Assembly: GCF_000382125.1 (NCBI RefSeq)
Contig: NZ_KB907556.1
Coordinates: 1 to 64,000 of the forward strand
Source: Eudoraea adriatica DSM 19308
GTDB taxonomy: Bacteria > Bacteroidota > Bacteroidia > Flavobacteriales > Flavobacteriaceae
Direction of reading: 5' to 3'
DNA: 64,000 nt
A program made the translations under genes and the position numbers. Positions within the stretch are counted from its first letter, which is position 1; every line of letters starts with the position of its first letter. Below the pieces are notes generated by a model, which did not search any database, was not told the DNA's origin, and worked only from the letters and a program-made list of their open reading frames with translations. Positions 1-64,000 of the stretch are shown here, in pieces.

Positions 1-2
1 GA

Positions 3-1961
3 ATGATAAAAAATTACCTAATAAATAATGCTCATAGATATGCCTCTAGATGGCTTGTTCTAGGAGTTGATATACTATTAATATGCATTTCATTTGTTTT
101 ATCTTATATAATAAGATTTAATCTTACCCTAAATTTTGACACAGACCGTTTGTTTATACAATTGCCCTACGTTGCTTTTATAGCTGGGACTGCTTTTATC
201 GTTACGGGATCATACAAAGGTGTTATAAGGCATACCGGAATCAGGGATGTATATAACATATTTAACGCCATATGTCTTTTCAGCATTCTAACCATATTTT
301 TGGTGATAATTAACAGACAGACAAATTTCATGGAACATTTTACTATTCCATTGTCCATAATTATTATCCACAGTTTAATAAGTTTTATTGCACTTATAAC
401 GTCGCGATACATTTTTAAAACCTTGTATCACAAATTGATGCGTGGTTACAAAACATATAAAAATGTACTTATATATGGTGCTGGTGAAGCCGGTTTATTG
501 ACCTTCAATGCCCTAACAGACCATACTGCAAGCGATTCAAAGGTGGTAGGCTATATAGATGATGACCTTAAGAAAGTGGGGAAGAATTTAAATGGGGTAA
601 GAGTTTATTCCAGAGAAGAAATCACTAAGATATTTATAGTTAAAAGGAATATTAGTGAAATTATTATTTCTATTCATAATGAAGATAGTACTTTTTTGAA
701 GGACCTGGTTGAAAGTTTGGTTGAATTTCAGATTAAGGTAAAAATCGTACCACCTGTTGACGACTGGATTAATGGAAAGTTAAAAGTATCTCAGATTAAA
801 CAAGTAGAGATAGAGGATTTGCTTAACAGGGTACCTATAAATATAAAAAACTCCAAAATTACCAAAGAGCTTGAAGATCGTGTAATTATGGTTACCGGAG
901 GTGCCGGATCAATTGGAAGTGAGCTTGTTAGGCAAATTGCTAATTTTAGTTATAAGTCCCTTATCATAATTGATCAGGCAGAGTCGCCTCTTTACGATTT
1001 ACAACAGGAACTAAAACAAAAAGGCATTCACAACTTTATTCCTATAGTTTCTGATATTCGGGATAAAAACAGAATGAATACTTTCTTCCAGGAGTATAGG
1101 CCAAATATTGTTTTCCACGCAGCTGCATATAAGCATGTTCCCTTAATGGAATATAACCCCTATGAGGCCATAAAAATTAATATTGCAGGCACCAAAATGT
1201 TGGTCGATCTGTCCTCAAACTATAATGTGGATAAATTTATATTTGTTTCCACAGATAAAGCGGTTAATCCTACAAATGTCATGGGGGCGACCAAAAGAAT
1301 TGCCGAGATGTATATAAGTTGTAAGCATCGTGAAAGCAAAACCAAATTTATAACTACAAGATTTGGAAATGTTTTGGGTTCTAATGGTTCAGTTATTCCA
1401 TTATTTAAGAAGCAAATCGAAAAAGGAGGGCCCCTTACCGTTACTCATAGGGATATTACAAGATATTTTATGACTATTTCCGAGGCGTCCCAATTGGTGC
1501 TGGAAGCTGGAGCAATGGGTAATGGAGGTGAGATTTTTATTTTTGATATGGGAAAATCTGTTAGAATCTTTGATTTAGCTAAAAACATGATTAAACTTTC
1601 TGGCTTGAAATATCCTGAAGATATAGACATAAAAATTACAGGCTTACGTCCTGGTGAAAAATTATATGAGGAACTATTGGCATCCGGAGAAAATACCTTA
1701 CCAACCTATCATAAGAAAATTATGATCAGTAAAGTTAGGGATTTGGATTATTCGGATGTTAAGTCAAAAATTGATGAGTTATGTGTTTCGAACATGTTCT
1801 TAAATACTGATATTGTAGAGCTGATGAAAAATATTGTACCGGAATATGTTTCCAATAATTCTGAGTTCTGCGTACTTGACCAAAAAAAAATTAATGATAA
1901 AAAAATAGTTAAAGATTCTAATTTTGATAATAAAGAGGACAGGAAAATATTCCAATCATAA
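3..1961 (+). CDS. Membrane-bound nucleoside-diphosphate-sugar epimerase/4,6-dehydratase (WbpM/CapD family)
   Basis: This is a 652-residue member of the large membrane-bound UDP-GlcNAc 4,6-dehydratase family (WbpM, CapD), which makes deoxy-sugar precursors for capsule, exopolysaccharide or O-antigen. About four hydrophobic helices fill residues 15-150. A first Rossmann fold starts with YGAGEAG near 157, and the catalytic Rossmann domain starts with TGGAGSIG at 298-305. The motif S416-T-D-K followed by NVMGATK places Met427 and Lys431 where ordinary short-chain enzymes have Tyr and Lys, the SMK arrangement known from WbpM. The acidic, charged C-terminal 30 residues look unstructured. The ATG two bases inside the window gives a normal N-terminus, so the gene is probably complete. 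It precedes the export genes and shares their direction. The exact sugar product is unknown. Confidence 0.93.
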   Translation: MIKNYLINNAHRYASRWLVLGVDILLICISFVLSYIIRFNLTLNFDTDRLFIQLPYVAFIAGTAFIVTGSYKGVIRHTGIRDVYNIFNAICLFSILTIFLVIINRQTNFMEHFTIPLSIIIIHSLISFIALITSRYIFKTLYHKLMRGYKTYKNVLIYGAGEAGLLTFNALTDHTASDSKVVGYIDDDLKKVGKNLNGVRVYSREEITKIFIVKRNISEIIISIHNEDSTFLKDLVESLVEFQIKVKIVPPVDDWINGKLKVSQIKQVEIEDLLNRVPINIKNSKITKELEDRVIMVTGGAGSIGSELVRQIANFSYKSLIIIDQAESPLYDLQQELKQKGIHNFIPIVSDIRDKNRMNTFFQEYRPNIVFHAAAYKHVPLMEYNPYEAIKINIAGTKMLVDLSSNYNVDKFIFVSTDKAVNPTNVMGATKRIAEMYISCKHRESKTKFITTRFGNVLGSNGSVIPLFKKQIEKGGPLTVTHRDITRYFMTISEASQLVLEAGAMGNGGEIFIFDMGKSVRIFDLAKNMIKLSGLKYPEDIDIKITGLRPGEKLYEELLASGENTLPTYHKKIMISKVRDLDYSDVKSKIDELCVSNMFLNTDIVELMKNIVPEYVSNNSEFCVLDQKKINDKKIVKDSNFDNKEDRKIFQS

Positions 1962-1995
1962 TTTTTCATTATACTTGTAGAAATAACTAAGAATT

Positions 1996-2787
1996 ATGAT
2001 CTTAAGAAAATACATTTTACATTATTCGTCCCTATTATTGCTATCTTGTTTATTATTACTTTCTTCCTGTGGTGCTTCGAGAGAGGAAGTAGTTTATTTT
2101 CAGGATACTGGTAATTTTGAAACAATTGTGGATAATAATAAGTCTGTTACTAAATTTAAAACAGATGACCTGGTTTCCATACATATTTCATCTTTAGACC
2201 CTGAGGCGAGTGTACCTTTTAACCTAATTCGGGGCCAATCTGAAGGTGGTATAGTGGCGGAGCAGGTGGATTATCTTATTGACCAGGATGGAATGATAGA
2301 TTTCCCCGTTATCGGTAAGATAAAAATAGGAGGACTGTCCCCAGATGAAGTTAGAACCATGCTTCGAGACCAACTTTCTGATTATTTGAAAGATCCTATA
2401 ATTAATATAAGATTGCGCAATTTTACGGTTACATGTTTAGGTGCCGTAAATAACCCTGGGACTTATCAGGTAGACGGAGAAAGAATCACAATTTTAGAAG
2501 CATTGGGTCTTGCAGGAGATTTGTCTATAAGAGGAGTTAGAAACAATGTTTTGGTAATCCGTGATTTTGACGGGACTAAGGTCTATACACGTATTGACCT
2601 TACCTCTAAGAACGTATCCAAATCACCCGTTTTTTATCTTACACAGAATGATGTAGTCTATGTTGAGCCTAATAAATCCGGAATCAAAGAAACTGTGCTC
2701 GATCAAAGGGCGGTTATTTATGTCACCTTATTTTCTCTTTTAGTTACTTCTGCTGTATTGGTAATTACTAGGTACACGGGTCCCTAA
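1996..2787 (+). CDS. Polysaccharide export lipoprotein (Wza/GumB-like, SLBB domain)
   Basis: This is a 263-residue outer-membrane polysaccharide export protein. A lipoprotein signal ends in LSSC with the acylated Cys25. The polysaccharide-export domain follows at roughly residues 45-140, with the typical VDYLIDQDGMIDFPVIGKI segment. An SLBB domain (TCLGAVNNPGTYQV onward) spans roughly 143-220. A single hydrophobic helix near 240-258 is followed by only a few residues, as in Bacteroidota Wza-like proteins. It is expected to form the outer-membrane channel working with the downstream Wzc-like kinase. It lies 34 bases after the dehydratase and 41 bases before the kinase gene, which suggests one transcript. 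Confidence 0.93.
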   Translation: MILRKYILHYSSLLLLSCLLLLSSCGASREEVVYFQDTGNFETIVDNNKSVTKFKTDDLVSIHISSLDPEASVPFNLIRGQSEGGIVAEQVDYLIDQDGMIDFPVIGKIKIGGLSPDEVRTMLRDQLSDYLKDPIINIRLRNFTVTCLGAVNNPGTYQVDGERITILEALGLAGDLSIRGVRNNVLVIRDFDGTKVYTRIDLTSKNVSKSPVFYLTQNDVVYVEPNKSGIKETVLDQRAVIYVTLFSLLVTSAVLVITRYTGP

Positions 2788-2828
2788 ATTCAGTTAGTAA
2801 TTTTTTTAAAATACTTTACCTACATATA

Positions 2829-5213
2829 ATGGAATCTAATTATTCAAGTTTTTCAGATGACAATAAACTCGATTTTAAAGAACTGATCAGGCCATATCTG
2901 AGGCACTGGAAATGGTTCGTTTTTTCCTTGGTATTTGCAATAGCCTTATCATTATTTTATTTCAGATATGCTACCCCCTTATTTGAGGTAGAAGCTAAAA
3001 TACAGATTTTGGCTGATGATGCTAATTCGAATTTGAGCACTTTTAGTGATTTGCAGAAATTAACTGGGGGGAAAAATGCAAGCATCGTGGATGAAATTGA
3101 AATTCTAGCTTCCAGATCAAATATAGTAGAAGTAGTAAAGGAATTGGGTTTAAATATTTCTGTTATTGCAAAGGGGGATATTAAAAAAGCCGTAGTTTAT
3201 GAGAAACCTCCTTTCAAAATTAACTTTTTGGTTCCTGATTCTCTGATTTATCTAGCAAAAAGTACTTTCCAAATTGAAGTTCTTTCAGAAACCAGTTTTT
3301 CTTTTAAAGAAGAGGAAGACTTGTCGGCTAAGAATTATAGTTTTGGAAATACGATAAATTCCAGTGTTGGCGAATTTGTTTTGTTACCTAACGCGGCTCA
3401 GATGACCCATTATGCGGGAAATGAATATGAAATATGGATTACCCCTATTCAGAATGTAGTCCAAACATATCAGGAAAAAATAGAAATTCTATTATTAGAA
3501 GAAGGATCCAATATTGTGTCAATTTCCCTTATGGATGCTGTTGAGAAAAGAGCCTTGGATATAGTCAATATGCTAATTTATATCTATAACCGAAACGCAG
3601 TACAGGATAAAAAGGAAATGGCTGATAAAACCTCAGAATTTATTAATGAACGCATCACAGACATTTATGGTGATCTGTCTACTGTTGATCAAAGTGCTGA
3701 AGATTTTAAAGAGGGAAGAGGAATAACGGATGTTGAATCACAGTCAAATATTAACTTAAATATAGGTGCAGCTAACCGACAAGAATTACAAAATAAGACT
3801 ATTCAATTGAATATAGCCGCATCCATGAAGGATATTGTAGATAATCAAAACGGTTATGAAGTACTACCTTCTAATATTGGATTAGATGATGAATCTATTG
3901 CAAATACTACTGCTCGTTATAACGAATTGGTATTGGAGCGCAACCGTTTGCTAAAAAGTTCAAACGAGAAAAACCCTATTATCGTAAACCTGGATCAACA
4001 ACTCCGGGGATTAAGAAGAAACCTGCAATCAAGTTTAAGCAGTATGACCAATAACCTGAATTTACAGGTAAATAATTTAAGTAGTCAGGTATCAAGTATA
4101 AATGCAAAAATTTATGCTGCACCTGGTAATGAGAGGGCTTTAAGGGATATTACAAGACAACAACAGACAACGGAAGCTTTATATCTTTATTTATTACAAA
4201 AGAGAGAAGAGTCTCAAATCACTTTTGCCTCTGCGGCCCCTAAATCCAAAGTTATCGATCACGCATATCCAATAAGTCCATTTCCTGTTGCACCAAAAAA
4301 ACCTATAATTCTTTTGGCATCGATGATTTTCGGACTACTTCTGCCCTTTTCATTTATTTATTTTAATCAGTTGCTGGATAACAAGGTGCATAATAAGGTT
4401 GATTTGGAAAAACAAGTAGATCCAATTCCTGTTTTTGCAGAATTACCTAAATTATCCAAAAAAGAAAATTCATTGGTGAGAAGTGGAGAGCGCACTGTTT
4501 TAGCGGAATCCCTTCGTATTTTAAGAACGAACTTGGATTACGTTATTAAATCTAAAAAAAAATCTTCAAAGGGAAATATAGTTCTCATTACTTCTAGTGT
4601 ACCTGGGGAGGGAAAGACATTTATATCTTCCAATCTGGCCATGATTTTTGCGAATACAAATAAAAAAGTATTACTTATCGGCGCGGATATCAGAAATCCA
4701 AAGATTTACCAGTTCTATTCGGGAAAAAACATTGATAAATTGGGTAAGGCATACAGGAATAAAGAGAATAAAGGACTCACAGAATATCTTGTGGATCCAA
4801 ATTTAGGTTATAAAGATATCATTTCTTCAATGTTGGTTTATGAACAAACAATTGATATTATTTATTCAGGTAAAATACCACCAAACCCTGCTGATCTTTT
4901 AATGAGTGATAGAATGTCCGAATTATTGGAAGCAGTTAAACTTGATTATGATTATATCTTTGTAGATTCAGCCCCTCTAATGGTAGTTTCAGATACTTTA
5001 TTAATAAGTGAATTGGCAGATCAAATAATATATGTAACTAGAGCCGGAGTCACCGAACTAAAAGTACTCGATTTCCCATTGAAATTATATAAGGAAGGTA
5101 AGCTTAAAGGGTTGTCATTTATTGTCAACGATGTGAAGTCTTCTAACCTGGGCTATGGAGGTAGATATGGATATGGATATGGAAAGTCGGTGAAAAAGTG
5201 GTGGAATATCTAG
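2829..5213 (+). CDS. Wzc-like chain-length determinant / BY-type tyrosine autokinase
   Basis: This 794-residue inner-membrane protein controls polysaccharide chain length and export. A Wzz domain begins with a transmembrane helix near residues 30-48. A long coiled periplasmic region follows, and a second membrane helix lies near 495-512. The cytoplasmic BY-kinase domain has Walker A VPGEGKT at 591-597 (Lys596), a Walker A' block near 616 (LLIGADIRNP) and Walker B FVDSAP near 711. Four tyrosines in the glycine-rich tail (residues 776-784, GYGGRYGYGYG) are the likely autophosphorylation cluster. The kinase works with the Wza-like lipoprotein upstream and is probably dephosphorylated by the PHP phosphatase encoded on the other strand. 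Only five bases separate the two stop codons. Confidence 0.94.
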   Translation: MESNYSSFSDDNKLDFKELIRPYLRHWKWFVFSLVFAIALSLFYFRYATPLFEVEAKIQILADDANSNLSTFSDLQKLTGGKNASIVDEIEILASRSNIVEVVKELGLNISVIAKGDIKKAVVYEKPPFKINFLVPDSLIYLAKSTFQIEVLSETSFSFKEEEDLSAKNYSFGNTINSSVGEFVLLPNAAQMTHYAGNEYEIWITPIQNVVQTYQEKIEILLLEEGSNIVSISLMDAVEKRALDIVNMLIYIYNRNAVQDKKEMADKTSEFINERITDIYGDLSTVDQSAEDFKEGRGITDVESQSNINLNIGAANRQELQNKTIQLNIAASMKDIVDNQNGYEVLPSNIGLDDESIANTTARYNELVLERNRLLKSSNEKNPIIVNLDQQLRGLRRNLQSSLSSMTNNLNLQVNNLSSQVSSINAKIYAAPGNERALRDITRQQQTTEALYLYLLQKREESQITFASAAPKSKVIDHAYPISPFPVAPKKPIILLASMIFGLLLPFSFIYFNQLLDNKVHNKVDLEKQVDPIPVFAELPKLSKKENSLVRSGERTVLAESLRILRTNLDYVIKSKKKSSKGNIVLITSSVPGEGKTFISSNLAMIFANTNKKVLLIGADIRNPKIYQFYSGKNIDKLGKAYRNKENKGLTEYLVDPNLGYKDIISSMLVYEQTIDIIYSGKIPPNPADLLMSDRMSELLEAVKLDYDYIFVDSAPLMVVSDTLLISELADQIIYVTRAGVTELKVLDFPLKLYKEGKLKGLSFIVNDVKSSNLGYGGRYGYGYGKSVKKWWNI

Positions 5214-5218
5214 TGCAA

Positions 5219-5959
5219 TTAATAAAATATGTTAATGGTATTATGTATTAGGGGTAAAACACTTTTTAACATATCTTTTTTAATTTTTACTTCTTTTAAA
5301 TAATCTATCTGCTCTATACGGTGAATATCCGAAGCTATATAATCAAAAAGGCCATGCTCCAATAAATTTAAGGCCACCTTATGTACTTCGGGCCCGTAAT
5401 AATCACTTAAGGATAAAATATTGAGTTGATACTGGATTCCTTTTTTTTTGTACGCAGAATATTTGGCTTTATTGCCATGCCAATACCCATAGCGCTCCGG
5501 ATGCGCCAAAATCGGGAAAAAGCCTTTTTTCATAACACTTTGCGTTGCCTCATCAAAATTTATGGATTGCTGCAAATAAGACATTTCAACCAACAGATAA
5601 CTTTTTCTCATTGGCATTACCCCATCTTGTTCTAATAGCTCTTCAAAATTGTCGTCAATCATATGTTCCGCAGCGGCTTCAATGGAGATATCTTTAAGAC
5701 CATTAGCCAATAACTCATTGGTTAACTCGTCAAGAGATCCTGTAATTGTTTCTCTATTATTGGGATAGAAATTGCTCATAATATGAGGCGTGGCTATCAG
5801 GTTTGTAATCCCAATTTCTTTAAAACCGCGAATAAGCCCTATCGATTCCTTTACATTTTTAGCCCCATCATCTATCCCAGGGAGGATATGGTTATGTATA
5901 TCCACAAAATTCTGGAGATAGTCTACAAGGAATTTTTTCTTACTGAAAATATGAAACAT
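5219..5959 (-). CDS. PHP-domain tyrosine-protein phosphatase (CpsB/CapC/YwqE family)
   Basis: This 246-residue protein is of the metal-dependent bacterial tyrosine phosphatase family that dephosphorylates Wzc/CpsD kinases. The PHP signature is clear: VDIHNHILPGIDDGA (His22, His24), ATPH with His59, LAHPERYG with His153-Glu155-Arg156, and SDIHR near 214. These are the expected metal ligands. There is no signal peptide, so it is cytoplasmic. It is convergent with the kinase gene rather than in its operon, so the two genes must have separate promoters. It may terminate through the opposite gene because no hairpin fits into the five-base gap. Confidence 0.93.
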   Translation of the reverse strand: MFHIFSKKKFLVDYLQNFVDIHNHILPGIDDGAKNVKESIGLIRGFKEIGITNLIATPHIMSNFYPNNRETITGSLDELTNELLANGLKDISIEAAAEHMIDDNFEELLEQDGVMPMRKSYLLVEMSYLQQSINFDEATQSVMKKGFFPILAHPERYGYWHGNKAKYSAYKKKGIQYQLNILSLSDYYGPEVHKVALNLLEHGLFDYIASDIHRIEQIDYLKEVKIKKDMLKSVLPLIHNTINIFY

Positions 5960-6065
5960 GCAATGCCTATTATCAAAGCAAAAGTAGTCTTTAATGCTCT
6001 AAAATAACTACTCGCAGCTATACTAATTAGTCTTGCGTATTCAATATCCATACAATTTAGATTAT

Positions 6066-8786
6066 CTAAGAAATAGCTGCCTGTGCCGCAGCAACCCTGG
6101 CTATTGGCACCCTGAATGGAGAACAGCTTACGTAATTTAATCCAATTCGATTACAGAATTCAACAGAACTTGGTTCGCCACCATGCTCCCCGCAAATACC
6201 TACCTTTAAATCTGATTTCACATTCCTACCCCTTTCCGTACCCATTCTTACTAATTGTCCAACTCCTTCCTGATCGAGAACTTCGAAAGGATCAGAGGTT
6301 AGGATTCCTTCTTTCAAATAGATTTCAAGAAACGAACCGGCATCATCCCTGGAATAGCCGTAAGTCATCTGAGTAAGGTCATTTGTGCCAAAAGAAAAGA
6401 AATCTGCGTGCTCGGCTATTCTGTCGGCCATAAGTGCTGCACGCGGAATTTCAATCATTGTTCCTACAAGGTATTCCACAGTATCTTTTCGCTCCTTAAA
6501 TACTTTTTGAGCCGTAGATCTGATTACCTGTTCCTGTGCTACAAATTCCTTAACTGTACCAACAAGTGGGACCATGATTTCTGGGATTACTGCAATACCC
6601 TTTTCTTTTAAATTTAAAGCAGCCTCTATGATTGCCCTTGTCTGCATTTCGGTAATTTCCGGATAAGTAATACCCAGTCTGCAGCCCCTATGTCCGAGCA
6701 TGGGATTAAATTCATGAAGCTCTGACACTTTATTTTTAACAGCTGCAAGAGATATATGAAGATCTTCCGCCAGTTCTTTTTGGGTTGCCAATTGGTGAGG
6801 AACGAATTCATGTAAAGGCGGATCGAGCAAACGAATGGTTACAGGGAATCCCTGCATAGCCTCAAAAATACCTTCAAAATCTGACCTTTGCATAGGAAGG
6901 AGTTCTTTTAGAGCCACTTTTCTACCTTTTATAGTGTCGGCCAAAATCATTTCCCTCATGGCTCTAATCCTGTCAACTTCAAAAAACATATGCTCAGTCC
7001 TCGTAAGCCCTATACCTTCAGCACCAAAATTACGAGCTGCCGTAGCATCTTTAGGTGTGTCTGCATTCGTACGAACTTTCATTGTGCGATACTTGTCAGA
7101 CAATTCCATAATTTCCGCAAATTCCCCACTCAACTCGGGTTCCATTGTTGGAACTTTACCTTCAATAATATTACCCGTAGTACCATTTAAGGAAATCCAG
7201 TCTCCTTCGTGAAATTCTTTGCCATCAACTCTTAAAACCCTGTTTTTATAATCAATTTTTAGTGCCCCTGCACCAGAAACACAGCATTTACCCATGCCTC
7301 GTGCTACAACCGCTGCGTGGGAAGTCATTCCACCCCTTGCAGTGAGTATACCCCTGGCAATGTTCATGCCTTCCAGATCTTCAGGAGATGTCTCGATCCG
7401 GGTAAGAATGGTATATTTATATTTATCTGCTTCATCGGCGAAAAAAACAATCTGACCGGTAGCTGCGCCGGGAGAAGCAGGTAAGCCCTGCGCAATAATA
7501 TCATCTTTGTTCAGCCCTTTAGGGTCAAATACGGGGTGCAGTAATTCATCCAATTTAATTGGTTCTATGCGCATTAAGGCCTCCTTTTCATCAATCTGAC
7601 CTTCCTTAAGAAGATCTATCGCGATTTTTACCATCGCAGCACCGGTTCTTTTACCATTTCGGGTTTGCAGAATCCACAATTTACCTTCCTGTATGGTAAA
7701 TTCCATATCCTGCATGTCTTTATAGTGTTTTTCCAGTTTTTCCTGATAACCATATAATTCGGAATAAATAGAAGGCATTAGTTCTTCCAGAGAAGGATAG
7801 TCAGCGGCTCTTATAGCTTCTTTAACCTGCGCAAGTTTTGCCCAGCGTTCTGAGCCTAATTTGGTGATTTGCTGCGGTGTTCTTACTCCCGCCACCACAT
7901 CTTCACCCTGTGCATTTATCAAATATTCCCCGTTAAAAACATTTTCTCCGGTTCCTGCATCTCTCGTAAAACAAACCCCGGTTCCTGAATTATTCCCCAT
8001 GTTGCCATAAACCATCGCCTGGACATTAACTGCAGTACCCCAGTCTGCCGGGTATCCGTTCATTTTTCGATAATAAATAGCACGGTCTCCATTCCAGCTA
8101 TCAAATACGGCCATTATTGCGCCCCAAAGCTGATCCCAGGGATCCAACGGAAAATCGTGACCTGTTTGTTTTTTAACTGCATCTTTGAAATCATAAACCA
8201 AATCCTGTAAATCCTGAACAGTAAATTGCGTATCTAATTCTATGTTACGCTTATCTTTAAGGTGCTCCATGATTTCCTCAAAAGGATCTATGTCTTCTTT
8301 GGTCACGGGTTTCATTCCCAAAACAACGCCACCGTACATTTGAATAAACCGACGATAGGAATCCCATGCAAAGCGTTCATTATTTGTTTTTTTTACCAAT
8401 CCGGAAACCACTTCGTCATTAAGTCCAAGATTTAGTACGGTATCCATCATACCAGGCATAGAAACCCTGGCCCCTGAACGAACAGAAATCAACAAAGGAT
8501 TTTCAGGATCACCAAATCTGGTTCCCATAATTTCTTCAATATTTTTAATCGCCTTCTTTACATCTTCCTTTAAATATTTAATAACTTTATTTTTACCCAA
8601 TTCATTATATTCCGTACATACTTCAGTAGTAATAGTGAATCCCGGAGGTACGGGAATTCCAATTGCACTCATTTCGGCAAGATTAGCCCCCTTGCCGCCC
8701 AGTAGGTTTTTCATTTTACTATTTCCATCTGCGGTTTTATTTCCAAACCTGTAGACTCTTGTTTTTACATCGGATACTGTTTCCAT
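6066..8786 (-). CDS. ppdK: Pyruvate, phosphate dikinase
   Basis: This enzyme interconverts pyruvate + ATP + Pi and PEP + AMP + PPi in central carbon metabolism. The protein shows the N-terminal ATP-grasp region (KNLLGGKGANLAEM; SVRSGARVSMPGMMDTVLNL), the phosphohistidine swivel motif GGMTSHAAVVARGMG, and a C-terminal PEP/pyruvate-binding TIM barrel with GTNDLTQM and CGEHGGEP. I chose the ATG at 8786 (METVSD, 906 residues) because the family starts about ten residues before the conserved VYRFGNK block. An upstream in-frame ATG at 8831 would add 15 residues and cannot be excluded. The gene stands alone. The region above it is AT-rich. Confidence 0.95.
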   Translation of the reverse strand: METVSDVKTRVYRFGNKTADGNSKMKNLLGGKGANLAEMSAIGIPVPPGFTITTEVCTEYNELGKNKVIKYLKEDVKKAIKNIEEIMGTRFGDPENPLLISVRSGARVSMPGMMDTVLNLGLNDEVVSGLVKKTNNERFAWDSYRRFIQMYGGVVLGMKPVTKEDIDPFEEIMEHLKDKRNIELDTQFTVQDLQDLVYDFKDAVKKQTGHDFPLDPWDQLWGAIMAVFDSWNGDRAIYYRKMNGYPADWGTAVNVQAMVYGNMGNNSGTGVCFTRDAGTGENVFNGEYLINAQGEDVVAGVRTPQQITKLGSERWAKLAQVKEAIRAADYPSLEELMPSIYSELYGYQEKLEKHYKDMQDMEFTIQEGKLWILQTRNGKRTGAAMVKIAIDLLKEGQIDEKEALMRIEPIKLDELLHPVFDPKGLNKDDIIAQGLPASPGAATGQIVFFADEADKYKYTILTRIETSPEDLEGMNIARGILTARGGMTSHAAVVARGMGKCCVSGAGALKIDYKNRVLRVDGKEFHEGDWISLNGTTGNIIEGKVPTMEPELSGEFAEIMELSDKYRTMKVRTNADTPKDATAARNFGAEGIGLTRTEHMFFEVDRIRAMREMILADTIKGRKVALKELLPMQRSDFEGIFEAMQGFPVTIRLLDPPLHEFVPHQLATQKELAEDLHISLAAVKNKVSELHEFNPMLGHRGCRLGITYPEITEMQTRAIIEAALNLKEKGIAVIPEIMVPLVGTVKEFVAQEQVIRSTAQKVFKERKDTVEYLVGTMIEIPRAALMADRIAEHADFFSFGTNDLTQMTYGYSRDDAGSFLEIYLKEGILTSDPFEVLDQEGVGQLVRMGTERGRNVKSDLKVGICGEHGGEPSSVEFCNRIGLNYVSCSPFRVPIARVAAAQAAIS

Positions 8787-9035
8787 GGGAATATTAAGTT
8801 TAATATAGTTTGACACCGAAATTAGGTCCATTATAGCTTCAATTTTATGACTTATATCATGTATCTGAAAATTGCTTTGGTTATGTAATTAATGTTACAG
8901 TAAAAAGTAAGTATTTCTTAAATGAAGTACTTAGGATTATGAATACTTTAAAAGAAAAAAGGGATTGCTTAATTATTATTATAATAATAAATCAGGATGA
9001 TAAACAATTAAGGTTCTTTGAGATTTTAACTGTAG

Positions 9036-9113
9036 TTACTTCCCGATACAAAAATTTGCAAAAATATTTCCTAAAAGTGCATCGTTGCTTATTTCGCCGT
9101 TAATATCACCAAG
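9036..9113 (-). pseudogene. Remnant of a second mnmE 3' end
   Basis: Read on the minus strand, these 78 bases encode L-GDINGEISNDALLGNIFANFCIGK followed by TAA. This matches the last 25 residues of the intact MnmE encoded at 10522-11943, including its invariant C-terminal FCIGK. At DNA level the copy differs mainly at synonymous third positions, so it was a coding sequence that diverged under selection and is not a recent copy. In-frame similarity stops abruptly: the codon before Leu is a stop (9114-9116). The fragment has the same orientation as the intact gene and lies about 1.49 kb downstream of the intact gene's own tail. Confidence 0.85.
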
Positions 9114-9115
9114 TT

Positions 9116-9533
9116 AGAGATGGCATCATTATGGATGTTCCTTTGGCTATATGGACGCCTATTATGAATTTGCTGAAGCCACGTATTGGAGAGGCCCGTG
9201 ATGTAATTCACATCAATTGTTACCCTTTCTGGAAAGGCTGTGATATGAATTATGCACTCCTGTATATCAAGGACATGTATCAAAGGGCTTTACTTGCGGG
9301 TAATGGAAAAAAGGTGATCATCTTAGAAATGGGCTGGCCCTACCAGGGCCACCAATCTGGAAGGGGCTTAACCCTCCTATGAAAATTGCTTGAAGTACTT
9401 TATGAATATGCAGAAGTGGGTACAGCAAGATTATCTTACAATCTTTTACTTCACTACTTTTGATGAATCCTGGAAAGTAGGAGCCGAGGGACTTGTAGTA
9501 ATCTATTGGGGGTTATGGGACAAGGATGAGTAA
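9116..9533 (+). pseudogene. Frameshifted C-terminal remnant of a GH17-type beta-1,3-glucanase
   Basis: The first reading frame (9116 to about 9370) carries HINCYPFWKG, a spaced run of helix residues and VIILEMGWPYQG, which match the GH17 glucanase blocks ending in the catalytic-Glu motif (E-x-GWP-x-G). A frameshift at about 9365-9375 then moves the reading to frame 3, where 9378-9530 continues with YENCLKYFMNMQKWVQQ, IFYFTTFDESWKVGAEG and YWGLWDKDE before TAA at 9531. These are the expected GH17 C-terminal blocks. The N-terminal half of the enzyme is missing. The first recognisable codon touches the mnmE remnant at 9113. It is a dead gene fragment. The family assignment is by remembered motif order, not by search. 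Confidence 0.7.
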
Positions 9534-9568
9534 TTGAAGTTCTAGATTCATTTACGCTCATAAAAAGA

Positions 9569-9600
9569 AAAAAGCTTTCTGCAAACACAGAAAGCTTTTT
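9569..9600 (-). terminator. Strong rho-independent terminator after the acidic lipoprotein gene
   Basis: An 11-bp perfect stem AAAGCTTTCTG / CAGAAAGCTTT (9571-9581 with 9588-9598) has a six-base loop and is flanked by A and T runs on both sides. It lies 21 bases beyond the stop of the minus-strand lipoprotein gene. Its symmetry could also stop plus-strand reading from the GH17 remnant. Confidence 0.8.
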
Positions 9601-9620
9601 GATTATGGATTTTTGAAAAT

Positions 9621-10394
9621 TTAATCGTCCAAAAGGTCAATTGCAGTTTTAATGCGCTCTCTAATGGTCTCTGCAAGGGCGTTGTTTCCATCCGGATCTT
9701 CAGGGCTTATTTCAATAGTGCCATTTTCATTGCCATCCGCAGCCTGAGAAAGGTCCACTCCGGACACCACATCAAAAATCTGGGAAAGATCAAATTCAAT
9801 CGTAATGCCTTCCGTATTGCTTCTTATAGAAATATCAAATTCAGCCTCTTCAAAATCTACTTCAACTTCATCTTCAAAATCATTCCAGAAAATAAAGGGG
9901 ATATCGTTGATAGTTCCCTGAATAAGTACTGATTTACCAAACAAATCGCTGTTGGGGTCAGTACTCCGATCGAACTTAAACTCCAGTTCTTCAAAGTCAC
10001 CATTTGGGACATCTACGGTAAGGAAGTTAATTTCTCCTGCCAGAAGATCTAGCTCAAACGGACCTTCCAGTTCAAACTCGTCCTCATAATCGTAATATCC
10101 GTCATCATCCCAGATATCATCATCATATTCGGATTCGTTTTCAGATTCAAATTCAGCATCGTCCATTTCCAGTTCAAATTCACGGATATTGACCCTGAAA
10201 TCACTTACAAAGACATCAGTGTTAATGGATTTACTTGTGGAAGCAGTTTTCGCAGAGGAGTTGTTAACGCTAGTTTTAGCGCTTAATTTTAAGGTGCCAT
10301 TGCCATCGGCTTCATCACTGGAACAGCTTATTAAAAAGAGGGAGAAAATAAGCGCAATAGCAAGGTTTCTGGTAATCGATTTTAATATAAACAT
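9621..10394 (-). CDS. Acidic lipoprotein, DUF4382-like
   Basis: This 257-residue protein has a lipoprotein signal ending LISC-SS (Cys near residue 24), a Ser/Thr/Lys-rich linker to about residue 60, then an extremely acidic segment (about 75-115, rich in D, E and Y). A beta-rich domain follows, with VSDFRVNIREFEL and FELDLLAGEINFLTVDVP; blocks of this kind occur in DUF4382-type surface lipoproteins of Bacteroidota. Function unknown; the acidic stretch suggests cation binding but nothing proves it. The gene is downstream of mnmE in the same direction (127-base gap) and has its own terminator. It lies between the two mnmE tails, so it may be part of inserted DNA. Confidence 0.75.
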   Translation of the reverse strand: MFILKSITRNLAIALIFSLFLISCSSDEADGNGTLKLSAKTSVNNSSAKTASTSKSINTDVFVSDFRVNIREFELEMDDAEFESENESEYDDDIWDDDGYYDYEDEFELEGPFELDLLAGEINFLTVDVPNGDFEELEFKFDRSTDPNSDLFGKSVLIQGTINDIPFIFWNDFEDEVEVDFEEAEFDISIRSNTEGITIEFDLSQIFDVVSGVDLSQAADGNENGTIEISPEDPDGNNALAETIRERIKTAIDLLDD

Positions 10395-10521
10395 AGTATT
10401 TAGATTTTTTAGTTCATGGGTATAACAACGAGGTTAAAGAATACCCTACCCCAAAAACGATTTTTTCGACGAAATGGTATTCCTAAATTAATTATAGGGT
10501 ACCGGGGACATCGGAAAAAGA

Positions 10522-11943
10522 TTACTTCCCAATACAAAAATTCGCAAAGATATTACCCAATAGGTCATCTGAAGTTATCTCTCCTGTAATCTCACCAAAA
10601 TGATAAAGAGCCTGCCGGATATCTATGGCCAGTAGATCACCGGAGAGGCCCTCCTGCATGCCGTGCTGCACTTTTTTAATCTCTTCCAACGACTTTATCA
10701 GGGCATCATAATGCCGGCTATTCGTAATTATAGTCTCATTATTTCTTAAGATTCCTGCATTTACATCATCCAGGAGCTTAGATTTTAACTCTTCAATTCC
10801 CAGACCTGTTTTTGCAGAGAGTAATTGGTATTCTATTTTGTCCTTATCACTAAACAAATCCTTCAATTGGTTCTTTAAGTTCAATAATTTATCAGATGGA
10901 AGAAGGTCTGTTTTGTTAATCAGGGCGATTATAGGTTTAGAGGGATATCTAGTCTTTATCCTTTTTAATTCATCATAAAAGCTCACTTCATGATCCAATA
11001 CATCCAATGCTGATATCAGGAAAAGCACCACCTCTGCTTTTTCCATCTTCTCATAGGTCCTTTCAATACCTATTCGCTCTACTTTATCCATAGTTTCCCG
11101 AATCCCGGCCGTATCTATAAACCGAAATCCAATGCCTCCAATCGTAATCTCATCTTCTATGGTATCACGGGTAGTGCCCGCAATTTCCGATACTATGGCG
11201 CGCTCTTCTTTTAAAAGTGCATTTAAGAGTGTGGATTTCCCTACATTGGGTTCACCGACAATGGCAATGGGTATTCCGCTTTTTATGACATTTCCGAGAG
11301 CAAAAGAATCAATCAGGCTTTTAAGAACGTTTTCAATTCTGTTTAATAAATCCTGAAACTCTTTTCTATCCGCAAATTCAACATCCTCTTCTGCAAAATC
11401 CAACTCCAATTCAATCAAGGAAGCGAAATTTAAAAGTTCTTCCCTCAACTGTTTAATTTCATTGCTAAAACCTCCGCGCATCTGTTGTATGGCAATTTTG
11501 TGAGATGCTTCATTTTCACTGGCAATGAGATCTGCCACTGCCTCGGCCTGACTCAGGTCCATTTTACCATTTAAAAATGCTCGCATTGTAAATTCTCCCG
11601 CATTGGCCATACGGCAGCCATTCCTTATAAACAGCTGAATAATTTGTTGCTGGATGTAGATGGAGCCATGACAGGAAATTTCAACAACATCTTCCCCTGT
11701 ATAACTGTTGGGTCCTTTGAAAACTGATGCCAAAACCTTATCTATTGTAGCATCTCCATCTAAAATATACCCTAAGTGAATGGTATGTGTTTTTACTTTT
11801 TTTAAATCTTTATTGCTTACAGATCTGAATAGTTTTGAAACCAACGGAATAGCCTCTTTTCCGGATAAACGAATAACGGCAATGGCACCTGTGCCCGAGG
11901 GTGTAGCTAATGCAATTATAGTATCCTTTGAAATCATTGACAT
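10522..11943 (-). CDS. mnmE: tRNA uridine-5-carboxymethylaminomethyl modification GTPase MnmE
   Basis: MnmE acts with MnmG to modify U34 in the wobble position of several tRNAs. The N-terminal folate-binding domain starts with DTIIALATPSGTGAIAVIRLSG, the helical domain follows, and an inserted G domain has GEPNVGKST (about residues 231-239 from the chosen start), DTAG and NKTD. The C-terminus ends in FCIGK with the essential cysteine. I chose the ATG at 11943 (MSMISKDT, 473 residues) because the family begins just before DTI; the ATG at 11979 would add 12 unconserved residues. A TATTTTTG box resembling a Bacteroidota -7 element lies just before the chosen start. Its 3' end has a decayed second copy at 9036-9113. 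Confidence 0.96.
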   Translation of the reverse strand: MSMISKDTIIALATPSGTGAIAVIRLSGKEAIPLVSKLFRSVSNKDLKKVKTHTIHLGYILDGDATIDKVLASVFKGPNSYTGEDVVEISCHGSIYIQQQIIQLFIRNGCRMANAGEFTMRAFLNGKMDLSQAEAVADLIASENEASHKIAIQQMRGGFSNEIKQLREELLNFASLIELELDFAEEDVEFADRKEFQDLLNRIENVLKSLIDSFALGNVIKSGIPIAIVGEPNVGKSTLLNALLKEERAIVSEIAGTTRDTIEDEITIGGIGFRFIDTAGIRETMDKVERIGIERTYEKMEKAEVVLFLISALDVLDHEVSFYDELKRIKTRYPSKPIIALINKTDLLPSDKLLNLKNQLKDLFSDKDKIEYQLLSAKTGLGIEELKSKLLDDVNAGILRNNETIITNSRHYDALIKSLEEIKKVQHGMQEGLSGDLLAIDIRQALYHFGEITGEITSDDLLGNIFANFCIGK

Positions 11944-12109
11944 GTTTGTTGCAAAAATAGACAAAACCCGCTTATCCATTGTAATTCATTGATATGCCAT
12001 TCATATATATAATCTAGTGGGCAACTGATTTTAAATTTTCCATAAAATATAATGTAACATTTCATAAAAAAATACGTCTTATTAGTATCATCATTAAATC
12101 AATCAAAAA

Positions 12110-12472
12110 ATGGAAGTTGTCAATCAAACATCAATGCGAACCGACAGGCAGCTGCTTGTTATAACTCACCTGACACAATTATTAAGTTACGTAATTGGAT
12201 TTGGAGGTTTAATAGCCCCCTTAATTATATGGCTGTCTTCAAGAAATTCTGTAGAAGGACTGGATGCGCACGGTAAAGCTATTTTTAATCTGCAACTAAG
12301 TCTGATTCTCTATATTGTTCTAAGCATTCCGGCTATTTTATTATTTGGCCTTGGTATAATAACATTGATAGGGGCAGGAATTCTCGGTTTTGTTTTGCCA
12401 ATTGTTAATGCCGTGAGGGCATCCAACGGAGAATCTCCAAGTTATTTTATGACCATACCTTTTATTACATAA
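12110..12472 (+). CDS. DUF4870 family small membrane protein
   Basis: This 120-residue protein has three hydrophobic segments. It starts with a soluble TDRQLLVITHLTQLLSYV segment, then IGFGGLIAPLIIWL, a polar DAHGKAIFNLQLSL stretch leading into a helix, and a final glycine-rich helix. This is the pattern of the DUF4870 (Tic20-like) family common next to housekeeping genes in flavobacteria. No catalytic residues are visible and the role is unknown. It is transcribed alone, divergent from mnmE, and followed closely by a strong bidirectional terminator shared with dnaN. Confidence 0.85.
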   Translation: MEVVNQTSMRTDRQLLVITHLTQLLSYVIGFGGLIAPLIIWLSSRNSVEGLDAHGKAIFNLQLSLILYIVLSIPAILLFGLGIITLIGAGILGFVLPIVNAVRASNGESPSYFMTIPFIT

Positions 12473-12482
12473 CATATGAAAC

Positions 12483-12512
12483 TAAAAAAACCCGCTAATT
12501 AGCGGGTTTTTT
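12483..12512. terminator. Bidirectional rho-independent terminator
   Basis: The hairpin AAAAAACCCGCT-AATT-AGCGGGTTTTTT is a perfect 12-bp stem, counting the A/T ends, with a four-base loop. It lies between the convergent DUF4870 gene and dnaN and has a U-tract in both directions. Confidence 0.92.
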
Positions 12513-12531
12513 AATTTATTTAATGCGAAGC

Positions 12532-13650
12532 CTAATTATTCAGCATAACAGGCATTACCAGCATGGTTACCATTTCACCCTCGTCCTGGCCATCAACGGG
12601 AGTTAAAATCCCGGCTCTGTTGGGTAGACTCATTTCCAGGCATACTTCTTCAGAAGTCAGGTTACCCAGCATCTCAACTAAAAAGCGCGAGTTAAAACCA
12701 ATTTGCATATCATCTCCCTGGTAGGAGCAGGTTAGCCTTTCTTCCGCTTTATTACTATAATCAATATCTTCCGCAGAAATATTCAACTCAGCTCCGGCAA
12801 TTTTAAGCCGAATCTGGTGCGTAGTTTTGTTGGAAAATATGGAAACACGCCTTACAGAACTCAAAAGTTGATTTCTGGAAATAGTTAATTTGTTTGGATT
12901 CTCTTTAGGGATTACAGCTTCATAGTTTGGATATTTACCGTCTATAAGACGACAAATTAATTCTGTATTGTCAAAGCTGAATTTGGCGTTACTTTCATTG
13001 TATTCTATTTTTACAGTTTCCTCACTTCCCGCCAGGATTCCTTTTAAGAGGTTTAATGGCTTTTTTGGCATTATAAATTCTGCAACCTCGGAAGCTTTAA
13101 CATCATTACGCTGGTATTTTACCAATTTATGGGCATCCGTAGCCACAAAAATTAAATGTTCGGATGAGAACTGAAAGAATACGCCACTCATTACAGGCCT
13201 TAAATCATCGTTACCGGCTGCAAAAATAGTTTTGTTTATTGCATTGGCAAGAATATCGCCCATAAGGTCTGTAGAACTGGGGTTTGCAAGTTCAACCGCT
13301 TTGGGAAACTCTGCTCCATCGGCATATGCAAGCGCATATTTACCGTGGTTAGAACTAATCTCTACTGTATTGTTATCTTCCACAACGAATGTCAGCGGCT
13401 GTTCCGGAAAGGTCTTTAAAGTATCCAGCAAAAGCCTTGCAGGCACTGCTATTGTGCCCTCAGAATCCGAATCTACTTCCAATATAGAACTCATGGTAGT
13501 TTCCAGATCGGAGGCAGATACCGTAAGTTTGTTTTTGCTTAGAACAAACAGGAAATTATCAAGAATAGGTAGTGTATTACTGTTATTTATAACCCCACCC
13601 AAAACCTGAAGTTGCTTTAATAAATAGGTACTCGATACTATAAATTTCAT
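12532..13650 (-). CDS. dnaN: DNA polymerase III sliding clamp (beta subunit)
   Basis: This 372-residue protein has the three repeated clamp domains. Recognisable pieces are MKFIVSSTYLLKQLQVL at the start, LPILDNFLF, RPVMSGVFF, ATDAHKLV and IPKENPNKL in the middle, and the hydrophobic end LVMPVMLNN. It tethers the replicative polymerase to DNA. Here it lies at the end of the gldF-gldG side of the map and not beside dnaA. A 119-base gap after gldG contains a likely promoter, so it can be expressed separately from the gld operon. Confidence 0.97.
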   Translation of the reverse strand: MKFIVSSTYLLKQLQVLGGVINNSNTLPILDNFLFVLSKNKLTVSASDLETTMSSILEVDSDSEGTIAVPARLLLDTLKTFPEQPLTFVVEDNNTVEISSNHGKYALAYADGAEFPKAVELANPSSTDLMGDILANAINKTIFAAGNDDLRPVMSGVFFQFSSEHLIFVATDAHKLVKYQRNDVKASEVAEFIMPKKPLNLLKGILAGSEETVKIEYNESNAKFSFDNTELICRLIDGKYPNYEAVIPKENPNKLTISRNQLLSSVRRVSIFSNKTTHQIRLKIAGAELNISAEDIDYSNKAEERLTCSYQGDDMQIGFNSRFLVEMLGNLTSEEVCLEMSLPNRAGILTPVDGQDEGEMVTMLVMPVMLNN

Positions 13651-13722
13651 TCGTTTTTTATGCTTTTTTACGTATTCTTTTTATTGCCAAACAGCGAGAT
13701 TATTGACAGCCAAGCAATAAAA

Positions 13723-13730
13723 CAAATATA
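13723..13730 (-). promoter_or_regulatory. Probable -7 box of the dnaN promoter
   Basis: On the minus strand the sequence reads TATATTTG, an exact fit to the Bacteroidota -7 consensus TAnnTTTG, 73 bases before the dnaN start. A TTTG further upstream is spaced more than 19 bases away, so the -33 element is poor. The assignment rests on the -7 box and position only. Confidence 0.45.
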
Positions 13731-13769
13731 TCCTAAATGTCCTTTTGATTAAAACAAACTTATTAACAC

Positions 13770-15437
13770 TTAGGTACTGAATTTTCTCTTTCTGAAATAG
13801 TTAAAAGCAAAACCGAAAAAGAATACAAGTACCACGGGAATGCCAACGTTTATCAATTGCCACTTTGTTTTTTGATCAGCTATTTTTTCCGGATCCAGCA
13901 ATGCAATTTTTACTTTTTTATTTCTAATGTTTATAAGTCCGGTATCATCCAAAAGATAATTGATGCTATTCACCAAAAATTCCTTGTTGCCATAAAAATT
14001 ATTGGTCCATTTATCATAACCCAACTCAAGGGGCCTGTTATTCCTTACTTGATTTTTTATTACATCCCCATCAGCAATAATCAGCATCTTATTATCACTG
14101 CCTTCAATTTTAGCACCCTCAAGCTTCACAGGAGTAATTCTATTGTTAAATGCAGATGTGAATTCCCCTTCAATAAGTACAGCCAAAGGTTTATCCCCAT
14201 CCTTGTAATTCTCTTTATCCGGAGGGGTGTTTATAATATCTAAACTTATCAGTTTAGGCACGCCTTCGGTTTTGGAAAGTAGAGAACTTGAATACAAGAT
14301 GGTTTTTCTATATGCATTGGAAATGGTATCAATACTATTTGCAAATTGAAAACGAACCGCCTCGAGATTATTATTTATAGGATGGTTATTTGGTGAGAAA
14401 ACCATAGGATTGTAATACCAGGGCACCGGATTGTATTGAGAATTATTCCCTTCCCCGGAAGCCAGGACAATTTGTGAAAAATACAGATCTGAAATAAGCA
14501 CAGGGTTTATCCTGATTCCATATTTAAAGAAAAAATCATTCAGGTTGAGGTCTCTTGCAAATGCCATTGAACTGCCTTCAGCGTTAAAAAGGCTATCTAA
14601 TTCTATGGCTACCTGGTCTATTAACCAAATAGATTTTCCTCCGTTTACTATAAACTGGTCCAATACGTATTTCTCCTTTTCGGTAAAAGCCTCCGTAGGT
14701 TTGGCAATAAGAGCTAAATCGTATTCCTTTAATTGATCTAATACTTTCTGCGGATTTGTTTCTACAGAATCCAGTGTGATCGCACCTATATTGTAGTAAT
14801 CCCTTATGGTAGTAAGATAATCTGCCAAATAAATATCATCTAACTCTCCGTTGCCCTTGATTACGGCAACTCTCTTTTTTGCCTGAATGGTCAGTTTGGT
14901 AAAAGCATCAGCGAAAGCGTATTCCAAATTTTGCACGGAATTATTAACCCGTTCTTCCGAAGATGCTCCCAGTTTATTCTTTAAAAGGGGCACTCTAATG
15001 GTTTTATTGTTATAGTTCACCATTGCCCAGGGGAAGATAATCTCTTGTGAGACCCTGCCGTTTTCTTCAACCGTAACATTCGCCGGTGTTAGTCCCAGAC
15101 TTTGTAATTCAGCGATGGTGGCTTCGGTCCGGGTATTATCCGAGAGGGGATCTGCAAAATTAAATTTTATATTGTCGTTTCCTGAGGCAAACTCTTCCAA
15201 TAGCTGTTTGGTTTCTGCTTTTAGCTTCGCGAATTCAGCCGGTAAATCCCCTTCAAGAAGTACATCGACAACCACAACCGAATTAAAAGCGGCTGCGGCC
15301 TCTATTGCCTGTTCAGACAGGGTATATCGTTTATCTTCGGTAAGGTCTATTCTTACGTAAAAGAAACCCGCAATAATATTGATCAAAATAAATGCCAGCA
15401 ACGCCAAACCAAGTGTAAGTAACTTATTTTGTTTCAT
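13770..15437 (-). CDS. gldG: Gliding-motility ABC transporter component GldG
   Basis: This 555-residue protein has one N-terminal membrane anchor (residues about 7-29), a long extracytoplasmic GldG/IFT52-like region (DLTEDKRYTLSEQ near the start, VAVIKGNGELDD, IWLIDQVAIELD), and a C-terminal membrane helix followed by a short basic tail. GldG works with GldF and the ATPase GldA, which is not in this window, in a transporter required for gliding in Flavobacterium johnsoniae. Its start codon overlaps the gldF stop (TAATG), which indicates translational coupling. Confidence 0.94.
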   Translation of the reverse strand: MKQNKLLTLGLALLAFILINIIAGFFYVRIDLTEDKRYTLSEQAIEAAAAFNSVVVVDVLLEGDLPAEFAKLKAETKQLLEEFASGNDNIKFNFADPLSDNTRTEATIAELQSLGLTPANVTVEENGRVSQEIIFPWAMVNYNNKTIRVPLLKNKLGASSEERVNNSVQNLEYAFADAFTKLTIQAKKRVAVIKGNGELDDIYLADYLTTIRDYYNIGAITLDSVETNPQKVLDQLKEYDLALIAKPTEAFTEKEKYVLDQFIVNGGKSIWLIDQVAIELDSLFNAEGSSMAFARDLNLNDFFFKYGIRINPVLISDLYFSQIVLASGEGNNSQYNPVPWYYNPMVFSPNNHPINNNLEAVRFQFANSIDTISNAYRKTILYSSSLLSKTEGVPKLISLDIINTPPDKENYKDGDKPLAVLIEGEFTSAFNNRITPVKLEGAKIEGSDNKMLIIADGDVIKNQVRNNRPLELGYDKWTNNFYGNKEFLVNSINYLLDDTGLINIRNKKVKIALLDPEKIADQKTKWQLINVGIPVVLVFFFGFAFNYFRKRKFST

Positions 15438-16168
15438 TACCTGGAATGGTTTTTTAATTGAACAATTGCAAAGAATAAAAACAGTACGGTCAGACTCAGA
15501 AAATAAATTAAATCCCTGCTGTCCAATACACCTCTTGAAATGCCTTCGAAATGCGATTTCATTCCTAGGGACACTATGAATTGAATAATCTCGCCATCGC
15601 TAAAAAGTGTAGAAGCACCTTCAAAACCATAATAAAGCAAAAAACATATAACCAATGCGAGGATAAATGCTACAATCTGATTTTCGGTTAATGCAGAGGT
15701 GAAAATACCTATAGCTGTGTAACTCATTACCAGGAAAATCAATCCAAAATAAGAACCATAAATAAGGCCCCAATCCAAATTACCTTCAATAATTCCTAAT
15801 TGCGATATACAAATACCATAAAGTAGTGTGGGAATGAGCGCTATTAGCACAAGGAATAACGCCCCCAAAAATTTACCATAAACAGTTTCTCTTAAGCTCA
15901 ATGGTTTTATAAACAGTAATTCTAAGGTGCCTGCTTTCTTTTCTTCGGAAAAGCTTTTCATTGTTACCGCAGGGATCAGGAATAAAAAAATCCAGGGCGT
16001 TAACAGGAAAAAATTACTTAAATCGGCAAAACCATACTCGAATATATTGAAGGGTCCTTTAAACACCCATAAAAACAGTCCGTTGAGTATTAGAAAAAAG
16101 CCTATGATTAAATAGCCAACAGGAGTCATAAAGAATGAAAGTACTTCTCTTTTAAAAATGGCAAGCAT
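15437..16168 (-). CDS. gldF: Gliding-motility ABC transporter permease GldF
   Basis: This 243-residue permease of the ABC-2 type has six predicted membrane helices. The typical start MLAIFKREVLSFF precedes the first helix (VGYLIIGFFLILNGLF), and the polar turn KSFSEEKKAGTLELLF is the conserved coupling segment of this family. It forms the membrane channel of the GldAFG system with GldG. It lies three bases after the ABM-domain gene and overlaps gldG by one base, so it is part of a tight four-gene operon. Confidence 0.95.
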   Translation of the reverse strand: MLAIFKREVLSFFMTPVGYLIIGFFLILNGLFLWVFKGPFNIFEYGFADLSNFFLLTPWIFLFLIPAVTMKSFSEEKKAGTLELLFIKPLSLRETVYGKFLGALFLVLIALIPTLLYGICISQLGIIEGNLDWGLIYGSYFGLIFLVMSYTAIGIFTSALTENQIVAFILALVICFLLYYGFEGASTLFSDGEIIQFIVSLGMKSHFEGISRGVLDSRDLIYFLSLTVLFLFFAIVQLKNHSR

Positions 16169-16171
16169 AGG

Positions 16172-16468
16172 TTATTGTACTGATTTAATTCTGTTCACAC
16201 TCCAGGCCTCCGGCTTGTCTTCAAATAGCAATTTTGTCTTTCCCCATACATTTCTAAAGAATTCAGATTTTCTATAATCATCCAGATTTTCTTCATTTTC
16301 CCATTTACTGTACGTGAAAAAGATGTTTGGCTGATTTCTGTCCTGGTATAGCTCTAAAAAAAGGCAGCCTTCAAAATTTCGGATAAAACTTTTGGTTTCT
16401 TCGAAAATTTGCTCAAAACTAGCAATATTTTCCCTTTTTAAAGTCAACTTGACGATACGTATCAACAT
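16172..16468 (-). CDS. Antibiotic biosynthesis monooxygenase (ABM) domain protein
   Basis: This 98-residue single-domain protein has the dimeric ferredoxin-like ABM fold: LIRIVKLTLKRENIASFEQIF at the start, GCLFLELYQDRNQPNIFFTYSKWENEENL in the middle, and a helical end around FRNVWGKTKLLF. Such proteins include small monooxygenases, haem-degrading proteins and quinone-related enzymes; nothing here picks one. Its ATG directly follows the TAA of the SAM hydrolase and it ends three bases before gldF, so it is co-translated in the gld operon. Confidence 0.85.
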   Translation of the reverse strand: MLIRIVKLTLKRENIASFEQIFEETKSFIRNFEGCLFLELYQDRNQPNIFFTYSKWENEENLDDYRKSEFFRNVWGKTKLLFEDKPEAWSVNRIKSVQ

Positions 16469-17299
16469 TTATAAAAAGTTTATTATGATGGTATCCCTGT
16501 AATCCAAACCTAATAGGGTAGAAGCCCCGCCAACCGTGTTAAGATCACTTTTGTAGATTGCCAGCTCCAGATAGTCAGACGAATTAAACAGTGCCAGCAG
16601 ATCTCCCGGACCCTTACGCTGGTTTTTTCCAAGGTCGAAATTTATGATATCGCTATACCTGTTATGGATTTGATTTATTTTTCTGTTCCGGGCATTAATT
16701 TCAAATTTTCTGCCATTCCTGTAGGCCTCAAACAGGCTTTTCTGGATATTAGTGATCACATTTCCGTAGTTGTCTATATAAATTACACTTCCAACTATTG
16801 TTTTTCCTTCGTTTGTTATCCTTGGTGCAAATTCTTTTAACTCTTTTAAGTCATCAAATGATTTTCCAACCACTTCGAGTTTGCCTCCCCGAACAATATG
16901 GCATGCAACTTTTACGAATATATCCAGTACCGGAAAGGAACCAACTATGGGGTTAGGGATATTTATTTCCACAACCTTTTCTGGTTTTATTTCGGAAGTA
17001 ATAAGGCTAATTACCCCGTTATTTGCACTTATAAAATAATGGTTGTCAACCAGGACCGCAATATGCTGGTTTTCAATTGTAGGTTCAGAATCTACGCCAA
17101 CAATATGAACCGTTCCTTCCGGAAAAGCCTTGTAAGAATTTTTGAGGATATAAGCGCATTCCTGAATGTTGAAAGGGCTAACGGTGTGCGTAATATCAAC
17201 AATTTTAGCATCCGAGAGCTCCTTATAAATAGTCCCCTTAAGGGCCCCTACAAAATGGTCTTTATGTCCAAAATCTGTAGTTAAAGTGATGATTGCCAT
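16469..17299 (-). CDS. S-adenosyl-L-methionine hydrolase (adenosine-forming), DUF62 family
   Basis: This 276-residue protein belongs to the SAM hydroxide adenosyltransferase/fluorinase/chlorinase superfamily. The N-terminal LTTDFGHKDHFVGALKG motif carries the SAM-binding Asp. Further blocks are VDITHTVSPFNI, VHIVGVDSEPT, ISANNGVISL, and in the C-terminal beta domain YIDNYGNVITNI. The family cleaves SAM to adenosine and methionine with water. It is the first gene of the operon that continues into ABM, gldF and gldG and is divergent from phoH. Confidence 0.92.
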   Translation of the reverse strand: MAIITLTTDFGHKDHFVGALKGTIYKELSDAKIVDITHTVSPFNIQECAYILKNSYKAFPEGTVHIVGVDSEPTIENQHIAVLVDNHYFISANNGVISLITSEIKPEKVVEINIPNPIVGSFPVLDIFVKVACHIVRGGKLEVVGKSFDDLKELKEFAPRITNEGKTIVGSVIYIDNYGNVITNIQKSLFEAYRNGRKFEINARNRKINQIHNRYSDIINFDLGKNQRKGPGDLLALFNSSDYLELAIYKSDLNTVGGASTLLGLDYRDTIIINFL

Positions 17300-17428
17300 G
17301 CAGCACTGTTGATATTTTTTTAACTATTCAAACCGATTTTTACTTAAGTTTGTTGCACAAAATTACATGAAAAAAACAGCCTACAGAAATTTATCTCATG
17401 GTACACAACAATTAAATAAAACTATTCT

Positions 17429-18382
17429 TTGAACGAACTTAATTTAGAACTTACCGCGATTAGTCCAAGGGAATTCTTTGGGCACCAAAACGAAAACATC
17501 AATCTATTAAAAAAATATTTCCCCAAATTAAAAATAGTTGCAAGAGGAAGCAAAATCAAGGTATTTGGCGATGAACCCCTGCTCGATGAATTTGATAAGA
17601 GGTTTCATATGCTCACAGCGCATTTTGCCAAATATAATACCCTTAATGAAAACGTAATTGAACGGGTGCTGGCAAGTAACGGAAATAATGAATACGAATC
17701 TTCAGCAAGTAGCGGAGAAATTATTGTACATGGGGTTAATGGCCGCTATATCAAGGCAATTACAGCTAACCAGAGAAAGTTAGTTGATTCTACCGAAAAG
17801 AACGACCTTGTATTTGCCATAGGTCCTGCCGGTACCGGTAAAACATATACCGGGGTAGCATTAGCCGTCAGGGCATTAAAAAATAAAGAGGTGAAAAGGA
17901 TCATTTTAACCCGGCCTGCTGTGGAGGCGGGAGAAAACCTGGGCTTTTTGCCGGGAGATCTGAAAGAAAAGCTGGATCCTTACATGCAACCTCTCTATGA
18001 CGCACTTCGTGATATGATACCTGGTGAAAAACTTATTCATTACATTGAAAACGGTACAATACAAATTGCGCCGCTTGCTTTTATGCGCGGACGAACTCTG
18101 GATCATGCATTTGTAATCCTTGATGAGGCTCAGAATACAACGCATGCCCAAATGAAAATGTTTCTTACCCGTATGGGAAAGAATGCTAAATTTCTAATAA
18201 CCGGCGACCCCGGGCAAATAGATTTACCAAGAAGGGTAATCTCCGGGCTTAAAGAAGCACTTCTTATCCTTAAAAGTGTCCCCGGCATAGAAATTATTTA
18301 TTTGGACGATAAGGATGTAATACGGCATAAACTTGTGAAGAAGGTTATAGATGCCTATAAGAATATTGAGCATCAAAACTAA
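17429..18382 (+). CDS. PhoH family ATPase/RNA-associated protein
   Basis: This 317-residue cytoplasmic PhoH protein has an N-terminal KH-like region and then a P-loop ATPase domain with Walker A GPAGTGKT at 132-139, FLPGDLKEKLDPY, Walker B FVILDEAQNTT and LITGDPGQIDLP. PhoH proteins are linked to RNA metabolism and phosphate stress. The start is a TTG at 17429; no upstream in-frame ATG extends the frame sensibly, and the first conserved residues (ELNLELTAISP) begin right there. It is nine bases from purC, so the two genes probably form an operon. Confidence 0.93.
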   Translation: MNELNLELTAISPREFFGHQNENINLLKKYFPKLKIVARGSKIKVFGDEPLLDEFDKRFHMLTAHFAKYNTLNENVIERVLASNGNNEYESSASSGEIIVHGVNGRYIKAITANQRKLVDSTEKNDLVFAIGPAGTGKTYTGVALAVRALKNKEVKRIILTRPAVEAGENLGFLPGDLKEKLDPYMQPLYDALRDMIPGEKLIHYIENGTIQIAPLAFMRGRTLDHAFVILDEAQNTTHAQMKMFLTRMGKNAKFLITGDPGQIDLPRRVISGLKEALLILKSVPGIEIIYLDDKDVIRHKLVKKVIDAYKNIEHQN

Positions 18383-18391
18383 AAGAGAGCT

Positions 18392-19345
18392 ATGCCCGAG
18401 ACAATCATGACCACAAATTTTAATTTTCCCAACCAGATAGGGGTTTACAAGGGAAAAGTCAGGGAGGTATACCATCTGAAGAATGATATACTCATAATGA
18501 TAGCAACGGACAGGCTTTCAGCGTTTGATGTAGTTATGCCCAAAGGAATACCCTACAAAGGTCAGATACTAAACCAGATTGCTACAAAAATGATGAGGGC
18601 AACTTCAGATATAGTTCCAAATTGGCTGGTTGCCACTCCAGATCCAAATGTAGCTGTTGGACAGGCTTGTCAACCTTTTAAAGTAGAAATGGTTATACGC
18701 GGATATCTTTCCGGGCATGCGGCAAGGGAATATAAGGCGGGGAAAAGAATACTCTGCGGTGTTCCAATGCCCGATGGGATGATTGAAAATGACCGGTTTA
18801 ATGAACCCATAATTACCCCGGCCACCAAGGCGGAGGAGGGAAATCATGATGAGGATATTTCAAAAGAAGATATCATAAAGCGTGGGATTGTTTCAGCGGA
18901 GGATTACGCAATACTTGAAAATTACACAAAGGCTTTGTTTAAAAGGGGTACAGAGATTGCAAAAAAAAGAGGTTTACTTCTTGTAGACACCAAATACGAA
19001 TTTGGTAAAAATAAAGCAGGTGAAATTCTATTAATTGATGAAATTCATACCCCTGATTCTTCGCGATACTTTTATGCAGATGGTTATGATGAAAGGCAGA
19101 GCAGGGGGGAAGGTCAAAAACAACTTTCGAAGGAATTTGTGCGACAATGGTTGATCAGTAATGGATTTCAGGGGTTGGAAGGGCAAACTGTTCCAGAGAT
19201 GACGGACGAATATATTAACCAGGTCTCTGAGCGTTATATAGAGCTTTATCAAAATATTACCGGAGAAACTTTCATAAAGGCAGATCTTTCCAACATACAG
19301 CAAAGAATTGAGGATAACGTATTAAATTACCTCGCCAACCAATAA
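18392..19345 (+). CDS. purC: Phosphoribosylaminoimidazole-succinocarboxamide synthase
   Basis: SAICAR synthetase joins CAIR and aspartate with ATP in purine synthesis. The 317-residue length is that of the longer form (the E. coli enzyme is about 237). Motifs include YKGKVREVY near residue 19, [34 protein letters not shown] and [12 protein letters not shown]. The start was kept at the first ATG because the alternative five codons later also leaves the conserved core intact. It follows phoH by nine bases. Confidence 0.97.
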
Positions 19346-19561
19346 TAGTGTTTAAATTTCCTTAAAAGAGCTATTCTTGTCCGGAAGACGGTTTTTAACT
19401 TTTTTAGATTTAGGTTGAAGGCATAACCCCTATAACAATTTCTACAAGCCCCATGAAGTTTTTACTGATCAGCTTAATTTTATCCAGAATTTCAATACAT
19501 ATTTGTTTATAACTATTTAATTTTAAAGAGTAGAATAATTTTCAGCAATACAATTAGTTAA

Positions 19562-22201
19562 ATGGTCCAGGCGCCGTGTTCGTTCAGCGTACAAGAAATT
19601 GCAGACAAACTCAACAGCAATCTATCTAATGGATTGGACAGGGAAACTGTTTTGAAGCATCGGCAAACATTTGGCCCGAACCAAATTCTGCAAGATGGGC
19701 CAAAGAAGCGATGGAAAATTTTAGCCGACCAGTTTATAGACCCAATTATATATATTCTTACGGCTGCTGCAATCCTTGCTTTTTTATTCAGTGATTTATT
19801 GGAAGGATTCGCTATCGTTATTGTAATATTTATTTCAGTTGCGATTGGATTTTTTATGGAGCTGCAGGCAGTCCGTTCTCTGGAAGCACTGCGCAAATTG
19901 GGTCAGGTTATGACTTCCGTGATTCGCTCGGGCAAAAAGCACAGGATCAAGGCTGCCAGTTTGGTTCCGGGCGACATTGTTCTTTTGGAAACAGGAGATG
20001 TAGTTTCTGCGGATGCTCGTTTGATAGAGATCGATAGCCTGTCTGTAAAGGAATCATCTTTAACAGGCGAGAGCATTCCTGTAAGCAAGGATACAGCTAT
20101 CCTATCTGAAAAAACTCCGGTAACCGATCAAAAAAACATGGTCTTCAGAGGTACAACCATAGTAACCGGATCGGGAAGTGCAATTATTACCGCAACTGGC
20201 CAAAATACTGAATTGGGAAAGATCCAGCAAATGGGGGTAATGGCAGAAAAGGAAGCTACACCTTTGGAAAAAAAATTAAAACAACTTGGAAAATGGTTGA
20301 TCTGGTTAACCTTAATTTTTGTCGTTTTAATTGTTATTGCCGGTATTATACGCGGAAGAGATATAATCCTTATGATTGAAACAGGCGTGGCTTTGGCAGT
20401 TGCAGCCATTCCGGAAGGACTGCCCATTGTTGCCACCATTGCTTTAGCCCAGGGGATGCTGCAACTGGCAAAAAAACAGGTTGTCATTAAAAAATTGGAA
20501 GCTGTACAATCTTTAGGGGCAACCAATATAATCTGCACAGACAAAACAGGGACACTCACTGAAGATAAAATTAAGGTCCACACTGTTGTTATAGCAAATA
20601 CCACTTTGACCAATGTAACCCAATATAAAGCCGAAGAGTTCAATATTATAAAGAAAAACGAAGCCTTTAATAAAATGATGCTTACGAGTATTCTTTGTAA
20701 TAATGTCATTCATTCCGGCTATAGATTGCAGTCGGATTCCATTGAAATAGGGTTGCTGGATTTTGCAGATCAAGCCGGGTATGATATAAAAAACATCCAG
20801 ATTGAAAATCCTGAAAAATTAGAACTACCCTTTGATGCCAATCGCAAGCTTATGGCCACTGTAAATCTGGGAAAAGATGGTTACCATGTATATGCAAAAG
20901 GGGCTTTTGAAAAACTGGTACAATCTTGTACTCATATTCTTGAGGAAGGTCAGGTTAAAAGTTTCGAAACTAAGAAAGAATGGTACCGTAAAGTTGATGA
21001 TCTTGCGTCTCAGGGGTTTCGTACCCTGGCATTTGCCTATAGGAAAGTAGAAAAAATACCCGAAAAGGAATCCTTGACGAATGGGCTTACGTTTCTGGGT
21101 GTAATCGGGTTTATGGACCCTCCAAGAAAAGATGTAAAAGCCATTATAGATATTTACAAGAAAGCGGGAATCAATGTAATTATGGTTACTGGGGATCACC
21201 CGAAGACGGCACAAAAAGTCGCAGAGGAAGTGGGACTTTTGGAACCACGGGCTCCAGGTGATAAAGTGATGGAGGGTAAAGATCTTCAAAGCATGAAGCT
21301 TACAGAGGAAATGGCTGGTGCGCCATTACTTGAAGCCGCAGTTTTTGCACGAGTTACACCCCGGCAGAAGCTGGACCTTATTACCATGTATCAAAAAAAT
21401 GCCAATATTGTTGGTATGATAGGGGATGGGATCAACGATGTGCCCGCCCTGAAAAAAGCAGATGTGGGCATTGCCATGGGCATACGAGGCACTGAAGCAG
21501 CAAGGGAAGTTGCTGACGTCATTTTAATGAACGATAAGTTTACGGCAATTGAAATGGCCATTCGACAAGGGAGAGTGGTATTGCAGAATATTCGTCAGTT
21601 TGCCATTTATCTTTTGTCCTGTAATTTGGCCGAAATTCTGTCCGTAGGCGTTGCCGCTTTGCTAAATCTTCCATCCCCCCTTTTACCCTTGCAAATATTA
21701 TTTTTGAATTTGGTTACTGATGTCTTCCCTGCTCTGGCACTGGGACTCGGAAAAGGCGAAGAGGATATTATGGAGCAGCCACCCCGCGATCCTAAGGAGC
21801 CAATATTAACACGCAAGGATTGGTATGCCACCATGGTCTACGGATTGAGCATAAGTGCATCCGTAATAGGAATTGTGGTCTATGCAAGTTTTGTCCTGAA
21901 GTTAAATTGGGACATTATTAATAATATGGCCTTCTATACTTTGGTGTTTGCACAATTGTTTAATGTGTTCAATATGCCGAAGCGGAAGGCGTCTTTTTTT
22001 AAGAATGAAGTAACAAAAAACGGATGGGTTTGGGGAGCTATTGCTCTTTCAGTGCTTATTACACTGGGTGCATATCTGGCACCCCCAATTGCTGAGGCCC
22101 TGAGCTTATTACCAATATCTCCGGAACAATTGGGTATAACAGTTTTATTCGCTCTTGGTTCCATAGTGCTCGCACAATTGGTTAAGCGATTTAGGGGGTA
22201 A
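19562..22201 (+). CDS. P-type cation-transporting ATPase (P2A/Ca2+-like)
   Basis: This 879-residue P-type ATPase has a cation-ATPase N domain (GLDRETVLKHRQTFGPNQI), an actuator with TGES, PEGLP at 284-288 in membrane helix 4, the phosphorylation site CTDKTGTLT with Asp327, a nucleotide domain with YAKGAFE, the hinge MIGDGINDVPALK, and the C-terminal pack of helices with LNLVTDVFPALALG. The PEGLP and NLVTD motifs point to Ca2+ or Mn2+ transport of the PMR1/SERCA branch; the substrate is inferred. It is convergent with the Na+/Ca2+ exchanger gene, a functional match. A 216-base gap upstream contains no obvious feature. Confidence 0.93.
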   Translation: MVQAPCSFSVQEIADKLNSNLSNGLDRETVLKHRQTFGPNQILQDGPKKRWKILADQFIDPIIYILTAAAILAFLFSDLLEGFAIVIVIFISVAIGFFMELQAVRSLEALRKLGQVMTSVIRSGKKHRIKAASLVPGDIVLLETGDVVSADARLIEIDSLSVKESSLTGESIPVSKDTAILSEKTPVTDQKNMVFRGTTIVTGSGSAIITATGQNTELGKIQQMGVMAEKEATPLEKKLKQLGKWLIWLTLIFVVLIVIAGIIRGRDIILMIETGVALAVAAIPEGLPIVATIALAQGMLQLAKKQVVIKKLEAVQSLGATNIICTDKTGTLTEDKIKVHTVVIANTTLTNVTQYKAEEFNIIKKNEAFNKMMLTSILCNNVIHSGYRLQSDSIEIGLLDFADQAGYDIKNIQIENPEKLELPFDANRKLMATVNLGKDGYHVYAKGAFEKLVQSCTHILEEGQVKSFETKKEWYRKVDDLASQGFRTLAFAYRKVEKIPEKESLTNGLTFLGVIGFMDPPRKDVKAIIDIYKKAGINVIMVTGDHPKTAQKVAEEVGLLEPRAPGDKVMEGKDLQSMKLTEEMAGAPLLEAAVFARVTPRQKLDLITMYQKNANIVGMIGDGINDVPALKKADVGIAMGIRGTEAAREVADVILMNDKFTAIEMAIRQGRVVLQNIRQFAIYLLSCNLAEILSVGVAALLNLPSPLLPLQILFLNLVTDVFPALALGLGKGEEDIMEQPPRDPKEPILTRKDWYATMVYGLSISASVIGIVVYASFVLKLNWDIINNMAFYTLVFAQLFNVFNMPKRKASFFKNEVTKNGWVWGAIALSVLITLGAYLAPPIAEALSLLPISPEQLGITVLFALGSIVLAQLVKRFRG

Positions 22202-22246
22202 TATAAAGAAGGATAATTTTTGTCTTCGTTTTATAAGAATTACTGT

Positions 22247-23215
22247 TTATACGGACCAGCTTACCATAAATTTGATTAAACTATAGAAGATATAGAGTAG
22301 GATTAACACAAACCCTTCTCTTTTTTGTAGTCCTTTCTTTCTGCCCAAAAACCAGACAAAGACAATACTTATAAGCAACAACACGGGCATATCGAACCAA
22401 AGCACGGCATTGCCCACCTCTATTTGTGAAATGAGCGAGCCAACGCCCAATGGCACCAGGAGATCGAAAATATTACTTCCAACGATATTGCCAACAGAAA
22501 GGCTGGCTTTACCGGCAGAAAGTGCCTTAAGTGAAATAGCCAGTTCCGGCAGACTGGTTCCAAGTCCTATGATGATAGCCCCTACAAAAGATTGTTTAAC
22601 ATCCCATTTTTCCACCATAATTAAGGCATTTTCAAGGGTAAGATGGGAACTGAGAATAACGATCCCAAGACTGCCTGCCAGGAATAGTATAGTCAGGGCA
22701 ATTGGGATAACTTGTTTTTTATCCTTTTCATTTGATCTTTCGTTATCTGCTATTTTCGTTTCCCTTCGGTACAAAGTGAAGATGTACATTAAAAACGCTA
22801 TAAGCAGCAATGCACCGTCATTCCACGTGATAACATTGTCAAAGGCAACAAGCGCCAGGAGTATTACGGAACCTATAAGCTCTGTTGCTATTTGCCTTTT
22901 CTGGATCTCTCCTGTAGTGACATAGTAGAATAAGGCTATGAAACCTATAACAATACTTATTTGCGCAATAGAACTACCAATGGCGTTACCTACGACTACC
23001 CCTGACGCATCTGTACCGGCAAGGTTTTTAAAGGCCCCTTCAACGGCTACGACGAGTTCCGGTAAATCTGTGCCAAAGGCCAGAATAGTAAGACCAATGA
23101 ACAGTTCTGAAATATTGAAATGTCGTGCAATATTTATGGCATTCCTGACTGTTAATTCGGTGCCTAACCATAAGCCCAAAATACCCATAATAAGATATAC
23201 AAGCGGATCCATCAC
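22247..23215 (-). CDS. Calcium/sodium antiporter (CaCA family, YrbG-like)
   Basis: This 322-residue membrane protein has about ten helices and two inverted alpha-repeats. The first carries [15 protein letters not shown] with GNAIGSS, the second [15 protein letters not shown] with [11 protein letters not shown], as in K+-independent Na+/Ca2+ exchangers. A charged cytoplasmic loop ([18 protein letters not shown]) lies between the halves. It probably exports calcium using the sodium gradient and complements the neighbouring P-type ATPase. Confidence 0.94.
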
Positions 23216-23352
23216 CTACTGTTTGAAATTTTGTGCCAGGCGGATTTTCGTAAAAGCCATAAATCAGTAACAGGAAATCCTAATCCATGGAAATGATGCC
23301 TTTATGTAAGAGCCCCTGCCCATGAACAGAACAAAAACAAAAATCTCATATA

Positions 23353-24078
23353 TCAATCCTTGAGAACAGTTTCCAGGACTTTGTCTTTCTCCAATTTTTG
23401 GGTGCAGAAAAACCAATCGGTACAGCTAACTTCCCCGTTTTGTCCTTGCATGCGTTCTTCGGCAGTACCGCAAGATCCGGCAGGTGGCACAATAACATCA
23501 TCTCCTGGTTGCCAGTCTGCAGGGGTAGCCACAGAGAACTCATCGGCCGTCTGCATTGCAATTAAGGCGCGGTAAATCTCATCAAAATTGCGACCCAAAC
23601 TCAAAGGATAATATATAATTGCCCGAATAAAGCCATCAGGGTCAATGAAAAAAACAGCCCGTACGGCCTGGGTTTTACTTTCTCCAGGCTGGATCATACC
23701 ATATTTTTTAGCAATATCCATGGTAATATCTTCTATTAATGGGAATTTAACCTCGATATTTTTCATATCCCTGAATTCAATCTTCTCCTTGATCGTTCTT
23801 AACCAGGCAATATGACTATACAAACCATCTATTGAAAGACCAACCAATTTACAGTTTGCTTTACCGAACTTCCCTTCGAGTTTGGCAAAAGTCATAAATT
23901 CAGAGGTGCAAACCGGTGTAAAATCTGCAGGGTGGCTAAAAAGGATTACCCATGATCCTTTATAATCTTCCGGGAAATTTATATTTCCCTGAGTTGTCAC
24001 TGCCCGGAAATCAGGGGCTTTATCTCCAATTCTTGGCATTGGAATCAGTTGTTCTTTTGTTTCTGTAAAAGTTTCCAT
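23353..24078 (-). CDS. 1-Cys-type peroxiredoxin (Prx6 subfamily)
   Basis: This 241-residue AhpC/TSA protein has the peroxidatic motif SHPADFTPVCTSEF with Cys57, the Prx6-type end WQPGDDVIVPP, and the 200+ residue length of this subfamily. It reduces hydrogen peroxide and alkyl hydroperoxides. Further cysteines occur near 203, 219 and 225 (GSCGTAEERMQ, VSCTDWFFC), as in archaeal and bacterial Prx6 proteins, where extra cysteines can take part in resolution. It is cytoplasmic. The upstream region contains two palindromes that may control it. Confidence 0.94.
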   Translation of the reverse strand: METFTETKEQLIPMPRIGDKAPDFRAVTTQGNINFPEDYKGSWVILFSHPADFTPVCTSEFMTFAKLEGKFGKANCKLVGLSIDGLYSHIAWLRTIKEKIEFRDMKNIEVKFPLIEDITMDIAKKYGMIQPGESKTQAVRAVFFIDPDGFIRAIIYYPLSLGRNFDEIYRALIAMQTADEFSVATPADWQPGDDVIVPPAGSCGTAEERMQGQNGEVSCTDWFFCTQKLEKDKVLETVLKD

Positions 24079-24150
24079 ATTAAGATTTTTTGATTTATAA
24101 TAATAGTCACACTAATGATCACAAATTTAAAATGCGAATATTTTTTATAA

Positions 24151-24166
24151 AATGATTTGGGTCATT
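24151..24166. promoter_or_regulatory. Palindromic putative operator (Crp/FNR-like), copy 1
   Basis: The sequence AATGATTTGGGTCATT is an inverted repeat AATGA-N6-TCATT, the size and spacing of Crp/FNR-family sites. It lies 73 bases above the peroxiredoxin start in the divergent spacer. A related copy lies 55 bases away. The regulator is unknown. Confidence 0.5.
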
Positions 24167-24206
24167 GTCGCCCCAAACTCGCCTCACTTTTTGAACAGCG
24201 CATAAT

Positions 24207-24220
24207 ATGATTTTAGTCAT
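24207..24220. promoter_or_regulatory. Palindromic putative operator (Crp/FNR-like), copy 2
   Basis: The sequence ATGATTTTAGTCAT is an inverted repeat ATGA-N6-TCAT, matching copy 1 in both arms and in spacer length. Centre-to-centre distance between the two copies is 55 bases. It lies 150 bases before the permease gene. Confidence 0.5.
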
Positions 24221-24369
24221 TTCGAAAAATTGACTATAAAGTTATATTTGAAGCAAGAGATATTACCTCGGTTACTTGCAATGCAAAGCAGATTCAGGTC
24301 GCAATAATCTGAGGATTCTGAATTATTTTGGGCTCATAAAGCAACTTTATTAAACCGCTAAAAAACCTT

Positions 24370-25502
24370 ATGAAAAAATACACTATCAATCTGCCCAACG
24401 TTTTCTATTTTTTCGGTTCAACGGCCTTGACCGTCTATTTGCTCATCGAAGGTAGGGTTATTCTTGTTCCATTAATATTTAGTTTTTTTTTGCCTTGATG
24501 CTAATGCCCATCGTAGCCTTTTTCGAGGTGAAACTGCGCAATAGGATAATTGCTATTTTAGTTGCTTACCTTGTAGCTGTCGTACCATTATTTGCAGTAT
24601 TATTTTTCTTTTTCAACCAATCAAGGATCCTGTTCGGCGAGCTACCTTCTATACGCGACAAACTTAGCAATGTGGCCACGCGCTTTATGGAGTGGTTCAA
24701 CCAACAGTTCAACTTGGACCCGGAAACTTCTTCTAACTGGATTTCAGAAAACTTGCTTACAGCGATAGACATCCCCATTGGCTTGTTGGAGGAAAGTTTT
24801 CAATCGGGTACAAGCATCATTGCAAATATAATATTGATTATCCTTATCACTTATTTCATGCTTTTATACAGAACTGCTTTTAAAAATTTTGTTCTTTCAC
24901 AAATAAATCCCATATACAGAAAAAATACAGAACAACTTTTTGAGCAATTGCAAAAATTAGTCAAACGCTATATGATAGGGCAGGGTCTGGTTATCATCAT
25001 ACTAGGGTTACTTATTGGCTCCGGACTTTGGATAATAGGAGTTCCGTATCCATTCTTTTGGGGGTTTTTGGCAGGTTTTCTGGAACTCATACCCTATGTA
25101 GGTACCACCATTGGTGCTATTCTTCCTTTTACCTATATGCTGATAGCTGCGGATACGCTATGGCAACCATGGGCTGTACTGGCATGGTATATCGTTGTAC
25201 AGCAGTTAGAAGGCAACCTAATCTCGCCAAATGTGATGGGTGCAAGTATAAAGATTAACCCGTTGTTTATTATAATCGGTCTTTTTTTGGGAGCTTTTAT
25301 CTGGGGTATATCAGGTATGGTATTGGCTCTGCCAATCCTGGCCATTTCAAAAGAGGTATTTAGAAGTTTTGATGTATTGGCGCCTATAAGTTACTTAATG
25401 GAAGACGGATTATCAAGGAAGTCAGATATTTTCCTGGAGAAATTTGATAAAGATGAGAACCGATTTTTTAGACTTTTTTTTAAGGATAAAAATGAAAAGT
25501 AA
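24370..25502 (+). pseudogene. AI-2E family permease gene interrupted by a frameshift in a T9 tract
   Basis: The frame from ATG 24370 encodes MKKYTINLPNVFYFFGST, a first membrane helix and IFSFFLP, and stops after the nine-T run at 24483-24491. Adding one T restores SFFFALMLMPIVAFFE and joins it to the long frame that continues to 25502, giving a normal protein of about 377 residues. The body shows the AI-2E/PerM family pattern: paired helices, the amphipathic RDKLSNVATRFMEW segment, GFLAGFLELIPYVGTTIGAI and the C-terminal LIIGLFLGAFIWGISGMVLALPILAI. It may be a real mutation, a phase-variable tract or a sequencing error. An ATG at 24495 could start a shorter product lacking the first helix. 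Confidence 0.82.
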
Positions 25503-25938
25503 CAACATCCGGATTTTACCAAAATCGGTGTTTAATTTAAGCTGACCATTTAAATTCAATAAATTTCATGAAGCATGAAGGCAATGATTCTCAATAAGAT
25601 ATCCTCTCTTAAAACAAATCGGCAACCCCTTGAGCTTATTGCCATCCTTTTCCCCGTTGAGTTATGAAGGTTTTACAATCTTCATTTGTCGCATGTTGAG
25701 GGGTTTAGAGAATATTCTCTTTCACCATTCTCCTAATAAATTGAATTTATCAAAGTCATATAGGGTTGCTTCCCGAATAAAAAAAGTTATAATTATTATA
25801 TTTCCATTGCGGGAAATTGCATGATTAAGCAACTAACTTAGCAAGAATTAAACGAATCAGGGGAATATCCTATCGCTTTTCAAAATAGGTAAGAACTGTG
25901 CTATTATTTTTACACCTCGTTGGTGATAGTTTTCAAAG
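25503..25938. other. Intergenic region without recognisable gene
   Basis: This 436-base spacer separates the permease gene from the next minus-strand gene. Short frames exist but none has recognisable composition or motif. I see no tRNA, strong hairpin or repeat in it. Confidence 0.6.
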
Positions 25939-26454
25939 TCATTTAACCTTATCAGCTGCCATTCCACCTAAGATTAGCCATGTGTCGCCCAGTTTTTTCC
26001 ATGTGTGGGTAATCTTAAATGTTTTTTTCTCTAAAATATTATTTTGCTCATCTGTCAAAATTTGATCAAAGTCATAAAATACAATTACCACATCGGCAAT
26101 AGAATTCACTGCTTTTCTATAAAGTTTAAAACTATATATCCGGCTTTTATCTTCGTGTAATTCTGGAATCCAGGATGCTATTTTACTTTTATCGGATACT
26201 CCATTACCAAAGCTTGGATACCCGATAAAATCATTATGCCAAAGCTTTTTGTAAGCAATTGTATCATTTTTACTTGCATAATCCCAGTATAGCTCTTCCA
26301 TTCGCCAGACTTCGTTTTCGAGATCCTCTTTGTTAATAAGAGGCATGGTTGCTTGTGTATTTTCGGGTTCCTTATTTTTTTCGTTACAACTGGATATTGT
26401 AACTAATAAGAATAGCGCATAAGTAACCTGAAGTATTAATTTATGTGATTTCAT
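25939..26454 (-). CDS. SnoaL/DUF4440-like lipoprotein
   Basis: This 171-residue protein has a lipoprotein signal with TISSC (Cys23) and then an NTF2-like domain. The WRMEELYWDYASKNDTIAYKKLW start is typical of the DUF4440/SnoaL group, in which a conical barrel binds a small ligand or is catalytic. The end KITHTWKKLGDTWLILGGMA is the final strand pair of such folds. It is envelope-located and of unknown substrate. It is followed on the same strand by several other exported proteins with separate spacers. Confidence 0.82.
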   Translation of the reverse strand: MKSHKLILQVTYALFLLVTISSCNEKNKEPENTQATMPLINKEDLENEVWRMEELYWDYASKNDTIAYKKLWHNDFIGYPSFGNGVSDKSKIASWIPELHEDKSRIYSFKLYRKAVNSIADVVIVFYDFDQILTDEQNNILEKKTFKITHTWKKLGDTWLILGGMAADKVK

Positions 26455-26554
26455 ATTGTTTCTTGTTATATCTTGCCTACTCTAATCGGTTTTCAGCTTA
26501 CCCATTTGTTTCCTAAATCATAGCCTTGTTGGCGAATGTTCCATTTCTCTGTCT

Positions 26555-27505
26555 TCATTTCTTATTCTTAAGAAATTCTTGTATTGCTCTTACCAATGCC
26601 TCTCTGTTATCATTGAGGGAAAAATGCCCTGCATCCGGTATGATTACAAATCTGGAATCTTCCACCATCTGACTTAGCTTAGTAACTGTCTCTGGACGAG
26701 CTTCGTCAAATTCACCTGTTGTGAACAATGCAGGTACTTTTACTTTTCTGAGGCTTTGAACATTATCGTAATTCCTTAATGTGCCTGTTGCAATGAATTC
26801 GCTTGGCCCCCACATATAATTATATATGAATGTATTTCTGTTGGACTCCACAGTGTCATATGGATGTTTGACAAGTTCTTTTCTTCGGCCGTGCCTACTA
26901 GCAAAGAAGCTATTGGCAGCAATATAGGCATCCGTATCAAAGACACTATCCCTTTCAGCTATGCGAATTGCTGTTTGGATAGAATCCGGAAGTCCCGCTA
27001 CAAGTTTTGCCGCGTCCTCTGTCCAAATTGGAGTGCTAAAATATGGGCTATTAAATATAATTCCTTTTATACCTTCGGGATGTTGCGTGTAGTATTCAAG
27101 TGCCAACGCTGCCCCCCAAGAACTGCCCAGCAAATAGAATTCATTCAGATTTAACTCCGATTTAATTGCTTTCACTTGCTTAACGAACATTTCTACTTTT
27201 AGTAAAGTTGTATCCTGATGATGGTCGGATCGTCCTGTTCCTAATTGGTCGAATATGATTACCGGGCGCTCTTTCCCTATTTCGGATAAATTATAATAAC
27301 TCTTACCCGTACCTCCTGGACCGCCATGTAAACACAGCAAAGGTGTATTGTTACCTTCGCCCATTATTCCGTACCAGATTTTTCCACCTTCTACTTCTAC
27401 AAATCCTTCCCCTTGCCGGAGAAACGGGTTTGATTGTTTTGAATTAAAAGTACAACTGGAAATTAAAAGTAGTATCAGGATATAATAGTTAGAATTGTTC
27501 GTCAT
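26555..27505 (-). CDS. Proline iminopeptidase-like alpha/beta hydrolase, lipoprotein
   Basis: This 316-residue serine hydrolase has a lipoprotein signal ending LISSC (Cys18). The oxyanion motif HGGPGG lies at 60-65, FDQLGTGRSD near 86-94, the nucleophile GSSWGAA with Ser129, an acid region FTTGEFDEARPE, and the catalytic His in DAGHFSLND near 290. This order is that of the S33 proline iminopeptidase family, whose members release N-terminal proline or hydrolyse related amides and esters. Its outer location suggests work on peptides in the periplasm or at the surface. Confidence 0.88.
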   Translation of the reverse strand: MTNNSNYYILILLLISSCTFNSKQSNPFLRQGEGFVEVEGGKIWYGIMGEGNNTPLLCLHGGPGGTGKSYYNLSEIGKERPVIIFDQLGTGRSDHHQDTTLLKVEMFVKQVKAIKSELNLNEFYLLGSSWGAALALEYYTQHPEGIKGIIFNSPYFSTPIWTEDAAKLVAGLPDSIQTAIRIAERDSVFDTDAYIAANSFFASRHGRRKELVKHPYDTVESNRNTFIYNYMWGPSEFIATGTLRNYDNVQSLRKVKVPALFTTGEFDEARPETVTKLSQMVEDSRFVIIPDAGHFSLNDNREALVRAIQEFLKNKK

Positions 27506-27792
27506 ATTTATAGTTTTGAAAGGTTTAGATACCTACGATGGATTTACCAATTCTTGTATTTAAGAATTAAAACGGCTGACGGCTTGATATATAATTTCGT
27601 TGGCGTTTCAATGCTGTTCATTATAAAGTTAGGATTATATTTAGCAGTTGCATGTAAGCTTGGTAAACCATTCCACCGCGAATGAAATATATGCCGTGTT
27701 ATCGGTAGTTTTTTGGTTTTATTTATCAGATAGTCATTCTAATTAAATAAATCTCATCTTTGTTTTATAGATTAAAAAATTGGATGTTCTTC

Positions 27793-28920
27793 TTATTCAT
27801 TGTAAGTCCTAAAATCCTCCAGGTGTTCTGCAGCTTCTTCCAAATCCATAATCAGGAAACCGAAACCAACACCGGGTTCTGTATTATCTTTTCCTATCTG
27901 AAAACTTAAATATTTCCCATCGTCTGATATTACTCCCTGATTGGCCTTGTAGCCCTTATAGTCAGTGAAATAAGTTAGTCTTTGCATTTCACCTGATCCA
28001 TCTAATTTCAATTTATACAGATCAAGCAGTGGCCAGGCATTTTTGTCGGAGGGTCCGTGTTCGACCAGAGTATGTAAACCGTCAGGAAATATTCCTTCCG
28101 GCTCATCGTAGCAGCAGGGAGAGTTAGTGATAGTTCTGTATTCGCCGGTTTCGCTATCTACCATATAAACATCGGTATTATTTCCATTATTAATAGTATA
28201 AACAGCAAATGTGACTTTTATATCTTCTGGTGGAACAAGATTTTGTGTTTCAAGACTTGCATGACCCAGTGAAAAAGGTAACTGCTTTGAATCAAAAATC
28301 ACTCTTTCATTGGCTAATTTGGGTATTCCATCTTGATAAATTATTTCAGCCATTAATAGCTTTGCCCTATTTTTTCCCAACTCAGGTAATTGGCGATCTC
28401 TGTGTGTCCAGGCTATTCTCATCTTATTTCTGGAAACAGCTGGCCCTTCAGCACAAAGAGTATTTAAAGGAACCGGGGGTGTTTCACCACTTTTATCCAT
28501 TACATACAACCAGGTAAGGTCACGTGCTTTATCTCTTTCCTCATTATCTGTAGGATCAAAGAGCGCATTTGGACCGGAAAGTAGAATGTCGCCATTTGAT
28601 AAATACATGGCCCTGGTAAAACCGTAATGATTAAAATGTCTGGTTTTTGGACGTATTATTCCGGTTGCTAATTCCAATTCATATACTTCGCCCATTGGTT
28701 TATCTAAAAAAAGAATGAATCGGCCATCATGAGACCAATCCGGACGTTCCCCAAAACCGCTTACAAGTTTTATATATGGGGGTAAATTATCTATTGGACT
28801 GGCGTTTATGAAACCAGTTTCTGTTTTATCATTACCTTGTCCTAAACCACTAATTATCTGTAGAAGAAAGTATAAAAGAAGTATTTGTTGTTGTAAAATA
28901 GTCTTTTTTATTTTTTTCAT
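27793..28920 (-). CDS. Exported TolB/PD40 beta-propeller protein
   Basis: This 375-residue protein has an N-terminal signal peptide (hydrophobic residues 9-27). WD40-like PD40 repeats follow, for instance RPDWSHDGRFILFLD, KMRIAWTHRDRQ, PEGIFPDGLHTLVEHGP and GVISDDGKYLSFQIG. The arrangement suggests a six-bladed propeller of the TolB C-terminal type. No catalytic residues are evident, so it is most likely a binding protein. A second, shorter protein of this kind is encoded at 43856-44776. Confidence 0.8.
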   Translation of the reverse strand: MKKIKKTILQQQILLLYFLLQIISGLGQGNDKTETGFINASPIDNLPPYIKLVSGFGERPDWSHDGRFILFLDKPMGEVYELELATGIIRPKTRHFNHYGFTRAMYLSNGDILLSGPNALFDPTDNEERDKARDLTWLYVMDKSGETPPVPLNTLCAEGPAVSRNKMRIAWTHRDRQLPELGKNRAKLLMAEIIYQDGIPKLANERVIFDSKQLPFSLGHASLETQNLVPPEDIKVTFAVYTINNGNNTDVYMVDSETGEYRTITNSPCCYDEPEGIFPDGLHTLVEHGPSDKNAWPLLDLYKLKLDGSGEMQRLTYFTDYKGYKANQGVISDDGKYLSFQIGKDNTEPGVGFGFLIMDLEEAAEHLEDFRTYNE

Positions 28921-29014
28921 AAAATCGTGTTTTAAAATTATTCCGGATAAAATTTCGTCGGAAATTACTGCTAACAGTGCGTATAAAATGTGCTTTAATG
29001 CATTTTATCTTTTT

Positions 29015-30562
29015 TTACAGCTTTTTTTTAAGTTTTGGCGGTTTTCGAAACTTTGTTCCCTGTTCATATGAATATGCTAGTTTTATTAAAGTAGGCTCAT
29101 CGTACATCCTTCCCAGAAATTGAAGCCCTGCTGGCAAATTACCATTACTAAAGCCCATCGGAACTGTGAAAGCAGGCTGTCCTGTATGAGGTGCTATAAC
29201 TTGACTATTATCTCCTTTATACTCATCCTGAAAGTGATCAATAAGTGCAGGTTTGTTATTCCAAGAAGGGTAGATAATGGCATCTAGTTTTAAAGAATCC
29301 ATAGCATTTTCAATTGCTTCTCTAAACGCGATTCTCAGTTGGTCCTGATAGGCATCCAAACATTCCGTTTCCTGGCCCCCCCACCTGCCATTATTGCCGG
29401 CAAAAGTTGCCAGGCGATTACCGGAAAATTCTGAGGTGGTTCCAATTCTAATAATATCCTCCAAAGTTTTAACAGTATCTCTTTTCACATAGGTTGCTAA
29501 AAAGGACTCCACATCGGTTCGGAAGGTAGCGCACCATTGGTTTTGTCTCAGGATTGCAAAATCAGGAATTACAAACGGATCAATGATTTCCGCACCTAAT
29601 GAATCTAAATCTGAAATTGCATTTTCAAATAAAGCCTTTATGTCTGGATCTGCTTCATGATCGCTAAGTTCCCTAAGTATGCCAATTCTGGTGCCTTCTA
29701 AACCATTCTTTACCAAATATTTCCTGTAATTATCAGGTGTTTTACCTAAAGAGTTTTTAGTGATAGGGTCTTTTGAATCAAATCCTGCCATAACTTCCAT
29801 AATCCGTGTGGCATCTTCAACATTACGACACATGGGGCCTACCACATCATTTCTTAAAAACAAGGGAACGATACCTTCTCTGCTGATTAACCCAAGTGTA
29901 GTCCTGAATCCCACAAGTGAATTATGTGAAGATGGTCCGCGAATGGAGTTGCCCGTATCAGTACCTAAACCCCCTACCGCAAGATTGGCAGAAATAGCTG
30001 CAGCGGTTCCTCCACTTGATCCCGCCGGGACATAATCGAGGTTGTAAGGATTGCGGGTTATGCCACCCGTAGAACTTTCAGTATGCATAGGAGAAAAGGC
30101 CCATTCAGCCATGTTTGATTTTGCAAGTATTATTGCTCCAGCTTCTACTAATTTTTTTATAACAAAAGCGTTTTCCTCTGGAATAAAATCTTGAAGTGCA
30201 AAAGCTCCGGCACTTGTTGGCAATCCGATAGTATTAATATTGTCTTTTACAATAATTGGAATGCCATGTAGCGGGCGTAATACTTTTGTCTTCTGGTATT
30301 CCTGATCAAGAGCCTTGGCTGTGTGCAGCGCATTTGGATTTATGATGGTAATGGCATTGATTTCGTCATCAGCTTCCCCGATAGCAGATAAATATGCTTC
30401 AACTAAATTTTGACTGTTGTAAGAGCCATCAGCATATGCCTTGTGAATCCCGACGATTGTCAGTTCTTCTATATCGATATTTACTTGTTGATCAGCTACT
30501 TGGCATACACTGACGTAGAAAGACAGTATCGTAAAAGTTGAAAAGGCTGTAAGTTTATTCAT
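29015..30562 (-). CDS. Exported amidase (amidase signature family)
   Basis: This 515-residue enzyme has a short signal peptide and all three catalytic residues of the amidase signature family: Lys106 in IIVKDNI, the cis-Ser at about 182 in GSSGG, and the nucleophile Ser206 in GTDTGNSIRGP. A long C-terminal part includes APHTGQPAFTVPMGF and GLQFLGRMYDEPTLI. It is a complete member of the exported subgroup with the GNSIRGP variant. It hydrolyses an unknown amide outside the cytoplasm. The next minus-strand gene (27793-28920) is separated by 94 bases. Confidence 0.92.
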   Translation of the reverse strand: MNKLTAFSTFTILSFYVSVCQVADQQVNIDIEELTIVGIHKAYADGSYNSQNLVEAYLSAIGEADDEINAITIINPNALHTAKALDQEYQKTKVLRPLHGIPIIVKDNINTIGLPTSAGAFALQDFIPEENAFVIKKLVEAGAIILAKSNMAEWAFSPMHTESSTGGITRNPYNLDYVPAGSSGGTAAAISANLAVGGLGTDTGNSIRGPSSHNSLVGFRTTLGLISREGIVPLFLRNDVVGPMCRNVEDATRIMEVMAGFDSKDPITKNSLGKTPDNYRKYLVKNGLEGTRIGILRELSDHEADPDIKALFENAISDLDSLGAEIIDPFVIPDFAILRQNQWCATFRTDVESFLATYVKRDTVKTLEDIIRIGTTSEFSGNRLATFAGNNGRWGGQETECLDAYQDQLRIAFREAIENAMDSLKLDAIIYPSWNNKPALIDHFQDEYKGDNSQVIAPHTGQPAFTVPMGFSNGNLPAGLQFLGRMYDEPTLIKLAYSYEQGTKFRKPPKLKKKL

Positions 30563-30831
30563 TTTATATATTGGCTATAACCTTTGGTATAAAAATACTA
30601 ACTGATTGCGTGGCAACTTCCCGTCAAGTTTCAAGAAAGCTAAAGCCGGCTACAAAGTCAGAATTTATTACTATCTCGGCTATTATTTTGATTTTATTCT
30701 TTACTGCAATATATGTTATTTGATACAGATGTTTTCAAGAACTTAAAATGATTTCGTTACGATTTGTTCAGGTTTAAAGTATGATGAACCTTTATGCCGT
30801 AAATCAAGTGATTGCAACTGTCATCCTCCCG

Positions 30832-31524
30832 CTAATTTAAAGCAAATTCCACGGCACTTTCGGCGTGAATTCTGGTAGTATCAAACGTGGGGATAGTTAC
30901 ATCACGACTTTTTATTAATAATGGAATTTCCGTACAGCCCAATATTACACCTTCAGCACCATTTTTTATTGAATCATTGATTATTCTCTGATACGTTCTT
31001 TTTGATGAGGATTCTATTTTTCCATGAACGAGTTCCTTATATATTATCTTATGAACAATTTCCCGATCCATTTCATTGGGTATGATTACTTCGATATCAA
31101 AATCGTTTCTTAGAATTTCCCTGAAAAAATCCTTTTCCATTGTAAATTTGGTTCCAAGCAATAGCACTTTTTTGAGTTTTTCTAATTTAATTTTTTTTCC
31201 GGTTGCTTCCGCAATATGCAAAAAAGGAAGATTCACATTTTTTATTATCTCTACAGAACATAAATGCATTGTATTTGTGCATAATATAATAAGTTCAGCT
31301 CCGGCATTTTCTAAATTCCCTGCAGCGTCAACCATAATGCTATTTAGAGATTCCCAGTCGCCTTTATGTTGTAGTTTTTCTATTTCAGCGAAATCAACGG
31401 ACTCCATAATACACTTAGCTGAGTGAAATCCTCCTGAAATTTCACGTACCCTCTCATTTATGATTTTATAATAAACCAGGGAAGACTCCCAGCTCATTCC
31501 CCCAATTAACCCTATTTTTTTCAT
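30832..31524 (-). CDS. Aspartate/glutamate racemase family protein
   Basis: This 230-residue cytoplasmic enzyme of the Asp/Glu racemase superfamily has the start KKIGLIGGMSWESS and both catalytic cysteines, in LCTNTMH (Cys82) and GCTEIPLL (Cys197). Having both makes racemisation plausible. The GGMSWESS motif is that of the YgeA-like amino-acid racemase group. I place the start at 31524 (MKKIGLIGG); the upstream ATG at 31536 would add MKLY. Confidence 0.9.
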   Translation of the reverse strand: MKKIGLIGGMSWESSLVYYKIINERVREISGGFHSAKCIMESVDFAEIEKLQHKGDWESLNSIMVDAAGNLENAGAELIILCTNTMHLCSVEIIKNVNLPFLHIAEATGKKIKLEKLKKVLLLGTKFTMEKDFFREILRNDFDIEVIIPNEMDREIVHKIIYKELVHGKIESSSKRTYQRIINDSIKNGAEGVILGCTEIPLLIKSRDVTIPTFDTTRIHAESAVEFALN

Positions 31525-31558
31525 ATATAATTTCAAGCATGTTACCGTCTATTTTATA

Positions 31559-33061
31559 TTAATTTGAAGTTTGGTCAATGAATTCATCCACATCTTTTTT
31601 GAACTTTTCCATGGATGGCTCATGTATATACATCATATGACCCGCTTCGTAATATTTCATGATGATGTTTTTCTTTAAGTCAGCATCCAAACCCATATGA
31701 TTTATAGAATGTTCTACGCCATAAAAGACGGTTGCCAAATCGTAATATCCATTGAGAATAAGTATTTTTAGATTTGGATTTCTTTTCATTGCGGAAGTCA
31801 TATCAGGCAAAGTGCTTACAGCGACTTGCGCATTCCAAATTATATTTCCGCTATGATTCCAGTCCCATTTAAAATCTTTTCTTGAACCTGTCGTTGTGAT
31901 ATAGCTCAAATCTTTTCTAACCTTCAAATCATTATATAAATAGTCTTTGTAGGCTGCAATGTAGGGTGGAGAAATAGCATCTCCCTGGGGATCGGTCAAG
32001 GCAACCTGAGATAGCAGATCTTCATTGATACCAGTAAATCTGGAATCCAGCCTGCCCACGGTAAGGCCTTCTTTGCGAAATAATTCCTGAAAAAACTCAC
32101 CATTCGTAACGCGTAAATCAGCCTTTAACCAATAGTCCTTGCTTAAACCCGAAAAATCTTCTAGTTTTTGTGCAATAACCGCTTTTTCAGCTGCAGTCAG
32201 TTTATCTCCTTTAAGAAGAGCTGATGCGTAATCCTCTTCAGTGAAACTGCGTACATTATTTAAAAATGATTCCAGATTTTCCCCCTTATCTTTTACCCTA
32301 TTATGATACCATGCAGTGGAAGCATAGGTAGGAAAATGTACTAAATATGAAATATCATCCCCCGGGCCAAAAAGTAAATGCTGTAATTCAAACACGGCGG
32401 AAACCATAATTACTCCGTTCATAGCGATACCTTTATCCTGTAAAAACTTTACCAGACCAGCATTTCTAAAGGTCCCATAACTTTCACCCAACAAATATTT
32501 GGGAGCGTTAAATTTTTCGGACCGGATAATAAATTGTTCTATAAAAAGTCCGATACTTCGTATGTCCTGATCTACTCCCCAGAAATCTTTCCATTTTGAC
32601 TCGCCTATGGGTTTACTAAAGCCAACACCAATTGGATCTATCATAACTAAATCGGCTTTATCCAGAATTGAAAACTCATTGTTGACAAATTTATAAGGAG
32701 CAGGCTTTGTGTAGTCCGGGTCATTTATTTCAACCCGCTTTGGGCCTAAAATTCCAAAGTGTAACCAGAAGGATGCTGACAGAGGCCCCCCATTAAAAGC
32801 AAAAACGATGGGTCTGTTTTCATTTGAGCCTGCTTTCTTATAATGTGTGAAGCCAAATAATGCAATTGGCTTATCATTTTCATCCCGCAGTTGAACTGTA
32901 CCTGTTTCAGTATCCAGATTTATAGTTCTGCCATTAATTGAGACAGATTGGGTGGAAGTAAATATTTCGCCCAACGGCAATTCCTTTTTTTCGGTTTGTT
33001 CCTGAGAGAATGATGTTAGTGTAAAAAGGATAAACAAGGCAGTAAATAAATAGTTTTTCAT
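31559..33061 (-). CDS. Exported serine carboxypeptidase-like peptidase (S10)
   Basis: This 500-residue protein has a signal peptide (about residues 1-19). The alpha/beta hydrolase core has FNGGPLSASFW near 89-99, DPIGVGFS near 142-149, and the nucleophile LLGESYGT with Ser194. The catalytic Asp lies in NGYYDLAT near 434 and the His in AGHMMYIHE near 473. This order is that of S10 carboxypeptidases. It probably trims C-terminal residues of peptides in the periplasm. It lies 22 bases upstream of the racemase ORF, so the two may be co-transcribed. Confidence 0.9.
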   Translation of the reverse strand: MKNYLFTALFILFTLTSFSQEQTEKKELPLGEIFTSTQSVSINGRTINLDTETGTVQLRDENDKPIALFGFTHYKKAGSNENRPIVFAFNGGPLSASFWLHFGILGPKRVEINDPDYTKPAPYKFVNNEFSILDKADLVMIDPIGVGFSKPIGESKWKDFWGVDQDIRSIGLFIEQFIIRSEKFNAPKYLLGESYGTFRNAGLVKFLQDKGIAMNGVIMVSAVFELQHLLFGPGDDISYLVHFPTYASTAWYHNRVKDKGENLESFLNNVRSFTEEDYASALLKGDKLTAAEKAVIAQKLEDFSGLSKDYWLKADLRVTNGEFFQELFRKEGLTVGRLDSRFTGINEDLLSQVALTDPQGDAISPPYIAAYKDYLYNDLKVRKDLSYITTTGSRKDFKWDWNHSGNIIWNAQVAVSTLPDMTSAMKRNPNLKILILNGYYDLATVFYGVEHSINHMGLDADLKKNIIMKYYEAGHMMYIHEPSMEKFKKDVDEFIDQTSN

Positions 33062-33353
33062 AATATGGAAAGGTGAGATAAATTCTTGTGTTAGTTAAGT
33101 TTTATAAAAATTGCACAAATCGGACTTATAAAATAAGTTCATTGTCCTATGGCCGAAGTTAGTTATTATCATTTTAAGCTTGTACTAACCTTATTTTTTT
33201 TTAATTACAGTTCAATGGATTTCAATATTTCTTCCTTTTTTGGTAACGAGCTGTTCCCTCCTGATACCAGTGCTTTATAACAAAAAAAAGCGCTTTGTCT
33301 TTAATCCCCTCTCATGCCTTTCAAAGATTCGAAAGCCCACAAGTAGTAATGTA

Positions 33354-33384
33354 CAAAAAAACCCAGGATGGAAACCCTGGGTTT
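33354..33384 (-). terminator. Rho-independent terminator downstream of tRNA-Met
   Basis: The stem AAACCCAGG / CCTGGGTTT (33359-33367 with 33376-33384) has an eight-base loop and is followed on the minus strand by a run of Ts. It lies 15 bases beyond the tRNA 3' end. The rest of the 337-base spacer 33062-33398 shows nothing recognisable. Confidence 0.75.
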
Positions 33385-33398
33385 ATTGTTTTAATAAG

Positions 33399-33472
33399 TA
33401 GCGAGAGGGAGACTTGAACTCCCGACCTCAGGGTTATGAATCCTGCGCTCTAACCACCTGAGCTACCTCGCC
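33399..33472 (-). tRNA. tRNA-Met (CAT)
   Basis: The minus strand folds into a complete 74-base cloverleaf: acceptor GGCGAGG, D arm GCTC...GAGC, anticodon loop TTCATAA with anticodon CAT, T arm GGGAG-TTCAAGT-CTCCC and discriminator A. The CCA is not encoded. The G1-T72 wobble pair fits an elongator methionine tRNA better than an initiator; a lysidine-modified isoleucine tRNA cannot be fully excluded. The last pair of the anticodon stem is an A-C mismatch (A31, C39). Confidence 0.95.
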
Positions 33473-33607
33473 ATAGATTTCAAAATGGCTGCAAATATAA
33501 AGGTTAATTTCTTGTCCGTCAAAATTCAGTGATCAAAATTAATATGTCAGTTTTATTTTTTTATCATATATAAATATATATATTGTCCAACCTAAATATG
33601 TTGTGGA

Positions 33608-33991
33608 ATGAGTGATAAATTAAAATTTGAAATTGAGTTTGTAATACAGTCCTCCCCCCAGTTGTTATACCAGTATCTGTCAACACCATCAGGACTGTCT
33701 GAATGGTTTGCAGACAATGTGAATTCCCGTGGCGAAATTTTTAATTTCATGTGGGATGGCTCTGAAGAGCAGGCCAAACTATTGAAAAAGAAAAGCGATG
33801 AGTTTGTTAAGTTTAGCTGGGCCGAGAGTGAGGATGATAGTTTTTTTGAGATGCGGATTATAGTAGATGAAATTACAAAAGATGTTTCTCTTTTTATAAC
33901 GGATTTTGCTGAAGAGGATGAGATTGACGAAGCAAAGATGTTATGGACCAACCAGGTCTCGGATCTTAAACAAGTGTTAGGTTCAAAGTAA
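33608..33991 (+). CDS. START-like/SRPBCC (AHSA1-related) domain protein
   Basis: This 127-residue single-domain protein begins FEIEFVIQSSPQLLYQYLSTPSGLSEWFAD, the typical helix-grip start of AHSA1-like SRPBCC proteins. FVKFSWAESEDDSFFEMRI follows, and a long terminal helix (MLWTNQVSDLKQVLG) closes the pocket. It is cytoplasmic and of unknown ligand. Its C-terminal helix is more acidic than in enzymatic polyketide cyclases. It is followed by a strong terminator that abuts the next gene. Confidence 0.85.
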   Translation: MSDKLKFEIEFVIQSSPQLLYQYLSTPSGLSEWFADNVNSRGEIFNFMWDGSEEQAKLLKKKSDEFVKFSWAESEDDSFFEMRIIVDEITKDVSLFITDFAEEDEIDEAKMLWTNQVSDLKQVLGSK

Positions 33992-34018
33992 TATTAAATC
34001 AATATTAACAGTATATTT

Positions 34019-34044
34019 GGCCTTGATTTTCAAGGCCTTTTTTT
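34019..34044 (+). terminator. Terminator abutting the next start codon
   Basis: The hairpin GGCCTTGA-TTT-TCAAGGCC (34019-34037) is a perfect 8-bp stem followed by seven Ts. The last T is the base before the ATG at 34045, so no room remains for a leader with a ribosome site unless transcription reads through or starts at the hairpin. Confidence 0.85.
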
Positions 34045-34887
34045 ATGGTTAATTACAACGGACAAATAGTAGATGACAAAGAACTTTATCTCAATGTGAA
34101 TAACAGGGGATTGCTTTTTGGCGATGCCCTATTTGAAACGCTTAGGGTTGTGAACGGAAAGCTTATCTTCTGGGAAGATCATTATTTAAGTCTAATGTCG
34201 GCCATGCGGATTTTGAGGATGGAGATACCCATGTCTTTTACGATGGAATTTTTGGAAGGGCAAATTTTAATGCTACTTCCGGAAGAACAAAAAACCAGGT
34301 CAGCTAAAATAAGGATTACCGTTTTTAGAAAAAACGGAGGCTTATATACACCGGAAAGCAATGATGTATCTTATCTTATTTCCGCAGATCCTCTGACGAA
34401 TCCATATTATATCTTAAAAGAGGAAAGTTATGAGGTGGAATTATTTAAAGATTTTACGTTGAGCAAAAACATGCTTTCCAATCTTAAGACCAACAATAGA
34501 ATCCTGAATGTAGTGGGTAGTATTTATGCAAAGGAAAACGGGTATCACAATTGTTTGATGCTCAATGATACCAAATCTGTCGCGGAGGCGCTAGATGGAA
34601 ATATTTTCCTTGTAAAAGGCAATGTTTTGCGAACACCACCTTTGGGAGACGGCTGTATTAAGGGAATAATAAGAAAAAAGATTCTGGATATTCTTAACAA
34701 AGTTGACACGTATGAATGTCTGGAAGAGTCAATTTCCCCATTTGAACTACAACAAGCCGATGAACTGTTTATCACAAACAGCCGCAATGGAATACAGCCA
34801 ATTTCAAAATACAGAAAGAAAACTTTCGGGAATATAGTAGCCAGGGATATACTGGGTAAATTAAATGCTGCTGCGAGATTTAATTAA
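34045..34887 (+). CDS. Class IV aminotransferase (PabC/IlvE-like)
   Basis: This 280-residue PLP enzyme of fold type IV has the start VNYNGQIVDDKELYLNVNNRGLLFGDALFETLRV, KTNNRILNVVGSIYAKENG with the conserved lysine region, SVAEALDGNIFLVKG, and TPPLGDGCIKGIIR. The group includes 4-amino-4-deoxychorismate lyase and branched-chain or D-amino-acid aminotransferases. The short length and the GDALFETLR start favour PabC-like lyase, but this is not decisive. Its stop shares an 8-base palindrome with the stop of the convergent YqgE gene. Confidence 0.88.
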   Translation: MVNYNGQIVDDKELYLNVNNRGLLFGDALFETLRVVNGKLIFWEDHYLSLMSAMRILRMEIPMSFTMEFLEGQILMLLPEEQKTRSAKIRITVFRKNGGLYTPESNDVSYLISADPLTNPYYILKEESYEVELFKDFTLSKNMLSNLKTNNRILNVVGSIYAKENGYHNCLMLNDTKSVAEALDGNIFLVKGNVLRTPPLGDGCIKGIIRKKILDILNKVDTYECLEESISPFELQQADELFITNSRNGIQPISKYRKKTFGNIVARDILGKLNAAARFN

Positions 34888-35440
34888 GGCCTGGATTTTC
34901 GGGGGCATTGGACCACAATAAATAATCGCCACCTAGTTCCAGCATTTTTTCTCTCCAGAATTCAAGTGTAGATTTTTCAATGATATTGCTCTCGTATTTA
35001 TTCTTTACAACAATCCATGATTTCGAATCCAGCTCCTGATCTAGTTGCAGTGAAGACCAGCCGGAATAACCGAGAAAAAATCTAATGTCCGCGTTCGTGA
35101 TTACTTTTTGGTTAATGAGTTGTACAGTTTTATCAAAATCTCCACCCCAAAAAATTCCATTCGAGATTTCAATACTATTGTCAATTAGGTGGGGTACTTT
35201 GTGAATAAAATATAGATTGTCCTGTTCTACCGGACCCCCGTTGAATATCTGAAAAGGGACGTCTATGCCCTCAACAAGATCGCTGATATCATAATTCAAG
35301 GGTTTGTTAAGAATAAAACCTACAGAACCTTCATCATTATGCTCAGCCAAAAGGACAACAGACCGGTTAAAAGAAACATCTCCTGTCAGTGCCGGTTCTG
35401 CAATTAGTAATTTCCCTTTTTGAGGCTTTAAACTTATCAT
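34880..35440 (-). CDS. YqgE/AlgH family protein
   Basis: This 186-residue protein has the YqgE/AlgH fold motifs: KGKLLIAEPALTGDVSFNRSVVLLAEH at the start, GSVGFILNKPL, FNGGPVEQDNLYFIH, GGDFD and FLGYSGWSSLQLDQEL. The family is widespread and of uncertain function; in pseudomonads it has been linked to alginate regulation. It is cytoplasmic. It overlaps the class IV aminotransferase gene tail-to-tail by eight bases. Confidence 0.92.
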   Translation of the reverse strand: MISLKPQKGKLLIAEPALTGDVSFNRSVVLLAEHNDEGSVGFILNKPLNYDISDLVEGIDVPFQIFNGGPVEQDNLYFIHKVPHLIDNSIEISNGIFWGGDFDKTVQLINQKVITNADIRFFLGYSGWSSLQLDQELDSKSWIVVKNKYESNIIEKSTLEFWREKMLELGGDYLLWSNAPENPGLN

Positions 35441-35502
35441 AACTTTGTTAGTACAATCTAAAATAAGATAAATCTATTTAATAACAAAAAGCACTATAAA
35501 TT

Positions 35503-35533
35503 AAAAAAGCGCCCCGAAATTGGGAGCGCTTTC
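35503..35533 (-). terminator. Terminator of the HU gene
   Basis: AAAGCGC / GCGCTTT (35506-35512 with 35526-35532) forms the outer stem and CCC/GGG pairs inside with one bulged A. On the minus strand it is followed by six Ts. It lies just past the HU stop codon. Confidence 0.82.
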
Positions 35534-35553
35534 ATATATTTTTAAAGGATGGC

Positions 35554-35826
35554 TTAGTTTACAGCACTGCTTAAATCCGAACCTGCTTTAAATTTAACTA
35601 CATTCTTAGCTGGAATTTGAATAGTCTTACCTGTAGAAGGGTTTCTGCCTTCTCTAGCATTTCTTCTAGACACAGACCAGGATCCAAAACCTACTAGAGA
35701 TACTCTATTCCCTTTCTTAAGAGAACCTTCTACATTACCTAAGAAAGACTCCAAAGCCTTTTTTGCTGCTGCTTTAGTGATGCCTGCACTAGCTGCCATG
35801 GCATCAATTAATTCTGTTTTGTTCAT
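35554..35826 (-). CDS. HU family DNA-binding protein
   Basis: This 90-residue protein is a full HU: MNKTELIDAMAASAGITKAAAKKALESF forms the helical half, VSLVGFGSWSVSRRNAREGRNPSTGK the DNA-contacting beta arm, and KFKAGSDLSSAVN the end. It compacts the chromosome as a dimer. It is monocistronic, with a well-formed promoter and terminator. Confidence 0.96.
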   Translation of the reverse strand: MNKTELIDAMAASAGITKAAAKKALESFLGNVEGSLKKGNRVSLVGFGSWSVSRRNAREGRNPSTGKTIQIPAKNVVKFKAGSDLSSAVN

Positions 35827-35869
35827 AATTTAATTAAATTAATTGTTGTTAAATAATTTTAAGCTTAAA

Positions 35870-35900
35870 CAAATTTATACGGATTTGCGGTTAAGACAAG
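35870..35900 (-). promoter_or_regulatory. Bacteroidota-type promoter of the HU gene
   Basis: The minus strand reads TTG, 19 bases, TAAATTTG. This is the -33/-7 arrangement of the Bacteroidota primary sigma factor (TTTG-N19-TAnnTTTG). The -7 box lies about 44 bases before the HU start. Confidence 0.7.
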
Positions 35901-35917
35901 TAAAACTGGGGTAAATC

Positions 35918-35954
35918 AACGTTTTTGTTGATAACTTAAAACGTTTGTTGATAA
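35918..35954. repeat. Direct repeat upstream of the HU promoter
   Basis: Two near-identical copies, AACGTTTTTGTTGATAA (35918-35934) and AACGTTTGTTGATAA (35940-35954), lie head-to-tail with starts 22 bases apart, just upstream of the HU -33 box. A 22-base period is about two helical turns, so both could bind a protein on the same face. Confidence 0.6.
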
Positions 35955-36001
35955 AGTTGGCCTTTTTTGGGTGATTCTCCCAGCCCAATGGTAACGGGCC
36001 T

Positions 36002-36949
36002 TTAGGTCATATAGGCCGATTCCTTGATTTTCAGACCATTTAAAACATCCCCAACAGCCATTTTTCGCTTGCCTGGCAGTTGCAATTCCAATAGGTAAAT
36101 ATAACCCCCGGGAGTTGCAACTTTTAATTCCTTTTTAGTGGACTTTATAGTTCCAGGCTTAAAATTATGTGCTTCTTTTTGCCATTTAGACTTGTATATT
36201 TTAATTGGAATTAATTCATCGTTATTTTTCAAATTGGTCCACGCAGTTGGGAACGGACTTAAACCCCTGATATGATTATAGATTTTCCTAGCGGATTCTT
36301 CCCAATTTATTTTACAGGTTTCCTTATTTAGTTTATCTGCAGTTTTAAATTGGCTTTCCTGGGGTTGTTTTTGTGTTACTACCTGGTCATTTTCAATAAG
36401 GGATACCGTTTTTAAAACAAGTTGGGCTCCCATATTCATTAATCTGTCGTGTAAATCGCCCGCAGTATCTTCTGGTCCAATTTTAGTTTTTTCCTGAAGA
36501 ATAAGCTCTCCTGTATCTATTTTCTCATTGATATAAAAAGTAGTAACACCTGTTTCCCTCTCACCATTAATAATAGCCCAGTTAATGGGGGCCGCCCCTC
36601 TGTAGTGAGGTAATAATGAAGCATGAAGGTTAAATGTTCCATATTCGGGCATTGCCCATACCTCTTTTGGCAGCATTCTGAACGCTACCACAATTTGAAG
36701 GTTGGCCTTTAGTGAACCCAGATCATCAAGAAATACCTTATCCTTTAGATTGTTGGGCTGCATAATATGCAGACCGGCTTTTTTGGCATATTGCTTAACC
36801 GCAGATTCATGTAATTTGCGACCTCTTCCCGCAGGTTTATCGGGTGCAGTAATTACGCCGACAACCTGATAGCCCTTTTGCACCAGCATATCTAGTGTTG
36901 CAACTGCAAAATCCGGGGTTCCCATAAATACAATTCTCAAGTTTCTCAT
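36002..36949 (-). CDS. fmt: Methionyl-tRNA formyltransferase
   Basis: Formylates initiator Met-tRNA using 10-formyl-THF. The 315-residue protein has MRNLRIVFMGTPDFAVATLDML at the start, VFRM-like AFRMLPKEVW, the formyl-transferase signature NLHASLLPHYRGAAPINWAI and a C-terminal OB-type domain with IRGLSPFPTAWT. It is the last gene of a three-gene operon and its start overlaps the recQ stop by four bases. Confidence 0.97.
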   Translation of the reverse strand: MRNLRIVFMGTPDFAVATLDMLVQKGYQVVGVITAPDKPAGRGRKLHESAVKQYAKKAGLHIMQPNNLKDKVFLDDLGSLKANLQIVVAFRMLPKEVWAMPEYGTFNLHASLLPHYRGAAPINWAIINGERETGVTTFYINEKIDTGELILQEKTKIGPEDTAGDLHDRLMNMGAQLVLKTVSLIENDQVVTQKQPQESQFKTADKLNKETCKINWEESARKIYNHIRGLSPFPTAWTNLKNNDELIPIKIYKSKWQKEAHNFKPGTIKSTKKELKVATPGGYIYLLELQLPGKRKMAVGDVLNGLKIKESAYMT

Positions 36950-38844
36950 CTTAGCAGCTTATATTCATTTTTTGAATTTATACTAATATTTCCATCTTCA
37001 AGTAATTTTTGAAGTACTCGCAATATCAAAAGTTCATTTTGCGGTAAATCCTGAATAATAGTCCTCGAACTGCTTTCTCTCTGCTCTAGCAGTGAAATTA
37101 TATCGCTTTTTATTTCAAGAAAGTTTTGTTTATCCAGTTTTTCCGGAGTATTGCAGACATCACAATTATTGCAATTCTGGTCGCTCTTTTCTCCAAAGTA
37201 GGATAGTAACTGACGATTTCTGCAAACGCGGTTATTATTAATGTAAGCAAGCATACTAGCTACTTTGCTTGTTTTGGTCTGCAATTGCATTTCAACCTTT
37301 TGAGAAAAATTATTAATTGTTAAGTCATCTTCCCTTGGTACCAGGAATACAAGCTCCAGATCTCTGTTTTTTGCCTTCAGATCTATGATCTTATCTTTCT
37401 CCAGTTGAGCAAGGGTATTTACTATTTTATCTTCCGGGAGCCCTGCTTTTTTCGAAATCAACAACGTATTTATTTTCGTTTCAAAATCGAAAATTCCCCC
37501 ATATGTCCTTAAAATAGTTTGCACTAATGGTGCAAGTCGCTGATATCTCTCCAAATAGTCCAGAAGATCCTTTTTAGAAACTAAAAATTGAACGGTTGTA
37601 TTACGTGAAAAATTCTGTGATAAAGATATTACCGAATTCTGATCAAGAACGCGTAACCCGTTGTATGCCATTGCCGAATTAAGTTCATAGTGATGGCAGA
37701 ATTCTTCAAACCGGAACTGAAAGGTTTCTTCAGGCAGTGTTCCATAAGGTATTTGAAAATAATTATTTAGCTTATTGTAAAGTAATTTCAAAAAGGTAAT
37801 ATCAGGCAATACCTTCAAAAACTGATTTTTTAGTTGTATTTCATCATCCTTGTTAGTTATTAAAATCGCTTCTGCGGGCAGTCCGTTACGGCCCGCTCTT
37901 CCTGCTTCCTGATAGTAGTTCTCTATGCTTTCCGGTATTTGATAATGAATTACCAGGGATACATCGGCTTTATCGATTCCCATTCCAAAAGCATTTGTGG
38001 CCACCATTATTCTTACTTCATTGCTAAGCCACATAGTTAGTTTCTTTTCCTTTTCTTCTTTTGGTATGCCTCCGTGGTAATAGGTCGCGGATATATTTTT
38101 TCTTTGCAGATAAGAAGTAAGTACCTGTGTCATTTTTCTGCTGCGCACATAGACAATGGCACTTTTATCAGAATTTTTGCATAATTCAAATAAGCGCCGC
38201 TGTTTATCCTCTTCCCAAATAACCCCAAAATATATATTTTTCCTGTTAAATGAATCTTTGAATACCTGATACTCTTTAAACCGAAGATTCTGTGTAATAT
38301 CATCAGCAACTTTTGCCGTAGCTGTAGCCGTAAGAGCAATTACCGGAACTTCGGGCTTTATATCCCGCAATAGCGCACAATTTAAATAGGCAGGTCGAAA
38401 GTCATTTCCCCATTCAGATATACAATGCGCCTCATCTATTGCCAAAAGGCTAATCTGCATTTGGGCAATCCTGTCTTTTACAATTTCCTGTTGCAAACGC
38501 TCCGGAGACAGGTATAAGAATTTGTAATTCCCATAAACACAGTTGTCTAACAGATTATTTAATTCTTCTTTGGAAATACCTCCTGTCAGGGCAACAGATT
38601 TAATCCCTGAATCCTTTAATTGCTGTACCTGGTTTTGAATAAGGGCTATCAAAGGCGAAACCACAATACATAATCCCTCAAAGGCCATGGCCGGAATTTG
38701 ATAACATAAAGATTTTCCTCCCCCTGTTGGTAAAAGTGCAAGCACATCTTTACCAGACAACACAGCATCTATAATAGGTTTCTGAGACCCTTTAAAATTT
38801 TGATATCCCCAATATTTTTTTAAGATTTCTTGCGGGTCCTTCAT
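36946..38844 (-). CDS. recQ: ATP-dependent DNA helicase RecQ
   Basis: This 632-residue RecQ has Walker A TGGGKS at 40-45, DEAH in IDEAHCISEWG, motif III ALTATAT, motif V/VI NAFGMGIDKADV and QEAGRAGRNG, and the zinc-binding region with cysteines in CRNRQLLSYFGEK and CNNCDVC near 560-580. The winged-helix part lies near 400-530. There is no HRDC domain, and the order of winged helix and zinc region seems to match the shorter Bacteroidota RecQ type. It unwinds 3'-tailed DNA in repair. It overlaps its neighbours by one and four bases. Confidence 0.95.
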   Translation of the reverse strand: MKDPQEILKKYWGYQNFKGSQKPIIDAVLSGKDVLALLPTGGGKSLCYQIPAMAFEGLCIVVSPLIALIQNQVQQLKDSGIKSVALTGGISKEELNNLLDNCVYGNYKFLYLSPERLQQEIVKDRIAQMQISLLAIDEAHCISEWGNDFRPAYLNCALLRDIKPEVPVIALTATATAKVADDITQNLRFKEYQVFKDSFNRKNIYFGVIWEEDKQRRLFELCKNSDKSAIVYVRSRKMTQVLTSYLQRKNISATYYHGGIPKEEKEKKLTMWLSNEVRIMVATNAFGMGIDKADVSLVIHYQIPESIENYYQEAGRAGRNGLPAEAILITNKDDEIQLKNQFLKVLPDITFLKLLYNKLNNYFQIPYGTLPEETFQFRFEEFCHHYELNSAMAYNGLRVLDQNSVISLSQNFSRNTTVQFLVSKKDLLDYLERYQRLAPLVQTILRTYGGIFDFETKINTLLISKKAGLPEDKIVNTLAQLEKDKIIDLKAKNRDLELVFLVPREDDLTINNFSQKVEMQLQTKTSKVASMLAYINNNRVCRNRQLLSYFGEKSDQNCNNCDVCNTPEKLDKQNFLEIKSDIISLLEQRESSSRTIIQDLPQNELLILRVLQKLLEDGNISINSKNEYKLLR

Positions 38845-39410
38845 TAATTACTTTCCTTCAACTCGTTTAAAATAAAAGATATACGATCTTTTACGGTACC
38901 GGTTGGGACCCGGACCGGGTAATAATCATATTTAATATAGGTACGCTCCAGGTGATCGTGAATTTCAATAGCTTCCTCAAAACTTTCCAGTCTTTCATTA
39001 TCAGATACATAGATCTTTTCCCATGGCGGCAGTATCAAAACTTTATCATATCTTCTGCTGGTGCAGGCTTCTTCAAATTCAAGGGTGTAGCTTTGGTTAA
39101 AATAATCCATGTAAGCCAGTACATCCGGAATACCACGATCAAAAAAAACACAGGAACTTTTAACAGATTTAGATTTACTGTACTGTTGCATCCTGCCGTT
39201 AAGAATCCGTTGGTTAAATTCGAAAGGATCTTTGACAAAAGTAAGCGGATTTGAAACAAAGGATTCAGGATCACCCTCTTTTTTTGCTTCAAGAGTCATT
39301 GTTCTAACGATCTCATGAAAACAATGATGTCCAATAGCTTCAAGATGTTGTATAATGACCGTTTTTCCTGTGCTCGGCCCACCAGTAATAACTACCTTTT
39401 TCGATTTCAA
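38844..39410 (-). CDS. AAA/P-loop ATPase, NadR/Ttd14-like
   Basis: This 188-residue cytoplasmic P-loop protein has Walker A GGPSTGKT at 8-15 and a helical-lid arrangement like the AAA_28 (NadR/Ttd14) family: FHEIVRTM, SKSVKSSCVFFDRGIPDVLAY, RRYDKVLILPPWE and the end YYPVRVPTGTVKDRISFIL. Its role is unknown; NadR-like members phosphorylate small molecules. It is the first gene of the operon with recQ and fmt, and its stop overlaps the recQ start. Confidence 0.88.
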   Translation of the reverse strand: MKSKKVVITGGPSTGKTVIIQHLEAIGHHCFHEIVRTMTLEAKKEGDPESFVSNPLTFVKDPFEFNQRILNGRMQQYSKSKSVKSSCVFFDRGIPDVLAYMDYFNQSYTLEFEEACTSRRYDKVLILPPWEKIYVSDNERLESFEEAIEIHDHLERTYIKYDYYPVRVPTGTVKDRISFILNELKESN

Positions 39411-39497
39411 ACATTAAATTTTACACTCACAAAAGTAATCAATGCAGGCAAGCTTAAAAAATTGATTGTGAAGCTTTATATTTGTAAAAACTTTTAA

Positions 39498-39785
39498 ATG
39501 GATACTGAGAAATCGGACGATTTTTACCTTAGGCTAAAAGAAGAATTGCTTAAAAGCAATAGCTGGCCTTCAGATTACCTGTATAAATTCATAGTACCAA
39601 CAGATCGTGATAAGATCACTCAAATAGAGGTGATATTTGATAATACCGGGGCAGTAATTGAATCCAAACAATCCAGCAAGGGTAAATATACGAGCCTTTC
39701 CATTATGGTAAATCTTGCAAATCCTGATGCGGTTATAGAGAAATATAAAGAAGTTGGCCTCATTGAGGGCGTAATATCTTTGTAA
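39498..39785 (+). CDS. DUF493 family protein (YbeD-like)
   Basis: This 95-residue protein shows the small ferredoxin-like DUF493 fold: FYLRLKEELLKSNSWPSDYLYKFIVP at the start, SSKGKYTSLSIMVNLANPDAVIEKY and a short hydrophobic end. The E. coli YbeD/LipB-linked family is thought to be regulatory. It is divergent from the AAA gene. A TATATTTG box at 39477-39484 resembles a -7 element 14 bases before the start. Confidence 0.85.
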   Translation: MDTEKSDDFYLRLKEELLKSNSWPSDYLYKFIVPTDRDKITQIEVIFDNTGAVIESKQSSKGKYTSLSIMVNLANPDAVIEKYKEVGLIEGVISL

Positions 39786-39870
39786 ACTGGGATAACTGGG
39801 ATAATTTTCCTAATTTGCCACCGTTATAGATATACTTCCTTTACATATTTAATCAGAATTACATAGAAAT

Positions 39871-40524
39871 TTGAATACAGTAGAAAACTTAGAATACAAT
39901 ACTGAGCGCGAAAAGCTTATTATTCCCGAATACGGCCGTCATTTTCAGAAAATGGTGGATCATGCCGTTTCCATTGAAGACGATGAGAAGAGAAATGAAG
40001 TAGCAAAGGCTATTATTAGTGTCATGGGTAACCTTCAACCACATTTGAGGGATGTTCCTGACTTTCAGCATAAACTTTGGGATCAATTGTTTATTATGTC
40101 TGACTTTAAGCTGGATGTTGAATCACCTTTCCCCATAACTTCAAAAGAATTATTGCAAGCAAGACCCGAACCCTTGGAATACCCTCAAAATCATCCTAAA
40201 TACCGCTTTTACGGGAACAATATAAAGCGAATGATTGATGTGGCTATTGGATGGGATGAAGGCGATAAACGGGCAGGATTGGAGTATGCGATAGCAAATC
40301 ACATGAAGAAATGCTACCTTAACTGGAATAAGGATACGGTAGAGGACAAGGCTATTTTTAAGCACCTCTATGAGTTAAGTCATGGCAAAATAGATTTGGC
40401 ATCCGATGGTGTGAGCCTTACGGATAGCGGACAGTTTCTTAAAAGCCGGATTTCAAAATCCAACAGAACCGGATCTTCAAAAAAGAGTCAGCGAAATTCT
40501 GGCAGAGGTAAAAAGCGATATTAA
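39871..40524 (+). CDS. DUF4290 family protein
   Basis: This 217-residue cytoplasmic protein has the conserved LEYNTEREKLIIPEYGRHFQKMVDHA start, GNLQPHLRDVPDFQHKLWDQLFIMS and YPQNHPKYRFYGNNIKRMI. This family is nearly universal in Bacteroidota and has no known function. A basic tail (SRISKSNRTGSSKKSQ and GRGKKR) suggests nucleic-acid contact but is only an inference. The start is a TTG at 39871. It lies 15 bases before murA, so the two are likely co-transcribed. Confidence 0.88.
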   Translation: MNTVENLEYNTEREKLIIPEYGRHFQKMVDHAVSIEDDEKRNEVAKAIISVMGNLQPHLRDVPDFQHKLWDQLFIMSDFKLDVESPFPITSKELLQARPEPLEYPQNHPKYRFYGNNIKRMIDVAIGWDEGDKRAGLEYAIANHMKKCYLNWNKDTVEDKAIFKHLYELSHGKIDLASDGVSLTDSGQFLKSRISKSNRTGSSKKSQRNSGRGKKRY

Positions 40525-40539
40525 ATACTTCTTGCTTAA

Positions 40540-41850
40540 ATGGGTACATTCAAAATAGAGGGCGGTCATAAACTTCATGGAGAAATAACTCCACAAGGCG
40601 CAAAAAATGAGGCACTTCAGATTCTTTGCGCAGTATTACTCACCCCTGAAGAGGTTGTTATCCATAATATTCCGGATATCCTCGACGTCAATAAATTAAT
40701 CACCCTGCTTGAAGACCTGGGAGTAAAAATTCAAAAAAAGGGCAAAGGCTCTTATTCCTTTAAAGCAGATGATATAAATCTGTCCTATCTGCAATCTGAA
40801 CAGTTTAAATCTGATGGCAGGGGATTACGGGGTTCTATAATGCTGGTCGGCCCATTGCTTGCCAGATATGGGCAGGGATACATTCCTAAGCCGGGAGGTG
40901 ACAAGATAGGCAGGCGCAGATTGGATACACATTTTGAAGGATTTATTAAACTGGGCGCAAAATTCCGATACAATAAAGAGGAACACTTTTATGGGGTAGA
41001 AGCCAAAAAACTAAAAGGCACTTATATGCTTTTAGATGAAGCATCGGTTACAGGTACCGCCAACATTGTTATGGCAGCCGTTCTGGCCGATGGGCAGACT
41101 ACTATTTACAATGCTGCATGTGAACCCTACCTGCAGCAATTGTGCAAGATGCTAAACAGAATGGGCGCAAAAATTTCGGGGATTGGTTCTAATTTATTGG
41201 TGATTGACGGGGTTACGAAATTGAAAGGCACAGAACATACCATGCTGCCAGACATGATAGAAATTGGCAGTTGGATAGGATTGGCAGCCATGACCAAAAG
41301 TGAATTAACGATAAAGAATGTTAGTTGGGACGACCTTGGGCAGATTCCTTCCGTTTTCAGGAAACTTGGTATTTCTTTGGAAAAAAGGGGAGACGATATT
41401 TATATACCCGCACATGAAGATGGTTATAAAATCCATAATTATATTGACGGGTCCATATTAACAATTTCAGATGCTCCGTGGCCCGGACTTACACCTGATT
41501 TGTTAAGTATTATCCTTGTAATTTCCACCCAGGCCAGGGGCGAGGTGCTCGTGCATCAAAAAATGTTTGAAAGCCGTTTGTTCTTTGTGGATAAATTGAT
41601 AGATATGGGAGCAAAAATAATACTTTGCGATCCACACAGGGCTACAGTAATTGGCCACGACTTTAAGTCTACTTTAAAGGCAACTACAATGGTTTCCCCT
41701 GATATAAGAGCCGGAGTATCTCTTTTAATTGCTGCTCTATGTGCAAAAGGAACGTCCATTATACACAATATTGAACAGATAGACAGGGGTTATGAGGATA
41801 TTGATAACCGACTCAGGGCTATTGGTGCAAGGATTGAAAGGATACAATAG
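40540..41850 (+). CDS. murA: UDP-N-acetylglucosamine 1-carboxyvinyltransferase
   Basis: First committed step of peptidoglycan synthesis, transferring enolpyruvate from PEP to UDP-GlcNAc. The 436-residue protein has ITPQGAKNEALQILCAV at the start, RGSIMLVGPLLA, the loop PKPGGDKIGRRRLDTHFEGF, and the end EDIDNRLRAIGARIER. In that loop the usual catalytic Cys (PGGCAIG in E. coli) is Asp121. Asp at this position is a known natural variant that keeps activity and gives fosfomycin insensitivity. It follows DUF4290 by 15 bases. Confidence 0.97.
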   Translation: MGTFKIEGGHKLHGEITPQGAKNEALQILCAVLLTPEEVVIHNIPDILDVNKLITLLEDLGVKIQKKGKGSYSFKADDINLSYLQSEQFKSDGRGLRGSIMLVGPLLARYGQGYIPKPGGDKIGRRRLDTHFEGFIKLGAKFRYNKEEHFYGVEAKKLKGTYMLLDEASVTGTANIVMAAVLADGQTTIYNAACEPYLQQLCKMLNRMGAKISGIGSNLLVIDGVTKLKGTEHTMLPDMIEIGSWIGLAAMTKSELTIKNVSWDDLGQIPSVFRKLGISLEKRGDDIYIPAHEDGYKIHNYIDGSILTISDAPWPGLTPDLLSIILVISTQARGEVLVHQKMFESRLFFVDKLIDMGAKIILCDPHRATVIGHDFKSTLKATTMVSPDIRAGVSLLIAALCAKGTSIIHNIEQIDRGYEDIDNRLRAIGARIERIQ

Positions 41851-41903
41851 GGAATTGAATATGCGGAATTCCCGGGAAACGCTACAGAATTAAAACCTTG
41901 TAA

Positions 41904-42227
41904 ATGAAAAATCCAGTGTGGGAAAATCTACCCCTTATTAATAACGTTTCAGGTCCAAAGAAAAGGTTTGAATTGCACATCAAGGATGAAATTGCATTTA
42001 TAGAATATATCCAGGCCGAAAATAATATTATTTACCTTACCCATACAGAAGTCCCGCCCTCCCTTGAAGGGAATGGTCTGGGAGCAATTATTGTGGCTAA
42101 AACTCTAGAATATCTTAAAGAAAACAAATTTAAAATGGCACCATTATGCCCTTTTATTGCCGCGTATCTGAAACGCAATCCGGGCAAAGCAGAGAACTTG
42201 CTGGCACCGGGATTTTCAATAGGTTAA
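41904..42227 (+). CDS. GNAT-type N-acetyltransferase-like protein (YidJ/YjdJ group)
   Basis: This 107-residue protein matches the short GCN5-related domain of the YjdJ type: RFELHIKDEIAFIEYIQ, a Thr-containing turn HTEVPPSLEGNGLGAIIVAKTLEYL carrying the acetyl-CoA loop GNGLGA, and PLCPFIAAYLKRNP. Its substrate is unknown. It lies 53 bases after murA in the same direction. Confidence 0.85.
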   Translation: MKNPVWENLPLINNVSGPKKRFELHIKDEIAFIEYIQAENNIIYLTHTEVPPSLEGNGLGAIIVAKTLEYLKENKFKMAPLCPFIAAYLKRNPGKAENLLAPGFSIG

Positions 42228-42248
42228 CTTAAAATAGTTATTGAAGTA

Positions 42249-42275
42249 TTAGTTTAAATAAATACCCTAAACTAA
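42249..42275. terminator. Weak hairpin between convergent genes
   Basis: TTAGTTTA / TAAACTAA (42249-42256 with 42268-42275) makes an A/T-rich stem with an 11-base loop between the convergent acetyltransferase and pirin genes. A run of six As follows. It is a poor but suitably placed terminator. Confidence 0.35.
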
Positions 42276-42290
42276 TTCTTAAAAAAGTAA

Positions 42291-43289
42291 TTAACGTTCA
42301 ACAACTTCTCCATCAGGGTATTTAGCAAACCTTCCTTTTTCCCTGGGATGAACGTTGTCTGCATGTGGCCAGGGCCAGCCGCCAAATTGAGTAAGCCTGT
42401 ATTCCTCCATAGCTTGCTGAATTTCCTCCTGAGTATTCATAACAAAGGGACCGTACTTTGCTACCGGCTCATTTATAGGTTTCCCCTGCAGCAGCAAAAA
42501 GTGCGATTTCTCACCGCCATTTTTTATAGTAATTTCGGCATCTGAGATAAGCTCCACGCCATGATCCGGTTTAACTATCTGCCCCTCAATTGAAACTTCA
42601 TGCCCTTCATAATAATAGAGGGTGCGTTTCAAACCTGCAGATGCCGGAGGTAAATCAAACTTTTCGTTTTCATCCATATGGATATTCCAAATGGCTACTT
42701 CATGATCTGAATTAGCAGCCCACGAATTGGGTGCCGGCTCCGGTGCTTGGGTTCCTTTGAAGTTTCCCGCTATTATTTTTACCGTAGTATTATTTATCCT
42801 GACCAGGGGGATATCTTCATGCCAGAGCATCTTGAAATGCGGTTCAACAAATTTATCTGCTTTAGGCAAGTTAATCCAAATTTGAAATAATTCTAAGGGA
42901 TTATCCCGGTCTGTATTCAGCAAAGGGAACATTTCTGAATGTTGTACGCCCCTGCCTGCAGTCATCCATTGCACATCGCCCTGCCCGAATCTACCGGCAG
43001 CTCCCAGTGAATCTGAATGATCACAAAATCCTTTATTCACAATAGTAACTGTTTCAAAACCCCGGTGAGGATGATAGGGAAACCCGGGAATGGTATGTCC
43101 GTGATACATTCTCCAGCCATCCTTTAATGTGAAGTCATTACCCAGATTACGTCCTTCAAGGGAAACTGCAGGTTCCATTGCATTATTGCCCTTTGGATAA
43201 TGATCTAAATGATAAACACAGAATAAAAAAGGATCTTGAGTTTCCCATGGGAAACCCAAAGGAAAAATACGACTAACAGGGATGCTCAT
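42291..43289 (-). CDS. Pirin family protein
   Basis: This 332-residue two-cupin protein has the pirin metal site: FPYHPHRGFETVTIV gives two His, and GRGVQHSEM gives His and Glu, which bind iron in human pirin. The second cupin domain is in the C-terminal half (ATAPEPAPNSW to EEIQQAMEEYRL region). Such proteins act as quercetinase-like dioxygenases or regulators. The end GGWPWPHADNVHPREKGRFAKYPDG is typical of this bacterial group. It is cytoplasmic. Confidence 0.9.
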   Translation of the reverse strand: MSIPVSRIFPLGFPWETQDPFLFCVYHLDHYPKGNNAMEPAVSLEGRNLGNDFTLKDGWRMYHGHTIPGFPYHPHRGFETVTIVNKGFCDHSDSLGAAGRFGQGDVQWMTAGRGVQHSEMFPLLNTDRDNPLELFQIWINLPKADKFVEPHFKMLWHEDIPLVRINNTTVKIIAGNFKGTQAPEPAPNSWAANSDHEVAIWNIHMDENEKFDLPPASAGLKRTLYYYEGHEVSIEGQIVKPDHGVELISDAEITIKNGGEKSHFLLLQGKPINEPVAKYGPFVMNTQEEIQQAMEEYRLTQFGGWPWPHADNVHPREKGRFAKYPDGEVVER

Positions 43290-43363
43290 TGTAGTAAGTT
43301 TTAATGTTTTAGTAATTTTACAAGAGGATTTTGAATATCGATATCAAAAGAAATGGAAACCCT

Positions 43364-43810
43364 TTATTCATGGGCTGCAGTATTAATTTCGACCCAATTT
43401 TCTTCCGGATCTTTAATATAAATTTGTCTTACGCCATCTGCCCGGTCTGTAACAGCATTCTTTTTCCCGGGCCAATCCCAGTAGGGGATATCTTTCTCTT
43501 CCAGATAGGAGATAAGGCCATCCATGTTTTTGGTAGCAAGGCAAAGATGGACACTTTTATTATTTAGTCTGATAACCGAATCTTTTTCTATCAGGTGTAA
43601 TTGAGAATTCCCATGAATATTAAACCATCTAAACCCTTTTGATGCAGAAGGATGGGGGATTTCTTTTAATTTCAGGATATTGGCATAGAAATCTCCTGTC
43701 TTCTTAAGGTCGGTAACTACAAACGAATAGTGATCGTATTGAAAGTCAAAGTCCTGCGCATAAGAATTTGAAAAATAACATATGAATAGTAAGAGTATGA
43801 GTTTTTTCAT
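43364..43810 (-). CDS. Exported VOC/glyoxalase-fold protein
   Basis: This 148-residue protein has an N-terminal signal peptide (LILLLFICYFSNSYA, residues 4-18) and a vicinal-oxygen-chelate half-domain: FDYDHYSF-like FQYDHYSFVVTDLKKTGDFYANIL, FRWFNIHGNSQLHLIE with a potential metal His, and IYIKDPEENWVEINT with the C-terminal Glu. Its substrate is unknown. Export of a VOC protein is less common than cytoplasmic location. Confidence 0.85.
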   Translation of the reverse strand: MKKLILLLFICYFSNSYAQDFDFQYDHYSFVVTDLKKTGDFYANILKLKEIPHPSASKGFRWFNIHGNSQLHLIEKDSVIRLNNKSVHLCLATKNMDGLISYLEEKDIPYWDWPGKKNAVTDRADGVRQIYIKDPEENWVEINTAAHE

Positions 43811-43855
43811 TGGAAAAGATTTTGGCTGTTTTAATGGATACTTAAAAAGATTGGA

Positions 43856-44776
43856 TTATTTATTGTTATAAGAAACAAATGCAAAATGTTTGCTATCTGG
43901 TGACCAGGAGGGAACGTTTATGGTTCCCTGCCCTCCTGTAAAAAAGCAAAGAGTTTTAATTTCCTTAGTATTGAGATCATAAAGGCGCAATGCCACATCT
44001 TTTAAAGGTGGATGACGATCTCCCTGGTCTTCCAGATAGGAAATAAAAACAAAATACTTTCCATCCGGCGATGGGTGGGCAAACCAATTGGAATATGCAT
44101 CGTTAGTCAACTGTTCTTTTTCGCTGCCATTGGCTTTCATCCTCCAAATTTCCATAGACCCGGATTGCATTGAATTGTAGTAAATGTAAGATCCATCCGG
44201 TGAATATTCCGGGCCATCATCCAATCCGGCACTATTTGTAAGGCGCTCCTCATTCCCTCCATGAATAGAAATCCTATAGATATCAAAATTATTGTCACGA
44301 CTTGCTGTATACACAACAGCATCACTCTCAGGAGACCATCCATGCCAGTAAGAAGGGTATTTCGGGGTCACAAGTTTAGGGATACCCCCTTCAATAGGTA
44401 ATGTATAGATACGGGAAGTGCCGGATGTTACCCCCTCAATAGGATCATTATTGCTAATTGCCAGCATGGTGCCATCGGGAGAAATTCCGTGGTCATTATT
44501 GCATTTAACGGCCGATCCTGTGTCTATTTGTTCCTTTGAGCTCCCATCGGTTTTTATTCTGTATAAGAGACCATTTTGATTGAGAATTAAGGAGTTACCA
44601 TCCTTACTCCAGTTAGGTGCCTCAAAGTGCCCCATTTCTTCGTAAATTACCTTTCTCTCACCGGTTTCGAGTGAGAAAATCTCTAGCATTGATTTAAGCT
44701 GCGATGCTTGTCCAAAACTTTGTAAAGAACCCATAATAAATAGAATTACCAGAGTTTTATTAAAAATTGAATTCAT
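43856..44776 (-). CDS. Exported TolB/PD40 propeller protein
   Basis: This 306-residue protein has a signal peptide (residues 7-22) and PD40 repeats: [73 protein letters not shown] and [14 protein letters not shown]. The six repeats give a full six-bladed TolB-type propeller, probably a periplasmic binding or scaffold protein. It is about 75 residues shorter than the protein at 27793-28920 and lacks its N-terminal extension. Confidence 0.85.
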
Positions 44777-44848
44777 AATAATCAGGGATTTGTTAATGCC
44801 GTGAGCTTCAATTCCACTCGCCTCGATTATAATAATATATTATTTACT

Positions 44849-45280
44849 TTATCCTGCAAAGTCAATTTTCTTATGAGCCCCATCGCAATAAGGCTTATTG
44901 TCTGATGCACCGCATCGGCACAAAGCAGTTACCCCGCTTTTGCTTTCAGTCTTACCACTTGCATCCTTTACTTCTAAAGTACCGTGTACCAACAGTGGCC
45001 CATTTGCCATTACTTCTACTCGTGTATTATCTGACATATCTTCTAAATTTTCTGTTTCTCCTTTAATATAATAAGTTAGTGCCCCTGAAGGACATTTGTC
45101 TATTTGCGATTTTAATTCATCGATAGATGCATTTTTTGGTTCAATCCATGGTTTTTTATCAGGATCATAAACTTTCGGCAAAGTATTGACACATATAGCC
45201 GAATGAATGCATTTCTTAGGTTTCCATACCACAATGAAATCCCCGTTTGCATATTCTTTTACTATTTCTCTTTCTGCCAT
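44849..45280 (-). CDS. Ferredoxin-like plus CDGSH iron-sulfur protein
   Basis: This 143-residue cytoplasmic protein combines two cluster domains. The first (about residues 10-70) is Fer4_19-like with CIHSAICVNTLP and IDKCPSGAL. The second (about 105-140) is a CDGSH zinc-finger-like domain with LCRCGASDNKPYCDGAHK, where three Cys and one His bind a 2Fe-2S cluster. Electron transfer or iron-sulfur sensing is likely. It stands 29 bases downstream of the M20 amidohydrolase gene (reading direction). Confidence 0.9.
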   Translation of the reverse strand: MAEREIVKEYANGDFIVVWKPKKCIHSAICVNTLPKVYDPDKKPWIEPKNASIDELKSQIDKCPSGALTYYIKGETENLEDMSDNTRVEVMANGPLLVHGTLEVKDASGKTESKSGVTALCRCGASDNKPYCDGAHKKIDFAG

Positions 45281-45308
45281 TATTTTATTTAGGATTATTA
45301 AAAAGTTA

Positions 45309-46739
45309 TTAGTAATTATCTCCTACGGGAGGCGGGCCGGGAGGTATATTTGCCATATAAACCTCATCGCCCTTCCGTTCTTTAAACTCGTTCTTAACTT
45401 TTTCAATTAATTTCTGATCTTCGAAAAGATCAACGGCGGTCATGCTTAACGCTTTGGCAGCATACGTCATGCCTTTGTGGCCAATACTCATCCCGCCACA
45501 TGCCACTACGGCCCATGAATGCCAGGGGGTATCTTTTGGTGCTACAGTAACACTTAAATTTATATTCGGAACATTCCAGCTTACATCGCCAACATCTGTT
45601 GAGCCACCCCCGGGATTTTCTTTGGTCTCTTTCAACGGATTAATTTTGCTATCCATGCCCACCTGAGGTTTTTTCGTAATCTCCTGAATTTTTTTACCAA
45701 AGGCCTGTTCTTCTTCCGAGTAAGTAATGTCACCCAAATATTCTAAATTTTTTTGCATGATCTCTTCCCCGGACCTGTTTACCAGGACTTCATAGATTCC
45801 GGAAATCAGTGAAATCTTATAATCCACATTTGCCATTATTGCCGCACCTTCAGCCATTTTCTGAACTCTTTCGTAAACCGGCAGTACGCCGCTTCGCTTG
45901 GTGTCCCTTACCCGTACCCAAAGTTTGGAATAGTCAGGCACTACATTTACAACCTGGCCACCATCTTGAATATGATAATGAATCCGTACTGTTGGCTTTA
46001 TATGTTCGCGATAATAATTAATTCCTGTTGTATATATTTCCAGGGCGTCGGAAGCACTTCTTCCATTCCAGGGATCAGCAGAAGCGTGTGCCGCCTGACC
46101 AAAAAATTCAACTTTAAAATCAACAAGGGCCAGCGTGCTTTGAGCATCGGCTTCAGTATTGTCTGCCGGATGCCAGCTTAAATTAACGTCTACATCATCC
46201 CATAAACCGTCTCGTACCATCCAAACCTTTCCAAAATATTTTTCTTCAGCAGGGGTTCCGAAAAACTTAATCGTTCCTTTTATTTTACCCTGTTCTATTA
46301 GCTCTTTAACCGCCACAGCGGCTCCAAGACTGGCTGTTCCAAATAAATTATGCCCGCATCCATGTCCGGCAGCTCCTTCATTCAAGGCTTCCTTGGTTGG
46401 TTGTGCCTTTTGAGAAATTCCCGGAAGCGCATCAAATTCGCCTAGAATTCCTATAACGGGCTTACCTGTTCCGTAAGTTGCTATAAAAGCAGTTGGCATT
46501 CCGGAAACCCCTCGTTCCAAAGTAAAGCCATTCTTTTCGGCATAGTCTGACAGGATAACGGAAGATTGAGTTTCATTGAAGGCGGTTTCGGCAAGGCCCC
46601 AGATAGAATCACTAATAGCGATTAACTCTTTGTTGTGTTTTTCTATGGATTGTATAATAGCTTTTTTGTTATTGCTTATTTTTTGAGCTGAGACAAGAGA
46701 GCTCAGAATAAGTAATAATCCAAAGAATAATTTTCTCAT
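45309..46739 (-). CDS. Exported M20 amidohydrolase (AbgB/aminobenzoyl-glutamate hydrolase-like)
   Basis: The chosen start at 46739 gives MRKLFFGLLLILSSLVSAQK, a good signal peptide; the ATG at 46772 would add 11 charged residues before it. The metallopeptidase motifs are ILGEFDALPGIS, GHGCGHNLFGTASLGA and FFGTPAEEKYFGK, and a dimerisation insert follows (KVEFFGQAAHASADPWNGRSA). The end includes GGSTDVGDVSWNVPN. The GHGCGHN and GGSTDVGDVSW blocks are those of the AbgB/M20D group. It probably hydrolyses N-acyl or aminobenzoyl amino acids outside the cytoplasm. Confidence 0.9.
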   Translation of the reverse strand: MRKLFFGLLLILSSLVSAQKISNNKKAIIQSIEKHNKELIAISDSIWGLAETAFNETQSSVILSDYAEKNGFTLERGVSGMPTAFIATYGTGKPVIGILGEFDALPGISQKAQPTKEALNEGAAGHGCGHNLFGTASLGAAVAVKELIEQGKIKGTIKFFGTPAEEKYFGKVWMVRDGLWDDVDVNLSWHPADNTEADAQSTLALVDFKVEFFGQAAHASADPWNGRSASDALEIYTTGINYYREHIKPTVRIHYHIQDGGQVVNVVPDYSKLWVRVRDTKRSGVLPVYERVQKMAEGAAIMANVDYKISLISGIYEVLVNRSGEEIMQKNLEYLGDITYSEEEQAFGKKIQEITKKPQVGMDSKINPLKETKENPGGGSTDVGDVSWNVPNINLSVTVAPKDTPWHSWAVVACGGMSIGHKGMTYAAKALSMTAVDLFEDQKLIEKVKNEFKERKGDEVYMANIPPGPPPVGDNY

Positions 46740-46857
46740 ATTTTTACAGATGTTTTTGGTAAAACCAATCAATTCACTAAAAATACATTTTTTTATTCTG
46801 TCTTGCCTGTTATACAGCTAAAAAGTCAAACTCCAATCAGTAGCAGACTTTCAGGTT

Positions 46858-48168
46858 TCAGCTTAGAGCTTCTTTATATGTTTTGAGGCAGCGCTCACGG
46901 GCCATTTTATGGTCTACCATCATTTGGGGATAGGTCAGTTCCTGCAGATCTGGCACCCATTTATTAATATATTCTTTTTGTTTGTCAAATTTATCTACTT
47001 GCGTAAGCGGATTGAAAATCCTGAAATAGGGGGCGGCATCAACACCACTTCCGGCTGCCCATTGCCAGTTTCCTACATTACTGCTTAATTCAAAGTCCAG
47101 TAGTTTCAAAGCAAAATAGGCTTCACCCCAGCGCCAGTCTATCAACAGGTGTTTACAGAGAAAGCTGGCCACCAGCATTCGCACCCGGTTATGCATAAAT
47201 CCGGTAGAATTTAGTTCCCGCATTCCTGCATCAACAAGAGGGTATCCTGTTTCCCCATTTTTCCACTTTTCAAATTCCCTTTCATTATTTCGCCATGGAA
47301 TCCTGTCATATTTTGGTTTGAAAGCTTTATGCACGGTATGGGGAAAATGCCAAAGAATTTGCATAAAAAATTCACGCCAGATTAATTCATTTAAAAAAGC
47401 TTCAACCCTTGCTTTCAGGGCTTTTTTAACGATTTGTCGAATTGAAACGGTTCCAAATCGCAAATGAGGACCCAGTTTGGAAGTCCCTTTTTCAATGGCC
47501 GGAAAATTTCGGGTTTTATCATATGAATTTATCAACGAAGGAGAAATTTCATAAGGCGAAACCTTTATATCAGACCTTTTGAAGCCTACCTCTTCTAATG
47601 CCGGATTTGGTAAATCAACTTTTTTATATACCCTGTTTAACAGCGATGCGGAGTCATAATCCATAGCCGGATTATCTGTTTGGAACTTTTGTTTCCACTT
47701 CCTCATATAGGGCGTATAAACCACATAGGGTTCACCATTATCCTTAACAACTTCATCCTTTTCAAAGATTACCTGGTCCTTAAAAGATTTGAATTCAATA
47801 TTCGATACTTTTAGATTCTTTGCAATTTCCCTGTCCCTTTTTTGAGCATAGGGCTCATAATCACGATTAGTATAGACAGCCTCAACATCGTATTCAGTGG
47901 TTAGCTTTTTAAAAATCTCGACCGGACTGCCGTAATAGATGCCAATTGAACCCTGGTTGCGTTCTTTCAGCCGTTTTCGCATTTCCTGCAAAGAATCATA
48001 AATAAAAGATACCCTGGCATCATTCTCCGGAAGTGTATGGAGGATTTCAACATCAAAAATAAATATTGGCAGCACCGGATAAGCTGCGTTAAGGGCATTA
48101 TAAAGCCCTGCGTTATCATCCAGCCTTAGGTCTCTTCGAAACCAAAAAATATTTACTTTTTCAGACAT
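46858..48168 (-). CDS. Cryptochrome/deoxyribodipyrimidine photolyase (class I-like)
   Basis: This 436-residue flavoprotein has an N-terminal antenna domain (IFWFRRDLRLDDNAGLYNAL, YYGSPVEIF) and the C-terminal FAD domain: FGTVSIRQI, FLNELIWREFFMQILWHFP, GYPLVDAGMRELNSTGFMHNR and QWAAGSGVDAAPYFRIFNP. This fits CPD photolyase more than plant cryptochrome. It repairs UV pyrimidine dimers using light. Its ATG directly abuts the stop of the SDR gene (48169), so the two are coupled. Confidence 0.92.
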   Translation of the reverse strand: MSEKVNIFWFRRDLRLDDNAGLYNALNAAYPVLPIFIFDVEILHTLPENDARVSFIYDSLQEMRKRLKERNQGSIGIYYGSPVEIFKKLTTEYDVEAVYTNRDYEPYAQKRDREIAKNLKVSNIEFKSFKDQVIFEKDEVVKDNGEPYVVYTPYMRKWKQKFQTDNPAMDYDSASLLNRVYKKVDLPNPALEEVGFKRSDIKVSPYEISPSLINSYDKTRNFPAIEKGTSKLGPHLRFGTVSIRQIVKKALKARVEAFLNELIWREFFMQILWHFPHTVHKAFKPKYDRIPWRNNEREFEKWKNGETGYPLVDAGMRELNSTGFMHNRVRMLVASFLCKHLLIDWRWGEAYFALKLLDFELSSNVGNWQWAAGSGVDAAPYFRIFNPLTQVDKFDKQKEYINKWVPDLQELTYPQMMVDHKMARERCLKTYKEALS

Positions 48169-48861
48169 TTAATTAATATTGAGGGTAGACAACCCCCCGT
48201 CAACCCCAATGACCTGACCCGTAATCCAACCACTTTTATCACTTAATAAAAACTCCGCCATATTAGCAATATCTTCTGGGTTGCCAACCCGTTTGAGTGG
48301 ATGGCGTTCTGCCATACTATCTTTTTTTCTGTCATTATTTAATAAACGAGCCGCCAATGGCGTATCTACAAGAGAGGGCGCAATGACATTTATTCGAACT
48401 TTAGGAGAATATTCTGCCGCAAGCGATTTTACGAAGCCTTCTATAGCGCCTTTGGCCGCCGATACACTCGTATGAAATGGCATGCCTGTGCTTACGGCTA
48501 CAGTGCTAAAAAACACCATACTTGAATTATCTGCCATTCTGCCTATGATGTCTTTAACAACTCTTACCATGCTAAAAAAGTTCAGTTGCATATCTTCCTC
48601 AAAATTAGCCAGGCTAAGCATTTTTAGAGGTTTTAGGTTAATGCTGCCCGGACAATATACAAACCCGTGAATTTCTTCCGGAAGTAGTGAAAGATCCAGG
48701 GAGTCGGTTAATGCGTCGAATGGAATATGTTTTACGTTATAGCCTTCTAAACCTTCCGTACTTCTTGAGGCCACATATATTGTACAGCTTTCCCGTAGCT
48801 GTTTTACTATGGATAAACCTATACCATAAGAACCTCCTATCAATACTATATTTCTTTTCAT
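48169..48861 (-). CDS. Short-chain dehydrogenase/reductase-like protein lacking the catalytic Tyr
   Basis: This 230-residue Rossmann protein has VLIGGSYGIGLSIVKQL with the dinucleotide loop, YCPGSINLKPL, Ser119 in FFSTVAVS and Lys137 in SAAKGAIEGFVKSL. Four residues before Lys137, where SDR enzymes have Tyr, is Val133 (HTSVSAAK). The rest (APSLVDTPLAARLL, GWITGQVIGVDGG) is ordinary SDR. It may still bind NAD(P) but ordinary oxidoreduction is doubtful. It lies between the photolyase and SRPBCC genes with 2-base spacing. Confidence 0.88.
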   Translation of the reverse strand: MKRNIVLIGGSYGIGLSIVKQLRESCTIYVASRSTEGLEGYNVKHIPFDALTDSLDLSLLPEEIHGFVYCPGSINLKPLKMLSLANFEEDMQLNFFSMVRVVKDIIGRMADNSSMVFFSTVAVSTGMPFHTSVSAAKGAIEGFVKSLAAEYSPKVRINVIAPSLVDTPLAARLLNNDRKKDSMAERHPLKRVGNPEDIANMAEFLLSDKSGWITGQVIGVDGGLSTLNIN

Positions 48862-48863
48862 TT

Positions 48864-49361
48864 TTAAATAGATTTCATACTTAATTCATTAGTGGAGTCC
48901 TTCATACTTCCGAAGAGTTCCTCCAGCTTTTTTTCCCGGTAGGCAAATATTTTTTTCAGTTGTTTTTTAACCAGAATGGGATGGGTAAGTTGACCTAAAA
49001 TTCCAAATGGGAGTTTATAATCAATAACATCTTCCATTTCCACTCCGCCGGGAACAGGTTTAATAAAGTGCTTATGATGCCATAGCGCATAGGGGCCAAA
49101 CCTTTGCTCGTCTACAAAATATTCACCTTCCTTTACATGGGTAATTTCGGTAACCCATTTGGTCGTTATTCCGGCAAAGGGGGAAACCTTATACTGGATA
49201 ATCTGACCGGGAAACATCTCCCTGTCGGCTCCGTTTAAAATATGAAAACCCATGTGTTCCGGCGTGATGACTTTTAAATTTGCGGGATTTGATAAAAAAG
49301 CCCACGCTACTTGTGGTGTTATAGGTAAGTTTTGTCGGGAATGCAGCTGATATAATTTCAT
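48864..49361 (-). CDS. SRPBCC ligand-binding protein (cyclase/YfbH-like)
   Basis: The chosen ATG at 49361 (MKLYQLHSRQNLPITPQVAWAFLSNP, 165 residues) starts right at the conserved N-terminal strand; the frame continues upstream to 49424 with 21 unconserved AT-rich codons. The helix-grip domain contains PFAGITTKWVTEITHVKEGEYFVDEQRFGPYALWHHKHF and MEDVIDYKLPFGILGQLTHP. Similar proteins occur next to photolyase genes in light-responsive clusters. It is cytoplasmic and of unknown ligand. Confidence 0.85.
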   Translation of the reverse strand: MKLYQLHSRQNLPITPQVAWAFLSNPANLKVITPEHMGFHILNGADREMFPGQIIQYKVSPFAGITTKWVTEITHVKEGEYFVDEQRFGPYALWHHKHFIKPVPGGVEMEDVIDYKLPFGILGQLTHPILVKKQLKKIFAYREKKLEELFGSMKDSTNELSMKSI

Positions 49362-49555
49362 TAAACTGTTTTTTACAAAATTAGACTCATTATTGTTTAA
49401 TAAAAAATTAAAAGTGTTAAACAAATAGTAAAAATACCCTGATTTGTCTGAAAATAATTTGGCAGGATGATTACCGATTATGGTGCAATAGGTCTTGTTA
49501 TCGGGTAATTTTCCATTCAGTGCCTGATTTTTGTATATTTCAGGAGCTTTGTGTT

Positions 49556-50713
49556 ATGATTTTCAGGTTACTTATTTTAAGTATTCTTTTCCCTGTCGCT
49601 TTCTTAAATGCCCAGGCGAGTGCTTCTATTGTAGGGACTTTACCGGAAGATGTTCCGGAATCTTCCGGGCTTATCTATTATAAGAACAGGCTTATAACCC
49701 ATAATGATTCGGGAAATTCGCCCCGATTGTATGAACTGGATACCTTAAGCTCGCAGATCATCCGGATAATCACCATAAACAATGCTTCAAATATTGATTG
49801 GGAAGACATAACACAGGATGACGCCTATATTTATATTGGTGATTTCGGAAACAATAGCGGAAACAGGCAGGACCTCCGTATTTACAGGATAAAAAAGTCT
49901 GAGTATGATGCCTTTGGTAGTATAGATCCGGAAATAATAAATTTTTCATATGAGGATCAAACAGATTTTTCGGAGATACCGAATTCTGATTGGGATGCGG
50001 AAGCCCTTGTTGATTTTGATGATCAATTGCTAATCTTTACAAAACAATGGCAAACAAACGGCTCAGTTGTTTATTCAATTCCTAAGGTTCCAGGATCTTA
50101 TTCGGCCAAAAATATGGGCTTTTATGATGTCTCCGGACTGGTTACGGGAGCTACATATAATAAATCTTCAAATGTCCTGATGTTACTGGGGTATTCAACA
50201 CAGTTACAGCCTTTTGTTGTTCGGATAGATGAACCTTCTGCCAGTTTAATCTTTAATGGAACAGAAGAAAAGTTGGATTTGGGAATTGGATTTTCACAGG
50301 TAGAAGGAATTACCTATTCAGATTCCAATACTTATTTTATCTCCTCTGAACGTTACCAAAACAATTTTCCTTCCATAACACTTGCTCCCCAACTTTATAG
50401 ATTTTATGACAAGGATGCCTCTCAGGAAAATGAAGAATTGCCAATAGAAATTCCATCAGATGATGGCAAAGCCGATAATGAACTAATAATTTACAGATCC
50501 ATTGGATCTAAAGAGCTTCAGTACGATCTAAATTCTAATGCGCCATTGTTTGGACGGGCCATCTTTGATATTACAGGGAAAAGGGTACGGCACACTCCGG
50601 GCAATTTAATTGAAAATAACAGCATAGATCTATCCGGACTGGAAAGTGCGGTATATTACTTAACTTTTTATCTGCAAGGGGTGACAATAACGAAACCGTT
50701 TATCCTGGAATAA
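49556..50713 (+). CDS. Secreted protein with T9SS type A sorting-like tail
   Basis: The start at 49556 gives the signal peptide MIFRLLILSILFPVAFLNAQ; the ATG at 49520 would put 12 residues ahead of it. The 385-residue product has propeller-like sequence (ESSGLIYYKNRLITHNDSGN, IGDFGNNSGNRQDLRIYRI, DWDAEALVDFDDQLLIFTKQW) without visible catalytic motif. The last 80 residues contain a proline spacer and then FDITGKRVRHTPGNL...VYYLTFYLQGVTITKPFILE, resembling the type IX secretion sorting domain. It is probably exported through the outer membrane. Confidence 0.82.
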   Translation: MIFRLLILSILFPVAFLNAQASASIVGTLPEDVPESSGLIYYKNRLITHNDSGNSPRLYELDTLSSQIIRIITINNASNIDWEDITQDDAYIYIGDFGNNSGNRQDLRIYRIKKSEYDAFGSIDPEIINFSYEDQTDFSEIPNSDWDAEALVDFDDQLLIFTKQWQTNGSVVYSIPKVPGSYSAKNMGFYDVSGLVTGATYNKSSNVLMLLGYSTQLQPFVVRIDEPSASLIFNGTEEKLDLGIGFSQVEGITYSDSNTYFISSERYQNNFPSITLAPQLYRFYDKDASQENEELPIEIPSDDGKADNELIIYRSIGSKELQYDLNSNAPLFGRAIFDITGKRVRHTPGNLIENNSIDLSGLESAVYYLTFYLQGVTITKPFILE

Positions 50714-50770
50714 TAATTACAATTCCCATTATTTAAGGATTTGTTAACAAGTGTAATACACCATTATATT

Positions 50771-50778
50771 TAGATTTG
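50771..50778 (+). promoter_or_regulatory. Probable -7 box of the DUF2911 gene
   Basis: TAGATTTG fits TAnnTTTG and lies 26 bases before the start codon at 50804. No TTG is placed at the correct distance upstream, so the call rests on the -7 box alone. Confidence 0.4.
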
Positions 50779-50803
50779 TCAGAACTATAAAACCTAAATA
50801 ATA

Positions 50804-51646
50804 ATGAAAAAACTAGCACTATTAATTTGTGTTGTTATGGGGTCCGTTTCTTTGAATGGACAGATAACAACCCCAGCGCCCAGTCCGTCCGCAAAAATTA
50901 TGCAGACCGTTGGGTTAACTGATGTAACTGTAGAGTACTCAAGACCTTCTATGCGCGGAAGAACTATTTTTGGAGATCTTGTTCCTTATGATAAATTATG
51001 GAGGACAGGGGCTAACCAAAATTCAATGATAACTTTTGGAGATGATGTTACTATTGCCGGCCAGAAAGTAAAAGCCGGCTCTTATGCAGTATTTACTAAA
51101 CCGGGACAGACTTCCTGGGAAGTAATTTTCTATGCAGACACCAATAACTGGGGTACTCCTCAGAACTGGGATGATTCTAAAGTAGCGGCAAAGACCACCG
51201 TTGAGGTATATACTATGCCGATGGATGTAGAATCCTTTACCATGAGCATTGATGCCTTGCACAATAACGGGGCTACTCTTGGGATAATATGGGAAAAAGT
51301 TTATGTTGGTGTTGCTTTTGAAGTACCAACAGCGGAAAAGGCAGTAAAGAGTATTGAAAGTGTCATGAACGGGCCATCAGCTAATGATTATTTTGCGGCT
51401 GCATCTTATTATCATGAAGAAGGCAAAGACCTTACTAAAGCCAAGGAATGGATAGATAAAGCGGTTTCCATGAATGATAAGGCTTTTTGGATGATGAGAA
51501 GACAATCTCTTATTTATGCTAAAATGGGTGATACCAAAGGGGCTATTGAAGCTGCCAAAAAATCTATGGCAGTAGCGGAAGCTGCAGGCAATGCCGATTA
51601 CGTTAAAATGAATAAAGACTCGCTGAAAGAGTGGGGAGCATTATAA
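50804..51646 (+). CDS. DUF2911 family exported protein
   Basis: This 280-residue protein has a signal peptide (residues 1-19) and the DUF2911 pattern: QTVGLTDVTVEYSRPSMRGRTIFGDLVPYDKLWRTGANQN, a central ITFGDDVTIAGQKVKAGSYAVFT, and WEVIFYADTNNWGTPQNWDD. The C-terminal third is helical with TPR-like repeats (ASYYHEEGKDLTKAKEWIDKAV; YAKMGDTKGAIEAAKKSM). It is frequent in Bacteroidota and of unknown function. A likely promoter and terminator flank it, so it is monocistronic. Confidence 0.88.
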   Translation: MKKLALLICVVMGSVSLNGQITTPAPSPSAKIMQTVGLTDVTVEYSRPSMRGRTIFGDLVPYDKLWRTGANQNSMITFGDDVTIAGQKVKAGSYAVFTKPGQTSWEVIFYADTNNWGTPQNWDDSKVAAKTTVEVYTMPMDVESFTMSIDALHNNGATLGIIWEKVYVGVAFEVPTAEKAVKSIESVMNGPSANDYFAAASYYHEEGKDLTKAKEWIDKAVSMNDKAFWMMRRQSLIYAKMGDTKGAIEAAKKSMAVAEAAGNADYVKMNKDSLKEWGAL

Positions 51647-51667
51647 TATTTCCAAAATTATAATTTT

Positions 51668-51706
51668 TTAAAAACCCTGACCTTCTATAGGTTGGGGTTT
51701 TTTTCT
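51668..51706. terminator. Bidirectional terminator
   Basis: AAAACCC-TG-ACC / GGT-TG-GGGTTTT (51671-51682 with 51690-51701) forms a stem with a small internal mismatch and a seven-base loop. A T-rich run follows on the plus side and an A/T run on the minus side. It lies between the convergent DUF2911 and symporter genes. Confidence 0.7.
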
Positions 51707-51769
51707 TTCCCCCTCAGATAGTATAATTGGAGTACCATCTTCGCGTGTTAAAATAGTTGTGATAACAGC

Positions 51770-53479
51770 TTAATCTCCTTTTATAGGAGGAGTTTTGTGG
51801 AGCCTGTCAAATGATTCGAGCACCAGCGCCAGCAGTATTACCACTGCGCAACCAAACGCATTTAACCACAAATAGGACATCCAATCCAAATACCAAACAA
51901 GGATTACAGCAACCTGCGTAATAATTGCAGCAATAAAAACAGCATTGCCTTTTACAAAACGGAAAAAGAAGGCCAGTAAAAAGATCCCTAAAACATTTCC
52001 ATAGAAAATGGAGCCAATGATATTTACCAACTGTATTAAATTATCAAACAGGTTTGCTACACAGGCTATAATAATGGCTATGATTCCCCATAACAAGGTA
52101 AATAACTTGGATATTTTGACATAATGCCCGGGCGAAAATTCATTCTTTCTATTCCTTTTATAAAGGTCCAGAGCAGTAATTGTACCAAGCGCATTTAATT
52201 CTGAGGCGGTCGAAGACATAGCTGCCGATAGAATAACAGCCAATAAAAGACCTATTAAGCCTTTTGGCAGATAATTTAAGATAAAATGGATGAAGACGTA
52301 ATCTTTATCGTTCGTCTCAACCAGGTCATCTGCCTTTTTGATCATCGCTTTTGCTGCTTCCCTGTTGTTTTTTTCCTTTTCAATAATTAAGAGCATGTCG
52401 TTTTGCGCGGCAGCGGTAGCATACGGATCGTCCAAATCCAAAGCTGCAGAAAACTGATCCTGGGCAATTTTCTTTTCAATTTCCAAATTCTTATGACCTT
52501 CTTCCAATATTTTATAATCTTCTGCGTGGGAGGATTGCAGAATCGCATTGGTTGCCGCAGGATTAAAATTTAACGGTGATGGATTATACTGATAAAACAC
52601 AAATACCATAACGCCAACGAGGAGTATGAAAAATTGCATGGGTATTTTAAGGATTCCATTAAAAATAAGGCCTAACTGACTTTCCCGGACAGATTTACCA
52701 GAAAGATAGCGTTGAACCTGACTTTGATCCGTCCCGAAATAGGCAAGGGCGAGAAACATTCCTCCGGTAATACCACTCCAGAAGGTATACCTGCTTTGCG
52801 TATTCAGACTGAAATCAAGGATATTAAGCTTATCACTGGCCCCGGCAATTTTAAGGGCTTTGGTAAATGTGATATCTGCCGGCAAATAACCCAGAATGAA
52901 AAAGAACGCTATAAACATCCCGGTCATAATAACAAACATCTGTTGTTTCTGAGTAACACTTACGGCATTGGTGCCACCCGAAACGGTATAAATAATTACT
53001 AAGGAGCCAATAATTATGTTTAGGGTTTTCAAATCCCAACCAAGCACTGCAGAGAGTATTATAGATGGCGCAAAAATGGTAATACCAGCCGCAAGGCCAC
53101 GTTGAATTAAAAATAAAACAGCCGCAAGGGAACGGGTTTTAAGATCGAACCTTCTTTCGAGAAATTCATAGGCCGTATAAACTTTTAGTTTATGATAAAG
53201 CGGGATAAATACAATGCAAATGATTATCATGGCCAATGGAAGGCCAAAGTAGAATTGAACAAAACCCATTCCATCGTGAAACGCCTGACCCGGAGTGGAG
53301 AGAAAAGTTATTGCACTGGCCTGGGTAGCCATGACGGAAAGTCCAATCGTCCACCATTTGGCCTTATTACCTCCAAGCACATAATCACTTACATCTTTAT
53401 TTCCTCTTGTTTTCCATACTCCGTAAGCCACTATAAATAATAGGGTTCCACCAAGAATTATCCAGTCAAGTTTCCCCAT
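51770..53479 (-). CDS. Sodium:solute symporter (SSS family)
   Basis: This 569-residue transporter has about 13 helices of the LeuT fold. Early motifs are VSDYVLGGNKAKWWTIGLSVMATQASAITFLSTPGQAF and the second-helix region FYFGLPLAMIII; the later GMFLALAYFGTDQSQVQRYLSG region is typical of SSS proteins. A long soluble loop (about residues 315-395, rich in K, E and D) is inserted between late helices. The solute cannot be stated; a sugar or acid is possible given the PIG-L neighbour. Its start is one base after the stop of a 34-aa membrane peptide gene. Confidence 0.9.
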   Translation of the reverse strand: MGKLDWIILGGTLLFIVAYGVWKTRGNKDVSDYVLGGNKAKWWTIGLSVMATQASAITFLSTPGQAFHDGMGFVQFYFGLPLAMIIICIVFIPLYHKLKVYTAYEFLERRFDLKTRSLAAVLFLIQRGLAAGITIFAPSIILSAVLGWDLKTLNIIIGSLVIIYTVSGGTNAVSVTQKQQMFVIMTGMFIAFFFILGYLPADITFTKALKIAGASDKLNILDFSLNTQSRYTFWSGITGGMFLALAYFGTDQSQVQRYLSGKSVRESQLGLIFNGILKIPMQFFILLVGVMVFVFYQYNPSPLNFNPAATNAILQSSHAEDYKILEEGHKNLEIEKKIAQDQFSAALDLDDPYATAAAQNDMLLIIEKEKNNREAAKAMIKKADDLVETNDKDYVFIHFILNYLPKGLIGLLLAVILSAAMSSTASELNALGTITALDLYKRNRKNEFSPGHYVKISKLFTLLWGIIAIIIACVANLFDNLIQLVNIIGSIFYGNVLGIFLLAFFFRFVKGNAVFIAAIITQVAVILVWYLDWMSYLWLNAFGCAVVILLALVLESFDRLHKTPPIKGD

Positions 53480-53480
53480 A

Positions 53481-53585
53481 TTAGCTGTATATGGTCATTA
53501 CAAAGTAAAATATAATAATGTAGATAGTGTTGAGCACCAACACCATGGTATATTCCTTTTTCCAGTTTAGTTTTTCCGGTATCAT
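53481..53585 (-). CDS. 34-aa single-helix membrane peptide coupled to PIG-L and symporter
   Basis: This small gene encodes a 34-residue peptide. A soluble start (MIPEKLNWKKEYT) is followed by one hydrophobic helix (MVLVLNTIYIIIFYFVMTIY) and a stop. Its ATG overlaps the PIG-L stop in the sequence ATGA, and its TAA is one base from the symporter ATG. Coupling on both sides supports translation. The N-in polar segment with the KKE charge pattern followed by a helix suits a small accessory subunit of a transporter. I recognise no family. Confidence 0.68.
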   Translation of the reverse strand: MIPEKLNWKKEYTMVLVLNTIYIIIFYFVMTIYS

Positions 53586-56116
53586 TTGCCTTTTATATCT
53601 GTGCTGTTATCCATTTGCTCTTTACCGATCGATAAAATATTTGCAAATAGTTTATAGGCTCCCGGAACACCTGCAGGAAGTTCCCTAAAAAAGCTAATCC
53701 CGGTATATATATAATTTCCTTCACCGTATGGGGCGACAAGCAGAGCTCCGTTGGTTGGAGATTCTCCTTTGTCGTTCATTTGCAGGATTGGAGTAAATTT
53801 GGGATCCCATTCATCCGGGAAGTATAGTCCCCTTTCCTGAACCCAACCCTCAAAATCCTGGTTGGTTATGGTATTTGGAAAGTTAACTACAGAATGGTCA
53901 GGGGCAAGAATTTTTACCTCAGAATCTTCATTGGTAATTCTATCCCTGGAAATATTAAGAGGGTAGGGGGCCAGGTCTTTAAAAGGTGTATCCCTTCGCC
54001 CGGCAGTATTATATTGTATGATCAGATTCCCGCCTTTCTCAACATATTCCAGCAAATACCGCTGTTTAAATTTTAGGTCTTCAATTACATTATATGCCCT
54101 TATCCCGGTAACCACTGCATCATATTTATCCAGAGAACCGGATTCTATTGCCTTAGGATCTATACGATGTATGGTATAACCAATCTGTTCCAGGCTTTCA
54201 GGTACTTCATCACCTGCACCCATTATATAACCAATATGTTCACCCACTTTCTGAATATCCAGTCTTACAACTTTTGCTTCGGAAGGTAGCAAAACCGTTT
54301 GTTTGGGTATGTGGTCATAGGTAATCTCTACTAACTCTTTATCCAGTTCTTTACCTTGGATACGAATAATAGGTGTTATGAAGCACTTATCTTCCTGGGA
54401 TGGTGGTGTTAAAGTAAAAATAAGGGTCTTTTCATCCCCTTTGTTTGCAATTTCAAACTCTATAAATTCCTCATCTACCATCCAGCCTTTATTATAGCCC
54501 AATCGCACATTTCCTTTGAGCCCGTTTTTGTGCGCGGTAATAGTTACGGGTATTTGTTTTGGGCTGCCGTCTGCAAAGATCAACACCTTTTCACCAATTC
54601 TGGCAGTAGCTTCAGGAATAATCTCAAAAGGTTCATAAAGCTCTCCTTTATCTGGTTTTGAAAATCTATGAATTACGGGTTTTTCAAATTTTACAGCATA
54701 CCCGTCAAATCCCAATTCAAATACTGCATGAAATGGACGCCGGGTTTCGGGACTTCCAATAAGTTCCTGCTGATTTACCTTGTACATGCCAAGACTTCCT
54801 TTTTCAGCGAGCCAATATGGACCGGTATAGGGCTGATCTTCAGGAATTTTAAGATCTATAGCAATGGTCTTTTTTTGATTATTGGCTAAAGACGATTTAT
54901 CCTGGGCATAGGTTTCTGAAGCAAGAGTTACCGAATTAAGGGAAATATCAGCATTACTTCTGTTAATGGCTTCAATATTTATTTTTACAGTATTTCCGGG
55001 AACTGCATTTGATTCGGATGATGACGCTTCCAGATAAAGTCCGCAAACCTCCAGAATAATATCATTAAGTTCATTCAGCTTGATATGCTTCCAGTGATCA
55101 TCTTCAATACCTGCAAGTAATCTATGAGCCCTTAATAGTTCCGGAAGGTGTTTTGAAGGAGTCTTGAAGTCAAAATTCTTTTCTACCTCAACCAATATTT
55201 TACCAATAGCCTCACCTCCTTTTATCCTTGACCAGCTTGTATTGATCCCTTCAAAAATATCGGAGTTATCCTCTGGCATGTCCCCCGACAACAATTCAAT
55301 ATATTCTTCCTGACTGCCCCTGCTGGTCAGTCTGCCAAAACCCTGACTCAAATGCTGACTGCTTGCTATGGAGGCAATTTCGTTGTTGGAAAGACCTTTC
55401 ATTGGATAATAAACTCCTATATCCAAATTCATTAATCTGGACTTATCGGCTTTTTCAAAGTTTTCAGGGCTTCCGTAAAACCACCAGGATGTATTAAAGA
55501 ATAATCTTTCAGGCTGCCATAGACCTACCTTATCTAATTGTTCCGGATATGCATTTGGATCATTCACAAGATCAAAAGCCTCGAAACTTAGCATGGCAGA
55601 AGAAGTATGGTGCCCATGGGTTGAACCGGGGGTCCTGTGATCAAAACGATTTACTATTACGTCTGGTTTGAAATTTCTTAGGATCCATACCACATCGCCC
55701 AAAACAGCTTCTTTATCCCAAATTTCCAGGGTTTCTTCCGGGTGTTTGGAATATCCAAAATCATTCGCCCTTGTGAAAAACTGTTCGCCGCCATCTACAC
55801 TTCTGGCCGCCAATAATTCCTGAGTCCTCAGAACGCCAAGCAATTCCCTAAGTTCCGAGCCTATAAGGTTTTGACCTCCATCACCTCTAGTAATAGATAA
55901 ATAACCGGTCCGGGCTTTTACTTCATTTGAAAGGTAAGATATCAGTCGTGTATTTTCATCATCCGGGTGCGCTGCAATGTAAAGGGCAGAACCCAGAAAG
56001 TTTAGTTTTTGCAAGGAATGATAGATGTCTGAAGAGGTGCTTTTTTTTGGTAACTGGGCCAGGACGGATTGTAAACCAAAGAATATCCCAAGAAGGAGTG
56101 CCAGATAATTCCGCAT
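53582..56116 (-). CDS. PIG-L family deacetylase-like protein with C-terminal extension
   Basis: This 844-residue exported protein has a signal peptide (residues 1-20) and an N-terminal LmbE/PIG-L domain. Its zinc and catalytic motif YIAAHPDDEN is at about 46-55 (His50, Asp52, Asp53), with RFDHRTPGSTHGHHTSSA later in the domain. The middle contains beta-sandwich modules. The last third resembles a GATase-like domain (DAVVTGIRAYNV, GGNLIIQYNTAGR, SPTNGALLVAPYGEGNYIYTG). PIG-L enzymes remove acetyl groups from N-acetyl sugars and related amides. It is co-translated with the 34-aa peptide and the symporter, suggesting processing of an imported compound. Confidence 0.88.
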   Translation of the reverse strand: MRNYLALLLGIFFGLQSVLAQLPKKSTSSDIYHSLQKLNFLGSALYIAAHPDDENTRLISYLSNEVKARTGYLSITRGDGGQNLIGSELRELLGVLRTQELLAARSVDGGEQFFTRANDFGYSKHPEETLEIWDKEAVLGDVVWILRNFKPDVIVNRFDHRTPGSTHGHHTSSAMLSFEAFDLVNDPNAYPEQLDKVGLWQPERLFFNTSWWFYGSPENFEKADKSRLMNLDIGVYYPMKGLSNNEIASIASSQHLSQGFGRLTSRGSQEEYIELLSGDMPEDNSDIFEGINTSWSRIKGGEAIGKILVEVEKNFDFKTPSKHLPELLRAHRLLAGIEDDHWKHIKLNELNDIILEVCGLYLEASSSESNAVPGNTVKINIEAINRSNADISLNSVTLASETYAQDKSSLANNQKKTIAIDLKIPEDQPYTGPYWLAEKGSLGMYKVNQQELIGSPETRRPFHAVFELGFDGYAVKFEKPVIHRFSKPDKGELYEPFEIIPEATARIGEKVLIFADGSPKQIPVTITAHKNGLKGNVRLGYNKGWMVDEEFIEFEIANKGDEKTLIFTLTPPSQEDKCFITPIIRIQGKELDKELVEITYDHIPKQTVLLPSEAKVVRLDIQKVGEHIGYIMGAGDEVPESLEQIGYTIHRIDPKAIESGSLDKYDAVVTGIRAYNVIEDLKFKQRYLLEYVEKGGNLIIQYNTAGRRDTPFKDLAPYPLNISRDRITNEDSEVKILAPDHSVVNFPNTITNQDFEGWVQERGLYFPDEWDPKFTPILQMNDKGESPTNGALLVAPYGEGNYIYTGISFFRELPAGVPGAYKLFANILSIGKEQMDNSTDIKGK

Positions 56117-56225
56117 AGTTTTTTTATATGGTGGTGGTCAAATATAGAAAGTTTAGAGGCGCGGAGTTAATATTTAGAACTTCTTTAACAACTTATAACA
56201 CCTTATGTACATAAAGCTTCAATGT

Positions 56226-56741
56226 TTAAATAGTCTTTAATATCAAAACTGCTTTTTGGAGCATAAGGTTATTGGGATAGGTTATTAATTCGGACGCATC
56301 ATTTCGCAAATGTATATGAAATGCCCTGATATCTTCAATAATATAATTTCCTTCAGACTCCATATCCTTATCCATTATTTTAATGCGATCGCCTATTTTA
56401 AAAGGAAAAGAGAAGTAAAGAATAATACCTGCCGTAACATTGCTTAAAATGGACCATTGGGCAAATATCGCAACTCCAATAACCGCAAAGACAGAGGAAA
56501 AAATAAGACCGAGTTCCCTGAAATTAACACCCCAAATAAATATAATTACTGCAAGCCCTATTGTACTAAGACCAAAGGAGACATACTTTATTATCAGCCT
56601 TGTACGTATAATATTGAGGTCGCTAACACCACCGACTTTACGAATTGTCTTCGATAAAATAAATTTTAAGACCAGCAACGTTATTATTGTAACTGCTGTT
56701 GCTAAAATTTCATTCTGATGGTTTGTAATAAATTCCTGCAT
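56226..56741 (-). CDS. Small-conductance mechanosensitive channel-like protein (MscS)
   Basis: This 171-residue protein has about three helices and the MscS core: the pore-lining stretch LIFSSVFAVIGVAIFAQWSILSNVTAGIILYFSFPFKIGDRI and a beta domain with YIIEDIRAFHIHLRND and LITYPNNLMLQKAV. It ends soon after the beta domain and lacks the C-terminal vestibule of E. coli MscS, as in the small Bacteroidota members. It probably releases solutes on osmotic downshock. It lies five bases downstream of the lipoprotein gene. Confidence 0.85.
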   Translation of the reverse strand: MQEFITNHQNEILATAVTIITLLVLKFILSKTIRKVGGVSDLNIIRTRLIIKYVSFGLSTIGLAVIIFIWGVNFRELGLIFSSVFAVIGVAIFAQWSILSNVTAGIILYFSFPFKIGDRIKIMDKDMESEGNYIIEDIRAFHIHLRNDASELITYPNNLMLQKAVLILKTI

Positions 56742-56746
56742 AGATT

Positions 56747-57703
56747 TTATAACCCTAACTGTTCTCTTAAAAATATATCTTTATTTCCATTTTGTTGCCA
56801 ATATGGAGCTTTAATGGTGTTGATTTTTGTTGCTTTAGAAGTCATTTTTTTGGCATTAACACCCCAGCCGCTTTTAAATTCATCCGTCCAGCTTTCTATG
56901 GCATGAGGAAAGGCTGTTCTGAAGTTTATGGTAAGTGTGCGGTCTAATTCTGGATATGTTAAGGAATAAGAGCTAATTCCATCCTTCTCTGCAATAGAAG
57001 CAATGGCTTTATGCGGCTTAATCCTTTTATGAGAGACTCGTATATATTCTAATGAAGGTATTATTTCCATTTCACCCAGGGGAAGCCCTTTGGGGTTAAT
57101 TCGCAATTTGTTCCACAGCTCGTTTTCCAAAATGCTTTTTTCCATTGTGAATTTTTGATCGGCTTCACCTTCAAAATAAGAGTGTGATTCGTACTCAAAA
57201 ACCTCCCTGTTGTTCAACTGTGAATAAACGTGCCCGCACCACTCCTGAATAGATGAGGATATCTTTATAGCGTGCTGATTGTCCTGAACCGGATAAAATG
57301 AACTACTCATTATAGAATACGGATAAATACCCGTAAGGTATTTTTTGGTGCTGTTTAATTTAAGAACAGGAATATTCTCGGGATTATTTCTATCTGCCTT
57401 AACCTGCTTATCGGCCAGGAATGGTTCCGTAACAAAAATTAAAACTGCATGTCCCTCTCTTAGTTCTCCATACCTTGCCTGTTCGAGCCTATAAGACGTA
57501 ATCTCTGCTTCTCCCGCATACCAATACTCTTTAAACTCCGGTGAAAGTGGGGTTGGTCTTGCGGCTTCCTTGTTTTTTTTCAGGCTTTCAGCATCAATAA
57601 CTGTGTTCACTTCTGAACTGGCTTTTAATTCGCAGGATATAAATAGGAAAGGTACAGATAGGATTAAAAAAGCAAAAAGTAGTTTGTTGAAAAGAAATCT
57701 CAT
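56747..57703 (-). CDS. Conserved Bacteroidota lipoprotein of unknown function
   Basis: This 318-residue protein has a lipoprotein signal ending FISC (Cys24) and no recognisable catalytic motif. Visible features are an N-terminal AARPTPLSPEFKEYWYAGEAEITSY block, repeated beta strands with GHAVLIFVTEPFLADKQVKAD, WCGHVYSQLNNREVFEYESHSYFEGEAD, and an end SGWGVNAKKMTSKATKINTIKAPYWQQNG. It has no Maf motif, so a Maf name should not be transferred from its neighbour. It sits between the maf and mscS-like genes, 33 bases after maf. Confidence 0.8.
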   Translation of the reverse strand: MRFLFNKLLFAFLILSVPFLFISCELKASSEVNTVIDAESLKKNKEAARPTPLSPEFKEYWYAGEAEITSYRLEQARYGELREGHAVLIFVTEPFLADKQVKADRNNPENIPVLKLNSTKKYLTGIYPYSIMSSSFYPVQDNQHAIKISSSIQEWCGHVYSQLNNREVFEYESHSYFEGEADQKFTMEKSILENELWNKLRINPKGLPLGEMEIIPSLEYIRVSHKRIKPHKAIASIAEKDGISSYSLTYPELDRTLTINFRTAFPHAIESWTDEFKSGWGVNAKKMTSKATKINTIKAPYWQQNGNKDIFLREQLGL

Positions 57704-57736
57704 AGCAATTTATTTTGGGTCAAAACTACTCAAAAA

Positions 57737-58327
57737 CTATTGACTTGCTATAAGCATTAACGTTTTGTAAACTAATTGAGTAGGCAGTCCTACAACGTTG
57801 GTATACGAACCTCTGATTTCCTCGATCCCAATTAACCCTATCCAGTCCTGTATGCCATATCCCCCGGCTTTGTCAAAGGGTTTAGATTCCTTTATATAAT
57901 GCCAAATCTCTTCATCCGTCAAATCCGTAAACTTTACTTGTGTACTGCTGTTTACGATTCTCTGATTGTTGGTGCGGGTGAAACAAACAGAAGTAATGAC
58001 TTCATGCCAATCGCCGGACATGGATCTCAACATTAAATAGGCTTCATTGTCATCTGCGGGTTTTCCGAGAAACTTATTGTTGTGCCAAACAACGGTATCG
58101 GAAGTTATTAACAGCTCATTTGCCTTTAATTCTCCCAAAAAAGGCGCTGCTTTAAGTTTGGACAGGAAATCAGCAATTTCAGCTCCCTTTAAATGTTCCG
58201 GATAAATTTCCTCGACGGGTTTCAGGCGAACCTCATATTCCAGGCCAATTTTTTTTAAGAATTCCTGTCTCCGGGGAGAAGAGGAAGCAAGAATAACACG
58301 GTATTTTTTTACCTTTTCACTATGCAT
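57737..58327 (-). CDS. Maf-like nucleoside triphosphate pyrophosphatase
   Basis: This cytoplasmic Maf protein has ILASSSPRRQEFLKKIGLEY at the start, SDTVVWHNNKFLGKPADDNEAYLMLRSMSG with the catalytic Asp, and DKAGGYGIQDW near residue 155. The family hydrolyses noncanonical nucleotides. I set the start at the ATG at 58327, four bases after the KdsC stop, because the frame upstream overlaps kdsC by 17 bases and the family begins close to this Met. It is in the operon with the KdsC-like and DUF2520 genes. Confidence 0.9.
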   Translation of the reverse strand: MHSEKVKKYRVILASSSPRRQEFLKKIGLEYEVRLKPVEEIYPEHLKGAEIADFLSKLKAAPFLGELKANELLITSDTVVWHNNKFLGKPADDNEAYLMLRSMSGDWHEVITSVCFTRTNNQRIVNSSTQVKFTDLTDEEIWHYIKESKPFDKAGGYGIQDWIGLIGIEEIRGSYTNVVGLPTQLVYKTLMLIASQ

Positions 58328-58331
58328 AGAA

Positions 58332-58859
58332 CTAATCGTTGGCTGCACTAAAATTCGTATACCAATCGCCCCGTACTTTCAGGACCTGCTCTATAACATC
58401 TCTTACACATTCATCGCCACTATACCTGTGTGATATGTAATCGCATACCTCTTTGACTTCCTGCACTGCATCCTGCGGGCACGCTGCAATAGCAGCTAAT
58501 TTCATAGCCGGAATATCCGGCAGATCATCACCCATATAAAGTACATTTTCAGGATCTATCTTGTATTTAGACAGATATTCTTTTAAAGGCGCTTCTTTCA
58601 TAGATGCCCCAAGGTAAACATCTGTTACGCCAAGCCCTTTCAGTCTTATACTCACACCTTCATTTGTACCCCCTGATATTATGCAGACATTATATCCTTT
58701 CTGAAGTGCGGTTTTAAGGGCATATCCATCTTTTACGCTCATTTTACGGAGTAGTTCACCCTCTGATGTAATAAGAACATTCCCATCTGTAAATACACCA
58801 TCTACATCAAAGACGAATGTTGTGATATCCTTTAAAAATTGTTTATAGTTTTTTTTCAT
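58332..58859 (-). CDS. KDO-8-phosphate phosphatase-like HAD hydrolase (KdsC)
   Basis: This 175-residue HAD protein has TFVFDVDGVFTDGNVLI with the nucleophile Asp18 and acid Asp20, SGGTNEGVSIRLKGLGVTDVYLG, LYMGDDLPDIPAMK and the end YISHRYSGDECVRDVIEQVL. This pattern matches the small cap-less KdsC type that releases phosphate from KDO-8-phosphate in LPS core synthesis. It overlaps the DUF2520 gene by 17 bases and precedes maf. Confidence 0.88.
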   Translation of the reverse strand: MKKNYKQFLKDITTFVFDVDGVFTDGNVLITSEGELLRKMSVKDGYALKTALQKGYNVCIISGGTNEGVSIRLKGLGVTDVYLGASMKEAPLKEYLSKYKIDPENVLYMGDDLPDIPAMKLAAIAACPQDAVQEVKEVCDYISHRYSGDECVRDVIEQVLKVRGDWYTNFSAAND

Positions 58860-59613
58860 GTGTTTTTCGGATTGAATTACTTAGAACAGAATAAATATCC
58901 CTGTAGTCCTTATTATTTAAAAGTGCTAAATGTTTTTTCATTGTGAGTTTGTCGTTACGAACGGCAGGTCCGGTCTGCGCATTTAAAATATTATCTTGCG
59001 TGGCTTTCTTGGCGGTTTCTAAAATCAGTGGATTTAATATTTTAAAAGGAACACCCGCTTCATCGCAAATCTCATTCCCTATATGATATAAATGATTTGT
59101 AAAGTTATTTACAAATACAGCTGCAAGATGTACTGATTTTCGCTGTTCAGAAGTCATTGTTTGTACCTGATCGGAAATAGTATTTGCAAGCTCTCTTAGT
59201 AGCTCATAGTCTTCACTACTTTCCGCCTCAATACAAATTGGAACTTCAGAAAAGTCAATTCTGCGCTCTTTACTGATAGTTTGTAAAGGATAAAAAACAC
59301 CTCTTCTCACCGAATCAGCTAGTACAGATAAGGGCATTGATCCCGAGGTATGTACAACGAGTCCTGATTTATTAGTAAAATGCTGTGATACAGTATTTAT
59401 AGAGTCATCATTTACAGCAATAATATAAATATCTGCATCGTAAATATGTTTAAAGTCCGTTGAAGTTTCCGGACAATTAGCAAAGGGAGTTAATTTCTTT
59501 TTATTTCGCCCTATGACCTGTATTATTTTTATACCATTTTTGTTGCCCATAGCTTCATAAAACTGCTGTGCAACATTTCCTGTGCCAATAAGTACTATTG
59601 AAAGCATGTTCAA
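58843..59613 (-). CDS. Rossmann-fold DUF2520 domain protein
   Basis: This 256-residue cytoplasmic protein starts with SIVLIGTGNVAQQFYEAM, a dinucleotide-binding loop like that of pyrroline-5-carboxylate reductase and prephenate dehydrogenase. The helical C-terminal half contains EQRKSVHLAAVFVNNFTNHLYHIG and AQTGPAVRNDKLTMKKHLALL, the DUF2520 pattern. The oxidoreductase substrate is unknown. It is the first gene of an operon of at least five minus-strand genes and is divergent from ccsBA. Confidence 0.88.
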   Translation of the reverse strand: MNMLSIVLIGTGNVAQQFYEAMGNKNGIKIIQVIGRNKKKLTPFANCPETSTDFKHIYDADIYIIAVNDDSINTVSQHFTNKSGLVVHTSGSMPLSVLADSVRRGVFYPLQTISKERRIDFSEVPICIEAESSEDYELLRELANTISDQVQTMTSEQRKSVHLAAVFVNNFTNHLYHIGNEICDEAGVPFKILNPLILETAKKATQDNILNAQTGPAVRNDKLTMKKHLALLNNKDYRDIYSVLSNSIRKTHEKKL

Positions 59614-59689
59614 AAGTACAATAATTATAAGGTTAAGTTCACTTTAAAAATTAACAATATTGATCGACTTTTTAAGACCACATGGACAA

Positions 59690-59718
59690 TTGTAAATCAT
59701 AAAAAGGCCTTACTTTTG
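59690..59718 (+). promoter_or_regulatory. Promoter of ccsBA
   Basis: TTG (59690-59692), 18 bases, TACTTTTG (59711-59718) gives the Bacteroidota arrangement upstream of the start at 59747. The -7 box matches TAnnTTTG exactly and the spacing is one short of the usual 19. Confidence 0.6.
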
Positions 59719-59746
59719 CTTCCGGCATTTAAATTTAACTACGAGC

Positions 59747-62700
59747 ATGAAAGAGTTGTTAAAAAAATTTTTCTTTTCTACCCGTTTAATGGCGGTCCTT
59801 TTCATTGTTTTTGCTACAGCCATGGCCTTTGGTACATTCATAGAGAGTTGGTATAGTACGGAAACTGCAAGAATCTGGATATACAATACTACCTGGTTTG
59901 AGTTAATCATGGTTTTTTTTGTAATCAATTTTGTTGGTAATATTTTTCGCTATCGCTTGTTGCGCAAAGAAAAATGGCCGGTTTTTATCCTCCATATCTC
60001 ATGGATCCTAATCATTATAGGTGCCTTTGTTACGAGATACATTAGTTTCGAAGGGATGATGCCAATCCGGGAAGGGCGAACTGAGAATGTTTTCTTTTCA
60101 GATAAAACCTTTTTTACCGCATTTATTGATGGGGAAATAGATGGGGAACCCAAACGAAAGATTCTGGAAGACGATCTTATCGTAACCCCCGAAGCCATTA
60201 AGTCTAACTTGCCATGGACCTCAGATTTTAACGGACAAGAAGTTACAATTGCCTATGATGGTTTTATTAAAGGAGCCAAGAAAGCTTTAATTCCGGATAA
60301 TAACGGAAGTTATTATTTGAAAATTGTTGAAGCCGGAGATGGGAACAGGCATGAACATTATCTCGAAAGTGGAAAAATAGCAAATATCCATAATATACTG
60401 TTTTCATTGAACAAGGAAACGGAAGGCGCGGTAAACATAACTGCAACAGATAGTGTATATCAAATGAAATCGCCTTTCGAAGGGAGTTTTATGAGAATGG
60501 CAGATCGGTTTAAGGGCATAGTTATTAAAGACAGTTTGCAGCAATTGCAGTTGCGATCCCTTTACAACATGGGCGGGATGCAGTTTGTTATACCGGAACC
60601 ACTTGTTCAAGGTTCTTACGGGGTTGTAGCTGTTCCCGAAAATGAAGTTACGCAAGCTGCACAAGACGCTTTGGTCCTTAAAATAAGCAGTAAGGGTGAA
60701 ACGGTTACCACGAAGGTTTTAGGAGGCAGGGGCTTCAGCAATTTTACGGATAAAATAAATGTGGGCGGGCTGGATTTCAGTCTTCGGTACGGCTCAAAAG
60801 TTTATGAATTGCCTTTTAGTATTAAGTTAAACGATTTTATTGCTGAGAAATACCCAGGAACTGAGAAAAGCTATGCTTCTTTTATGAGCAAAGTTACAGT
60901 GGAGGATGAAAGGCCCTTTGATTACGATATTTTCATGAATAATATTCTGGATCATAAAGGATATCGGTTTTTCCAGGCAAGTTTTGACCAGGATGAACGC
61001 GGAACTATTCTCTCTGTAAATCATGATTTCTGGGGCACCTGGATAACTTATGCGGGGTACTTTTTATTGTATATAGGTTTAATGGGGATTATGTTCTTTG
61101 GTAAAACCAGATTTAAGGAATTGACAGGGACCCTTGATAAATTAAAAAAGCAAAAAGCGGTAACTTCTGTGATAATGCTATTTGGGGTTTTAAGCTTAAA
61201 TGCTCAGGATGCAACTCATATCCATCAAAACAATCCCACTGAACAGCAGCTCGATTCGCTTTTGAGGACTTCCACAGTTTCCAGGGAACATGCGGCAAAA
61301 TTTGGGGAACTGGTAATACAGGACGGTGGGGGCCGAATGAAACCTTTAAATACGTTTTCTTCAGAATTACTTAGAAAACTAAGTTTTAAGGATAGCTACA
61401 AAGATTTGAATGCCGATCAGGTATTTTTATCCATGATGTTAAATCCAGCCCTTTGGTACAATACAGAATTTATAGCCCTCGACAAAAAAGGCCTAAACGA
61501 TAGCCTCCGCAATATATTAGCTGTAGATGGATCTCCGCGATATGTAAAAGCTACAGATTTTTTTGATTCTAAAGGGGCTTACAAACTGGCTCCGTATTTA
61601 CAGGATGCTTATGCCACGAGTACTCCAAACAAATTTCAACAGGATTATAAAGATGTGGATTTACGCCTAGGGCTATTAAACAGGGCACTCAGTGGGGAAA
61701 TCATCAAAATATTCCCTTTATTAAATGATGAGAACAACAAATGGGTCTCAGCTGTGGAATTTAGAACGGGTCAATACACGGTATCGGACTCACTATATGC
61801 TAATTTCATCAAAAATGCAGTTCCGTATTATTTACATTCCCTGCAAAGGGCAATTGCAAGTAATGACTATTCCGAAGCAGATAAACTATTGGCTGCATTT
61901 CATCAGAATCAGGAAAACCATGGTAGCGAGGTACTTCCCGCTAAGAACAGGGTAAAGGCAGAAATTATTTATAACAAGCTCGATATTTTTAATCGCCTTT
62001 ATAAATATTATGCACTGGTTGGTATCCTCATGTTCTTCGTCCTTGTCTTTGCGATTTTTAAGGAAAGAAGGATATGGAAGATTGCGACCTACTTTTTTAA
62101 GGGAATAATTTATATATTTTTTATTTGGCATACATCAGGGCTAATAATGCGCTGGTATATTTCCGGCCATGCCCCCTGGAGTGATGCCTATGAAAGCATT
62201 CTTTATGTATCATGGGCCACCATGGGAATGGGCTTGCTTTTAGGACGAAAGAGTAATATGACCATTGCGGCTTCGGCATTTGTTACTGCTATGTTATTGT
62301 GGATTGCACATCAAAGCTGGGTAGACCCTTCCATAGCAAATCTAGTCCCGGTTTTAGATAGTTATTGGCTGATGATCCACGTTGCAGTTATTGTGGGCAG
62401 TTACGGACCACTTACCGTTGGGATGATTCTTGGACTTGTTTCACTTTTGTTGATCACCCTTACCAACTCCGGAAATAAGGAGCGAATGGAATTAAACCTC
62501 AAAGAACTCACAATAATTAATGAACTCTCTATTACGGTTGGACTCATTATGCTTACCATAGGAAACTTTCTGGGTGGGCAATGGGCAAATGAAAGCTGGG
62601 GACGTTATTGGGGCTGGGATCCCAAAGAAACATGGGCCCTTATTTCAATTATGGTTTATGCCTTCGTAATACATACCAGGTTGGTACCGGGCTTACGGGG

Positions 62701-62908
62701 CAGATGGACCTTTAATTTTTTGACTGTGCTGGCTTTTGGGAGTATTATGATGACCTATTTCGGGGTTAATTTCTATTTGGTTGGCCTGCATAGTTATGCC
62801 AGCGGATCGCAGGTAATAACCCCTACCTTTGTTTGGTATACATTATTTGGAGTGTTACTCCTGGGAGGAATCAGCTATTGGCGCTATAGATTGAATTATG
62901 TTAAATAA
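59747..62908 (+). CDS. Cytochrome c biogenesis fusion protein CcsBA (ResB-CcsA)
   Basis: This 1053-residue protein joins two system II cytochrome c maturation proteins. The first half (about 1-450) has the ResB-type helices and a large extracytoplasmic part with repeated beta segments. The middle (about 470-750) is periplasmic. The C-terminal half carries the CcsA haem-handling helices with the WWD motif GQWANESWGRYWGWDPKETWAL. It brings haem across the membrane and attaches it to c-type cytochromes. The gene is monocistronic and begins with a promoter. Confidence 0.95.
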   Translation: MKELLKKFFFSTRLMAVLFIVFATAMAFGTFIESWYSTETARIWIYNTTWFELIMVFFVINFVGNIFRYRLLRKEKWPVFILHISWILIIIGAFVTRYISFEGMMPIREGRTENVFFSDKTFFTAFIDGEIDGEPKRKILEDDLIVTPEAIKSNLPWTSDFNGQEVTIAYDGFIKGAKKALIPDNNGSYYLKIVEAGDGNRHEHYLESGKIANIHNILFSLNKETEGAVNITATDSVYQMKSPFEGSFMRMADRFKGIVIKDSLQQLQLRSLYNMGGMQFVIPEPLVQGSYGVVAVPENEVTQAAQDALVLKISSKGETVTTKVLGGRGFSNFTDKINVGGLDFSLRYGSKVYELPFSIKLNDFIAEKYPGTEKSYASFMSKVTVEDERPFDYDIFMNNILDHKGYRFFQASFDQDERGTILSVNHDFWGTWITYAGYFLLYIGLMGIMFFGKTRFKELTGTLDKLKKQKAVTSVIMLFGVLSLNAQDATHIHQNNPTEQQLDSLLRTSTVSREHAAKFGELVIQDGGGRMKPLNTFSSELLRKLSFKDSYKDLNADQVFLSMMLNPALWYNTEFIALDKKGLNDSLRNILAVDGSPRYVKATDFFDSKGAYKLAPYLQDAYATSTPNKFQQDYKDVDLRLGLLNRALSGEIIKIFPLLNDENNKWVSAVEFRTGQYTVSDSLYANFIKNAVPYYLHSLQRAIASNDYSEADKLLAAFHQNQENHGSEVLPAKNRVKAEIIYNKLDIFNRLYKYYALVGILMFFVLVFAIFKERRIWKIATYFFKGIIYIFFIWHTSGLIMRWYISGHAPWSDAYESILYVSWATMGMGLLLGRKSNMTIAASAFVTAMLLWIAHQSWVDPSIANLVPVLDSYWLMIHVAVIVGSYGPLTVGMILGLVSLLLITLTNSGNKERMELNLKELTIINELSITVGLIMLTIGNFLGGQWANESWGRYWGWDPKETWALISIMVYAFVIHTRLVPGLRGRWTFNFLTVLAFGSIMMTYFGVNFYLVGLHSYASGSQVITPTFVWYTLFGVLLLGGISYWRYRLNYVK

Positions 62909-63054
62909 TTCAATGCCATAATTACAACGGCTTATCGCATTGCCACACATGCCGGGCAATGGGTTTTGCTGATGGCAATTGTCCTAATTGGAGGACTATA
63001 ACAGTTTTATTATTTTTAATACTTTTATTTAACTACCGCATCAAGTATTGAACT

Positions 63055-63609
63055 ATGGCTAAGTTTAAGCTCAAATGGAATTCTGATAAGATTGTATCCC
63101 TCTCGGCAATGAGTATAAGTGTATTGACCCTTATAATTTTTATCTATCAGACCAACTTAATGAGCAAGCAGAATTATCTGTCTATTTTGCCCTATGTTCA
63201 AATATCCACCTCAGAGGATAAAGCTAAAAACACTTTTTCCCTGGATATTAAAAACCATGGTGTTGGCCCCGCTATCATTGAATCTGTTATCATTTATTAT
63301 AAGGGTGAAAAGCACGACCTTAGGGAATACGATAATTATTTATACAATTACCTCAAATCTGAAATGCCGGTTTTAGATAGTGTTACTTTTTTTTCTTCCT
63401 CTACCCTGGACAGGGGGATAGCCATTCCTGCAAATTCTAATTATAACGTGTTTAAGGTATTGGAATCTGAAAGGGACTATGATTTGTTAACAAAAAGCAT
63501 TGGGGAACTATTAAGGAATGGATTGCGCTATGAAATAACCTATCGGTCCATACAAGACGAACGCTGGATTATTCACAGTAATTCTGAAGGCCCGCAAAAG
63601 TTAGATTAA
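63055..63609 (+). CDS. Membrane-anchored protein of unknown function
   Basis: This 184-residue protein has one membrane helix (residues about 13-32, IVSLSAMSISVLTLIIFIYQ) and a soluble C-terminal domain. That domain is beta-rich: LPYVQISTSEDKAKNTFSLDIKNHGVGPAIIESVIIYYKG, then LRYEITYRSIQDERWIIHS at the end. A GVGPA turn between strands is the clearest feature. I recognise no family. It lies 146 bases after ccsBA on the same strand. Confidence 0.7.
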   Translation: MAKFKLKWNSDKIVSLSAMSISVLTLIIFIYQTNLMSKQNYLSILPYVQISTSEDKAKNTFSLDIKNHGVGPAIIESVIIYYKGEKHDLREYDNYLYNYLKSEMPVLDSVTFFSSSTLDRGIAIPANSNYNVFKVLESERDYDLLTKSIGELLRNGLRYEITYRSIQDERWIIHSNSEGPQKLD

Positions 63610-63834
63610 TACTTTAATTCCTTTCAAGACCCATAGCAGAAGTCTGGTAAACAAGCCTCCCTCCGCTATTGATATCATTTTTCTACTTCGAAAAATAATT
63701 GCATCTTTGTCTCATCATGAAGTAATAGAAATTATGTTAGTCATAGATGTTATCGGGATAATTGCCGAAAAATAGTCTCCAGCCATGGAAGACTAAATGA
63801 CATTTTTTTCTTCAATTAATATAATTTCTATAAA

Positions 63835-64000
63835 ATGACACTTCAGAATAAAATTACATTCAAAAAGCTTTTCAGCTATTTTATTATAGCCATTACGGGT
63901 AAAGAAACCGAATTTACTACAGGTAGTATCCGTAAGGCAATTTTTATGCTTTCTATTCCCATGATCCTCGAGATGATGATGGAATCTATTTTTGCCATTG
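63835..64000 (+). CDS. MATE family efflux transporter (5' part, cut by window end)
   Basis: The ATG at 63835 opens a frame that runs off the window after 55 codons. It encodes [44 protein letters not shown]. The pattern [22 protein letters not shown] is the usual MATE N-terminus with its first membrane helix. The gene would be an about 450-residue antiporter exporting drugs or other cations. A 225-base spacer before it holds no recognisable gene. Confidence 0.82.

What the first reader, a model, noticed from the sequence alone, without database searches (positions are those of the whole stretch)
9036..9113. A second, diverged mnmE 3' end, in the same direction as the intact gene
The minus strand encodes GDINGEISNDALLGNIFANFCIGK and a stop, the same C-terminus as MnmE at 10522-11943, with differences mostly at third codon positions. 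It has no upstream coding continuation and a stop directly above it. A diverged partial copy is best explained either by an ancient second mnmE that was mostly deleted, or by foreign DNA carrying its own mnmE end. mnmE (thdF/trmE) 3' ends are known targets of integrative elements such as SGI1. In SGI1 the target is only the last few bases, so 78 bases is more than an attachment site needs.
Basis: partly seen in the sequence, partly recalled or inferred. Interest (0 to 1): 0.72.

Follow-up and report, generated by a model that had tools for sequence, protein, structure and literature searches.

The report
Broken mnmE tail at island hotspot
A marine bacterium carries the broken tail end of a second copy of a tRNA-modification gene, probably left behind when extra genes were spliced in next to it, at a spot where mobile DNA appears to land repeatedly in this bacterial family.

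Summary
Window 9036-9112 (-) is a 5'-truncated second mnmE 3' end: 59 of 78 bases equal the intact 3' end, and the next best 78-mer in the window scores 40. It does not look like an attachment site itself. Its upstream edge is a joint with 2-3 nt of microhomology to a decayed, also truncated GH17 glucanase gene, and the relative G003 has the same joint. Its four best matches are from the same genus, but other same-genus ends are no closer than other genera, so origin in another genus is unsupported rather than excluded.

The surroundings help. In Eudoraea the mnmE-ppdK interval differs in each of the five genomes where its ppdK border was seen. In Flavobacteriaceae the last 18 bp of mnmE look like an island target: 26 of 80 named mnmE loci have a tyrosine recombinase just downstream, these recombinases group together, and further 18-bp copies mark island ends and arrays. 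This parallels the SGI1 trmE hotspot of Gammaproteobacteria.

Most likely the stub is the resident gene's old 3' end, left after incoming DNA brought an intact mnmE plus cargo; duplication then deletion is the main rival. The stub is an ordinary pseudogene; the hotspot is the interesting part.

The parts
9036..9112 (-). 5'-truncated second mnmE 3' end (stub), codons about 449-473 plus stop
   Evidence: same stub in G003 C142
9036..9053 (-). 18-bp sequence TTTTGTATCGGGAAGTAA in the stub (the sequence that looks like the attachment site in relatives)
10522..10539 (-). the same 18 bp (one difference) at the end of intact mnmE
9110..9112 (.). joint between mnmE stub and GH17 remnant, 2-3 nt microhomology (CA/CAA)
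   Evidence: the same joint in G003
9110..9542 (+). decayed, 5'-truncated GH17 beta-glucanase gene (frameshifts and stops)
   Evidence: the G003 copy hits PF00332, E 2.2e-10; the window fragment itself gave no Pfam hit
9621..10394 (-). 257-aa protein, putative lipoprotein (by eye), no Pfam family; parts of it also between mnmE and the 3' remnant in G009, and its 3' end in G003
10522..11943 (-). intact mnmE
8900..9035 (.). variable spacer between stub and the conserved ppdK upstream region (conserved from about 8900 on in G001, G003, G006)
6066..8831 (-). ppdK, right border of the variable interval

Best explanation
The stub is the 3' remnant of a second mnmE, cut by illegitimate recombination at codon about 449 and fused to a truncated GH17 gene, inside a variable island region between mnmE and ppdK. 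Shown: the stub, the microhomology joint, its presence in a related Eudoraea genome, and the variability of the interval. Shown by comparison only: the last 18 bp of mnmE behave like the attachment site of a clade of tyrosine recombinases in Flavobacteriaceae. Inferred: DNA carrying an intact mnmE plus downstream cargo (the lipoprotein gene, part of a glucan-use locus) entered by homologous recombination on the mnmE side and was joined illegitimately inside the resident mnmE, leaving the resident 3' end as the stub. The stub then decayed, and the sequence right of its stop changed again, since window and G003 stop matching 3 nt after it.
For: Stub and its significance. Joint CACCAA|GTTAGAG against mnmE CACCAAAATG and intact GH17 TATCAGGTTAAAG in G001 and G002. 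G003 contig C142 carries lipoprotein 3' end, GH17 remnant and stub at 87% nt, and matching ends 3 nt after the stub's stop. Variable interval: G001 about 10.3 kb with Mannitol_dh, GH3 and MFS_2; G005 about 13.8 kb with GH16; G006 apparently two mnmE copies, the second cut at about codon 166. Displaced 3' ends on the same contig and strand downstream of mnmE also in G009, G014, G056, G114, G301. Hotspot: integrase downstream in 26 of 80 loci, one group, 18-bp repeats.
Against: The intact mnmE of the window looks like Eudoraea over its whole length, with no visible change of affinity, so replacement by donor DNA is not shown. In G006 the second copy is 92.7% like the first over 381 bp, which also fits a local duplication. 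No PF00589 match lies between mnmE and the stub in the window, nor in the corresponding intervals of G009, G014, G056, G114 and G301. In G009 the 3' remnant follows the lipoprotein gene without a GH17 remnant, so the joint is not shared by all kin.
Confidence: 0.5

Rival explanations
1. Local duplication: part of mnmE and its surroundings was duplicated within Eudoraea, cargo came between the copies, and a later deletion joined GH17 to the stub.
For: G006 keeps a longer second copy, 92.7% like its first over 381 bp; the stub's four best matches are from its own genus.
Against: Needs a duplication, an insertion and a deletion instead of one replacement; other genera have different cargo between the copies.
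Confidence: 0.25
2. The stub is the right attachment site (attR) of a decayed integrase-driven element at mnmE.
For: It ends with the 18-bp sequence; a relative has what looks like a complete element there: Arenibacter L121, integrase at +174, second site at +8930.
Against: At the far sites of relatives mnmE-likeness is, by eye, confined to little more than the last 18 bp, and the three bases before them are ACT in 10 of 15 sites; the stub is mnmE-like for 77 bp, with AAT there. Its upstream edge is a joint inside GH17. Edges of displaced copies differ: codons 420, 432, 445, 448, 457 in G014, G056, G301, G000, G114 and about 166 in G006.
Confidence: 0.1
3. Foreign DNA from another genus carried its own mnmE end.
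For: Cargo of glucan-use type could be foreign; several same-genus ends (G009 60, G005 60, G008 59) are no closer to the stub than other genera (49-62 of 78).
Against: The four best matches, 63-67 of 78, are all from the same genus.
Confidence: 0.1

Closest known systems
trmE (mnmE, thdF) 3'-end hotspot of SGI1-related islands, Gammaproteobacteria (PMC9035990, passages seen)
   Same: The last 18 bp of the same gene are the site; islands occur in tandem arrays; the paper calls the 3' end a known hotspot for several island types.
   Different: Here Flavobacteriaceae; the L121 integrase has PF17293, PF13102 and PF00589; cargo seen includes glucan-use genes. The window's own copy is a 77-bp stub without integrase. 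Kinship of the integrases was not tested.
Phage or prophage insertion that replaces a gene's 3' end, such as e14 or phage 21 in icd (recalled, not looked up)
   Same: Intact gene plus displaced 3' piece with mostly third-position differences.
   Different: There one fixed crossover; here the edges of displaced copies vary and the joint lies in another gene.
Homology-facilitated illegitimate recombination during transformation (recalled, not looked up)
   Same: One homologous side, one short-microhomology side.
   Different: Not demonstrated here; inferred from one joint.

Membership tests
mnmE/trmE 3'-end island hotspot | last 18 bp of the gene repeated at the island's far end | tested here: met
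   In relatives: 14 further exact copies on the same contig and strand, 1.3-120 kb downstream of mnmE, in 11 of 48 genomes (a set chosen partly for integrases or second sites); reversed control pattern: 7 matches anywhere. 63 of 199 family genomes have 2 or more exact copies anywhere, against 24 control matches in 23 genomes, hand count; the list of places was cut. The window has two copies.
mnmE/trmE 3'-end island hotspot | integrase gene beside the gene end | tested here: met
   26 of 80 named loci, same strand, 72-813 bp after mnmE; no hit at E <= 1e-3 upstream in these 80. Not met in the window itself.
Far-end site (attR) of the Flavobacteriaceae mnmE elements | element sequence (commonly ACT) directly before the 18 bp | tested here: not met
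   ACT in 10 of 15 sites of relatives; the window stub has mnmE-like sequence for 77 bp, AAT there. Five of the 15 sites lack ACT too, so the criterion is not absolute.
SGI1 family proper | SGI1 backbone genes (mpsA/mpsB, traG), oriT, AcaCD sites, IntSGI1 | not tested
   Only four L121 ORFs were run on Pfam; they hit integrase, HTH_17, VapE-like and Toprim domains.
Replacement of a gene's 3' end by a site-specific element | one fixed crossover point | tested here: inconclusive
   Displaced copies begin at codons 420-457 in five genomes, about 166 in G006, which speaks against one point; later decay could blur it.

The most novel reading that the evidence does not exclude
mnmE in Flavobacteriaceae is a two-route landing pad: integrase-driven elements use its last 18 bp, while cargo such as laminarin-use loci also moves without any integrase, by RecA recombination in mnmE, each event leaving a variable-length stub of the recipient's own mnmE. 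Such stubs would be countable scars of recombination-driven island gain.
Probability: 0.3. Interest if true: 0.6.

Novelty: new variant of a known kind. Interest (0 to 1): 0.48.

Why it matters
The stub marks a place where these marine bacteria gain and lose gene blocks, including glucan-degradation genes in G014. The same 18 bp of the same tRNA-modification gene are targeted in Gammaproteobacteria (SGI1) and, it seems, here in Bacteroidota. If the integrases prove unrelated, which was not tested, the site was chosen more than once, and why becomes testable.

Tried and rejected
Viral contigs: 45 stretches matched a pattern, none confirmed by tblastn as encoding an MnmE C-terminus. Phages: tblastn of the L121 integrase hit 238 records, all under 60% identity. 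An integrase inside the intervals of G000, G009, G014, G056, G114, G301: none. Shift of affinity along the intact mnmE: none clear. Homology of the window lipoprotein with a G006 cargo protein: none. The 18-bp excess downstream of mnmE in the 80 loci holds only for close matches: with 0 mismatches 5 downstream on the mnmE strand against 1, 0, 0 in the other three classes; with 1 mismatch 7 against 2, 1, 1; with 2 mismatches 16 against 16, 17, 10, no excess. One of the five is L100, the remnant of G009. A recombinase-profile hit in L092 (E 5e-6), not one of the 80 loci, lies upstream of mnmE and looks false by eye. In one search, 9 of 299 genomes had two C-terminus matches; one search shows that G117's second is no 3' end, those of G106 and G287 lie on other contigs at contig ends, G251's on another contig; G000, G014, G056, G114 and G301 remain. 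G003 C214 mnmE (64%) may be a contaminant of that bin. ppdK lies within reach of mnmE only in Eudoraea and G056 among the loci searched.

Papers: searches returned no paper; some searches returned 4, 2, 1 and 1, and nothing in those listings names an mnmE hotspot in Bacteroidota. Most subscription journals are not held. One search gave a listing of SGI1 papers. Passages only were seen of PMC7449626, PMC5704250 and PMC9035990.

Full report
What is there. The window comes from a 3.9-Mb genome (G000). Intact mnmE lies at 10522-11943 (-). At 9036-9112 (-) a second mnmE 3' end keeps codons about 449 to the stop. It agrees with the intact 3' end in 59 of 78 bases; the next best 78-mer of the window has 40. 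In the whole genome only mnmE itself is a significant match.

The joint. Directly upstream of the stub, on the plus strand, lies a decayed GH17 glucanase gene without its 5' part. The fused sequence is CACCAA|GTTAGAGATGG. Intact mnmE reads CACCAAAATG, and intact GH17 genes of G001 and G002 read TATCAGGTTAAAG, so the two overlap by 2-3 nt. In G003 a 3.5-kb contig has the same lipoprotein end, GH17 remnant, joint and stub at 87% nt identity, so the event probably predates their divergence. Matching stops 3 nt after the stub's stop and resumes at window 8900, upstream of ppdK. In G009 a more decayed 3' end (QITSNDL*G*NFANFCIGK*) follows the same lipoprotein gene, without a GH17 remnant.

Whose 3' end. 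Against 80 named loci and the ends collected from G genomes, the best matches of the stub are the G003 stub (67 of 78), G001 (66) and two ends of G006 (63, 63), all same genus; 78 loci of other genera score 49-62. The same-genus ends of G009 (60), G005 (60), G008 (59) and the window's own intact end (59) are no closer than other genera. The ends of G001 and G006 lie at contig edges, so whether they are intact or displaced is not known.

The interval. In the five Eudoraea genomes where its ppdK border was seen (G000, G001, G003, G005, G006), the stretch before ppdK differs each time: G001 about 10.3 kb with Mannitol_dh, GH3 and an MFS sugar transporter; G005 about 13.8 kb with a GH16 and a 30-bp mnmE-like end; G006 apparently two mnmE copies, the second 5'-truncated and 92.7% like the first over 381 bp. 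Contigs of G001, G002 and G006 break inside mnmE.

The hotspot. Of the 80 named mnmE loci kept by the search, 26 have a tyrosine recombinase ORF starting 72-813 bp after mnmE on the same strand, one of them cut by a contig end; there was no hit at E <= 1e-3 upstream in these loci (the model was built from 19 recombinases of these genomes plus the L121 integrase). Twenty-five of them, with one from G016, lie on one side of a branch with support 94/92 (not starred) against the 19 others. The exact 18-bp mnmE end recurs downstream on the same strand in 5 of 80 loci, against one upstream and none on the other strand; with two mismatches allowed there is no excess. In 48 genomes, chosen partly for integrases or second sites, 11 have 14 further exact copies on the mnmE contig and strand, 1.3-120 kb downstream, up to three in one genome; the reversed control pattern had 7 matches anywhere. 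In 199 family genomes, 63 have two or more copies anywhere by my hand count, against 24 control matches in 23 genomes; G083 has four on one strand within 64 kb, the first being the mnmE end. The three bases before the far sites are ACT in 10 of 15; the commonest form, TTACTTYC-TGTATYG-GGAAGTAA, is an imperfect palindrome that would suit a recombinase core (inference). L121 of Arenibacter is a compact case: integrase with PF17293, PF13102 and PF00589, a HTH_17 protein, VapE-like and Toprim proteins, second site at 8.9 kb.

Cargo. G014 has a 42-kb interval with two further 3' ends. It holds SusD, GH16, two GH17, GH30, MFS_2, an ACR-type efflux pump and a Y_Y_Y protein, so glucan-use genes do sit at this place. 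The GH17 remnant in the window fits that, but its own locus is not known; intact GH17 genes of G001, G002, G003 and G009 lie elsewhere.

Reading. The stub is unlike the far sites seen in relatives: it is mnmE-like for 77 bp, where those keep little more than the last 18, and its edge is a microhomology joint in another gene. Displaced ends of other genomes begin at codons 420 to 457, and about 166 in G006. One replacement, homologous on the mnmE side and illegitimate on the other, explains intact gene, cargo, truncated GH17 and stub together; duplication followed by deletion is the main rival. The intact mnmE shows no change of affinity along its length, which neither supports nor excludes a donor from the same genus.

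Known or not. The trmE 3' end is a described hotspot with 18-bp sites and tandem arrays in Gammaproteobacteria (PMC9035990, passages). I found no description for Bacteroidota in the held papers. Whether the integrases are related to that of SGI1 was not tested.

Noticed in passing
L109, L166 (Jejuia, Olleya): mnmE-adjacent integrases nearly identical between genera (branches 0.005), which suggests recent transfer.
   Followed up: no
L101, L104 (Maribacter): Genes that look, by eye, like a type I restriction-modification system follow mnmE, with a second 18-bp site 12.0 and 23.8 kb away.
   Followed up: partly
L050:13001-14647 (G005): A 548-aa protein with a thiol-activated cytolysin domain (PF01289) lies between mnmE and ppdK in an Eudoraea genome.
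   Followed up: no
G343:C5: Three further 18-bp sites about 31, 68 and 120 kb downstream of mnmE on its strand, each preceded by TTTTACT: probably an island array.
   Followed up: partly
L208:2601 (G332:C101): A second, diverged mnmE 3' end on another contig of a Winogradskyella genome.
   Followed up: no
L095:12489-12806 (G251:C4): A 5'-truncated mnmE piece on a different contig from the intact gene.
   Followed up: no
L042, L043, L044 (G006): Contigs break inside mnmE, perhaps because two copies share an identical middle part (inference).
   Followed up: partly
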